This document shows, one piece after another, positions 1-45,085 of a stretch of 45,085 bases of DNA. This DNA is from Acidobacteriota bacterium. Its GTDB lineage: Bacteria; Acidobacteriota; Terriglobia; Bryobacterales; Bryobacteraceae. The DNA lies in NCBI GenBank assembly GCA_016213775.1, contig JACQZR010000136.1:1-45085 (forward strand), in the 5' to 3' direction. Within the stretch, counting starts at the first letter, position 1, and each line of letters begins with the position of its first letter. The notes below the pieces were generated by a model, which made no database searches, had not been told where the DNA came from, and worked only from the letters and a program-made list of their open reading frames with translations. A program made the translations under genes and the position numbers.

Positions 1-123
1 ATGGCCTGGAGGGTGAGAAAGAAACCGTGGTCATTCACGGAAACAATTTTGAATCCCGACGATCATGCCGTACAATGAAATTCCATCGGTTGGCGGTTAG
101 TGTCTTAACTGATTGTCTCAACT

Positions 124-342
124 ATGGGGACCACTCCAGCCCATGATCGCTTGACGCAGGAGCATGAGCGGTTGGCGAAGGAGCATGACCGCCTGGCGAA
201 GGACACCGCGGAGCGATTCCGTCACACAGAAGAGCTGATCCGAAGGACAAACCTCGAAACCTCAGAACACATCCGGGCCCTAAGCGAAGACATCCGGCTG
301 CTCTTCAAAGTAGTTGGCAATCCAGGCGAAGCGAAGCAATAG
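124..342 (+). CDS. Small coiled-coil protein, hypothetical (72 aa)
   Basis: This is a charged, helix-rich 72-residue protein that I do not recognise. Residues 8-28 carry three near-identical seven-residue units of the type HDRLxxE/HERLAKE/HDRLAKD, as expected for a short coiled coil. It has no signal peptide or membrane segment. The ATG at 124 has no strong ribosome site, and the next gene (497) is 154 bases away. The regular heptads and Glu/Arg/Lys content suggest a real small gene, but expression is unproven and it could be a remnant of a longer coiled-coil protein. Confidence 0.4.
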   Translation: MGTTPAHDRLTQEHERLAKEHDRLAKDTAERFRHTEELIRRTNLETSEHIRALSEDIRLLFKVVGNPGEAKQ

Positions 343-496
343 CCCGATCCGTTAGATTCAGTTCGCCCCGTGGAAGGGCCAAACGCTGGCTGCACCGCGG
401 TGGCGAACAGGCGCCGGTCCGAGCATAGCCACTCCGGCGAGCCGCAGGCACCCAAAATCCCGGAATAGATGCGAAAATGGTACCTGGGAATTTTAC

Positions 497-2998
497 GTGT
501 CTGTTCGCGCACGACAACCGCAGCGGAGTTTAGCCTCCCGAATTCTATTCAGCCCCGCGGGTAAGGTCTTCCTCGCCTTGTGTGCGGTCGGCTTCACCAT
601 AGGCTTCAGCGCCTTTCTCTTCTTCTATTTGAAGTTCGCCCGGCTCATCGACGAGAAGCTCACCGCCGGACCATTCACCAACACCTCGATGGTGTTTGCA
701 GCCCCACGAACAGTGACATTGGGGGAAGACGCCAGTCCCATGGACGTGGTGAGCTTGCTGCGCCGAAGCGGCTACAGCGAATCCCGCGCCACTCGCATGG
801 GCAGCTACACGGTTAAGGGCGAGTCGGTGGAAGTCTATCCCGGCCCGGATTCGTTCTTCAACGGCGAATCGGCGCTGATGCGCTTCCGCGAAGGAAAGAT
901 CAGTCAGATCATCTCGCTGCGCGACAATACGGAGCGCACGATGTTCACGCTGGAGCCGGAACTCATCACCAACCTCTTCGATCGCAACCGCGAAAAGCGC
1001 CGTCTGGTGCGCTTCCAGGACATCCCCAAGGTGCTGGTGAACGCCGTGGTCTCCGCGGAGGACAAGCGGTTCTTCCAGCATGCGGGATTCGATCCTCTGC
1101 GCATCATCAAGGCTGCCTACGTCGACGTGAAAACCGGGCAACGGTCGCAAGGCGCATCGACGCTCAGCATGCAGGTGGCACGCATGTTCTGGCTGGAAAC
1201 AAAGAAGACCATCCAGCGCAAAGCTTCAGAGGTTCTGATCACCATTGAGCTGGAGCGAAAGCTCACCAAGGAACAGATCTTCGAATACTATGCCAATCAG
1301 GTGCCGCTGGGCCGGCGGGGCAGCTTCGAGATTCGCGGATTCGGCGAAGCCGCAATGGCGTTTTTTGGCAAAGACCTGACGCAGCTCACGGTGGCGGAAG
1401 CAGCCACCCTCGCAGGCCAGGTGCAGCGGCCAAGCTATACCAACCCCTACCGCTGGCCAGACCGCGCGGTGAACCGGCGCAACATTATTCTCTACATGAT
1501 GTTTGAGAATGGTTATCTGAACGAACGCGACTATGCGCTCGCCAAAGCCGCTCCGCTCACTCTCGCCAAAGGCGGCGTGGAATCGACTGACGCCCCATAC
1601 TTCGTGGACATCGTCAATGACGAATTACAGGAGCGATTCCAGAACCACGATTTTCAGACCCAAACCTACCGCGTCTACACGACGTTGGACATGAACCTCC
1701 AGCGCGAAGCGGCGGAGGCCGTGCGCGTGGGCCTGAAGGAAGTGGACGAGCGGTTGAAGCGCCGCTTAAAAGGATACGGCACGACGGTGCCCGAGGCTCA
1801 GGTTGCACTCGTCGCCCTCGATGCGCACACCGGCGAAGTCAAAGCCTTGGTGGGCGGACGCAACTACGGCGCCAGCCAGTTGAACCGCGCCCTCGCCAAA
1901 CGCCAGCCGGGATCCTCCTTCAAACCGTTCGTCTACGCCGCCGCGCTAAACACCGCCGTCAGCGACAGTGCCAATCCGATCACTATCGTCACCCATGTCA
2001 TCGACGAGCCGACGACTTTCTGGTTCGACGGCAAGCCTTACGAGCCGCGCAATCACTACAAGGATTTCTACGGTCCGGTAACCCTTCGGCAGGCGCTGGC
2101 CAAGTCGATGAACATTCCCGCTGTTCGCATCGCGGAGATGGCTGGCTATAGTAATGTCGTCAGTCTAGCCCGCCGCGCCGGGCTGAACATGAAGATCAAC
2201 CCGACGCCATCGGTTGCGCTCGGCGCCTACGAAGTGACTCCCATCGAAATTGCCGGCGGCTACACCATCTTCAGCAATTACGGAACACAAGCGCAGCCAT
2301 CGTTCCTGAAGAGCATTCGCGACGATAAAGGCGCACTCGTGTTTGAAGCGCGGCCGGCACAGAAGTCCGTGCTCGACCCGCGCGTTGCTTATCTGATTAC
2401 CAATCTGATGGAGGAAGTGCTGCGCTCCGGAACCGGCGCGGGAGTTCGTTCCCGTGGTTTCAGTTTGCCGGCTGCGGGCAAGACGGGAACCTCACACGAC
2501 GGCTGGTTTGCTGGATTCACTTCGAAGCTGATCTGCGTTGTATGGGTGGGCTTCGACGACAACCGCGAACTGCCGTTGGATGGAGCCGCTTCGGCCCTGC
2601 CGGTGTGGTCGGAGTTTATGAAGCGGGCGCATACCTATCGCGAGTATGCTTCTGCTACCGGATTCTCCGCGCCCGATGGAATTGTCAGTGTGGAGGTGGA
2701 TTCCCTCAGCGGTGAGTTGGCATCCCCGGCGTGCCCTAATACCCGGGGCGAGTTCTTCATCACCGGATCGCAGCCGCAGCAGTTGTGTCATTTGCACAGA
2801 GGCGGCGCCGCGGTGACGCAGGTTGCCGGCTGGGATTCTCCGGACCAGGAAGCAACCGCTCCTGCGCCGCGATCGTCCGGAACACGGAGAGTCGCTCAGG
2901 CCTCTCCGCCCGCCCAACCAACCGAGCCACCCAAGGCTGAGTCCACCCGGCCACATTCCAAGGGCTTGTTCGGGAAGATTCGCGATATGTTTAAATAG
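497..2998 (+). CDS. Bifunctional penicillin-binding protein, class A (PBP1b-like)
   Basis: This enzyme polymerises lipid II into glycan strands and cross-links the peptides in the periplasm. A short cytoplasmic tail is followed by a membrane anchor at about residues 22-46, then a small UB2H-like region. The GT51 glycosyltransferase has its catalytic Glu188 in the motif SAEDKRFFQHAGFDP, followed by QGASTLSMQ. The transpeptidase has SSFK (Ser473), SMN (537-539) and KTGT (662-665). The C-terminal tail is Pro/Ala-rich and basic, with two Cys in the preceding segment. At 833 residues it has the usual class A length. The start is GTG at 497 with only a weak upstream purine stretch. The two TPR genes that follow may be cotranscribed. 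Confidence 0.95.
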   Translation: MSVRARQPQRSLASRILFSPAGKVFLALCAVGFTIGFSAFLFFYLKFARLIDEKLTAGPFTNTSMVFAAPRTVTLGEDASPMDVVSLLRRSGYSESRATRMGSYTVKGESVEVYPGPDSFFNGESALMRFREGKISQIISLRDNTERTMFTLEPELITNLFDRNREKRRLVRFQDIPKVLVNAVVSAEDKRFFQHAGFDPLRIIKAAYVDVKTGQRSQGASTLSMQVARMFWLETKKTIQRKASEVLITIELERKLTKEQIFEYYANQVPLGRRGSFEIRGFGEAAMAFFGKDLTQLTVAEAATLAGQVQRPSYTNPYRWPDRAVNRRNIILYMMFENGYLNERDYALAKAAPLTLAKGGVESTDAPYFVDIVNDELQERFQNHDFQTQTYRVYTTLDMNLQREAAEAVRVGLKEVDERLKRRLKGYGTTVPEAQVALVALDAHTGEVKALVGGRNYGASQLNRALAKRQPGSSFKPFVYAAALNTAVSDSANPITIVTHVIDEPTTFWFDGKPYEPRNHYKDFYGPVTLRQALAKSMNIPAVRIAEMAGYSNVVSLARRAGLNMKINPTPSVALGAYEVTPIEIAGGYTIFSNYGTQAQPSFLKSIRDDKGALVFEARPAQKSVLDPRVAYLITNLMEEVLRSGTGAGVRSRGFSLPAAGKTGTSHDGWFAGFTSKLICVVWVGFDDNRELPLDGAASALPVWSEFMKRAHTYREYASATGFSAPDGIVSVEVDSLSGELASPACPNTRGEFFITGSQPQQLCHLHRGGAAVTQVAGWDSPDQEATAPAPRSSGTRRVAQASPPAQPTEPPKAESTRPHSKGLFGKIRDMFK

Positions 2999-3015
2999 GC
3001 CGTAGGAGGCTGGTC

Positions 3016-3795
3016 ATGGTTAAGACATCACCCATTCTGGTGCTTTGCTTCAGTCTTGCGGGCCTGTCACAGCCCGTCAGCCATCTGACCGACGAGCGAA
3101 CCACGCAAGTGGAGCCATCGATTGTCAAGCCCGCCGGCACGGCGCCTGTCACGTCCGAAATGCGCGGCGATATTTACATGGCGCGCAAAATGTACCGCGA
3201 AGCGGTTGAATCGTACCGCGAGGGTCCGAGCGATTCTCCCATACTCGCCAACAAGATCGGCATCGCATACCACCAGATGCTGCAGTTGGATCAAGCGCGC
3301 AAACAATACGAGAAGGCAGTGAAGCTCAATCCGAAGTATTCGGAAGCCATCAACAACCTCGGCGCGATTCACTACGCCAAGAAGAGCTACCGCCGTGCCA
3401 TCTCGTTCTACAAGAAGGCTCTGCAATTCGCCCCGCGCTCGGCATCCATCTACAGCAATCTGGGCACCGCCTTCTTCGCGCGCAAAAAGTACAACGATGC
3501 CTTTGAGAACTATCAGAAGGCCCTGGAACTCGATCCTGAGGTTTTTGAGCACCGCAGTACGCAAGGCATCCTGCTGCAGGAACGGAGCGTCCAGGAACGA
3601 GCGAAGTTCCATTTCTATCTCGCCAAGACCTATGCAAAAGCAGGCAACGTGGAACGGGCGTTGCTGTACATGCGCAAGGCCATTGAAGAGGGATTCAAGG
3701 AGCGCAACAAGTTCCAGGAAGAGCCCGAATTTGCCGCCATGCAGGACTTGGCCGAGTTCAAGCAACTGCTGACAATGGAAGTTCGTGTACTGTAG
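3016..3795 (+). CDS. Exported TPR-repeat protein (259 aa)
   Basis: The protein begins with an N-terminal signal-like segment (about residues 1-20) and then has a helical body. At least three clear tetratricopeptide repeats lie at roughly residues 78-180, with the usual W/L-G-Y-A-P pattern (for example NNLGAIHYAKKSYRRAISFY). TPR proteins mediate protein-protein contacts, here probably in the periplasm. A strong AGGAGG at 3004-3009 sets the ATG at 3016. The gene begins 17 bases after the penicillin-binding protein stop and overlaps the next gene by 11 bases, so a cell-envelope operon is likely. The partner is unknown. Confidence 0.8.
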   Translation: MVKTSPILVLCFSLAGLSQPVSHLTDERTTQVEPSIVKPAGTAPVTSEMRGDIYMARKMYREAVESYREGPSDSPILANKIGIAYHQMLQLDQARKQYEKAVKLNPKYSEAINNLGAIHYAKKSYRRAISFYKKALQFAPRSASIYSNLGTAFFARKKYNDAFENYQKALELDPEVFEHRSTQGILLQERSVQERAKFHFYLAKTYAKAGNVERALLYMRKAIEEGFKERNKFQEEPEFAAMQDLAEFKQLLTMEVRVL

Positions 3796-5539
3796 CCGGA
3801 GTTGGCCGCTCGCTTTTCTGCTGGCAGCTCTCCTCGTAGCGTCCGCCTGCACTCGGAAGAAGAATCTGAACACCGGCGTTGAACGGATCGCCGTTGGCGG
3901 GCTGGAGAATCTCTCCGATCCGCGGTGGGATTGGATTGGCGCTGCATCAGCCCCTCTGGCAGTGAATGCCGTCGCCGGCTCACCGAAATACTTCGCCGCT
4001 GTGGGTTCCGATCCCGTACCTTTGCGCGCCCGCTACAAGTTGGAAGGCTACTACGAAGTCCGTGGGGAGACTCTACGCCTGCGGGCCATCCTGCGCGATA
4101 CGGTCCGGCAGGCGACGGCAGCAACGGCGCAAGCGGAAGGTCCGCTGTCCGGCGGCCCGGCGTCACTCGTCTACTCCATGGTGTCCGGACTCGTGTCGCA
4201 TCAACGCACCATCCGTGCAGCCGCGCCCGCGGCGGTGGAAGCCTTCGGGCGTGCCCAACTGTCGCCAGACCTGGACACCAGGTTGAAGTCGTTCCAGCAG
4301 GCCGTCGCGGCGGACGCTGGTTTCGTGCCGGCTGTCGCGGCGCTGTCGCAAATCCTCCTGCAGTCGGGGCGCGCAGTCGAAGCCAAGGACGCTATTACGC
4401 GAGCCCTCGCAACCGCGCCGCAGGATTGGGACGAGATCACGTTGAGGATGCTCCTCGCAAGAGCGGAGGGCAATGCCGAGACGATGCAGAAGGTGGCCGA
4501 AAGGGCCGCAAACTACTGGCCCAGTGACACCACGGTGCTTCTGCAGTTGGGCGGTGTCATGCTGCAACAGCACCGCTACACCGACGCTACCGTCTGGCTG
4601 AAGAAAGCCGCGCTGTTGGAACCTGGCAACACCACAAGTTGGAATCAGCTCGCCTATGCGCAAGCCTACTCTGGAGCTTACGCCGACGCCGCGGAGAGCA
4701 CGGCGGAGTACCGGCGCATCGCTCCCAACGATCCCAATGCCTACGACTCGTCAGGCGAGATTGCATTCTACGCCGGCAACTTCAAAGAAGCGGAGACCCA
4801 GTTCCTGGAATCGCAGTTGAAGGCCCCGCGGTTCCTCGGCGGGCTCTCGTTTTCCAAAGCCGCCTTCGCCCGTTTCTTCGCCGGCGACACTGCCGGTGCG
4901 GACGGCCTGTTTCAACGCTATCTGGAGACCCGCCGCGCCCAACAGGATCCGCTGGTGGAACTACGTCAGGCCCACTGGTTGCGGTTGACTGGCCGCTCAC
5001 AGGAGGCCCTTTCCCAGGCCGCGAAGCTGTCGGCAGGCAATGCCGAGATCGCCGCCCGGGCAACGGCCCTGCTGTCGCTATGGCTTGTAGAGGACGGAAA
5101 ACGGGAACAGGCCGCGGATTTGGTGAAACTGCCAAACCCGAAATTCTCCACCCCGCCGATGTTGGGTATTGCTGTGATGACCGGCTTCCTCGCGCAGCCC
5201 CACACCAGTCCGGAAGCGTGGGCGCAACGTTCCACCCAGGGATTGATCGCCCAGATTCCCCCGCATACACGGAGCCTCGTGGTTGCCTATGCGCTCTTGT
5301 TAGACGGCCACGCGAAGGCTGCCGCTCAGTTGCTGGACGGAATGTGGCGGCAGAGCCAACCGGCGAACAATGATGAGATTCGCGTGCTGCTCGGTTGGCT
5401 GCAGTTGCAGTTAGAGGACAAGGCAGGAGCGGCGCAGTTGCTGCGTGCGTATCCACTGCCGCCGCAAACGGGCGATGCGGTCTTCGCTTCCTTGTATCTT
5501 CCAGAGTATTTGGAGTGGCGCAAGTCCGCGGGGCTTTGA
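3785..5539 (+). CDS. TPR-repeat lipoprotein (584 aa)
   Basis: The gene starts with GTG inside the end of the preceding TPR gene (11-base overlap), which suggests translational coupling. The first 22 residues form a lipoprotein-type signal ending in VASAC, so Cys22 is the probable lipidated residue, although Ala at -3 is not the commonest choice. The rest is Ala/Leu-rich helical repeat sequence. TPR-like units are visible around residues 150-300 (AVAALSQILLQSGRAVEAKDAI, LGGVMLQQHRYTDATVWLKK). It is probably a periplasmic scaffold anchored to a membrane. Its role beside the peptidoglycan synthase is inferred from position only. Confidence 0.75.
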   Translation: MYCSRSWPLAFLLAALLVASACTRKKNLNTGVERIAVGGLENLSDPRWDWIGAASAPLAVNAVAGSPKYFAAVGSDPVPLRARYKLEGYYEVRGETLRLRAILRDTVRQATAATAQAEGPLSGGPASLVYSMVSGLVSHQRTIRAAAPAAVEAFGRAQLSPDLDTRLKSFQQAVAADAGFVPAVAALSQILLQSGRAVEAKDAITRALATAPQDWDEITLRMLLARAEGNAETMQKVAERAANYWPSDTTVLLQLGGVMLQQHRYTDATVWLKKAALLEPGNTTSWNQLAYAQAYSGAYADAAESTAEYRRIAPNDPNAYDSSGEIAFYAGNFKEAETQFLESQLKAPRFLGGLSFSKAAFARFFAGDTAGADGLFQRYLETRRAQQDPLVELRQAHWLRLTGRSQEALSQAAKLSAGNAEIAARATALLSLWLVEDGKREQAADLVKLPNPKFSTPPMLGIAVMTGFLAQPHTSPEAWAQRSTQGLIAQIPPHTRSLVVAYALLLDGHAKAAAQLLDGMWRQSQPANNDEIRVLLGWLQLQLEDKAGAAQLLRAYPLPPQTGDAVFASLYLPEYLEWRKSAGL

Positions 5540-5591
5540 ACATCAGGAGTTCCTTTGACTTCCGCCAGCCCGGACCGGTGACTCCGAGTGG

Positions 5592-6910
<1,319 letters not shown>

Positions 6911-6923
<13 letters not shown>

Positions 6924-8428
6924 GAATCCGTCCTGAAGGGAGTAGCGGGCAGGCCTTCGCGATTGGTGAGGTTGGCCACCGGATCGTTCTCCCAGGCGTA
7001 GCGCACTTCGAGCGGGTCGGGCACGAGCGGGCTGGACACGACAATGGTATCGCCCTCGATGCGAGCTTCGGCCTTGAAGTAGCGGCCATCGGAGCCGGCG
7101 ACGCGGAACCCGGTGAGGGGGAGATTGTCCCTGGAAGCGAGCCCACTGCCGGGGTGGTCGAACCACAAGCGAAGCGCGCCAGGCTCATGTGCTACGGTGC
7201 GCAGAGTGGGACCGGAGTAGACAATGCGCTCGCCATAGGCAACAGCACGGGCGGCGAGAGCGAGGCGGTGACCGATGGTGAGCTTGTCCTTGGGATGAAT
7301 GTCGTTACTCTCGCCGGCATCGATGGCGAGCGCCTGACCAGTGTTGCGCAGGGACAAGGTCTGCGTTTGGGAATCGCGCAGGACGGGCCAGTTGCGGCCC
7401 GCCGGCGGAGCAAAGCTCGCCAGTTGGACCCAGAGGAACGGAAAGTCCCCCTGGCCCCATTCGCGGCGCCAGTCGGTGATCATTTCGGCGAAGAGGTAGC
7501 GATAGAGCTCGGCGTCGGTTTCGCCGGCGTTGCTCTCGCCCTGATACCAAATGGCTCCGCGAATGGCGTAGTTGGTGAGCGGGGCGATCATGCCGTTGAA
7601 CAGGCCCGAGGGTGTGTGCGAGTGGCCGGGAGCGCCCGCGGGAGCGGCGGGCGGGCGGGGAGCAGGCTTGCCTTCGGCCCTTGCTTTGGCGGCAGCCGCT
7701 TTGAACTTCACCAGCGCCGCCTCATGACGTTCCTTGGCCGCTGGATAGGCCTCTTCGAGCTTCCCCCATCTGTCGAGATACCAATGAAGGATGGAGTTGT
7801 TGGCGAGGGTGGAATGGGTGGTCCAGGCTTGGGCAGGAGTGCCGCCGACAGCGGATTGAAGGATGCCGACGGGGACGCCGCGCATCCGATGGAGCTCCTT
7901 GGCGAAGAACCAGGCGACGCCGCTGAAGGGGCCGGTGTTGTCGGGGTTGGCGACTTTCCATCCAGTGCCATTCTTCACATCATCGTCGGGGCGTTCGGAG
8001 ACGGTGGTACGGACCTGGAAGAAACGGATCTGGGGATAGTTGGAGGCGGCGATTTCCTGCTCGGCTCCAGTGGACGAGCGGAGAGCCCACTGCATGTTGG
8101 ATTGGCCGGAAGCGACCCACACCTCGCCGACGAGAATGTTCTTCACGGTGAGGGTATTGTCACCGGCGATGGTCATGTCGAAAGGACCGCCGGCGGTCAT
8201 TGGACGCAGCCACGCCTCCCAATCGCCTTGTTGATTGGTGCGCGCCTTGGCGGTCTGGCCGTTGGTGGTGACGACGACGGTCTCACCGGGCTTTGCCCAA
8301 CCCCAGATGCGAACGGGCATCTGCTGCTGGAGGACCATATTGTCCGAAATGAGCGCCGGCAGTTTCACTTCAGCCAACAAGGCGGCCGCGGCCGAGAGGA
8401 AGGCAAGAAGAAACCTGGTGATCTTCAT
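6911..8428 (-). CDS. Sialate O-acetylesterase family protein (SGNH esterase), secreted
   Basis: The 505-residue protein has a Sec signal peptide (MKITRFLLAFLSAAAALLAE). The SASA-type esterase motif SGQSNMQW carries the nucleophile Ser110. IWYQGESNA forms the second SGNH block, and a late NDIHP segment is likely to hold the catalytic Asp/His. A proline/alanine-rich insertion lies near the middle. The family removes O-acetyl groups from sialic acids or from acetylated plant polysaccharides. The stop overlaps the aminotransferase start by 13 bases, and the start lies 6 bases after the sulfatase stop. It is therefore part of a compact minus-strand operon for sugar desulfation and deacetylation. 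Confidence 0.9.
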
Positions 8429-8434
8429 GATGGG

Positions 8435-9814
8435 CTATCTCTTCTTTTTCTTTTTCGCGTTCTGGGCCGGAAGCCAGTCTTCCAGCTCTTTCCAGGAGTC
8501 CTTGACGCGATCCATGCGTTTGTCGATTTCAGCATCGAAGCGTGCCATCAGTTTGCGATGCTCACTGCTCTCGATGAGGTTATGCGTTTCGAACGGGTCT
8601 TTCTGAAGATCGTGCAGCACCCAAGGCTTGTCCTTGAAGCGGGCGTATTTGTAGCGGCGGGTGCGCACGCCGCGCCAGCAATCCCATTCGTTGAGCTCGG
8701 TCTTGGTGTAAATCATCAGCGGCGCGGATTCCGGAGTGGTGGATTTCCTGCCCCTGACGTAGTCTCCGTAGGAGAAGCCTTCCATGCTCGCCGGCACTTC
8801 CACTCCCGCCAGGTTGAGTAGTGTGGGAACGGCATCGATGTGGGAGAAGACGGCGTCGAGTTTTCGGCCTGCGGCGATTTTGCCGGGCCAGCGCATGATG
8901 CCCGGAACGAGTGTGGATTCCTCCCAGGGTTTGCGCTTGAGGAAAGTCCCCTGGGAACCGAGCATGTCGCCATGGTCGGAGAGGAAGTAGACGATGGTGT
9001 TGTCGCGCATGCCGAGTTCGTCGAGGCGCTTCAACATGCGGCCGACTTCAGAATCGAGGAAATTGATAGCGGAGTAGTAGCCGGCGAGATCCTTTTTGGT
9101 GCCGTAGCGTTTGGCGCCCGGTTTCCAGTTTTTGCGGAGTGCGATTTCGTCCTCGCGGTAGTCTTTTTCATGGCCCGGGGGCAGCAGGTAGGGATCATGC
9201 GGGGGGGTGTGCTGCACGGAAAGAAACCACGGCTGCTTGCGAGCTTTCGCGCGTTCCATGAATTCGATGGCGCAGTTGGTCCAGGCGATGGAATCGTAGC
9301 CGGGGATGGGAATGGGGGATGGCTCGTCACGAAAATACTGCGAGTGCATGTAGTCGTGACTGCAGATATTGGCAGCCCAATACTCGTAGCCCATGCGCGC
9401 TTCGCCGGGCGGTACAAAGCCCGGCAGACGTTGACCTCCATGCAAGTGCCACTTGCCGACGAAGCCGGTGTAGTAGCCCGCTTTAGCGAGCGACTTGGCG
9501 ATGGTGGGTTCGTCGCGCTTGATGGGAACGTCGTTCACCGGCGTGCCGTTCTGATGAGGAAAGCGTCCGGTGAGCAGGATGCCGCGCGCAGGCGTGCAGA
9601 CGGGACAGTTGGCGGTGGCGTTGGTGAACAACGAGCCTTCGCGGGCGAGCCTGTCGAGCACTGGAGTGCGCACCTGTTTGTTGCCCATGCAACCCATGTC
9701 CATGCCTCGCCACTGGTCGGGCATGATGAACAGGATGTTGGGGTGTGGCGTTTCCGCGCCGCGCAGCACAGCGGGAGCCGCGGCGGCGCCTGCAATGAAG
9801 TGTCTTCTGAGCAT
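8435..9814 (-). CDS. Sulfatase, Cys-type (formylglycine-dependent)
   Basis: This is a type I sulfatase of the alkaline-phosphatase superfamily that hydrolyses sulfate esters outside the cytoplasm. The N-terminus MLRRHFIAGAAAAP looks like a twin-arginine signal. The metal-ligand region PNILFIMPDQ follows, with Asp33. CTPARG at residues 73-78 is the C-x-P-x-R signature, whose Cys73 must be converted to formylglycine. Later come a GKWHLHG block and LSDHGDMLG with metal ligands. The start at 9814 gives 459 residues. A longer frame upstream would run through the neighbouring gene. It lies 2 bases after the upstream stop. No obvious maturation enzyme with catalytic cysteines is in the window. Confidence 0.93.
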   Translation of the reverse strand: MLRRHFIAGAAAAPAVLRGAETPHPNILFIMPDQWRGMDMGCMGNKQVRTPVLDRLAREGSLFTNATANCPVCTPARGILLTGRFPHQNGTPVNDVPIKRDEPTIAKSLAKAGYYTGFVGKWHLHGGQRLPGFVPPGEARMGYEYWAANICSHDYMHSQYFRDEPSPIPIPGYDSIAWTNCAIEFMERAKARKQPWFLSVQHTPPHDPYLLPPGHEKDYREDEIALRKNWKPGAKRYGTKKDLAGYYSAINFLDSEVGRMLKRLDELGMRDNTIVYFLSDHGDMLGSQGTFLKRKPWEESTLVPGIMRWPGKIAAGRKLDAVFSHIDAVPTLLNLAGVEVPASMEGFSYGDYVRGRKSTTPESAPLMIYTKTELNEWDCWRGVRTRRYKYARFKDKPWVLHDLQKDPFETHNLIESSEHRKLMARFDAEIDKRMDRVKDSWKELEDWLPAQNAKKKKKR

Positions 9815-9816
9815 GG

Positions 9817-11238
9817 TCAATTCTTCCACTTGGGGTTGGGAACTGCTTCGGGCTTCGAGGTAGGGCCCGGGCCGCTGGAAGAGCCAAGCTTCGGCGGCAT
9901 GTATGGGTAGATGTCGGGGACGACGCGTACTGCGGTGGTCACCTTGAGCGGGTATTTGATACCGCTCGCGTAGGTGAGCTCGACAAAGAAGGCGGTCCAA
10001 CCCTTTGCGGGCTTTTCGACCTTGCCAACGTAAACGCCTGGCTTGGTTTCCTTGAGCACGGTGTCCTTGTAGGCTTTGCCGATGACATCGAGGCGGAAGT
10101 CGCGCTTGGCGGGATTGCTGGCGGCCCACATTCTCACGGCCTCTGGCTTGTCCTCGGTCTTGACGACGATGGAGCCATCCTTTGCAAACTTCCAGTCGAA
10201 GCGCGGGCGTGGTTTGTTGTTGAGGATCATCGAATAATAAGCCGCCATGGATTCGCGAGCGTCCGATCCGCTGAGGTTGTGCTTGGCGTTGGGCACATAG
10301 CGGAGCAGTTTTTCCCCCTTCAGATCCTTGAAGTAGAACTGGGAAGAATCGGGAAGGAAGAACTCGTCGCCGGCGGCGTTGACCATGAATTTGGGCATCG
10401 TGAGCCGGTCGCGGTAGGAATAAGGCTCGACGATCTTGATCATCTCTTCGTAGCGCGGCGTGCCGGACCACTTCATGATGTCGTTCTCGAGGTAATCGTT
10501 GATGGCCGGCGACCACCCGCCGTAGACGCGGAAGTGATGAACGAAGGAAGGCACCATGTTGAGCATGTCGATGACCGCGGGGACGATAGCGACGACGCGG
10601 CTGTCGACAGCGGCGGTGGTCCAGGTGGTCCAGCCGCGCTTGGATCCGCCGCTAACCGTGAACTTGTCCACCTTCGTGCCTTGCTTGTCCATCACGGCAG
10701 TGATCGTATCCATCGCGCGCACCGCGCTCTTGGTCATCGGCAATCGTGCGAGCCATTCGTCGCTACCACCTTTGAGGTACTTGTCCCAGCCGTAGGCGAT
10801 GAGGGAATCCTCGGTTCGCTGGCGGGATTCGCCGTGAAAGCTCAGCGGCTGATTGGGCACCATGCGCAACTCGGCGGTGACAGTATTGGTGGTGGTGGCC
10901 ATCAGCGTCGTGAAGCCGTCAGGACGAGGCGGGGCCTGGTCGCGGTTGGCGCCTCCGCCGATGAAGAGGAAGGCGGTGGAGTGGTCCACTTTGTCGGGCT
11001 TGACAATGGTGAGCCAGTGTTTCCAGATGGTCCGGTTCACTTCTTTTTCGGTGAGCCAGGATTGGGAAGTCATGTCCACGATGTAGGCTGTGTAGCCCTG
11101 ACCGGGAATGGTTTGCACCACGTTGAATTTGTAGCTGGCGTCCGGTTTTTTGATGTACCGGTCAAGTGCGGTGTCGGCGCCAAAGGCCGGAACCGCGGCC
11201 AACCACAGCAGCAGTGCATTGCGTCTAGAAATAATCAT
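9817..11238 (-). CDS. PhoPQ-activated pathogenicity-related (PqaA-type) secreted protein
   Basis: The 473-residue protein matches the PhoPQ_related family, which has an alpha/beta-hydrolase-like fold. Visible landmarks are FLFIGGGANR, the nucleophile-elbow-like VSGGSKRGWTTW (a G-G-S-K-R variant of GxSxG), VNAAGDEFFLPD and PNAKHNLSG, which could carry the Ser, Asp and His. The N-terminus MIISRRNALLLWLAAVPAFGAD is a signal peptide with an RR pair. The ATG at 11238 is chosen because it forms an ATGA overlap with the DNA glycosylase stop. The substrate of the family is not established. Here it heads the sulfatase/esterase genes. Confidence 0.87.
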   Translation of the reverse strand: MIISRRNALLLWLAAVPAFGADTALDRYIKKPDASYKFNVVQTIPGQGYTAYIVDMTSQSWLTEKEVNRTIWKHWLTIVKPDKVDHSTAFLFIGGGANRDQAPPRPDGFTTLMATTTNTVTAELRMVPNQPLSFHGESRQRTEDSLIAYGWDKYLKGGSDEWLARLPMTKSAVRAMDTITAVMDKQGTKVDKFTVSGGSKRGWTTWTTAAVDSRVVAIVPAVIDMLNMVPSFVHHFRVYGGWSPAINDYLENDIMKWSGTPRYEEMIKIVEPYSYRDRLTMPKFMVNAAGDEFFLPDSSQFYFKDLKGEKLLRYVPNAKHNLSGSDARESMAAYYSMILNNKPRPRFDWKFAKDGSIVVKTEDKPEAVRMWAASNPAKRDFRLDVIGKAYKDTVLKETKPGVYVGKVEKPAKGWTAFFVELTYASGIKYPLKVTTAVRVVPDIYPYMPPKLGSSSGPGPTSKPEAVPNPKWKN

Positions 11239-11837
11239 AAAGCAGCTATACCATCCAAACTCCGCCATAAATACCAGGAGGCTACCGAACAGTAGGGCCT
11301 CCAGGGGGCGGCGATTTCTTCCATCTTCGGCGGCTTGGGCAACTCTTCCAGCTTATAGGCGAGTTGCATCGCCTTGCGAATTCCGAGATCCCCCGTGGGG
11401 AGGACATTCTGCCGTTGCAGTGCGAACATGAGGAACATCTGCGCGGTCCAGACGCCGATGCCTTTCACTTGTGTGAGCGCTTGGATCACGTCGTCGTCGG
11501 AAGACTCGGGGAGCGTGTCGAAGCTGAGGTCGCCGCCGGCGGTCTTCTCGGCGAGGTCGCGAATGTAGGCGACCTTTTGTTTCGACAGCCCGAGTTTACG
11601 CATCTGCTCCGGCTCGAGTTTGAGGACAGCTTTCGGCGTGACCTGCGAATTGACAGCATCGTTCAAACGCCCGTAGATGACGCGCGCGACGTTGCCGCTC
11701 ACCTGTTGAAAGACGATGCTGCGAACGAGCGAGTCGAAAACCGGCGGGCGATACTCCATTGCGTAGGGTCCAACGGACCTGATGATCCCGGCAAGAACCG
11801 GGTCGGATTTTCTGAGGTGGGAGACAGCTTTCTTCAT
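11235..11837 (-). CDS. DNA-3-methyladenine glycosylase II family (HhH-GPD)
   Basis: This is a base-excision repair glycosylase for alkylated bases. The 200-residue protein has the helix-hairpin-helix LTQVKGIGVWTAQMF (121-135), followed by the catalytic Asp150 in LPTGDLGIRKA. It lacks the extra N-terminal domain of E. coli AlkA, as is common for short homologues. The start is ATG at 11837. The stop overlaps the start of the PhoPQ-related gene (ATGA), so a cytoplasmic repair enzyme is translationally coupled to secreted hydrolases. Confidence 0.9.
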   Translation of the reverse strand: MKKAVSHLRKSDPVLAGIIRSVGPYAMEYRPPVFDSLVRSIVFQQVSGNVARVIYGRLNDAVNSQVTPKAVLKLEPEQMRKLGLSKQKVAYIRDLAEKTAGGDLSFDTLPESSDDDVIQALTQVKGIGVWTAQMFLMFALQRQNVLPTGDLGIRKAMQLAYKLEELPKPPKMEEIAAPWRPYCSVASWYLWRSLDGIAAL

Positions 11838-11884
11838 CCTGGTAACGGGGTGCGCGCAACGCGCATCTAGTAAATTGTAATTCT

Positions 11885-12874
11885 ATGCGACGCGACGCGT
11901 TTCTCCAGGCGCTGGTGTGGGGTGGCGGGGCCACCGCCATCTCCTCCGCGCAACAACAGAAGAAGACTCCGGTGGAACAGCCGGAGCCGGTCTCCGACGT
12001 CATCCGAATAGACGTTGACTTGGTGAACGTGCTGTTCAGCGTGCGCGACAAACGCGGCGGGCTGATAGCGGATCTCAGCAAAGACGATGTGCAGGTGTTT
12101 GAAGACGGCAAGGATCAGAAGGTATTGCAGTTCACGCGCGAGACGAATCTGCCCTTGACGATCGGGCTGCTGATCGACATCAGCGGGTCGCAGCAAAACC
12201 TGATTGAGACGGAACGGCGGGGCGCGTTGCAGTTCTTCCGGCAGGTGCTGAAGCAGAAAGACATGGCTTTTCTGATCAGCTTTGGGCCAGAGGCGGAGTT
12301 GTTGCAGGACTACACCAATTCGATCAATCTGCTCAGCGAGGGTTTGCGGAATCTGCGGGTGAAGTCGGGTGTAGGTGGACTGCATCCGGGTCCGGTGCCC
12401 ACTGCTGGACAGCCGCGAGGGACCATCCTCTATGACGCCGTGTATCTCGCTGCTAATGAGAAGTTGAAAGGGGAAGTAGGGCGGAAGGCGGTGGTGATTC
12501 TCACGGACGGTGTCGATACGGGGAGCCGGATCAGCCGGCAGGAAGCGATCGACGCGGCGCACCGTGCGGATACGATTATCTACAGCGTTCACTACTTTGA
12601 CCCTGGAGCCTACGGTTACCGCTATATGCCGAGCGATGGGGACTTGCGGCGCATGTCCGAGGATACGGGCGGCAGGCTGTACCGGGTGGATCGTAAGAAC
12701 ACGCTCGACATGATCTTCGATGAGCTGCAGCGGGAGTTGCGAAGCCAGTATTCGCTTGCCTACTCACCGTCGAACCCGAACAAGGATGGCGGATTCCGCA
12801 AGCTGGAAATCAAGCCGCGCAATAAGGATTTGCGAGTGCAGGCGCGGAAGGGCTACTTCGCTACGAAAAGCTAG
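11885..12874 (+). CDS. VWFA-domain protein of the acidobacterial type, exported
   Basis: The 329-residue protein opens with MRRDAFLQALVWGGGATAISSAQ, probably an export signal with an Arg pair. An N-terminal segment with VNVLFSVRDKRGGLIADL, and VFEDGK after it, is typical of the acidobacterial VWFA-related family. The von Willebrand A domain follows, with a MIDAS motif DISGS (Asp98, Ser100, Ser102) and later ILTDGVDTGSR. Such proteins bind ligands through a metal ion, and the ligand is unknown. There is no Shine-Dalgarno sequence. A TAAATT-type -10 at 11871-11876 lies just before the ATG, which would fit a leaderless message. It is divergent from the glycosylase operon. Confidence 0.88.
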   Translation: MRRDAFLQALVWGGGATAISSAQQQKKTPVEQPEPVSDVIRIDVDLVNVLFSVRDKRGGLIADLSKDDVQVFEDGKDQKVLQFTRETNLPLTIGLLIDISGSQQNLIETERRGALQFFRQVLKQKDMAFLISFGPEAELLQDYTNSINLLSEGLRNLRVKSGVGGLHPGPVPTAGQPRGTILYDAVYLAANEKLKGEVGRKAVVILTDGVDTGSRISRQEAIDAAHRADTIIYSVHYFDPGAYGYRYMPSDGDLRRMSEDTGGRLYRVDRKNTLDMIFDELQRELRSQYSLAYSPSNPNKDGGFRKLEIKPRNKDLRVQARKGYFATKS

Positions 12875-12906
12875 CACTACTTGGAGTCTGTACATTCCGC
12901 CGTCTT

Positions 12907-12951
12907 GTGGGGCGGCCAATCCTGGCCGCGGCTGGCCTTTCCAGGCCAGCC
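12907..12951 (+). repeat. REP-like dispersed repeat, copy 1
   Basis: A 41-base block (12907-12947) is repeated in inverted orientation at 25220-25260 with a single mismatch. It contains a perfect hairpin: GGCTGGCCT at 12930-12938, a TTCC loop, and AGGCCAGCC at 12943-12951. It sits between two convergent genes. The form and the 3'-end location resemble bacterial REP/BIME elements. Confidence 0.75.
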
Positions 12952-12974
12952 AGAGGGCCGATTGCATCGGCCCT
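12930..12974. terminator. Double hairpin between convergent genes
   Basis: Two perfect stem-loops follow one another. The first is the 9-bp stem at 12930-12951. The second is AGGGCCGA at 12954-12961, a TTGCA loop, and TCGGCCCT at 12967-12974. They lie between the VWFA gene (stop 12874) and the peptidase gene (stop 12985), where transcription from both sides meets. There is no T-tract, so intrinsic termination is only inferred. They may instead act as mRNA end stabilisers. Confidence 0.5.
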
Positions 12975-12984
12975 GAGTCCAGCG

Positions 12985-15630
12985 CTACATCTCGCGCACG
13001 CCGCGGAATCCGACGTAGCCGGCGGCGGGCCTGGCTGAGGATTTCGCGTCGACAGGCTGGTCAGCGCTGCCGCCCATAACCTTGGCGGCGCCGTCCTTGG
13101 CAACGACCCACTCCGCGGCATTGCCACCGAGATCAAAGACGGGGTCTTCGCCGGAGCCGGCATGCGAGCCGACAGGCTTCAACAACGCACCGGGACCGAG
13201 GCCCTGAATGAGTGACGAGAGGCGCGCGGCATCGTCGGGATTCACCGCATAGCCGGCCCAGGCATCGAGAGTGTTCTCGTCCTTCTTAGCGGCGAGCATG
13301 GCCCCGACCTCCTCCTCGGTGGGCAGCCGGTATTTCGTGGCGGTCTTTGTGCTTAGCCATTCACAGTATTTGCGCGCCTGCTCATAGCTGAGGCCGGCGG
13401 CCGGGTGGTTCTCAGTTCCCTTCTCCACTGCGTAGGACGGATCAAAGGCACGATACTGGGCACGGGTCACCTCAAAGCGGCCGATGGCGAAGTCGCCGCG
13501 CTCGACTGTATCGGGGACATCGGCGCGTTTGCGGCTCAGCAACAACGCAGCCAGAGGGGACTCAGGGCGCAAGGCTTCGTTCTTATCGGCAAGCGTTTTG
13601 AACAGATACTTGTCGAACCAGGCAAGTTCCTCGTCGAGCTTACGGCGCTGGTGGACGTACTTGCGCGGTCCGTGGCCTTCTCCAGGAAAGAGGATAAACC
13701 GCACGTCGGTCTTTTCCAGATGCTTCAGCGCCCGGTAGTGCTGCCAGCCCTGTTCGGTGGGCACCTGCTTGTCTTCGGTTCCAAAGAAGATGATCGTCGG
13801 GGTGCGGACCTTGTCCATGCGGAACAGTGGGGATTTCTTTATGTACAGATCGGGCGCCTCGAGCGGGGTTTTGCCAATATAGTAATCGTCAAAGGAATGC
13901 CCGAACTCGCAATTGCCCCAATCGCTGATCCAATTGACATCGCCGGCGCCGGCGGAGGCTACTTTGTAGCGGGTGGTGCGGGTGGTAAGTTCGATGGTGA
14001 TGATGGAACCGTTGGACCAGCCCATGGTGCCGAGTTTGTCCGGGTCGACCATGCCCCTGGCGACAAGGGAATCGACGCCGCGCTCGACGTCCACCCATTC
14101 CAGGTCGTTATAATTGCCGCCGCTGATGGATTCGCCAAATGCCAGTCCATAGTTAGAGCTACCGTGGTAATTGGGGCGGAGGATGAATGCCCCGCGCTGC
14201 GCCATTAACTGCACCGGATAGCCCCAGCGTTCGGAGAAATTATCGAGATCGGCGCCGTGCGGGCCACCGTGAATCATTACTACCAGCGGATATTTGCGGC
14301 CTGCCTGGTAATTGTGGGGATAATGAAGGATGCCCTCGACGGTTTCGTCTTTGGCGCCTTTCCAAGTGTAGGGCTCGGATTTGGCGATGGGCTTCTTTTT
14401 CCAGGCGGCGTTGGTTTCGGTGAATTGTCTGGCCGCCTCCACTTTTGCGCCGCTGAGCTTGCCGCTGAACCACTGGCCGGGCTTGGACGCGGTGGAATGC
14501 AGATAGACGATGCGATCGCCCGCCACCTGCATACCGAAGATATTGCCTGCATGCTCGGTGGCGAGGAATTCACGCGACCACGCCTGACCGTTGCGCTGGT
14601 AGCGGGCCACTTTGGGGCGCACGCCGTTGGCGAGTTGGGCGATGATGCCGCCGGCGGTGACGACATAGCCCTGGCTCAAGCCGTTGGGCCAATCGAGTGG
14701 GATCTCGGTGGGCGTGGCGGCTCCCGACTCCATGAAGTAGAGGCGCTGAATGGCGGCGTTGAGATACCGCGGATGCGTAGTGTGGGGCGCTTCGAAATAG
14801 AAACCCTTGCTGTCGAGGGCGAATTGGACGGCACGAGGCAGCAGTTTGCCGTCGGCGAATAGCTGCCGCGAGGTGCCGGCCTGCAGATCGTGCAGGAACG
14901 CCGAGGGCCGCAGCTTCTGATCCCAAACGTAGCTCAGGCTGCGGTCATGTGTGGTGACCGCCCACTTGCCATCGGGGCTGACTGCGAGGGTCGCGATGCG
15001 GTCGCGGTTCTCCGTGAGGCGGCGGGCTTTCTTCGCTTTCAGATCGAAGCGGAACAGGCGCACTGGCGTTGCATGCTGCTCGTCTTCCACCACCTGGGAG
15101 GTGTCCTTGCGCTCCTTGATTCGCTGCTCGTGCAAGGTGGCGTCCTCAGCCGCGGCCAGCAACAGCGTGTTGGCATCGAGCCAGGCGAAGTTGGACACGC
15201 CCTTTTCCATTCGCGTGAGGACTTCCGGTTCGCCGCCGCGGAGGTCGATGCGCCACACCTGCATCCCGCCGCGAGCGCCGCGCCGTCCGGCCGAGGATGC
15301 ATCAGTTGACGGAGCTGCGTCCTCGCCTGTGCTGCGGGAACTCAGGAAAGCCACATAGCGGCCATCGGGAGAGAAATGGGGGGAAGAGTGGTTGTCCTTG
15401 CCGCGTGTGAGGACCACCTCGAAGGCATCGGCAAGATTGTAGAGTACGAGATTCGAGACCGGTTCTCCTTTCTCTTTGTCCATTCCGGATTTGACATAGA
15501 CGGCGAGTTTTCCATCGCGCGAGAGTTCCATCTGCTGTACCGATTCGGACATGAGCAGATCATCCGGGGTCCACTTGGCGGCGTAGGTGAGCGCAGCGGC
15601 TGCCAGGAACGGGAAGAGAAGACGCGTCAT
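12985..15630 (-). CDS. S9 prolyl-oligopeptidase family peptidase fused to an FGE-like domain
   Basis: This is a secreted serine peptidase of 881 residues. The signal peptide is MTRLLFPFLAAAALTYAA. A beta-propeller (about residues 25-400) precedes the alpha/beta-hydrolase domain with Ser539 (GWSNGS), Asp620 (GTEDKQVP) and His653 (PGEGHG). Residues from about 705 to the end add a formylglycine-generating-enzyme-like (sulfatase-modifying) fold, recognisable by RFEVTRAQYRAF, YRLPTEEE, FDLGGNAAEW and a terminal GFRGVRE. The cysteine pair used by true aerobic FGEs is absent from its C-terminal part, so it is probably structural or binding only. The start at 15630 follows the signal peptide. A longer upstream frame to 15825 has no such support. 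Confidence 0.88.
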   Translation of the reverse strand: MTRLLFPFLAAAALTYAAKWTPDDLLMSESVQQMELSRDGKLAVYVKSGMDKEKGEPVSNLVLYNLADAFEVVLTRGKDNHSSPHFSPDGRYVAFLSSRSTGEDAAPSTDASSAGRRGARGGMQVWRIDLRGGEPEVLTRMEKGVSNFAWLDANTLLLAAAEDATLHEQRIKERKDTSQVVEDEQHATPVRLFRFDLKAKKARRLTENRDRIATLAVSPDGKWAVTTHDRSLSYVWDQKLRPSAFLHDLQAGTSRQLFADGKLLPRAVQFALDSKGFYFEAPHTTHPRYLNAAIQRLYFMESGAATPTEIPLDWPNGLSQGYVVTAGGIIAQLANGVRPKVARYQRNGQAWSREFLATEHAGNIFGMQVAGDRIVYLHSTASKPGQWFSGKLSGAKVEAARQFTETNAAWKKKPIAKSEPYTWKGAKDETVEGILHYPHNYQAGRKYPLVVMIHGGPHGADLDNFSERWGYPVQLMAQRGAFILRPNYHGSSNYGLAFGESISGGNYNDLEWVDVERGVDSLVARGMVDPDKLGTMGWSNGSIITIELTTRTTRYKVASAGAGDVNWISDWGNCEFGHSFDDYYIGKTPLEAPDLYIKKSPLFRMDKVRTPTIIFFGTEDKQVPTEQGWQHYRALKHLEKTDVRFILFPGEGHGPRKYVHQRRKLDEELAWFDKYLFKTLADKNEALRPESPLAALLLSRKRADVPDTVERGDFAIGRFEVTRAQYRAFDPSYAVEKGTENHPAAGLSYEQARKYCEWLSTKTATKYRLPTEEEVGAMLAAKKDENTLDAWAGYAVNPDDAARLSSLIQGLGPGALLKPVGSHAGSGEDPVFDLGGNAAEWVVAKDGAAKVMGGSADQPVDAKSSARPAAGYVGFRGVREM

Positions 15631-15671
15631 GAACTCTAAAATAGCATTGCCCTGGAAGTGAATCCGGGAGG

Positions 15672-16670
15672 TTAGTAGCCTTTTACTTTGTCGACAACGT
15701 TGCGCAGCGGTTCGCCTTTGGAGAAGCGGACAACATTGTCGATCACGAGTTCGTGATAGCGCGCGCCGACGCCATCGGATACGGTGGCGATGTGGGGCGT
15801 GATTATGGCGTTGTCGAACTTCCACAGCGGATGGCCCTTGGGGAGCGGCTCGGGGTCGGTGACGTCGAGGCCGGCGCCGGAGATGTGTTTCGAGTCGAGG
15901 GCCTTGACCAGGGCGTTGGTGTCGTACAATTTGCCACGCGAGACAGCGACGAAGTAGGCGCCCTTTTTCATCAGCTCGAACTGCCGCGCACCCATCATCT
16001 TCTCGCTTTGCGGGGTGTGCGGAGCGGAGATGAAAACCACATCGGCTTTGGGGATGACGGTGTCGAGCCGGTCGGGCGTAACCACTTGGCTAATGGCCGG
16101 ATGGAATGGGATGTCCTTGGGATCGACGCCAATGACGGTCATGCCGAAGGCGGCGGCGCGGGTGGCGATCTGCGAGCCGATGCCGCCGACGCCGATGATG
16201 ACGGCGGTCTTGCCGCGAAGCTCGATGGCCTTCCACTCGCCTTTAGCCCATTCTTCTTTCGGCCGCTCGGAGACCGCTTTGGTGATGTTTCGGGTTAGGG
16301 CGAGCAGCAGGGCGAAAGCATGGTCGGCGATCTCCGGGCCCTGGATGATCTTGCCGTTGGTGAGAGTGACGTTGGAGTTGATGAATGAATCGAAGCAGTG
16401 GCGTTCCACGCCGGCGCTGTAGATGTGTACCCACTTGAGCTTTTTTGCAGCGCGGAAGAGTTCGGGGTTGATTTCGCCGAGGATGGCGTCGGCATCGGCG
16501 GCCTCCGTAAGCATGTTGTCGCGCCGGCCTTCCACGAAAGTGACGTTGGGGGCGAGCGATTTCATTTCGGGGATATAGGAGACGCCGCGGCCGGTGACGA
16601 GGATCTTCTTCGGGGCCTGGGCCGGGACGGAGACGGAGAGCAGGCAAAGCAGCGACAAGGTGCGGATCAT
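15672..16670 (-). CDS. D-2-hydroxyacid dehydrogenase with an N-terminal signal-like peptide
   Basis: This is an NAD(P)-dependent D-isomer-specific 2-hydroxyacid dehydrogenase (332 aa). The Rossmann motif GVGGIGS lies at residues 160-166. The catalytic triad is Arg245 (AVSRGKL), Glu274 (DPEPLP) and His293 (ITPHIA). Unusually, the first 19 residues (MIRTLSLLCLLSVSVPAQA) look like a Sec signal peptide ending in AQA, placed directly before the first beta strand KKILVTG. No later ATG would give a complete enzyme. The gene begins 15 bases after the haemoglobin gene and ends 41 bases before the peptidase gene, so these three may form one operon. The substrate is unknown. Confidence 0.88.
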   Translation of the reverse strand: MIRTLSLLCLLSVSVPAQAPKKILVTGRGVSYIPEMKSLAPNVTFVEGRRDNMLTEAADADAILGEINPELFRAAKKLKWVHIYSAGVERHCFDSFINSNVTLTNGKIIQGPEIADHAFALLLALTRNITKAVSERPKEEWAKGEWKAIELRGKTAVIIGVGGIGSQIATRAAAFGMTVIGVDPKDIPFHPAISQVVTPDRLDTVIPKADVVFISAPHTPQSEKMMGARQFELMKKGAYFVAVSRGKLYDTNALVKALDSKHISGAGLDVTDPEPLPKGHPLWKFDNAIITPHIATVSDGVGARYHELVIDNVVRFSKGEPLRNVVDKVKGY

Positions 16671-16685
16671 AGCGAATGGATTGTA

Positions 16686-17084
16686 TCACCGTGTGGGTGG
16701 CGATTGGCGGTTGATGAGAAACGTGGCCGTGCTGTGGAAGAACGACCGCAGTAGCTCCAGAGCATCGCCGGGGAGTTGGGCTTCGGCAAGGGCGTTGTCC
16801 ATCAATTCGACCCAGCGGTCGCGGGCGGGGGTGCCGATAGGGAACGGCGCGTGGCGCATGCGGAGACGTGGGTGGCCACGCTCCTCTATATAAGTAGAGG
16901 GGCCGCCGAAGCGGAAGATCAGGAAGTTGCGGAGGCGGAGTTCGGCGCCGGGCAGATCATCGAGAGTGTACATCGGACCGAGGACGGGGTCGGAGGGGAT
17001 CTGGCGGTAAAAGGCGGCCACGAGGCGGGTGAAACCACCCTCTCCGATGAGATCGAAGAGCTGGTCTTCCTGGAGTTGGGGCAT
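16686..17084 (-). CDS. Truncated haemoglobin, group II (trHbO-like)
   Basis: This is a small haem protein of 132 residues that binds O2 or NO in the cytoplasm. Typical group II features are FYRQIPSDPVLGPMY, with Tyr26 at the B10 position, and the segment GHPRLRMRHAPFPIG, with His78 as proximal haem ligand. Trp91 in RWVELMDNAL fits the conserved G8 Trp. The start MPQLQEDQLF at 17084 matches the family N-terminus. A longer frame to 17198 adds a basic unrelated stretch and is not preferred. It is the first gene of the minus-strand group ending at 12985. Confidence 0.92.
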   Translation of the reverse strand: MPQLQEDQLFDLIGEGGFTRLVAAFYRQIPSDPVLGPMYTLDDLPGAELRLRNFLIFRFGGPSTYIEERGHPRLRMRHAPFPIGTPARDRWVELMDNALAEAQLPGDALELLRSFFHSTATFLINRQSPPTR

Positions 17085-17246
17085 GCGTACCCTTCTATCG
17101 TAGCGCGTACAAACACGCTTCTGTTTTGGGGGATATGACCCGAAATCCGGCCTCGCCGACCCTGTGAGCCTGCAAAATCGATGGCATGCCAATTGCACTC
17201 AATAAGGCGCGATTGTCTGCTACCCGCAGCAAGGAAGGTTGGTTTC

Positions 17247-17450
17247 ATGAGCATCCAACTGTCTGAGAAGGCTACCGCCGGCTTCGACCGCAAGATTCCG
17301 CCAGGACAGGTCCCCGATGGACATGAGAATTGTACGGATGAGGACTGTCACGTCTGCATGCGCCTGACGATTCCCCAGCATATCGACTGTCACGGGACTA
17401 AGATAGAAGACCTGGCGGGAACCGGCGAGATGGAGACCCTTGGAGGCTAG
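17247..17450 (+). CDS. Small cysteine-containing protein, hypothetical (67 aa)
   Basis: I do not recognise this family. The ATG at 17247 follows a purine-rich AAGGAAGG at 17231-17238. The protein has Cys residues in NCTDEDCHVC and IDCHG, with His between them, so a metal site is possible. It lies 39 bases before the CBS gene in the same direction and so may be cotranscribed with the transporter genes. A longer version beginning at 17181 is possible but has a poorer start. Confidence 0.6.
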   Translation: MSIQLSEKATAGFDRKIPPGQVPDGHENCTDEDCHVCMRLTIPQHIDCHGTKIEDLAGTGEMETLGG

Positions 17451-17489
17451 TCCCTTCCCACCAAATTCGCTCACCTGGAGAACTCGTAC

Positions 17490-17939
17490 ATGACGGTTGA
17501 CAGCATCATGAACCGGAACCCGAAGACTGTCCCGATGACGGAGACATTCGGCGGGGCCTTTGCGATCCTGATGGACCTTCGCATTGATAGCCTGCCGGTG
17601 GTGGATACCAATGGTATTTACCGCGGCATGTTTGACCTGGAAGATATCTGGGAGTTGTTGCTGCCACGGGCGGCGATGCTTGGATTGAAGTCGCTCACCG
17701 ACCTGGCCTTTGTGTCGGACGCCAAAGAGGCGATGCACCAGAAGCTACAGGATGCCGGCGCGCGGCCGGTTTCGGAGTTTCTGGACGCGCAGGTGCAGCC
17801 GGTGCACGCGGACACGCCGGTGAAGGAAGCGATCCTCCTGTTCTATAAACACCAGGGTGACCTGCCAGTGGTCGACAGGGCGTCAAAACGCCTGCTGGGC
17901 ACCGTTTCGCCGTGGGAGATTCTGCAAGCGCTGCGCTAG
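17490..17939 (+). CDS. Tandem CBS-domain protein (149 aa)
   Basis: The protein consists of two CBS domains: residues 1-55 (VDSIMNRNPKTVPMTETF, IDSLPVVDTNGIYRGMFD) and about 90-149 (QPVHADTPVKEAILLFYKHQGDLPVVD, LGTVSPWEIL). CBS pairs bind adenosine nucleotides and act as sensors or regulators. Standing alone, 19 bases before a NhaD/ArsB-type transporter gene, it may regulate that transporter. This is an inference from position, although CBS modules are known to regulate several transport proteins. Confidence 0.87.
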   Translation: MTVDSIMNRNPKTVPMTETFGGAFAILMDLRIDSLPVVDTNGIYRGMFDLEDIWELLLPRAAMLGLKSLTDLAFVSDAKEAMHQKLQDAGARPVSEFLDAQVQPVHADTPVKEAILLFYKHQGDLPVVDRASKRLLGTVSPWEILQALR

Positions 17940-17958
17940 CGGCGAGGAAACACACGAG

Positions 17959-19293
17959 ATGGAACATCAAGGACAAGTTCTGTTTGGATGGAGCGCGAGC
18001 ATCGTCGCGTCCGTTATTTTCGTGCTGGTTTATGGCCTGATTATCTCGGAGAAGCTGAACCGCGCGATACTGGCGCTGCTCGGCGCCGGGCTGCTGATCA
18101 TTGTCGGCGTTCTGAACCAGGAAGCCGCCGTTCGCGGCGTGGATTTCAACACCATCGGCCTGCTGTTGGGCATGATGGTGATCGTCAATATCACGGCAAA
18201 ATCGGGCGTGTTTCAGTATGTGGCGATCTGGTCGGCAAAAAAAGTGAACGCACAGCCGATGGGTGTGCTGACCATGTTGTCTGTGGTGACGGCGGTGTTC
18301 TCGGCTTTTCTGGACAACGTGACGACGGTGCTGCTGGTGGTGCCGGTGACACTGCTGATCACCGAGGAGTTGAAGGTAAAGGCGTACCCGTTCCTCATCG
18401 CGGAAATCCTGTCCTCGAACATTGGCGGCACGGCGACGCTGATCGGCGATCCGCCGAACATTATGATCGGATCGGCGGTAGGGTTGGCGTTCAATGATTT
18501 TGTGGTGAACCTCGCGCCGGTGGTCATTGTCGTCGAAATCGCGACAGTGCTGGTGTTTTACTTCGTGTGGCGGAAAGACCTGACCACTACGGAAGAAGCT
18601 ATGCACCGCGTGATGAACTTCAACGAGATTGAAGCGATTAAGGACTGGCGGCTGCTGAAACAGGCGCTGACGGTGCTGGCGATTGTGATCGGGAGTTTTG
18701 TGACGGCGCGGATTACTCACCTGGAGCCGGCCACCATCGGACTGATGGGAGCGGCTGTGCTGCTACTGTTGGACAACTTCACGCGGGACGCCGAGGAGCA
18801 ATCGAAGAACGTGCATTCGGCCTTCGCGGAAGCGGAGTGGGTGACGCTGATCTTCTTTGTGGGCCTGTTCATTCTGGTGCACGGGCTGGAGGCGTCGGGG
18901 GTGATCAAGTGGATGGCGGGCCAGTTATTGACAGCAACGGGTGGCGACTTCAACATGACGGCAATCGCGATTCTGTGGTCATCGGCAATACTTTCGGCTT
19001 TTATAGATAACATCCCGTTTGTGGCTACGATGATCCCGATGATCAAGGCGATGGGCCCGACATTCGGCGGCGACCAGGCTTTGATGCCGTTGTGGTGGGC
19101 GCTGTCGCTGGGCGCGTGCCTCGGTGGCAACGGGACGTTGATCGGCGCATCGGCCAACCTGGTGGTGGCGGGCCTTTCGGAACGCGCGGGCCAGCCGATC
19201 CGGTTTATGGCATACATGAAGTCGTGCTTCCTGTTGATGCTCATGTCGGTGGCCATCTGTCACGTGTACATGTTGCTGCGGTACTTGCACTAA
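17959..19293 (+). CDS. NhaD/ArsB-type ion transporter, copy A
   Basis: This is a polytopic membrane transporter of the ion-transporter superfamily (ArsB/NhaD, SLC13-like), 444 residues with about 11 helices. Family signatures are SSNIGGTATLIGDPPNIMIGS in the first half and DNIPFVATMIP plus LGGNGTLIGASANLV in the second, which are the two inverted-repeat substrate hairpins. It may exchange Na+ for H+ or export an oxyanion. Sequence alone does not decide which. The start at 17959 is chosen to match the paralogue, and a longer frame adds 34 unrelated residues. The downstream paralogue begins 25 bases after its stop. Confidence 0.88.
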   Translation: MEHQGQVLFGWSASIVASVIFVLVYGLIISEKLNRAILALLGAGLLIIVGVLNQEAAVRGVDFNTIGLLLGMMVIVNITAKSGVFQYVAIWSAKKVNAQPMGVLTMLSVVTAVFSAFLDNVTTVLLVVPVTLLITEELKVKAYPFLIAEILSSNIGGTATLIGDPPNIMIGSAVGLAFNDFVVNLAPVVIVVEIATVLVFYFVWRKDLTTTEEAMHRVMNFNEIEAIKDWRLLKQALTVLAIVIGSFVTARITHLEPATIGLMGAAVLLLLDNFTRDAEEQSKNVHSAFAEAEWVTLIFFVGLFILVHGLEASGVIKWMAGQLLTATGGDFNMTAIAILWSSAILSAFIDNIPFVATMIPMIKAMGPTFGGDQALMPLWWALSLGACLGGNGTLIGASANLVVAGLSERAGQPIRFMAYMKSCFLLMLMSVAICHVYMLLRYLH

Positions 19294-19318
19294 ATTAACC
19301 GCCTGTGGCAGAAATCTC

Positions 19319-20653
19319 ATGCACGAACAAAGTCACGTGATCTTCGGTTGGAACGCAAGCATCCTTGCCTCCATCTTATTCGTCCTTGTCTACGCGCTGA
19401 TTATCTCTGAGAAGCTGAACCGGGCCGTACTCGCGCTGCTGGGAGCCGGGCTGCTGATCATAGCCGGAGTACTGACCCAGGAAGCTGCCATTCGCGGTGT
19501 CGATTTTAATACCATCGGACTGCTGCTCAGCATGATGGTGATTGTGAACATCACCGGCAAGTCGGGGGTGTTTCAGTATGTGGCCATCTGGTCGGCAAAG
19601 AGGGTTAACGCGCGGCCGATGGGTGTGATGGTGATGCTGTCAGTCGTTACTGCAGTGTTCTCGGCGCTGCTGGACAACGTAACCACCGTACTGCTCGTTG
19701 TGCCGGTGACGATCCTGATCACGGAAGAGCTGAAGGTGCGTGCGTACCCGTTCCTGATTGCCGAAATCCTCTCGTCGAACATCGGTGGGACGGCAACCCT
19801 GATTGGCGATCCGCCGAACATCATGATCGGGTCGGCGGTAGGGCTGACGTTCAACGATTTTGTCTTCAATCTGCTCCCTGTTGTCGTGGTGGTGGAGATC
19901 GCCACTGTTGTGATTTTTGCGTTCCTTTGGAGGAAGGAACTGGTGACGACGGAAGAGGCCCGTGAGCGGGTGATGAGCTTCCACGAGCGAGAGGCAATCA
20001 AGGATGTGCGGTTGTTGAAACAGGCTCTCTTCGTGCTCGCACTGGTGATCGGTGGATTCGTCACGGCGCGGTTGATACATCTCGAGCCGGCCACGATCGG
20101 GTTGACGGGAGCGGCGTTGCTGCTGCTGTTGGACAACTTCTCTCGAGATGCCGAGGAGCAATCGAAGAACGTGCATTCGGCCTTCGCCGAAGCGGAATGG
20201 GTGACGCTGATTTTCTTTGTGGGCCTGTTCATCCTGGTCCACGGGCTGGAGGCGTCGGGAGTGATCAAGTGGATGGCGGGCCAGTTATTGACAGCAACGG
20301 GTGGCGACTTCAACATGACGGCAATCGCGATTTTGTGGTCATCGGCTATACTTTCGGCTTTCATAGATAACATCCCATTTGTGGCTACGATGATCCCGAT
20401 GATCAAGGCGATGGGTCCGGCATTCGGGGGCGACCAGGCGTTGATGCCGTTGTGGTGGGCGCTGTCGATGGGCGCATGCCTCGGTGGCAACGGGACGCTG
20501 ATCGGGGCTTCGGCGAACCTGGTGGTGGCGGGGCTTTCGGAACGCGCGGGGCAACCCATACGGTTTATTTCATACATGAAGTCGTGCTTCCTTTTGATGC
20601 TGATGTCGGTGGCGTTCTGTCACGTGTACATGTTGCTGCGGTACCTGCACTGA
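19319..20653 (+). CDS. NhaD/ArsB-type ion transporter, copy B
   Basis: This is a tandem paralogue of copy A with the same length (444 aa) and the same hairpin motifs (NIGGTATLIGDPPN, DNIPFVATMIP, GGNGTLIGASANL). Differences are concentrated in the first 285 residues. The last 158 residues differ at only about six positions, and their DNA is nearly identical over long stretches, for example about 20264-20335. Both copies may be expressed from one promoter upstream of the Cys-containing protein or CBS gene. NhaA downstream suggests a region devoted to Na+/pH homeostasis. Confidence 0.88.
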   Translation: MHEQSHVIFGWNASILASILFVLVYALIISEKLNRAVLALLGAGLLIIAGVLTQEAAIRGVDFNTIGLLLSMMVIVNITGKSGVFQYVAIWSAKRVNARPMGVMVMLSVVTAVFSALLDNVTTVLLVVPVTILITEELKVRAYPFLIAEILSSNIGGTATLIGDPPNIMIGSAVGLTFNDFVFNLLPVVVVVEIATVVIFAFLWRKELVTTEEARERVMSFHEREAIKDVRLLKQALFVLALVIGGFVTARLIHLEPATIGLTGAALLLLLDNFSRDAEEQSKNVHSAFAEAEWVTLIFFVGLFILVHGLEASGVIKWMAGQLLTATGGDFNMTAIAILWSSAILSAFIDNIPFVATMIPMIKAMGPAFGGDQALMPLWWALSMGACLGGNGTLIGASANLVVAGLSERAGQPIRFISYMKSCFLLMLMSVAFCHVYMLLRYLH

Positions 20654-20675
20654 AGCAGACGAACGACGGTCTGCT
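20654..20675 (+). terminator. Stem-loop directly after the transporter stop
   Basis: AGCAGAC at 20654-20660 pairs perfectly with GTCTGCT at 20669-20675 across an 8-base loop, starting one base after the TGA of copy B. No U-run follows, so it could be a weak terminator or a 3'-end stabiliser. Confidence 0.4.
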
Positions 20676-21054
20676 ACGATAGACTTCCGGCGCGAATTCG
20701 GATCATGCAATCCGGATTGAGACGGGAGTCCTGTTATGGAATGGATTGTTATCAATCCAGAGAAATGACAGAGAGCGCTAGGGCTAAAGCGTCATAGGGT
20801 GACCGCCTGTCCGGCACAGAGCGGAGCACCAAGAAAGACGACGTGTATTGACCGATTCCGATCAGCGACCATAGTCAAAGACTCGGCGCAAATCGCGGCA
20901 TCTGAGCTCCGCAAACCGCGCGCGAACGCCGGATCCTGTCATGACGCATTCAATTCCCGCGGTGAGCAGGCAAATAGCAGCAGCGACGGCAGTTGGATAC
21001 CGTATGGAAATGTTCGCGAAATCGCCGGCAGCCATACGAGAGCTCCCGGTCGCG
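20654..21054. other. 401-base gene-free stretch between convergent transporter genes
   Basis: Apart from the stem-loop at its left end I see no gene here. A frame of 102 codons at 20799-21107 on the plus strand has low-complexity Arg/Ser composition and runs into nhaA on the other strand, so I do not count it. No tRNA, riboswitch or repeat was recognised. Confidence 0.5.
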
Positions 21055-22455
21055 TTAAGCCTCCCTGGATTCGGCTGACGCCTCGACACCCGGAGAGCTG
21101 GGGCTGAGTGATTGTTGCGGCAGACGGGCCAAAATCACGGAGCCGACTCCCCCCGCGCAAATCGAGCTGATCAAGATCCCAAGCTTCGCTGCCGTCAATT
21201 GTGCCTCATCCGTAAAGGCGAGCCCGGTCATAAAAAGCGACATGGTGAACCCGATCCCGGCAAGCCAGGCTGCTCCGTGAATGTGCTTCCACGAAACCTG
21301 TTCCGGCAAAGTCGCCACGCGCAATCGGACAGCCAGCCATGAGGCGAGTGTCACACCAATCGGTTTTCCGAAAACCAGCCCAAGAATAACGCCAAGTGTT
21401 ATGGGCTGTGCGGCAATCCTTCCCAGTTCGCCCGTGAGCGAAACACCGGCATTGGCGAGGGCAAACAACGGCATGATCACGAACGTCACCCACGGGTGAA
21501 GTCCAGACTCCAGCCGGTGAAGCGGAGGCTGCACTTTTTCGCAGGCATCCTCAAGTGCTTCGACTGCTGTTTGTTGCTCCACATCATTCAGGATGTGAAA
21601 TGGCTCGGTTTCCGATGCCCGTTGGAAATGGTCCAGCAACGCGCGTCCATGCTGAAGAAACTGCCGCTGGTCAATTGCCATACGGCTCGGAATCGTGAAC
21701 GCCAGCAGCACGCCGGCGATGGTTGCATGGACCCCGGACTGCAATATCGATATCCAGAGCACCGCGCCAATCACCGCATAGGGAAGCGGATGCCGAACAC
21801 CGAGACGGCTCGCCGTTAACGCCAGCAAAAGACAGAAACCCGCCAGCGCGGCAGCGCCCCACGCCAAATCAGCGGTGTAGAACACCGCTATTACCAGCAC
21901 GGCGCCAATGTCGTCGACTATGGCCAACGCGGTCAGAAAAACTTTCAGCCCAATCGGGACGCGATTGCCAAGCAGCGCCATTACGCCAATAGCGAATGCA
22001 ATGTCGGTGGCCATCGGAATGCCCCAGCCGCGAGCTCCCGCCCCTCCTGCGTTCAAGGTGCTGTACAAAAGAGCTGGAACGACTACGCCTCCCAAAGCCG
22101 CAATTATGGGAAGGGCAGCCTGCCGTGCAGAGGCCAATTCCCCGACCAAAAGTTCCCGTTTAATTTCCAGGCCCACGACAAAGAAGAAGACAGCCATCAG
22201 AGCATCGTTCACCCAGAAGTGCAATTCCCTGCTCATCTGCAAATCGCCTATGCCGACGTTTAAAGGCGTGTGCCACAAGGAGGTATATATGTGCGCCCAG
22301 GGCGAGTTCGCCCAGACGAGTGCCGCGATCGTGCAAGCCAGCAGCAGGATGCCGCCGGACGTTTCCCGCCCCGCAAATTCCTGGAAAGGCCGGACCAGCC
22401 TCAGGATGGGAGTGGCTGTCGGCGCAATACGTTTCGAGTTGACCACCGAACTCAT
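21055..22455 (-). CDS. nhaA: Na+/H+ antiporter NhaA
   Basis: This inner-membrane protein exchanges internal Na+ for external H+. The 466-residue sequence covers the whole family. Signatures are FFVVGLEIKRELLVGEL, the unwound-helix motif ATDIAFAIGVMALLG with Asp151, and ALAIVDDIGAV with Asp181-Asp182, equivalent to the E. coli Asp133 and Asp163/164 positions. The ending GIGFTMSLFMTGLAF is also typical. The cytoplasmic insert at about residues 270-310 is longer than in E. coli. The gene lies 64 bases after the sigma-factor partner gene on the same strand, so it could belong to that regulon. Confidence 0.95.
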   Translation of the reverse strand: MSSVVNSKRIAPTATPILRLVRPFQEFAGRETSGGILLLACTIAALVWANSPWAHIYTSLWHTPLNVGIGDLQMSRELHFWVNDALMAVFFFVVGLEIKRELLVGELASARQAALPIIAALGGVVVPALLYSTLNAGGAGARGWGIPMATDIAFAIGVMALLGNRVPIGLKVFLTALAIVDDIGAVLVIAVFYTADLAWGAAALAGFCLLLALTASRLGVRHPLPYAVIGAVLWISILQSGVHATIAGVLLAFTIPSRMAIDQRQFLQHGRALLDHFQRASETEPFHILNDVEQQTAVEALEDACEKVQPPLHRLESGLHPWVTFVIMPLFALANAGVSLTGELGRIAAQPITLGVILGLVFGKPIGVTLASWLAVRLRVATLPEQVSWKHIHGAAWLAGIGFTMSLFMTGLAFTDEAQLTAAKLGILISSICAGGVGSVILARLPQQSLSPSSPGVEASAESREA

Positions 22456-22519
22456 TGTCTCACTAAGCCGAGTTGCTCGTTGAAATTGAAGCGCGGATTT
22501 ACAAACGTTCCCCTCTCCG

Positions 22520-22900
22520 TCAGGGTTGCCGAAGCTGTGCGGCTAGGCTGACGACTTGAAGTTCGAGCCGTTTCAGTTCGCGCACGATGGCATTCTTCTG
22601 CATCTCCAGCCAGAACCATACCTTGATCAGCAGGACGCCCGCGAAGGCGACCGCCGCAGCCGCGCCCCAACGCAACATCTCTCCGACTTCGACTGCTTGT
22701 ACGAACTGCCACGAAAAAAAGCATGCTGCAGTGAACATGGCGAGGCCGGCGACCCAGCCGACGGCATTGAACCAGCGGAGTTTGCCCTGGAACGTCGCAA
22801 GCACCTGCCGCTGCAACGCCTGATCCGCATCAAGACGATCGAACAACTCGGCATCATCCGCCGACAAAGACTGGCGAATGGCCTTATCCAACTCCTTCAT
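22520..22900 (-). CDS. Two-helix membrane protein coupled to an ECF sigma factor (DUF6768-like)
   Basis: The protein has 126 residues. A soluble N-terminal part (MKELDKAIRQSLSADDAELFDRL) is followed by two membrane segments near residues 47-68 and 76-95 and a C-terminal amphipathic helix (EMQKNAIVRELKRLELQVVSL). The start overlaps the sigma-factor stop as ATGA, so production is coupled. Genes in this position usually encode anti-sigma factors. I infer that role here but see no zinc-binding anti-sigma motif. The DUF6768 resemblance is from memory of the family pattern. Confidence 0.75.
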   Translation of the reverse strand: MKELDKAIRQSLSADDAELFDRLDADQALQRQVLATFQGKLRWFNAVGWVAGLAMFTAACFFSWQFVQAVEVGEMLRWGAAAAVAFAGVLLIKVWFWLEMQKNAIVRELKRLELQVVSLAAQLRQP

Positions 22901-23520
22901 AATTTTCTCCTTTCCAGCGCCGCTTCTCGCAGGTCGTTTTCCGCAGAAGGCGCGGCTCCCATATAGCACCGCAGCGTCTCCCGTGCATGGTGCAGACGCG
23001 ACTTCACCGTGCCAGCAGGAATGGCTAAAGCGGCAGCGACTTCCTCAACACTCAAGTCCTCGCCGTAGAACAGGTGGACAACGGCGCACTGCTCCGGCGG
23101 CAGTTGCCCGATGCCTATCGCCAGGTCGATCCGGTGCTCCGGTGCAATGGACTGAGCTTTATCTGCTTCCACACCAACGACGGCGCCGGCGTGAACCCGC
23201 AGGCGCGTGCGGGCACGGATCGCATCCGCACATTTTCTGGTCGCAATCCCGTAGATCCATGCAGGAAACTGTGCAGGGTCGCGCAGGCTCCGAAGGCCAC
23301 GGATGGCACCAACCCACGTATCTTGCACCACGTCCCTGGCTGTCTCGACGGCCTCGCTCGATCCGCCGAGGGCCCGCGCAGCATAGCGCAGCAGCCGCGG
23401 CGTCCAGCGGCGCGCAAGACCGTCCAGTGCGTCGGCGAAGCCGGCCTGGCTCAGCACGACCAAGTATTCGTCGAAAACTCGATCGGGTGTCACGCCAGCA
23501 GAGGACCTCTCTTGCACCAT
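22897..23520 (-). CDS. RNA polymerase sigma factor, ECF type
   Basis: This is an alternative sigma factor of 207 residues. Sigma-2 is visible as VVQDTWVGAIRGLRSLRDPAQFPAWIYGIA. Sigma-4 is visible as LPPEQCAVVHLFYGEDLSVEEVAAALAIPAGTVKSRLHHARETLR, a helix-turn-helix for the -35 box. The ATG at 23520 is preferred because sequence upstream of it is not sigma-like, and a TATAGT lies at 23529-23524 just before it. A 252-codon version from 23655 is possible. The stop overlaps the partner gene. The signal is unknown, and nhaA downstream is a plausible target. Confidence 0.92.
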   Translation of the reverse strand: MVQERSSAGVTPDRVFDEYLVVLSQAGFADALDGLARRWTPRLLRYAARALGGSSEAVETARDVVQDTWVGAIRGLRSLRDPAQFPAWIYGIATRKCADAIRARTRLRVHAGAVVGVEADKAQSIAPEHRIDLAIGIGQLPPEQCAVVHLFYGEDLSVEEVAAALAIPAGTVKSRLHHARETLRCYMGAAPSAENDLREAALERRKL

Positions 23521-23701
23521 TCCACTATATAGTCGCTGCGGGGCGCCGTTCGGTTCATCCGTGACGGTGGCGGTCAGAAAAGGGCCACCGACACAATTCC
23601 TACCGAGACGGCTGAACGCTATGCCATGGCTCGTCAGTTGGGACAGCTTGCCCATTACTGTCGGCTGCCCAACCAGCGTAGGACGCGTTCGACGGCCATT
23701 T

Positions 23702-23847
23702 CCTCCATCGTGTTCGTCCTTGTCTACGCGCTGATTATTTCAGAAAAGCTGAACCGGGCCATACTGGCGCTGCTGGGGGCGGGGCTGCTGATCGTATAGG
23801 CGGAGTGCTGACGCAGGAAGCCGCCATTCGCGGAGTCGATTTCAATA
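23702..23847 (+). pseudogene. Degraded fragment of a third NhaD/ArsB-type transporter gene
   Basis: These 146 bases align with copy B positions 19368-19511 at roughly 88% identity by eye. They cover codons for FVLVYALIISEKLNRA to RGVDFN near the N-terminus. A net gain of two bases around 23795 destroys the frame and creates an in-frame TAG. Neither the start nor the rest of the gene is present. The fragment lies about 3 kb from the tandem pair, beyond nhaA, so it is a relic of a further duplication or of a local rearrangement. Confidence 0.85.
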
Positions 23848-23858
23848 GATCGTCCGGC

Positions 23859-23875
23859 GTGGTTGCTTGCGAGCG
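23859..23875 (+). repeat. Short direct repeat, divergent copy
   Basis: GTGGTTGCTTGCGAGCG is related to the repeats at 24019 (GCGGTTGCTCGCGAGCG) and 24941, with two mismatches to the former. It lies just after the transporter remnant. Confidence 0.45.
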
Positions 23876-24018
23876 ACTGCCGGGATGTAGTCAATCCTGG
23901 TGTACGCACAGATAGCGAACTGATCGCCCACAAATCCTGGAGTGCCAGATGAAAACTCGCACCAACCACTTTAGTGTCTGTGATTCTGCTCCAATGGCTG
24001 ATTTCGTTGAAGAGCGCT

Positions 24019-24067
24019 GCGGTTGCTCGCGAGCGGCCCCCGGTTTGGTGCGGCGGGTGCAGTTCAG
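24019..24067 (+). repeat. Imperfect direct repeat, left of orphan gene
   Basis: About 49 bases beginning GCGGTTGCTCGCGAG and ending GTTCAG match 24941-24986 with a few substitutions and small gaps. The two copies bracket the orphan gene at 24073-24864. This could mark a duplication or insertion boundary. Confidence 0.55.
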
Positions 24068-24072
24068 TGAAC

Positions 24073-24864
24073 TTACGGGAACACGACTTTCAAACCCAGT
24101 CCGGGAACCCCGTGCTGGTCGATGCTGACGGAACCTTCGAGTTTTACGCCGGAGGGGAGTTTGATCGTGATGGCCTTCTTCACCTTCGCCTCCCACTCCG
24201 TCTTCTCACCGGCCGTTATGGCTGCACTACCCTTGATGGCGAATTCGAATTCAAAGGCGCGGCCGTCGTGGCCTTTGGCGCGAGCTTTCTGTACCAGCGC
24301 TGTGATCTCGGCGCTGCCCTCGACAATGCCATTCGGGCCGATCTTAGCCGAGACGGTGCCCTCGGAAACCCACTTTCGGTGCTCTGCGTCCCAGACCTTG
24401 ACTTCCACCTCGACAGCCTCAGTGCCGTCCTGGGCTTTTTCAAAAACCCGCGTTGGCTGGACCGGGCCCTTGTCGTGGGGTCCAGTCCCCGGCCGCAGCG
24501 GACCACCGTTGTACGGGACTGCGGGAAAGGTGATGCCCCGGGGCGCCGCCTCGGTAGTGATCACGATCAAGTGTTGCGTGGTCGGCAGGTACTGATTGGG
24601 TTCGAACATGACGATATCCGACGCCATCACGCCTAGCCTGATCAGGGCTTCGCGTTTCTCGGCCATCCGCGTTCGCAGTTGTTCCTGGATCATCGAACGG
24701 CTCTGCTCGGTCATCTCTAGCAGGCCCCCACGCAGAAAGCCTGCGATGGTGATGTGCGCTCCGTTGTTCGCCCAGGACAGCGGTCGAAACTCCCGTGAGA
24801 TGCGGACCAGTTTGTAGTTTTCCGACGCTTGCGACTCGTCAAAGTAGAGTGTTTCGGTTGCCAT
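24073..24864 (-). CDS. Hypothetical protein (263 aa), orphan gene
   Basis: I do not recognise this protein. It has no signal peptide or membrane segment. The N-terminal half is mixed alpha/beta with a charged helix (MTEQSRSMIQEQLRTRMAEKREALIRL). A proline/glycine linker follows near residues 130-150. The C-terminal half is rich in alternating Val/Ile/Lys/Glu strands, such as EAVEVEVKVWD and EWEAKVKKAITIKL, and looks like a beta sandwich. The start at 24864 follows a GAGGGG ribosome site. A frame to 24912 adds 16 residues. It stands alone between imperfect direct repeats and beside a transporter relic, so acquisition or local transposition is possible. Confidence 0.6.
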   Translation of the reverse strand: MATETLYFDESQASENYKLVRISREFRPLSWANNGAHITIAGFLRGGLLEMTEQSRSMIQEQLRTRMAEKREALIRLGVMASDIVMFEPNQYLPTTQHLIVITTEAAPRGITFPAVPYNGGPLRPGTGPHDKGPVQPTRVFEKAQDGTEAVEVEVKVWDAEHRKWVSEGTVSAKIGPNGIVEGSAEITALVQKARAKGHDGRAFEFEFAIKGSAAITAGEKTEWEAKVKKAITIKLPSGVKLEGSVSIDQHGVPGLGLKVVFP

Positions 24865-24940
24865 AGTGTATCCCCTCGTCACATGCATAGCACGAAAGTA
24901 GCTGATCTGCAAGGATTTCCAGGAGCGGCCCTACAGTGGC

Positions 24941-24986
24941 GCGGTTGCTCGCGAGTGGCCCGGTTCGATGCGGCCATTGCGTTCAG
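24941..24986 (+). repeat. Imperfect direct repeat, right of orphan gene
   Basis: Forty-six bases match 24019-24067: an identical first 15 bases (GCGGTTGCTCGCGAG), then GGCCCGGTT-type and TGCGGC blocks, ending GTTCAG. Confidence 0.55.
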
Positions 24987-25215
24987 GCCCGTATTGCTCG
25001 ACTCACGTGTGCAATTCGTCGCTGGCCGCAATCGGGCCCACACCCGAGCAAACGTGCTCGGACAGCCGCGGGCCGAACACGCGCGACCGAATCCGGTCTG
25101 ATGAACGACCGCAGGGCTATGCTCCCCGGCCATGATGTTTGATTTGGATTGAATCTTAACAGCCACTGATCATATGTGTATACGATTGAAACTGAATAGC
25201 TTGATGCGTTCTATT

Positions 25216-25260
25216 GGCCGGCCTGGAAAGGCCAGCCGCGGCCAGGATTGGCCGCCCTAC
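25216..25260 (-). repeat. REP-like dispersed repeat, copy 2 (inverted)
   Basis: This is the reverse complement of the repeat at 12907-12951, with one mismatch over 41 bases (25220-25260). The hairpin arms are GGCCGGCCT (25216-25224) and AGGCCAGCC (25229-25237), with one mismatch. It begins 12 bases past the stop of the permease gene, read on the minus strand, and so again lies at a gene end. Confidence 0.75.
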
Positions 25261-25271
25261 AGGTGGAGTGG

Positions 25272-27896
25272 TCAGACGCAATCCGCGCGGAGGGTTTCGG
25301 CGGGATCGGCGGAGGCGGCGCGGCGCGCAGGAGCGATTGCCGCGGCGAATCCGCAGAGTGCCAGCAGCACAGGGCCGACGAGCCAGGAGAATCCGTCTGA
25401 TACGCTCACGTTGAAGAGCAGACTCTCGATGGCACGTCCAGCAAAAAAGGACAGGGCGAATCCGGCGAGTGATCCCCAGAGCAGCAGCCGGGCGGCCTGC
25501 CGGAGCACCAGCGAGCGCACGTCGCGGGCACGGGCGCCGAGGGCGATGCGGATGCCGAACTCGCGCAGCCGCAGGCCGGTGGTGTAGGAGATAACGCCGT
25601 ACAGTCCGAGTCCGGCAAGCAGCAGAGATGCGGCGGCGAAAACCGCGACAACACCGGTGAGCAGATTGCGCGATTGGACGGTTTGCGTGAGCCAGTCCTG
25701 CATCGAGCGGACTTCGTAGACCGGCTGTTGGGGATTCTCAGCGCGGATTTGTTGGAGGACCGCCCCAGTGAATGCTTCCGGGCGGCCGGAGGTCTTCACG
25801 ACAAGCGCGGCCCGGTCCTGCGTGCGTTGCGACTCCGGCCAATAGGCTTGGGGCCGCACGTCCTTTTCGGGGCCGTCGTTGCGGATGTGGCCGGCGACGC
25901 CGACAATGGTGGTCCAGGGAAAGGTCAGCTTGGGGCCTGCATAAATGCGGAAGCGGCGGCCGATGGGGTCCTGTGAACCAAATGCGCGGCGGGCCAGTTC
26001 GCCGTCGATGATACCGACGAGCGGAGAATCGGGGCGGTCCTGCGCGAAGAAGAAACGGCCCCGCTCCAGCGGGATACCCATTGCTTCCATGTAGCCGGGG
26101 GTGGCGGAGCGCCAGTCAGTGTCGTACCTGTCCGTGATGCCTTCGAATTCGACACCGCCGGTTTGCGCGATGCCGCTCAATGGGAGGCGGTTGACCATTC
26201 CGGCGTCAACAACGCCGGGGATGGAGCGGATGCGGGCCAGCAGGCGGTCATAGTAATCGGATACCTGCCGGTCGGAGCGAAATTGGGCGCGCGTCACCGC
26301 GAGGTGCATGGTGAGCACTCGCTCGGTGGAGAATCCGGGATTCACCTGCCAGAGGCGCAGGAGGCTGCGCGCGAACAACGCGCCGTTAAACAGGAGCGCG
26401 AGCGTGACAGCGATCTGGGAGATCACAAGGACGTCGCGGGCGCGGAGGCCGGAAGTGACCGTGCGCGAGTTGGCGCGCAGCGCGGCGGCGAGGGTGGCGC
26501 CTGCACCGACACGCGACGGAAGCAAGGCCGCGAGCAACACCACCAGCGTACTGGCTGCGACGGCAAACGCGAGAACTGGCGGATGAAGTCCGATCTCGTC
26601 GAGGCGGGGAGTGTTGGGAGGGAGAGCCAGCACAAGGACCCGGAGAATCCAGAAGGCGAGCGCAACGCCGCCAATCGCGCCGATGGCGGCCAGCGGGAGC
26701 AGTTCGGCGAGAACCTGCCGGCGGAGGCGTGAGGCAGCAGCGCCGAGGGCCTGGCGCATCGCCATCTCGTGCGCCCGCGCACTGACGCGGGCGATGAGGA
26801 GCACTCCGAGGTTCAGGGCGCCGATGAGAAGGAGGCAACCGGCTGCGCCCAAAAGCGCATACAACATGCCGCTCACTTGATTGGCGTCGCTTTCGGCAAG
26901 CGGCTCGACTAGCGCGCGCAGATTGCCTCGGTTGGTGCGATAGGCGCCTGGCAGCTCCACGGCAAGTTGATCCATCACTGTGTTCACGTCGAGGCGTGCC
27001 TGCCGCAGGCTGGTGGCGGGCTTAAGGCGGGCCACGGCGCGGTACTGATAATTTCCGCCATCGGCAACCTCCTGGGGCGGGTAGAACAGTGGCGTCCAGA
27101 TTTCGAACTCGCGGCTGGGGTACCGGAAGTGTTCGGGCATCACCGCGAGCACCTGATAGGCTTCGCCGTTCAATTGGATTTTCGCGCCGATGATGGCGGG
27201 GTCAGAGGCGAAGCGGCGCTTCCAAAGGCGATGGCTCAGGAGCGCGACTTTGGCGTCGGCGCGGCGTTCTTCCTCGGTGAAGATGCGTCCCAGTAGCGGT
27301 TCGACGCCGAGGACAGCGGGGAGATTCGCAGTACAGCGCGCGCCCTGTAGACGCTCGGGAATGCCGCCGCCGGTAAGGTTGAAATTGGCGATGGGGCGAG
27401 TGAGGGCGATGTCGTCAAAGGAACGCGTGCGCTGTTTCCAGTGCTGCCAGAGGGCGGCGCTCACGGCGAAGCGCTCGTAGCCGGCGGTCGGGGCAGAGGG
27501 CCACAATGCCACCAGACTGCCGGGCGCGTGATAGGGCAGCGGACGCAGCAACACTCCGTGGACGGCGCTGAAAATGCCGGTGCTCATCCCGATGCCGAGG
27601 ATGAGGGTGGCGCTCACGACCGCAGTCCAGAGCGGGGTTTTTCTCAGAAGCCGCAGCCCGATGCGGACGTCCTCGAGGGTGCGTTCGAGTCCGCTCCAGC
27701 CCCAGGTTTCGCGTGTGTCTTCATGGACGGCGGCAATGCTTCCGAACAGGCGGCGGGCTTCACGTTCGGCCTCTAGCGGATCCTGGCCGGCGTCGATGCG
27801 GCGGCGCACTTCGATGGCGAGATGAGTACGCAGCTCTTCGGCGAGTTCGGCTTCGTTCTCGCCACGTTCGCGCCACGCGCGGAACCAATGGAACAT
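25272..27896 (-). CDS. MacB/FtsX-type ABC permease of the acidobacterial orphan (ADOP) family
   Basis: This large permease of 874 residues has no adjacent ATPase gene. An N-terminal helical prefix (about residues 1-75: MFHWFRAWRERGENEAELAEELRTH region) precedes the first membrane helix (TAVVSATLILGIGMSTGIF), a MacB-like periplasmic domain, three FtsX helices, a second periplasmic domain and a final set of three helices. This duplicated layout is the hallmark of acidobacterial duplicated orphan permeases. The substrate is unknown. Drug or peptide efflux is usually assumed. It starts 21 bases after the PadR gene, which probably controls it. Confidence 0.92.
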   Translation of the reverse strand: MFHWFRAWRERGENEAELAEELRTHLAIEVRRRIDAGQDPLEAEREARRLFGSIAAVHEDTRETWGWSGLERTLEDVRIGLRLLRKTPLWTAVVSATLILGIGMSTGIFSAVHGVLLRPLPYHAPGSLVALWPSAPTAGYERFAVSAALWQHWKQRTRSFDDIALTRPIANFNLTGGGIPERLQGARCTANLPAVLGVEPLLGRIFTEEERRADAKVALLSHRLWKRRFASDPAIIGAKIQLNGEAYQVLAVMPEHFRYPSREFEIWTPLFYPPQEVADGGNYQYRAVARLKPATSLRQARLDVNTVMDQLAVELPGAYRTNRGNLRALVEPLAESDANQVSGMLYALLGAAGCLLLIGALNLGVLLIARVSARAHEMAMRQALGAAASRLRRQVLAELLPLAAIGAIGGVALAFWILRVLVLALPPNTPRLDEIGLHPPVLAFAVAASTLVVLLAALLPSRVGAGATLAAALRANSRTVTSGLRARDVLVISQIAVTLALLFNGALFARSLLRLWQVNPGFSTERVLTMHLAVTRAQFRSDRQVSDYYDRLLARIRSIPGVVDAGMVNRLPLSGIAQTGGVEFEGITDRYDTDWRSATPGYMEAMGIPLERGRFFFAQDRPDSPLVGIIDGELARRAFGSQDPIGRRFRIYAGPKLTFPWTTIVGVAGHIRNDGPEKDVRPQAYWPESQRTQDRAALVVKTSGRPEAFTGAVLQQIRAENPQQPVYEVRSMQDWLTQTVQSRNLLTGVVAVFAAASLLLAGLGLYGVISYTTGLRLREFGIRIALGARARDVRSLVLRQAARLLLWGSLAGFALSFFAGRAIESLLFNVSVSDGFSWLVGPVLLALCGFAAAIAPARRAASADPAETLRADCV

Positions 27897-27917
27897 GCAG
27901 CCTCCTTGAGCGATTGA

Positions 27918-28256
27918 TCAGCTTTGCGAGCGCAGGACGCGGGTCATCGCTCGCACCAGCAACTTCCACTTTTCATCTTCGAGGGTCAGTTGGCCTTTTC
28001 CAGCCGCGGTGAGGCGGTAGAACCTGGCCATCTGGTTGTTATCACTGACGCCCCATTCCGATTCGATCCACCCTCTGCGACGCAGGCGGTGAAGGGCGGG
28101 GTAGAGACTGCCGTGCTCTACCTGGAGGATGTTATCGGATTTGGCGCGAATGGCTTGGCCGATGCCGTGGCCGTGTTGGGGTCCCCATTGGAGGGTCTGG
28201 AGAATAAGGAGGTCGAGGGTGCCTTTGAGGACATCGAGTTTTTCGGGCGGCGGCAT
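27918..28256 (-). CDS. PadR-family transcriptional regulator
   Basis: This is a 112-residue winged-helix repressor. The PadR pattern is clear: LKGTLDLLILQTLQWGPQHGHGIGQAI, then VEHGSLYPALHRLRRRGWIESEW with the wing, and FYRLTAAGKGQL. It has the short C-terminal helix used for dimerisation. Two palindromes of the form GTAGAA-N-TTCTAC lie within 45 bases upstream of its ATG and are likely autoregulatory operators. The downstream permease gene is 21 bases away on the same strand, the usual PadR-ADOP pairing in acidobacteria. The inducer is unknown. Confidence 0.95.
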   Translation of the reverse strand: MPPPEKLDVLKGTLDLLILQTLQWGPQHGHGIGQAIRAKSDNILQVEHGSLYPALHRLRRRGWIESEWGVSDNNQMARFYRLTAAGKGQLTLEDEKWKLLVRAMTRVLRSQS

Positions 28257-28260
28257 AGCA

Positions 28261-28298
28261 GTAGAAATTCTACCACATTAGGCAGTAGAACTTCTACT
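28261..28298 (-). promoter_or_regulatory. Candidate PadR operator: two matching palindromes
   Basis: GTAGAA-A-TTCTAC occupies 28261-28273, and AGTAGAA-C-TTCTACT (perfect 7-base arms) occupies 28284-28298. Their centres are 24 bases apart. The first box ends 4 bases before the padR ATG (28256) and would cover the ribosome site, so binding could block both transcription and translation start. Assignment to PadR is inferred from position. Confidence 0.65.
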
Positions 28299-28468
28299 AC
28301 TAATGGGTGTAGGCGGGGGCGAAAACACGACACGTTGGCAGAGAACGTGCACAGCAGGGGTAGGGGTGATCGTTGCTGTGCTGAAAACAAAGCAGATCGG
28401 TGACGGATCACCTTTGGGAATGGCGCTGGTGTGGAATTTCCCCCACCCGCTGGCGCATGGGAGGTTTC

Positions 28469-29359
28469 GTGCTCGTTGATTTCCTGATTGCCGGCGGCAT
28501 CATGGCCGCGATGGGCATCCTGCTGGCGGCGGTGCTGGCGTTCGCGGACAAGAAGTTCTACGTATGGGAGGACCCACGGATCGATCAAGTGGAAGGGATG
28601 CTGCCGAGCGCGAACTGCGGCGCCTGCGGACAGCCGGGCTGCCGCGCATTTGCCGAGAAGGCGGTGAAGGGCGAGATCGCACCGGGGAAATGCACGGTGA
28701 GCTCACCGGACGGCGTCATTGCTATTGCCAGTTTTCTGGGGGTGAATGCGGGGGCCGAAGAGAAACGAGTGGCGCGGCTGGCCTGCGCGGGCGGCAGCAA
28801 CGTGGCCTGGAACAAGGCGCTTTATTCGGGCATGACCACCTGCCGGGCGGCGGCGCTGGTGTCGGGCGGGGGCAAGAGCTGCTCGTGGGGATGCCTCGGG
28901 CTGGGGGATTGCGCCAGAGCTTGCACTTTCGACGCGATCCACATGGACGCGCACGACTTACCAGTGGTGGATGTGGACAAATGCACTGCCTGCAACGACT
29001 GCGTGGTGGTGTGCCCGAAGGAGTTGTTCTCGCTGCATCCGATCAGCCGGCGGCTGTGGGTGTCGTGCAAGAACCTGTTGAATGGCGACGTGGCGGAAGC
29101 GGTGTGCGAAGTGGCCTGCACGGCTTGCGGGCGCTGCGCGGCCGATGCGCCCGGGTTGGTGCAGATCACGAACAATCTGGCGGTGGTGGACTATTCAAAG
29201 AACAGGCAGGCGACGCGGAAGCCGATTGAGCGCTGTCCGACGGGCGCGATTGTCTGGCTGAACGACAAGAGTGGGGCGTCCAAGGGCTTGGAAGCGAAGA
29301 ATATCACCCGGAAATCGCGGCTCCCGGTGGAGCAGGCCGATCTTCCGCTGGCACGGTAG
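28469..29359 (+). CDS. rnfB: Rnf complex iron-sulfur subunit B (RnfB)
   Basis: This is the ferredoxin-like electron entry subunit of a membrane Rnf complex. Residues 3-26 form the membrane anchor. A 4Fe-4S domain follows with Cys50-x2-Cys53-x4-Cys58-x16-Cys75. Next come two ferredoxin-type clusters (Cys138, 142, 148, 152 and Cys172, 175, 178, 182) and a further Cys set (213, 217, 220, 223, 256). The GTG at 28469 is preferred because GGGAGG lies just upstream. GTG at 28400 or ATG at 28457 are alternatives. It leads a B-E-A cluster, unlike the usual C-D-G-E-A-B order. Confidence 0.88.
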   Translation: MLVDFLIAGGIMAAMGILLAAVLAFADKKFYVWEDPRIDQVEGMLPSANCGACGQPGCRAFAEKAVKGEIAPGKCTVSSPDGVIAIASFLGVNAGAEEKRVARLACAGGSNVAWNKALYSGMTTCRAAALVSGGGKSCSWGCLGLGDCARACTFDAIHMDAHDLPVVDVDKCTACNDCVVVCPKELFSLHPISRRLWVSCKNLLNGDVAEAVCEVACTACGRCAADAPGLVQITNNLAVVDYSKNRQATRKPIERCPTGAIVWLNDKSGASKGLEAKNITRKSRLPVEQADLPLAR

Positions 29360-29375
29360 AAAAGGAGACTCCGAA

Positions 29376-30059
29376 ATGAGTCACGACCATGGGGCAATGA
29401 CCAAATCGCCTTCCGATAGCATGGAAGCTTTCTTTGGCGGGCTTTGGAAACAGAACCCCGTATTTGTACAGGTGCTCGGCCTCTGCCCGACGATGGCGAT
29501 CACCAACAGCGTGCGCAACGCGCTGGCGATGGGGATTGCAACCCTGTTCGTGCTGGTGTGCTCGAACGCCCTCATTGCGATGGTCCGCAAGATCATCCCC
29601 AAGCAGGTACGCATTGCGACGTTCATTCTGATCATCGCCACGTTTGTGACGATTGTGGATTACATGATCAAGGCCGTGAGTATCCCGGTGTATAAAGCGC
29701 TGGGGCCGTTTATCGCGCTGATCGTGGTGAACTGCATTATTCTCGGCCGGGCGGAGGCGTTCGCGAGCAAGAACGGAGTCTTTAAGTCGATTCTGGACGG
29801 GTTGGGGATGGGGATCGGATTCTTTATCGCGCTGCTGTGTTTGGGCGGCGTGCGCGAGGTGTTGGGCGCGGGCACATTCCTTGGGTTTCCGCTGTTCGGG
29901 TCCCATTATCAGCCGTGGGTGTTGTTCCTGCTGCCTTCCGGCGGGTTCTTTACGTTGGGTAGCTGGCTGCTGATCTTCCGGTGGTGGAAGGAACGCGGGA
30001 AGGGCAAATTGGCCCCCGGGGCTGACGAGGCGGACAAGGCCGTGGAGGTGCATGCATGA
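29376..30059 (+). CDS. rnfE: Rnf/NQR-type integral membrane subunit E (RnfE)
   Basis: This 227-residue, six-helix subunit is homologous to NqrD. Family marks are NPVFVQVLGLCPTMAITNSVRNALAMG and FIALIVVNCIILGRAEAFA. The conserved Cys37 and Cys120 correspond to half of the cysteine-ligated iron centre formed between the D/E-type and A-type subunits. The start at 29376 follows AAAGGAG. An N-terminal His-containing tail (MSHDHG) is extra. The stop overlaps rnfA as ATGA. Confidence 0.92.
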   Translation: MSHDHGAMTKSPSDSMEAFFGGLWKQNPVFVQVLGLCPTMAITNSVRNALAMGIATLFVLVCSNALIAMVRKIIPKQVRIATFILIIATFVTIVDYMIKAVSIPVYKALGPFIALIVVNCIILGRAEAFASKNGVFKSILDGLGMGIGFFIALLCLGGVREVLGAGTFLGFPLFGSHYQPWVLFLLPSGGFFTLGSWLLIFRWWKERGKGKLAPGADEADKAVEVHA

Positions 30060-30643
30060 ACGAGGTATCCCTCGGATATATTTTTATCGACTCGCTCCTG
30101 ATAAACAACTTTGTCTTGAGCGTGTTTTTGGGAATCTGCCCGTTCATCGGCGTGTCGGGTAAGATCACCACGGCGTGGCGCATGGGAGTGGCGGTGATCT
30201 TCGTGATCACGGTAAGTAGCGTGCTGGCCTTTGGGACCAATGTTCTACTGATGCACTTTCACGCGGAGTATTTGCGGATTATCAGCTTCATTGTCATTAT
30301 TGCTTCGACGGTACAGTTAGTGGAGATGTTTATCAAGAAGACCTCTCCGGCGCTGTTTCGCGCGTTGGGGATTTACCTGCCGCTCATCACGACGAATTGC
30401 GCGGTGTTGGGCGTGGCGTTGTTTCAGACGGCGCGGGAATATTCGCTGGTACAGAGCGTGGTGTTCGCGGTGGCATCGAGTGCCGGATTCGCGCTCGCCC
30501 TGTTCCTGATGGCGGTGATTCGCGAGCGGCTGGAGCTTTCCGATATTCCGGACATGGTGAAGGGGACAGCGCTGGTGTTGATGCTGGCCGGAACGCTGTC
30601 GCTGGCGTTCATGGGATTCGCCGGAATCGGCGGAGGATCGTAG
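30056..30643 (+). CDS. rnfA: Rnf/NQR-type integral membrane subunit A (RnfA)
   Basis: This 195-residue, six-helix subunit is homologous to NqrE and is inverted in topology relative to RnfE. It shows INNFVLSVFLGICPFIGVS and LPLITTNCAVLGVALF. Cys28 and Cys115 complete the four-Cys iron site with RnfE. It is translationally coupled to rnfE by a 4-base overlap and followed after 6 bases by a small Cys-rich membrane gene. Genes for the C, D and G subunits are not in this window. Confidence 0.93.
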   Translation: MNEVSLGYIFIDSLLINNFVLSVFLGICPFIGVSGKITTAWRMGVAVIFVITVSSVLAFGTNVLLMHFHAEYLRIISFIVIIASTVQLVEMFIKKTSPALFRALGIYLPLITTNCAVLGVALFQTAREYSLVQSVVFAVASSAGFALALFLMAVIRERLELSDIPDMVKGTALVLMLAGTLSLAFMGFAGIGGGS

Positions 30644-30649
30644 GGATCT

Positions 30650-30862
30650 ATGCTTTGGGAACTGGTGCGGGCGATTGGCGGGTTTCTCCTTTTCATGGGG
30701 GCGTGGTTTGCCGTGCAGGCGTTGGTGCGGCGGCGAAAGGCTGTCCGGCCGGATACCGATGTGCTGGATCATGTGAAGCACGGGTGTGGCGGGTGTCCGC
30801 AGGAGAGTTCGTGTGGGGAGGAAGCTTGCGGGAGCGAGCCGCTGGTGAAGATTCAGCGCTAG
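30650..30862 (+). CDS. Small four-Cys membrane protein, possible Rnf maturation factor
   Basis: The 70-residue protein has one membrane helix at about residues 5-26, a basic stretch (VRRRKAVR) and a C-terminal Cys cluster, GCGGCPQESSCGEEAC (Cys46, 49, 55, 60). It lies 6 bases after rnfA in the same direction. The layout (one helix followed by a four-Cys tail) resembles NqrM, which helps insert iron into the Cys-ligated site of the homologous NqrD/NqrE pair. It also resembles FeoB-associated Cys-rich proteins. Function is inferred from layout and position. Confidence 0.72.
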   Translation: MLWELVRAIGGFLLFMGAWFAVQALVRRRKAVRPDTDVLDHVKHGCGGCPQESSCGEEACGSEPLVKIQR

Positions 30863-30873
30863 GTGGACGGACG

Positions 30874-32307
30874 CTATTGTACTTTGGCGTCGAAGAAAGC
30901 CGTCTGCACCTCACCGGCGCGCTTGATCTGAACAAAGATGCGGTAGTCGCCGGGTGAGGGGAAGCCGTAGGGGAAACTCACTTCGGGCGGGAGTTTCAAT
31001 TGGCTCATGTCGTGGCCGGCATGGGGATCGGCCTGGCTCTGTGCGATGCTGAGGGCGGCCATCGGTACCGAACCCGTCGGATGCACGTGGGCGAAGACCG
31101 AACGGTCCCGTTTTACGAAGGCGGCGTGGCCCTGCATCCCCATGTAGAGTTCCATATCTCCGGCGGGTTTGCCATCGGCGGTCTCGACGCGGAAATGGAA
31201 GGGTTGTGGACGCCTGGCAGTGAACGGCGCGGCGTCGCGAACCCACACCATGCGCGCACCATCGGGAAGCGCGGCAGTAGCGGCCGCCACGTCGCCATGG
31301 CTGAGCGGCGTTCCAGTGGCTGCGGCATCGTCGCCGGTAACTGGTTTGCCGGCGATTTCCGGTAGGTCAATGTCGGTAGTGAGCGTCTCGGGGAGCCCGC
31401 TTTCGTGCACGACATCGCCGTAGAGCCCGTATTTGCCCGCGGGCATCGGCGGCAGTTGATGAGTGAAGATGCCGGACCCGGTCATCTCGGGATGGAGGTG
31501 CCAGACGCGTTCCATTTCCGGAAGACGAATGACATAGAGGTGCATGAGGTGGCCGTGATCGGGGACAAAATCATCAATGGCGCGGGGCAGCCAACCCGGG
31601 TCCTTCAGTTGAAGGCGCAGGGTACCAGTTGAGGCCAACTCGGCTTTCATTTGAAGCGGCTTGTAGATGATACGCGAGTAATTGTTCTCTTCCGAGGTCC
31701 ACCACTTGTTGCCGAAGTGGAGTATCGCCGCGAGCAGCCCGGCGGTGACGGACATGAAGACCCAGGCCTTATTGCGGCGGGAAGCGGCCGGTTGCACGCC
31801 AGGGTCCAGATCGGCTTCACGCGCCGCCGCTCCGGCGATGCTGATGCCGCCGATGATCAGGATGAGCGCGAGCACGCCGAGGACGGAGGCGAGGCCGGTG
31901 GTCATTTTCTCGGTCTGGCTGGCGAGGGCGGGCACGGGCACGTCGAGCTGGCCGGAGCCTTGCGCTCCTTCCACAGTGACGCGGACTTCCCATGAGCCGC
32001 TGGTCATCATCCACAGCCCGCCGGTGAAGAACTGAGGATCGTCCTTGGATGGGGTGGCGATGTCGGGCGTGGGGGCGAACTTCGCGCCCGGGCCCTTGAT
32101 GGGCGTGGGAACGATGCGCACCTCCTTGATGCCGGTGGAGCGGACACGAATGTCCACTTCCGCGATGCCGGGGATCACCTGCGGCGGACGGATGGTGACA
32201 AACAGCGGGTATGGCCCGGCCCTGCCTTCGAGGAAGATATCAGGGCTGCCGATGTGCGCCGAAGCAACCAGAGCACACGTCAGCGTCAATAGCAGACGCT
32301 TGTACAT
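30874..32307 (-). CDS. Exported His-rich membrane protein with two HxHP domains (PmoB-like layout)
   Basis: The 477-residue protein has a signal peptide ending VASA (residue 17), so cleavage would leave His18 as the N-terminus (HIGSPD). Residues 18-130 form a beta-rich domain. Two membrane helices follow at about 137-161 and 181-199. Two related C-terminal beta domains come next. The first has HGHLMH (251-256), HLHP (270-273) and a late His301. The second has GHAAF (His394) and HVHP (407-410). Repeated His pairs suggest bound metal, most likely copper. The start is one base after the stop of the partner membrane gene. I know no assigned function. It converges on the Rnf operon with only 11 bases between. 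Confidence 0.75.
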   Translation of the reverse strand: MYKRLLLTLTCALVASAHIGSPDIFLEGRAGPYPLFVTIRPPQVIPGIAEVDIRVRSTGIKEVRIVPTPIKGPGAKFAPTPDIATPSKDDPQFFTGGLWMMTSGSWEVRVTVEGAQGSGQLDVPVPALASQTEKMTTGLASVLGVLALILIIGGISIAGAAAREADLDPGVQPAASRRNKAWVFMSVTAGLLAAILHFGNKWWTSEENNYSRIIYKPLQMKAELASTGTLRLQLKDPGWLPRAIDDFVPDHGHLMHLYVIRLPEMERVWHLHPEMTGSGIFTHQLPPMPAGKYGLYGDVVHESGLPETLTTDIDLPEIAGKPVTGDDAAATGTPLSHGDVAAATAALPDGARMVWVRDAAPFTARRPQPFHFRVETADGKPAGDMELYMGMQGHAAFVKRDRSVFAHVHPTGSVPMAALSIAQSQADPHAGHDMSQLKLPPEVSFPYGFPSPGDYRIFVQIKRAGEVQTAFFDAKVQ

Positions 32308-32308
32308 A

Positions 32309-33478
32309 TTATCGGCGGACCTTGCGCATCCAATCGCCCCACCCCAAACCCACGCGCATCGAAATCATCGAGAAAACGAAGGCGAGCAGGATGCCTTTCG
32401 CGAAATCCGGTTCCACGGGTAAGAAGCGGTACTGGAATAACGCGGAATTGGGATGCGTGTAATACCCGAAATACTTTGCCCCAAAGAAGGCGTTACGTGC
32501 CGCGGGGGATTGCAGAAAATCGGCAAAAGGCCACTGGACTGCCAGGAAAAGTCCCATGAAGACGATGCCGGAAACGGCGGCGAGGAGCCATTTGTTCCAG
32601 GATGCAGTGCGCTTCCACAGTAAGTCTAGCGCGACAGCCGGCACAATGAATAACAGGGGCCACTCCGGCGGGACAAAGTGCGTCACGGGGAAATAGACCG
32701 GGCCGAGTTTGGGTTCGGCGGGGAACAGCGGCAGGATCCACACGCAGCCGATGAGAAACACGGAGTAAATGGCGGCGGCAATGGTGGACGCCCAGCGGAG
32801 GCCGGATGCGCGGGCGAGTCCGGCGAGGGCGAATGGGACAGCCACGCCAATCACCTTGTAGAAACCGGCGGTGTGCATCATCGGTCGAATGGTGTACTCC
32901 ATGAGGAAGATCATCAGGAGGACCACGATCATGGCGCCGATGTATAAGAAGATGGCGTTGAGCCTCCCACGCTCGGCTCCCGAGGCGCGGTTCATCTGCC
33001 CGAGGGTGAGGACGAGCGCGCCCATCATCACCATAAAGGTGCCGAAGATGAGAAGCACATGCGGCGGGCTGACAATTTTGACATCAAGGCCGTAAGCGCT
33101 ATGCCACCAGTCATCAAAAGGCGCGGAAGTGAGCATCGCCACGCCGCCCCAGGAAGCGAGGAATGCGCCAAGCGGAGCGCGGAAACCCCACATCCGGACC
33201 ACGGCTTGATCCTGAACGAAGCCAAAGCTGCGCGAGAGGATGAGATAGGCGCAACTGATACCGGCCAGAATGCCGCAGAGGTAGATGGCAATGTGGGCGG
33301 GGGTCCAGAAGGTGTCGCGTCCGATGGAGCGGTGCCACGAAATGTCCCAGTGAGCGCCGACCATGGCGGAAGTGACGGAGAAAACAGCGCACCAGAGATA
33401 CCAAGGGATGGCGGACGAACGGGTGGTAGCCCGCTCGCCAGCCGAAGCCTGCGCCGGAAATGGTATGGTGTTGGCCAT
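32309..33478 (-). CDS. Polytopic membrane protein with D-x3-H-x12-H motif (about ten helices)
   Basis: The 389-residue protein is almost entirely hydrophobic helices. At the end of helix 1 and start of helix 2 are Asp45, His49 and His62 (HWDISWHRS ... WTPAHIAIY). Helices 3 and 4 carry a similar arrangement, Asp122/123, His126 and His140 (FDDWWHSAYG ... VSPPHVLL), so the first four helices look like an internal duplication. The spacing Asp, +4 His, +17 His is the one reported for the PmoC copper site. The gene is separated from its exported partner by one base, so they surely work together. No family name is assigned. A heme/copper enzyme or a metal transporter are other possibilities. Confidence 0.75.
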   Translation of the reverse strand: MANTIPFPAQASAGERATTRSSAIPWYLWCAVFSVTSAMVGAHWDISWHRSIGRDTFWTPAHIAIYLCGILAGISCAYLILSRSFGFVQDQAVVRMWGFRAPLGAFLASWGGVAMLTSAPFDDWWHSAYGLDVKIVSPPHVLLIFGTFMVMMGALVLTLGQMNRASGAERGRLNAIFLYIGAMIVVLLMIFLMEYTIRPMMHTAGFYKVIGVAVPFALAGLARASGLRWASTIAAAIYSVFLIGCVWILPLFPAEPKLGPVYFPVTHFVPPEWPLLFIVPAVALDLLWKRTASWNKWLLAAVSGIVFMGLFLAVQWPFADFLQSPAARNAFFGAKYFGYYTHPNSALFQYRFLPVEPDFAKGILLAFVFSMISMRVGLGWGDWMRKVRR

Positions 33479-33550
33479 GAGACATATGATGGCACGGATT
33501 TGGCTAATTGTGTAGAGAGAAGTTTACAGCGATCAGCGGACGAGCAGCGT

Positions 33551-33961
33551 TCAGATGACGTCGATACCAGGGAAAACGGATTTGGCTTTGTCGGCGAACT
33601 TGCGGTCGGCGGTGGCGAGGCGGGAGGAATTGCGTTGGGCCAAAGCCAGGTAGAGACAGTCCTGGATGGGGTGGTTGAGTTGGAGCGAGAAGTTCGCGGC
33701 GTGGCGGACATCTTCCAGTGTGGTTTGGACTTGGATGACACCCTCCTTGAGCGCGTCCACCCACATACCCAGGGCTTCTTTGGCATCATCCAGTTCGATC
33801 TCGCCCAAGCGAAAGCGTTTGGTGATGGCTCCAGCGACTTCGGTGCGGATAAGGTCGGGAGCAACCAGGATCTCGGAGCCTTTGGCAAGGGCGAGAGCCT
33901 GGTCAGAGTTTGCCTCGGGGATTAGCCATTTGACGGCCACCGAGGCATCAATGATGATCAA
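33551..33961 (-). CDS. PIN-domain ribonuclease, VapC-like toxin
   Basis: The protein is a 136-residue PIN domain. Acidic catalytic residues are visible at MIIIDASVAVKW (Asp5), PDLIRTEVAGA (Glu), HPIQDCLYLALA (Asp) and LATADRKF (Asp). The start is TTG at 33961. It follows a ribbon-helix-helix antitoxin gene by 17 bases. VapC toxins cleave tRNA or rRNA in the cytoplasm. The RNA target here cannot be read from sequence. Confidence 0.87.
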   Translation of the reverse strand: MIIIDASVAVKWLIPEANSDQALALAKGSEILVAPDLIRTEVAGAITKRFRLGEIELDDAKEALGMWVDALKEGVIQVQTTLEDVRHAANFSLQLNHPIQDCLYLALAQRNSSRLATADRKFADKAKSVFPGIDVI

Positions 33962-33978
33962 GAAGTGGACCTCTTGGG

Positions 33979-34260
33979 TTAGGTTTGGTCCGCGGCAGGA
34001 TCAACGGGGCGGGTGGGATCGGCGTCCCGATCCGCCCGGATCAAATCTGTACTATCCGAAAGCGTGCCGTAGCGCGCCTTCAGTTTGGCGTTGAATACCG
34101 CAGCCTTGGCTGCAAAATCCAACTTGGGTTTCAAAGCCGATTGTATCACAACACGCCTCAATTCTTCTTCCAGGCTCACACCCGATTCCACGGCCCGGGT
34201 GCGGTGCGCATCCAGGACGTCGTTGGGGAGCCGTCGTATTTTTACTGCCTCAGGTGGCAT
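33979..34260 (-). CDS. Ribbon-helix-helix antitoxin, FitA/VapB-like
   Basis: The 93-residue protein has an N-terminal ribbon-helix-helix (AVKIRRLPNDVLDAHRTRAVESGVSLEEELRRVV) that should bind its own promoter. The acidic C-terminus probably wraps the toxin. The start at 34260 (MPPEAVK) is preferred to ATG at 34287. The toxin gene follows after 17 bases. Confidence 0.8.
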   Translation of the reverse strand: MPPEAVKIRRLPNDVLDAHRTRAVESGVSLEEELRRVVIQSALKPKLDFAAKAAVFNAKLKARYGTLSDSTDLIRADRDADPTRPVDPAADQT

Positions 34261-34323
34261 GCTTAGAGTATCGGTCAGAATCGGCAAAACTTCAATATGG
34301 GGTCATGAGGGCACTGGAAATTC

Positions 34324-35307
34324 TCATGTGCCTTTGGCTTTCTTCACTTCTTCCACAAGAGCCGGAACCACCTCAAACAGATCGCCCACAACGCCGATGT
34401 CCGCTACCTCGAATATGGGTGCGTTGGCGTCTTTGTTGATGGCAACGATGGTTTTGGCACCTTTCATGCCGACCAAATGCTGAATGGCGCCCGAGATGCC
34501 CACGGCCAAATACATTTTGGGTGCAACGGTTTGCCCGGAACTCCCCACTTGCCGCTCCATGGGGAGCCAACCGTTGTCGCAGATGGGCCGGGAGGCGGCG
34601 AGTTCGGCGCCGAGAGCCTTGGCAAGCTCCTCAACGATATGGATATTCTCCTTTTCCTTGATGCCGCGCCCTACGGAAACAATCAGCTCGGCGGCGGTGA
34701 GGTCGACGGCACGCGAGGACTCTCGGAAGGGAGCTTGGGGTCGGTTACGGATTTGCTTGGAATCCAAAGTGACCCCAACAGCTTCCACTGGCGCGGCACC
34801 TGCAACCAACTGGTCGGCTCGGTAAGCACCTGCCTGGATGGAGGCGAAGTGTGGCCCTGCACCGGAAGGCTTCACGTCGCCATTCAGTTTGCCCTGGAAC
34901 AGCAGACGGACGAAGGTGGGCTGACCGCCCTCGGTTGTGATCTTGATCACGTCGGTAACGAGCACTTTTTGGAAGCGAGTGGCGACGCGGGGGGCGAAGT
35001 CGCGCACTTGGTAGGTGTGCGGGAAGAGCACAACGGAGGGGGCGGCCTGCCGCACCAAAGCGTCGACGGCCAAGGTGAAGCCATCAGCCGTGTAATCGGC
35101 GAGGAGAGCATGGCTCACGGCATAAACCTTGGCCAGACTGTAAGAGGCGAGTTCCTGAGCGAGCGGGGTGACATCGCCGCCAACCACAGCCGCCGAACAG
35201 GGTACCCCGAGAGACGCGGCCAACTGCTGGCCGGCCGAGAGAGTCTCGAGCGACATGCGATTCCAGGCACCGCCTCGTTGTTCCGTGATGACCAGGACGC
35301 CGATCAT
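34324..35307 (-). CDS. etfA: Electron transfer flavoprotein alpha subunit
   Basis: This is the FAD-binding subunit of a heterodimeric electron carrier (327 aa). The C-terminal FAD motif is clear: LGAELAASRPICDNGWLP, SGQTVAPKMYLAVGISGAIQHLVGM, and INKDANAPIFEVADIGVVGDLFEVVP. The gene starts within the etfB stop (ATGA overlap). It normally carries electrons from acyl-CoA or related dehydrogenases to the quinone pool. Confidence 0.95.
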   Translation of the reverse strand: MIGVLVITEQRGGAWNRMSLETLSAGQQLAASLGVPCSAAVVGGDVTPLAQELASYSLAKVYAVSHALLADYTADGFTLAVDALVRQAAPSVVLFPHTYQVRDFAPRVATRFQKVLVTDVIKITTEGGQPTFVRLLFQGKLNGDVKPSGAGPHFASIQAGAYRADQLVAGAAPVEAVGVTLDSKQIRNRPQAPFRESSRAVDLTAAELIVSVGRGIKEKENIHIVEELAKALGAELAASRPICDNGWLPMERQVGSSGQTVAPKMYLAVGISGAIQHLVGMKGAKTIVAINKDANAPIFEVADIGVVGDLFEVVPALVEEVKKAKGT

Positions 35308-36074
35308 ATGACTCGCACCTCGAACTTCAATTTTTCCACTAGCTTAGCTGCTACTTCTTTAGCTGGTCCTTCCAGGATTTGGGTTTGTTTCGATTTCTTC
35401 GGCAGGTAGATGCTATCCACTAGTGCCGTGGGTGCGGGAAGTCCTCCGAGGTCCGCTGCCGTCAGCTTCTTGATTTCCTTGGACTTGGCCTTCTTAATGC
35501 CCATCAGTGTGGCGTAGCGCAGCTTGTTGATGCCGGACTGGATGGTGAGCACGGAGGGCAGCGGCAGGTCGATCAGTTGAAACCAGCCGTCCTCCAACTC
35601 GCGCTTGACGCGAATGCCGCCCTCGGTCTTCTCCACCTGCATGATGATGGTGGAATGGGCCCAACCGAGCAGTTCCGAAACGACGACGCCGGTCTGGCCG
35701 TAACCGAGGTCATCGGATTGGAGACCGGTAAGGAGCAGATCGGCGTTCTCGGCGGCGATGGCTTTCGAGAGCAACTGCGCCATGCCGAGCGTATCGAGGC
35801 CGCCGAGGTTTTCCTCTTCGATGTGGATGGCACGGTCGGCGCCCTTGGCGAGGGCTTCGCGGATGGTCTGCCCGGCGCGCGCCGGGCCGAGGCACAACAC
35901 CACGACTTCGCCGCCGTGCTTCTCCTTGAGTTGAAGGCCCTCTTCCAGGGCATAGGCGTCGGGTTCGTTGATCTCGAAGCTGAGGTCGCTATCCTGGATC
36001 CACTTCCCCGCCCCATTGACTTTCAACGAGGAATCGCGGGCCGGAACCTGTTTGATGGCCACTACTATTTTCAT
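35304..36074 (-). CDS. etfB: Electron transfer flavoprotein beta subunit
   Basis: This is a 256-residue AMP-binding partner of EtfA. Typical segments are MKIVVAIKQVPA, EINEPDAYALEEGLQL, ALAKGADRAIHI and LLTGLQSDDLGYGQTGVVVSELLGW. The ATG at 36074 is the family start. A frame to 36125 adds 17 atypical residues. It lies 55 bases downstream of fabF on the same strand and overlaps etfA by 4 bases. Confidence 0.95.
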   Translation of the reverse strand: MKIVVAIKQVPARDSSLKVNGAGKWIQDSDLSFEINEPDAYALEEGLQLKEKHGGEVVVLCLGPARAGQTIREALAKGADRAIHIEEENLGGLDTLGMAQLLSKAIAAENADLLLTGLQSDDLGYGQTGVVVSELLGWAHSTIIMQVEKTEGGIRVKRELEDGWFQLIDLPLPSVLTIQSGINKLRYATLMGIKKAKSKEIKKLTAADLGGLPAPTALVDSIYLPKKSKQTQILEGPAKEVAAKLVEKLKFEVRVI

Positions 36075-36129
36075 GGGACTCCTGCTGCTCCACGCCGCAC
36101 GCCACGCCCGGAGTGGGCGGCGCACTTAA

Positions 36130-37371
36130 CTACTCGGAATATTTCTTGAAGATGAGGCTGCCATTGGTGCCGCCGAAGCCGAACGAATTGCTGAGGGCAT
36201 GTTCGATCTTCATCGACCGTGCCTGATTGGGGATGTAATCGAGGTCGCAGCCGTCATCGGGCTCCTGCAAGTTAATGGTGGGTGGGGCAATCTGATCACG
36301 AATGGCAAGCACGGTGATGCCGGCTTCCAAACCGCCCGCACCGCCGAGTAAGTGACCGGTCATCGACTTGGTGGAACTTACCGCCAGCTTATAGGCGTGA
36401 TCGCCGAAGGCGCGCTTAATGGCTTGCGTTTCGATCTTATCGCCAACTTCAGTGGAGGTCCCGTGCGCATTGATATAGTCGATCAGGCTGGGGTCGAGTT
36501 TGGCGTCGCGCATGGCGTTGCGCATCACGCGGAAGGCGCCTTCTCCGTCTTCAGACGGCGAGGTGATGTGGTAGGCATCGGCGCTCATGCCGTAGCCGAC
36601 AATTTCGGCCAGGATATTGGCCCCGCGCCGCTTGGCGAATTCGAGCTCCTCAATGACGAGGATACCGGCGCCCTCGCCAACGACGAATCCGTTACGCTGC
36701 TTATCCCATGGGCGTGAGGCTCTTTCGGGATCGTCATTGCGAGTGGAAAGCGCCCGCATCGCAGCAAACCCGCCAATACCCATGGGGGTGACACAGGCCT
36801 CGGCGCCGCCGCAGATCATGACGTCGGCGTCGCCACGCTGGATGATCTTGAAGGAATCGCCAATGGCGTGTGCACTGGTAGTGCAGGCGGTGGCCGTGGC
36901 GGAATTCGGTCCCTTGGCGCCGATCCGAATCGACACGTATCCGGATGCGAGATTTACGATGGTGGCGGGGATAAAGAAGGGTGAGATGCGGCTGGGACCC
37001 CGTTCGAGCAGGGTGCGGTGCTCCCGCTCGATCACCTCGAATCCGCCGATGCCGCTACCGATGTAGACACCGGTCATTTCGGAGTCTTCCGGCTGCACCT
37101 TGAGCTTGGCGCTTTCCATGGCGAACTCGCTGGCGGCGATGCCCACCTGGATGAAGCGCCCCATCTTCTTCACTTCCTTCTTATCAATCCAGCGAAGTGG
37201 GTCGAAATTCTTAACTTCGCCGGCGATCTGGCAGGCGAACTGGGAACATTCAAACTGGGTGATGCGGGCGATTCCGCTTTTGCCGGCCTGTAGGGCGGCC
37301 CAGGTTTCTTCCGTACCAATACCCAGCGCCGACACAAGGCCGACTCCGGTTACTACAACTCTGCGAGACAA
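36130..37371 (-). CDS. fabF: 3-oxoacyl-ACP synthase II (KAS II)
   Basis: This is a condensing enzyme of fatty-acid elongation (413 aa). The catalytic Cys163 is in ATACTTSAHAIG, with His303 (NAHGTST), Lys335 and His340 (STKSMTGHLLGGAGG). The N-terminus MSRRVVVTGVGLVSALG and C-terminus NSFGFGGTNGSLIF are standard. It follows acpP by 36 bases, the conserved acpP-fabF order. Confidence 0.97.
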   Translation of the reverse strand: MSRRVVVTGVGLVSALGIGTEETWAALQAGKSGIARITQFECSQFACQIAGEVKNFDPLRWIDKKEVKKMGRFIQVGIAASEFAMESAKLKVQPEDSEMTGVYIGSGIGGFEVIEREHRTLLERGPSRISPFFIPATIVNLASGYVSIRIGAKGPNSATATACTTSAHAIGDSFKIIQRGDADVMICGGAEACVTPMGIGGFAAMRALSTRNDDPERASRPWDKQRNGFVVGEGAGILVIEELEFAKRRGANILAEIVGYGMSADAYHITSPSEDGEGAFRVMRNAMRDAKLDPSLIDYINAHGTSTEVGDKIETQAIKRAFGDHAYKLAVSSTKSMTGHLLGGAGGLEAGITVLAIRDQIAPPTINLQEPDDGCDLDYIPNQARSMKIEHALSNSFGFGGTNGSLIFKKYSE

Positions 37372-37407
37372 GCTATTTCTTCCGTATGAGTTTCGTGGGG
37401 TTGTGAA

Positions 37408-37644
37408 CTATTTCTTGGTCTTCGCCTCGATGTAATCGATGGCATCTTTTACGGTGCCGATCTTTTCGGCGTCCTCGTCCGGGATGTCGATGTTGAAGGC
37501 CTCTTCAAAAGCCATCACCAGTTCGACAATGTCCAGCGAATCAGCGCCGAGGTCGTCAACGAAGCTGGCCGTATTGTCGACCTGGGCTTCGTCAACACCC
37601 AACTGCTCGACGATGATCTGCTTCACTTTTGCTTCAATGGACAT
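37408..37644 (-). CDS. acpP: Acyl carrier protein
   Basis: This acidic 78-residue carrier has the phosphopantetheine site Ser36 in [19 protein letters not shown]. The start at 37644 has a GGAGG ribosome site. The same ten-base string CATTTGGAGG occurs twice upstream, 19 bases apart on the minus strand. It supplies acyl chains to FabF, encoded next. Confidence 0.97.
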
Positions 37645-37648
37645 GAAT

Positions 37649-37677
37649 CCTCCAAATGGACTACAAACCTCCAAATG
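37649..37677 (-). promoter_or_regulatory. Duplicated ribosome-binding string upstream of acpP
   Basis: CATTTGGAGG reads on the minus strand at 37658-37649 and again at 37677-37668. The proximal copy is the ribosome site of acpP. The second could act as a standby site. Confidence 0.4.
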
Positions 37678-37737
37678 ATACCTACTTGCATGGCAGTCCC
37701 GCAACAGGCCCTTTTCGAGCAGTGGACTAGCGATTCC

Positions 37738-38136
37738 TCAGAGGTTGGAAGCTCCTGGGTGATCGTGCTTCCATTGCTCGTAGTTGGCGTGGGCAACTTC
37801 AAGCAACGAATGAGCCTCCGCGGTTTGCGCCGGGTCGAGCGCGCCGGCACCGATGGCATGTTCGAGCGCCTCCACGGTTTCCCCCCAGCGGCCAGCCGCC
37901 GACAGGTTCCTCCCTATCATTAGATACGGCTCGCCGTCATGAGGGTTCAGGCGAATGGCCTCATGGCACCAGTTGGCGAAGGCCCGAACCTCATTAATGG
38001 TCAGGCACATTCTGGCGATCTCCTTGCAGAACAGGGGATCTTCTTCGCCGAGCGCGACGGCCTGCTCCAGCAGGTCGATGGCGGCCCCAATCTTGCCTTC
38101 TGCTTCCAGTTTCCTCGCTTGTTCCAATGTGCTCAT
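37738..38136 (-). CDS. Small TPR-repeat protein (132 aa)
   Basis: This is a cytoplasmic helical-repeat protein with two or three TPR-like units (EQARKLEAEGKIGAAIDLLEQAVALG; PHDGEPYLMIGRNLSAAGRWGETVEALEHAI). There is no signal peptide. It is divergent from the dehydratase, with a shared 36-base promoter interval, and lies 93 bases before acpP on the same strand. The partner is unknown. Confidence 0.8.
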   Translation of the reverse strand: MSTLEQARKLEAEGKIGAAIDLLEQAVALGEEDPLFCKEIARMCLTINEVRAFANWCHEAIRLNPHDGEPYLMIGRNLSAAGRWGETVEALEHAIGAGALDPAQTAEAHSLLEVAHANYEQWKHDHPGASNL

Positions 38137-38161
38137 CGATCATCCAGATTACCAGGATTTG

Positions 38162-38167
38162 TATAAT
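38162..38167 (+). promoter_or_regulatory. Perfect -10 hexamer just before a start codon
   Basis: TATAAT sits only 5 bases before the ATG at 38173, and no Shine-Dalgarno is present. Transcription would start at or near the A of the ATG, giving a leaderless mRNA. No good -35 is visible. Confidence 0.5.
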
Positions 38168-38172
38168 TCAAC

Positions 38173-39099
38173 ATGGTTGAAAACGAGGCTATTGTTGCGG
38201 CGGAGCGGCTGATCCGGCGATATGTCCGGCGAACGCCGGTGATGGTGGTGAACGCGGCGGACTTCGGACTGCCGGCGGCGCCGCTGGCATTGAAGCTGGA
38301 GTTGTTTCAATGCGCCGGGTCGTTCAAGGCGCGCGGAGCATTCTACAATTTGCTGAGCCGCGCGGTTCCGGCGGAGGGGGTGGCTGCGGCATCGGGCGGC
38401 AACCACGGGGCGGCGGTGGCCTACGCGGCAGCGAAGTTGGGCATGCGGGCGACGATCTTCGTGCCAACCGTTTCTTCGCCGGCGAAGGTGGAGCGGATTC
38501 GCAGCTACGGGGCGGAGTTGCGGATCGTGGGGGATCGCTATGTGGAGTCGCTGGCGGCGTGCGAGCAGTACTGCGCCGAGAGCGGGGCGCTGTCGATTCA
38601 TGCCTACGATCAGCCGGAGACCTTGATTGGTCAGGGGACGTTGGGCCTGGAGTTAGAGGAGCAAGTACCGGATATCGATACCCTGTTGGTGGCGGTGGGC
38701 GGGGGTGGACTGATCGGTGGGATCGCCGCGTGGTATCGCGGACGCATTCGCATCATTGCCGTGGAGCCGGAGAAGGCTCCGACGCTGCACGCAGCCATGG
38801 CGGCGGGCCGCCCGGTGGAGGCCGAGGCGGGGGGCGTCGCAGCCGATTCGCTAGCGCCAAAGATGGTGGGAGAGTTGATGTTTCCGCTGGCGCAGGAGTT
38901 TGTCGATCGCGTGGTGTTGGTGACGGATGAGGCGATTGTGCAGGCCCAAGCGGCTATTTGGGATGTGCTGCGCGTGGCGACGGAACCTGGAGGGGCGGCC
39001 GCGATGACGGCGCTGCTCGCGGGGGCGTATGTACCGCACAAGGGAGAGCGGGTAGCCGTGTTGGTGTGCGGCAGTAATACGACAGCAGTGCGGTATTGA
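38173..39099 (+). CDS. Threonine/serine dehydratase family, PLP-dependent
   Basis: This fold-type II PLP enzyme deaminates threonine or serine to 2-oxo acids. It has 308 residues with PLP Lys52 in GSFKARGAFYN, the substrate loop SGGNHGAA (74-81) and the phosphate-binding VGGGGLIGG near residue 177. It lacks the C-terminal ACT regulatory domain of biosynthetic IlvA, so it is a catabolic or racemase-like member. Related serine racemases cannot be excluded. The start has no ribosome site (see the adjacent -10 hexamer). It converges with the metallothionein gene, 38 bases away. Confidence 0.9.
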   Translation: MVENEAIVAAERLIRRYVRRTPVMVVNAADFGLPAAPLALKLELFQCAGSFKARGAFYNLLSRAVPAEGVAAASGGNHGAAVAYAAAKLGMRATIFVPTVSSPAKVERIRSYGAELRIVGDRYVESLAACEQYCAESGALSIHAYDQPETLIGQGTLGLELEEQVPDIDTLLVAVGGGGLIGGIAAWYRGRIRIIAVEPEKAPTLHAAMAAGRPVEAEAGGVAADSLAPKMVGELMFPLAQEFVDRVVLVTDEAIVQAQAAIWDVLRVATEPGGAAAMTALLAGAYVPHKGERVAVLVCGSNTTAVRY

Positions 39100-39137
39100 C
39101 GTGCGCGAGGTCGCAATGTGAAAGGGCGAATCTGCGC

Positions 39138-39320
39138 TCAGTAGCTCGCTGGTCGTTCCTGCAAGGTATCGGGCACGGCCGATTCTTTACAGTCTCCATG
39201 TCCACAATTGCAGGAGATCTCCAGCTTGTCTCCAGCGTCCCGGCAGTATTGACTGCAATACTTTGTGTCGCTATCGACGCGGCAACCGCAGGCCGGGTGG
39301 GCGCACTCTCTATCTTTCAT
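39138..39320 (-). CDS. Bacterial metallothionein (SmtA-like)
   Basis: The 60-residue protein has eight cysteines: Cys6, 11, 13, 22, 26, 37, 39 and 44. The pattern is CAHPACGCRV ... YCSQYC ... ISCNCGHGDC, with His8 and His41. This is the bacterial metallothionein pattern, which binds Zn, Cd or Cu in a small cluster. An AAAGGAG ribosome site precedes the ATG at 39320. It follows the membrane-anchored protein gene by 33 bases on the same strand. Confidence 0.9.
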   Translation of the reverse strand: MKDRECAHPACGCRVDSDTKYCSQYCRDAGDKLEISCNCGHGDCKESAVPDTLQERPASY

Positions 39321-39353
39321 CTGTATTCTCCTTTCTAATCAATCGGCACTCCG

Positions 39354-39905
39354 CTACTTTCTCGCCTCCTCGAGATGATGCTGATTCACCAATTCCTCGA
39401 ACAGTTGCCGGTAGTGCTGCATCGCAATGCGCACCGCCTCAGTGTCCGCCTTGCCTTGTTCCGCACGAGTTGCGATGTCGTGAGCGGAGCGATACTGCTG
39501 GACTAAGTGGGGATGGTTCACGGAGATATCCGCAGCCCTGTCCTGGAACGCGCTGGCCTGGTACCCGCGTGCGCCCATCACTTCGCAGATGAGGGCATCC
39601 GCACGAGTGAGGGCTCCACGAGGATCATCCACGAAACGTTCCTGCTCGATCCGCCAGGCGATGGAGAAGCGATCGGACTCCTCGCGCGTCAGAGGTCGAA
39701 ATTGCATCTTCTCCACACGCTGCCGGCGTCTCTGCAGCTCGGCTTCCGCGAGGCGGCGGTCGGTGTTCTGAGCTAAAAGCCGGTCATATTCATCGCCGAA
39801 CTTCGACCGTAGCTCTTTGGATCGATTCCTTTGAACCAATACCCAAACCACCGCAGCGGCAACCACCACGCAAGCGATAATGAGAATTATCATTGTATTC
39901 GACAT
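39354..39905 (-). CDS. Membrane-anchored conserved hypothetical protein (183 aa)
   Basis: An N-terminal helix (residues 4-24) anchors a soluble, charged helical domain. Conserved-looking segments are KFGDEYDRLL, AEAELQRRRQRVEKM, WRIEQERFVDDPRGALTRADALI and VMGARGYQ. This resembles a widespread unnamed bacterial family. The function is unknown. It lies upstream of the metallothionein and may be cotranscribed with it, suggesting stress exposure. Confidence 0.72.
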   Translation of the reverse strand: MSNTMIILIIACVVVAAAVVWVLVQRNRSKELRSKFGDEYDRLLAQNTDRRLAEAELQRRRQRVEKMQFRPLTREESDRFSIAWRIEQERFVDDPRGALTRADALICEVMGARGYQASAFQDRAADISVNHPHLVQQYRSAHDIATRAEQGKADTEAVRIAMQHYRQLFEELVNQHHLEEARK

Positions 39906-40254
39906 AGCGTTTTTCTCCTTCTGTTTCTGCCTCCTCGCTCATGGCTGCAAGCGTAACTCCAACCACAGATGGCACCGAGATGGGGAGTGTAGGACGTAAA
40001 ATTTGCACTCCGCTGGGACAAGCAGGAAACCGGACTGGTAAGTTTTGCCCTGATTGGTAGGGATTGAAACAGGAAATCGCTTCATGAATAACGGAAAACG
40101 GTTCGTGGGGTTCGCATCATCGGCCTATGGACAGCGGTAACGGTTTCATCCCCCCATTGTGGAAACGATCCTCTTGACGGACTCATCTAAGTATCAGTAA
40201 GTAAAAGGATGACCGCGCGCGAAAACGTGAGGGTGTCCCGAACCGGAACCGCAA
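39906..40254. other. 349-base promoter region between divergent genes
   Basis: No gene is seen here. A TTGACG at 40173-40178 could be the -35 of the ABC exporter gene, with a poor -10 near 40197. A single GGGATTGAAAC at 40060-40070 resembles a CRISPR-repeat end but is not repeated nearby. Confidence 0.45.
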
Positions 40255-42069
40255 ATGAGACCGTCCATGGAACCGCCCGTCAACCCGCCGTTCAGAATCC
40301 GCGATATTCTAAGGCCCCACGCCAAGATGTTGGTTCTCGGCTTTCTCGCGACTTTGGGAGCGGGTCTCGCCACCCTCCTTGAGCCTTGGCCATTGAAGAT
40401 CGTCCTCGATAATGTATTGAATTCCCGGCCGATTCACGGGTGGCTCAATCCCCTGCTCCTATCTACCATCGGCGTTGACAAGTTGCGCATCCTGGAGTTT
40501 GCTGCTCTGGCCGTTCTTGCTATCGCGGCCTTTGGGGCGTTGTGCACTTACATTGAGAAATACATCGCCACGAGCGCGGCACAATGGACAGTTCACGACC
40601 TCCGGCGAATGCTGTACTCGCACATCCAACGGTTGTCGCTTTCCTATCACGACCAGCGGCAAACCGGGGATCTGGTGAGCCGGGTAACCAGCGACATCGA
40701 TGCGATTCAGAGTTTCATTGCATCCGGATTGCTGGGGTCTCTCCTACACAGTGTCACGCTGCTCGGCATGCTGGGGGTGATGTTCTACATCAACTGGCGC
40801 TTCACGTTGGTCGCGCTTTCCGTGGCGCCGGTGTTGTTCGCCGTTGTGTTCAGCTACACCCGCTTGATAAAGAAGGCGGCACGGGAGTCGCGGAAGAAGG
40901 AAGGCGATATTGTCTCCATCATTGAAGAGGTGCTTTCCTCCATTCGTGTGGTGAAGGCTTTCGCCCGCGAGGACTATGAACAGAAGCGGCTGGAAGAACA
41001 AAGTCTCGAAGGCGTAGAGATTGCGATGCGGGCCCGCAATCTGAAAGCGAAACTCTCGCCGCTGGTGGAGGTCATCGTAGCGACTGGCACCTGCCTTGTG
41101 TTGTGGTTTGGAGCGCGCCTGGTGATGGACGGCCGGCTGTCCGCGGGTTCGCTGATCCTGTTCATCTTTTACATGGGCAAGATGTACAAGCCAATGCAGG
41201 AGCTCTCCAAGATGACCGACTCCTATTCGAAAGCACTAGTGGGTTACGAACGCATCCTGGAAATCCTGCAAACCAATCACGAAGTGAATGACATGCCTGG
41301 CGCAAAGCGCGCACCTCGTTTCAAGGGGCACATCGAATTTGACGACGTCACCTTGACTTACGGGCCTGGCAGTCCGGCCCTCAAGAACGTGAGCTTCCAG
41401 ATTCGTCCAGGTCAGCTTGCGGCGTTCGTGGGACCCACCGGGGCCGGCAAGACTTCCATCATCAGCCTCATCCCCCGCTTCTACGACCCGGATTCGGGAA
41501 TGATACGGGTGGATGGCCGCGATGTGCGCCGTTACCAATTGAAGTCCTTGCGCCAGCAAATCAGCTTCGTGCTTCAGGACACTATCCTGTTCCACGCCCC
41601 CATCTGGTACAACATCGCTTACGGAAAACCCGAGGCAACGCGCGCGGAACTGCTGCGTGCGGCCGAGCTGGCCAACGCACGCGAGTTCATCGAGAAGATG
41701 CCGCTGGGCTATGACACACTGGTCGGCGAACGCGGTGTGACGCTATCCGGAGGGCAGCGTCAACGTATCGCTGTTGCCCGGGCAATTGTTCGCAATGCTC
41801 CCATTCTTATCCTGGACGAGCCGGGCTCGGGCCTGGACGCGGCTTCAGAAATGCTGTTGTTTGAAGCGTTGGACCAATTGATGCGCGGCAAGACTTCTAT
41901 CGTCATCGCGCACCGGCTGTCGACCATCGAACGTGCCGACATCATCTTCGTAGTCGACGAAGGTGTCATTGTAGAAGCTGGAGTCCACAGTGAACTACTG
42001 GCATTCGGAGGCCTTTATGCAAAGCTACACGCTCTTCAGTTTAAAACCGAGGATTCCGTTTCCGCGTGA
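40255..42069 (+). CDS. ABC exporter with fused membrane and ATPase domains (MsbA-like)
   Basis: The 604-residue half-transporter works as a homodimer in the inner membrane. Six helices span residues about 25-310, and the ATPase follows. Walker A is GPTGAGKTS (393-401), then a Q-loop (FVLQD), the signature LSGGQRQR, Walker B ILILDEP with D-loop SGLD, and the H-loop IAHRLST. It belongs to the lipid/drug exporter class, and the substrate is not predictable. The next gene begins inside it with a 53-base overlap, so the two are coupled. Confidence 0.93.
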   Translation: MRPSMEPPVNPPFRIRDILRPHAKMLVLGFLATLGAGLATLLEPWPLKIVLDNVLNSRPIHGWLNPLLLSTIGVDKLRILEFAALAVLAIAAFGALCTYIEKYIATSAAQWTVHDLRRMLYSHIQRLSLSYHDQRQTGDLVSRVTSDIDAIQSFIASGLLGSLLHSVTLLGMLGVMFYINWRFTLVALSVAPVLFAVVFSYTRLIKKAARESRKKEGDIVSIIEEVLSSIRVVKAFAREDYEQKRLEEQSLEGVEIAMRARNLKAKLSPLVEVIVATGTCLVLWFGARLVMDGRLSAGSLILFIFYMGKMYKPMQELSKMTDSYSKALVGYERILEILQTNHEVNDMPGAKRAPRFKGHIEFDDVTLTYGPGSPALKNVSFQIRPGQLAAFVGPTGAGKTSIISLIPRFYDPDSGMIRVDGRDVRRYQLKSLRQQISFVLQDTILFHAPIWYNIAYGKPEATRAELLRAAELANAREFIEKMPLGYDTLVGERGVTLSGGQRQRIAVARAIVRNAPILILDEPGSGLDAASEMLLFEALDQLMRGKTSIVIAHRLSTIERADIIFVVDEGVIVEAGVHSELLAFGGLYAKLHALQFKTEDSVSA

Positions 42070-42644
42070 AATCCTTGCAGTATCACTGATGCTGGCGGCG
42101 ATTGGTCCTTCGGCGATCGCGTGCGAGGACTCCGAACCGGAACGGCCTACCAAGGCCCGATTCGTCAAACATACTTTTAGCCCTGGCTCGGTGGCGCGCG
42201 CAGGCGGCAAAGCCATCCTTGGACAAGCTCTTAATTCGCCTGAGGAGTGGGGTGGAGGCGTCGTGGGTTTCGCAAAACGATTCGGCTCCGCATTCGCCGG
42301 GCACGTCGTGAGGAACAGTATCAGGTACCCGGTGGCGTATTTCCGGCACGAGGCACTGGATTACCGGCCCTCAGAGAAGCATGGATTCGGACCCCGATTA
42401 ATCTACGCACTGCAGAGCTCCGTGATCACCCACAAAACCACCACCGGGCGGCGCACGGTAGCGTCCGGCGCGATTTCCGGCACCATCGGGAGCGGACTGA
42501 TTTCGCGTCTCTGGCAGCCGGCCAGTGCACACACAGTTGCCAGCGGCTTCAGCTCCGCCGGCATCTCGCTGGGCGCGGATGCAGGCATGAACGTGGTAAG
42601 GGAATTCTGGCCCAGGCGCCGAAAAAGCCAGGGGCAAGGCGCGG

Positions 42645-43730
<1,086 letters not shown>

Positions 43731-43822
43731 ACGGCCTTCTCTCGATACCCCTCCTCGCAGTTTGGCATCCACCATGCACTTTAGAGGAAGGCTGGCTATC
43801 CACCAGGCCCGGAGAAGCCTCT

Positions 43823-44857
43823 ATGTATCTGGTTACAAAGACAGTTACTCTGTTCGTTTGTGTTGCCTCGCTATGCACCACAGCCGCTGCCGGCGGGAAA
43901 ATACTACGGCCTGGCACAGTAGAAACTACCCGTAACCGACTCGCCGTCCTATGGCGCCAGCCAGAAGATATTGCCTCCCGGGACCTGTTCTACGGCCCAG
44001 GCGGAAAACAGCACCAGCCGCGCGGAACCTTCACCTTCGTAAAAGAAGACCGCGGTGGAAGCAACCCAAAATTCGTTATTGAAGACCAGGACGGCGTGAA
44101 ATGGAAGGTGAAGCTTGGCGCCGAGGCTCGTCCGGAAACGGTGGCCACGCGACTGGTTTGGGCGGTGGGCTATTTCGCCAATGAAGTCTACTTCCTCCCA
44201 CTGTTGCAGCCACTGAACATGCCGCGCCGGCTGAAGCGAGGGCAGAAGTTCCTGGATCCCGACGGCTCCGTGCGAAACGCCCGGCTGAAGAGAGAGCTGC
44301 CCGGCGAGAAAAAGAACGGACATTGGGCGTGGCGCGAAGGTCCTTTCACGGACACCAGGGAGCTCAATGGACTCCGCGTACTGATGGCGCTCATAAACAA
44401 TTGGGATTTGAAAGACGAGAACAATGGGATTGTTGAAAGAACTGGCTTGGGGGGCCAGCGGCCGGAACGGATCTATATGGTCACCGACCTGGGATGCAGT
44501 TTCGGAACCGCGGGACCGTGGTGGCCGGGCCGGATGGCGAGAGGAAACCTTTGGTCCTACGCCCACTCGAAGTTCCTGCGGCGGGTGGGTCCGGAGACAA
44601 TAGATCTGCGGACTCCGGGGAAGCCGCCATGGCTGTTCTTCCTGATCAAGCGTCCGGAGTACCGCCACCGCCGCGATCTGGTCTGGATTGGCCGGGATAT
44701 ACCGCGAGCCGACGCGCGCTGGATGGGGCAGATTCTGGCCAGACTTTCCTCGAAACAAATCCGCGATGCGTTCCGCGCCGCGAGCTACTCACCCCGTCAG
44801 GTGGAGAGGTTCGCGAGCCTGGTGGAAGGGAGGATTGCTGAGCTCAACGAGTTGTAA
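43823..44857 (+). CDS. Secreted protein with kinase-like catalytic motifs (344 aa)
   Basis: A signal peptide (MYLVTKTVTLFVCVASLCTTAAAG) is followed by a domain with kinase-type landmarks in order. VKWKVKLG (Lys95/97) may be the ATP lysine. PETVATRL (Glu105) may be the helix-C Glu. INNWDLKDENN has Asp195 and, five residues on, Asn200, the spacing of the HRDxxxxN catalytic loop. VTDLGCSFG has Asp222 in the DFG position. This suggests a periplasmic or secreted atypical kinase, comparable in idea to FAM20/HipA-type folds. I know no functional name. It is divergent from the PLD gene, 92 bases away. Confidence 0.72.
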   Translation: MYLVTKTVTLFVCVASLCTTAAAGGKILRPGTVETTRNRLAVLWRQPEDIASRDLFYGPGGKQHQPRGTFTFVKEDRGGSNPKFVIEDQDGVKWKVKLGAEARPETVATRLVWAVGYFANEVYFLPLLQPLNMPRRLKRGQKFLDPDGSVRNARLKRELPGEKKNGHWAWREGPFTDTRELNGLRVLMALINNWDLKDENNGIVERTGLGGQRPERIYMVTDLGCSFGTAGPWWPGRMARGNLWSYAHSKFLRRVGPETIDLRTPGKPPWLFFLIKRPEYRHRRDLVWIGRDIPRADARWMGQILARLSSKQIRDAFRAASYSPRQVERFASLVEGRIAELNEL

Positions 44858-45085
44858 CTCCCAGTGGAAACCGGCCGGTGGTCTCATACGTCGTAGTACA
44901 TGAGCCCGCTTCCCACCTATAAGGTTGCCACAACAATGACATTTAGCACTGCTGTCCAAAACAGGCGCAGAAAAAATAACACGTGTTGCAGGCGAAGGCG
45001 TTGGGCCTTCGGGACTGTCGTCTTGAGGGTGAGGTCTGCCTTTCTGGTTTAGCCGCCTCCTGTCCAAGATCATTCCCCATCCGGG
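44858..45085. other. Gene-free right end of the window
   Basis: No gene is recognised here. A frame of 94 codons on the minus strand crosses into the kinase-like gene and is not credible. Confidence 0.4.
44994..45010 (+). terminator. Small stem-loop downstream of the kinase-like gene
   Basis: GAAGGC at 44994-44999 pairs with GCCTTC at 45005-45010 around a five-base loop. It lies about 140 bases after the stop and has no T-run, so a terminator role is weakly supported. Confidence 0.25.

Follow-up and report, generated by a model that had tools for sequence, protein, structure and literature searches.

A membrane gene pair of Acidobacteriota and Gemmatimonadota with a probable distant relative of PmoC/AmoC

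The gene pair and its products

The window, by which we mean the whole stretch of DNA that was analysed, covers 45,085 nucleotides of a draft acidobacterial genome (10.96 Mb, 98.5% complete). Two of its genes encode p1 (gene 1, an exported beta protein of 477 aa) and p2 (gene 2, a ten-helix protein of 389 aa). Both lie on the minus strand, p2 first and p1 second, and a single base separates the open reading frames (ORFs), as a sequence-only reading of this DNA had described. An Rnf-type cluster is found on one side of the pair and a FitA/PIN pair, then ETF genes, on the other. The features are:

32309..33478, minus strand: p2, ten-helix membrane protein with a PmoC-like core, 389 aa (ORF, AlphaFold2, profile alignment)
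33194..33409, minus strand: p2 repeat 1 (residues 24-95), CuC-type site D45/H49/R54/D55/H62 (conservation, alignment)
32975..33181, minus strand: p2 repeat 2 (residues 100-168), CuD-type site D122/H126/G130/D132/H140, with Asp for the PmoC Asn
32309..32974, minus strand: p2 C-terminal part (residues 169-389, helices 5-10), without established homologue (alignment, model)
30874..32307, minus strand: p1, exported, membrane-anchored beta protein, 477 aa (ORF, AlphaFold2)
32257..32307, minus strand: p1 predicted signal peptide (residues 1-17), AxA-H site (alignment)
31918..32256, minus strand: p1 N-terminal beta domain (residues 18-130), invariant His18 (alignment, AlphaFold2)
31675..31899, minus strand: p1 two transmembrane helices (residues 137-211) (AlphaFold2)
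30877..31662, minus strand: p1 C-terminal double beta domain (residues 216-477), invariant or near-invariant His (alignment, AlphaFold2)

The AlphaFold2 models of p1 and p2 each have a mean pLDDT of 93.7. Conservation was counted in sets made non-redundant at 90% identity, 90 rows for p2 and 74 for p1 with the window protein in both, after removal of short, truncated or split copies.

The p1 model comprises a signal helix, a beta domain (strands 24-127), long helices at 137-164 and 175-211 and further beta domains to residue 476, in agreement with the layout of signal, beta domain, two helices and C-terminal beta domains proposed from the sequence. An AxA-H cleavage site falls at 17/18, His18 is present in 74/74 rows, and a plausible site (A/V/S/T/G/I/L at -3 and A/G at -1) is seen in 72/74. 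The protein is predicted to be exported with cleavage freeing His18 at the N-terminus, as the sequence-only reading had it. Five histidines of the C-terminal region, H251, H256, H270, H272 and H394, are conserved in 74/74 rows and H301 in 73/74. The HxHP residues, the invariance of which had been singled out as informative, are likewise conserved: H270/H272/P273 in every row and H407/H409/P410 in 73/74, with a gap in the remaining one.

The arrangement had been likened to a copper histidine brace. An invariant N-terminal histidine is indeed present, but every HxH pair belongs to the C-terminal domains, and His18 is the only histidine of the N-terminal domain in the window protein. A full brace within that domain is accordingly rejected, and by itself the domain could form at most a mono-histidine brace. 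The C-terminal HxH pairs could approach His18 as a second ligand.

The N-terminal domain of p1 weakly resembles YtkA-like domains. The model (PF13115) matches it in 6/74 members at E<=1, all divergent and below the cut-off, the best score of the p1 proteins among ten proteins scanned being 22.7 against a cut-off of 25.9 bits (residues 32-111). Neither window protein matches CopC or CopD models at E<=10, and across family members neither occurs among the matches listed (25 of 44 and 25 of 38 families); one divergent p1 gives CopC at E=0.14, below the cut-off. Against PDB sequences the p1 profile finds nothing below E=0.2, its matches being to a copper-resistance protein, a surface protein and a ribosomal protein. 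The C-terminal double domain of p1 is also seen elsewhere in these genomes, as part of other proteins. Four of the ten proteins scanned are of this kind; HMBD is present in two, YHYH together with Cupredoxin_1 in one and YtkA in one.

For p2, about ten helices with Asp45, His49 and His62 had been predicted. Ten are present in the model, and each of the three residues is conserved in 90/90 rows, together with W44, W48, G53, R54 and D55. A second metal-site motif of the same form, D122/H126/H140, had been missed and is also conserved in 90/90 rows, as are G130 and D132. In the C-terminal part the conserved residues are E194 (96%), H202 (99%), D285 and R389 (both 100%). D45 and H49 lie at the end of helix 1 and H62 at the start of helix 2, whilst D122 and H126 close helix 3, with H140 at the beginning of helix 4. 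With the ligands so placed, both sites should be on the same side of the membrane. The short, positive N-terminus and the C-terminus point weakly to the outer side.

The two sites look like the products of an internal duplication. Residues 24-95 and 100-168 were aligned with each other in a joint set of 98 p2 and seven actinobacterial relatives, from which a Rubrobacter copy (in pieces) and one Streptomyces copy were left out. This gave E=6e-9 with the three ligands of each repeat in register, and 0/200 block shuffles scored as high (best 41.0, real 44.8). The repeated element is a two-helix unit, D-x3-H ... x-D ... P-x-H, with one Asp and two His per copy.

Relationship to the subunits of methane and ammonia monooxygenases

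Profile alignments support the assignment of p2 as a distant homologue of PmoC/AmoC, subunit C of the methane and ammonia monooxygenases. The sequence-only reading had pointed to the ligand spacing of a PmoC copper site. The relationship stands, though with two PmoC-type sites rather than one. The ligands of CuC and CuD and the neighbouring Arg165 of PmoC are described in PMC12576850. D45/H49/H62 of p2 align with Asp156/His160/His173 of CuC, and D122/H126/H140 with Asn227/His231/His245 of CuD, an invariant Asp replacing the Asn. R54, nine residues past the first Asp, occupies the position of the second-sphere Arg165.

The similarity is remote. Overall identity of the window p2 to PmoC is low and all of its scores fall under curated cut-offs, with E=0.094 against Pfam AmoC (12.5 bits, cut-off 26.7) and E=6.2e-4 against NCBIfam AmoC (19.1 bits, cut-off 319). 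Over the p2 family, such sub-threshold AmoC models are the commonest matches at E<=1 (NCBIfam 17/90 and 13/90, Pfam 19/90), and unrelated Pfam models match single members equally well or better (DUF6410, E=5.6e-5). When the Pfam AmoC model was run over 61 genomes, p2 ranked first within its own genome (E=0.012). None of the 61 exceeded the curated cut-off with the PmoC model, and one row that ranks higher belongs to a protein other than p2.

When profiles were compared, hhalign gave E=2.9e-4 and a probability of 40% against seven plasmid-encoded proteins annotated as PmoC/AmoC; a larger set of 98 p2 and 10 PmoC gave E=9.9e-5 and 58%, both being single-comparison E-values. In the larger set D45, H49, H62, D122, H126 and H140 stand opposite D129, H133, H146, N200, H204 and H218 of the PmoC of locus L149. 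The agreement covers a WH-x4-RD ... TP-x-H stretch plus the second site in register. The real alignment scored 40.8, against a best of 27.8 in 200 column shuffles and 38.3 in 200 block shuffles; with the trimmed core, 1/150 block shuffles reached the real score. In the reciprocal direction the p2 profile matched the annotated PmoC in 5/7 plasmid records (E 4.5e-7, 9.0e-6, 4.0e-5, 0.012 and 0.15). Of the other two, one gave no match, and in the NBB4 record another protein was matched and its own PmoC was not.

The structural comparison suggested by the sequence-only reading was made by a Foldseek search of the PDB with the p2 model. By E-value a chain of cytochrome bd ranks first, at E=0.08 and with a probability of 0.20. 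Among the best 50 of 163 rows all eight with a probability above 0.5 are pMMO/AMO chains (E 0.16 to 2.5). Two of the eight, 9cl6_B and 9cl1_Ca, are subunit A and the rest subunit C, 7s4m_C being assigned by length only. These rows support the relation between p2 and PmoC, without proving it. Searched against PDB sequences, the p2 profile found CD20, and only at E>=0.2; among BFVD folds the best match had E=0.12 and a probability of 0.08.

Compared with PmoC/AmoC (PF04896, TIGR03078, NF041641), p2 shares a core in which ligands of the CuC and CuD types are equally spaced, the WH-x4-RD stretch and the P-x-H turns. It differs in the Asp at the CuD Asn position, in scores far below cut-off, in the location of the core near the N-terminus followed by six other helices, and in a draft genome in which neither PmoA nor PmoB was detected. 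As the sequence-only reading had stated for PmoA, a search of that genome (98.5% complete) with PF02461 gave no match at E<=10. PmoB (PF04744) gave nothing credible there, its sole match being a frame of 54 aa at another place (E=1.05).

Could p1 be the missing PmoB? The PmoB layout (PMC12576850) comprises a signal peptide, N-terminal His, beta domain, two helices and a C-terminal beta part, and p1 has the same order of elements. That observation, made from the sequence, holds for the architecture; homology to PmoB is not demonstrable. Compared with four PmoB proteins, whole and as trimmed parts, the p1 profile gave nothing convincing (best E=0.003 over 23 columns, C-terminal part against C-terminal part), and p1 as a PmoB homologue is rejected. 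Relative to PmoB/AmoB (PF04744) it also lacks the CuB HxH in its N-terminal domain and has a longer C-terminal beta part. The best 50 of 1615 PDB rows in the Foldseek search with p1 are multi-domain beta proteins with no PmoB among them. Viral PmoA and PmoB sequences were sought for profile enrichment and none was found.

A PmoA hidden in the C-terminal half of p2 was also tried and set aside; the two are co-linear over 183 columns, but with E=0.013 and 6/150 shuffles as high. The idea, to which the Foldseek search adds two chains of subunit A, is kept only as a possibility. With PmoA and PmoB both undetected in the draft genome, the pair is not a CuMMO by definition, and p2 is likely a relative of one subunit. 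Archaeal CuMMOs that keep the C-site without the D-site are described in PMC9038741.

Distribution, pairing and actinobacterial relatives

A scan of bacterial and archaeal genomes returned 378 relatives of p2, of which the best 80 were analysed. The gene is present in 52/201 genomes near and including its own, in 16/297 genomes spread across its phylum (two by fragments only), in 42/150 of the phylum of a Gemmatimonadaceae contig and in 1/240 of the phylum of a Verrucomicrobia contig, this being the contig's own genome. The p1/p2 pair occurs in Acidobacteriota and Gemmatimonadota. The viral contigs searched contain no p2.

Pairing is frequent. A long p1 match is found in 14/61 genomes (the host included, one split over two contigs) and these are the same 14 that carry p2. 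At the 80 loci p1 adjoins p2 in 67; the other 13 have no adjacent p1. All 29 further loci (28 distinct) have both motifs and p1 next door, with 3-63 bases between matched ends. The unpaired copies (10/90 rows) cluster on a quick tree, with 3 changes against 9.6 in shuffles and 0/500 as low. At least seven of the 13 loci without an adjacent p1 have the same record prefix as a paired one, and for this reason we take them to be second copies. No neighbour beyond the pair is conserved, the next family occurring in 12/81 stretches. Gene calling was rough here, and even the two families of the pair itself were recovered in only 63 and 56 stretches.

The protein matched in the NBB4 record is WP_014805643.1 of Mycolicibacterium chubuense NBB4, annotated as hypothetical and with no Pfam match at E<=1. 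The p2 family alignment matches it with E=1.3e-13. A tblastn search of plasmids identified relatives in Streptomyces, Mycolicibacterium, Leifsonia, Rubrobacter and Nonomuraea, and a search for further actinobacterial members on plasmids added nothing usable. In the joint set the six ligand columns together with R54, D55, G130 and D132 are conserved in 105/105; the distance from second to third ligand at site 1 is off by one or two residues in two actinobacterial members. The actinobacterial set alone aligns with PmoC at E=1.6e-4 (probability 51%) and the joint core at a single-comparison E-value of 1.4e-5 (80%). When the actinobacterial profile was compared with PDB chain sequences the only matches at E<=10 were three AMO subunit C entries (E 0.0044, 0.017 and 0.021).

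These proteins have the same core as p2 with all six ligands, but each is a single polypeptide and in 5/7 there is a C-terminal segment after an AxA-HDPGQG motif. That segment aligns with the p1 N-terminal domain at E=8.3e-4, probability 24%, with 0/200 shuffles as high. If the alignment holds, the natural fusion suggests that the core and a p1-like N-terminal domain act together, and the AxA-H pattern might release an N-terminal His in the fusions also.

Neighbourhoods were inspected over about 3 kb around the gene (5 kb for L273). One locus (L275) has a cupredoxin, an HMA protein and a heavy-metal P-type ATPase; a second (L276) has a metal-sensitive repressor, a P-type ATPase and a YHS protein; at a third (L279) CopC directly adjoins the gene and an oxidase subunit III is close by. 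There is an annotated YHS protein at L274, a BlaI/MecI/CopY regulator with CcdA/TlpA at L273, ResB with an L,D-transpeptidase at L277 and no copper-type gene in the neighbourhood of L278; L280 comes without a gene table. Of the six annotated actinobacterial loci in which the core gene is intact, three have clear copper or heavy-metal genes nearby. Beside the acidobacterial pair none is conserved.

Possible functions

The explanation we prefer, and to which we give about an even chance of being right, is that p1 and p2 form a membrane copper complex for copper capture or handling, built on the PmoC scaffold. The two tandem Asp-His-His units of p2 match CuC and CuD, and the metal would presumably be copper. 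The p1 protein, predicted to be exported and anchored by two helices, would carry an exposed histidine at the N-terminus of a small beta domain together with His/Met-rich C-terminal domains, all of which may bind metal. It would capture periplasmic copper and hand it to the paired sites of p2, from where the metal might go to uptake, storage or delivery to copper enzymes. On such a scheme p2 would work like CopD or a YcnJ-type partner and not as a methane or ammonia oxidase. The pair is reminiscent of YcnJ and CopC-CopD-YtkA import systems, in which an exported copper-binding or YtkA-like domain accompanies a polytopic membrane part (PMC13344008), but the window proteins show no CopC or CopD match at E<=10 and p2 is PmoC-like. 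Copper handling is favoured over an oxygenase because of the neighbourhoods of relatives, the metal domains that accompany the p1 module and the failure to find PmoA or PmoB. The sequence-only reading had allowed for an unrelated or very distant copper enzyme or a copper handler; either may be right, and the neighbourhoods of some actinobacterial relatives lean to the handler. Counted against the preferred explanation are the modest statistics of the PmoC comparisons, with two of the five reciprocal hits weak (E 0.012 and 0.15), the Foldseek E-values above 0.1 for every pMMO/AMO row, the 24% probability of the alignment between p1 and the fusion segment, the presence of copper genes near only 3/6 actinobacterial loci, with none conserved in acidobacteria, and the 13/80 p2 that are unpaired.

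A PmoA-less copper membrane oxygenase is the most serious competitor, possible though rather doubtful. Here p2 would activate O2 at the CuD-type Asp-His-His site, p1 would supply electrons or copper, and the extra helices of p2 would replace PmoA. Both PmoC-type sites and the second-sphere Arg are invariant in p2, CuD is, according to PMC12576850, where the active site of pMMO is presumed to lie, and all eight Foldseek rows with a probability above 0.5, in the best 50 of 163, are pMMO/AMO, two being subunit A. Such an enzyme is harder to reconcile with the lack of any PmoA or PmoB match, a p1 N-terminal domain devoid of a CuB-type HxH, the copper-handling genes near some actinobacterial relatives and the statistically insignificant alignment of the p2 C-terminal half with PmoA (6/150 shuffles as high).

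The same scaffold might serve a metal other than copper, such as Zn, Fe or Ni, as may also be so for the mono-histidine-brace domains joined to HupE/UreJ permeases. More than one metal can be bound by Asp-His-His triads. Beta domains with an N-terminal His on permeases showed their best binding with Cu, and bound Ni as well (PMC12537917). Homology with PmoC, the copper genes near some relatives and the conserved His and Met of p1 make this reading improbable. Smaller still is the chance that the PmoC resemblance represents convergence between unrelated membrane proteins having two D-x3-H turns. Low overall identity, sub-threshold scores for the window p2 and profile probabilities of 40-80% would fit it. 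The shared WH-x4-RD ... TP-x-H stretch with a second site in register speaks against chance, as do the separate alignment of two families, the reciprocal search and the ranking among PDB sequences, and we regard convergence as very unlikely.

The catalytic copper site of the methane and ammonia monooxygenases has long been disputed (PMC12576850) and the origin of these enzymes is an open question. A fairly widespread relative that has both PmoC sites, and neither PmoA nor a recognisable PmoB, would separate the role of the sites themselves from that of the full enzyme. The present data hint that the copper core of the monooxygenases may belong to a wider, copper-handling family; no title or abstract start among the literature matches listed describes such a family. 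Because the p2 repeats align with their ligands in register, CuC and CuD of PmoC also look like copies of one unit. We tentatively suggest, while thinking it somewhat more likely to be wrong than right, that PmoC is one branch of an older, tandem-duplicated Asp-His-His copper superfamily with exported N-terminal-His partners, and that CuMMOs arose from such a copper-handling pair. In its boldest form the proposal has p1-p2 as a PmoA-independent oxygenase, p2 being C+A-like and p1 B-like. A separate observation, set against copper handling, is that the Arg which p2 invariably has in the place of the second-sphere Arg of PmoC would suit an enzyme too.

Core proteins on plasmids

In five of the seven core proteins from actinobacterial plasmids (L273-L277) the PmoC-like core is followed on its C-terminal side by an AxA-HDPGQG motif and then by an extra segment. 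The pattern resembles an internal signal-peptidase site, as if cleavage would free an N-terminal histidine. The core copy of the Rubrobacter marinus plasmid (L278, 2892-4016) is spread over two overlapping frames and is probably disrupted.

On two Methylocystis plasmids (L149 and L150) pmoC is listed with neither pmoA nor pmoB beside it in a gene table that is incomplete.

The exported partner and its C-terminal domains

In L027, the one protein of its kind covered by the family scan, a YHYH-type part is joined to a double beta domain like the His-rich one that forms the C-terminal part of p1, the exported partner. Judged by eye, L016 and L021-L025 are of the same kind, and some proteins of this set carry a cupredoxin end. 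In one relative (L036/L064) the gene for the ten-helix protein p2 is intact and that for p1 is divided between two ORFs.

Genes flanking the pair

25272-28256, MacB/FtsX permease gene adjoining a PadR regulator gene
28400-30643, Rnf-type genes, convergent with the p1-p2 pair: Fe-S protein and two Rnf-Nqr membrane subunits
33551-34287, PIN-domain protein and FitA-like antitoxin, just upstream of p2

The Fe-S protein has an FeS domain of the kind found in RnfB. The PIN-domain protein and its neighbour likely constitute a toxin-antitoxin pair of VapBC/FitAB type.
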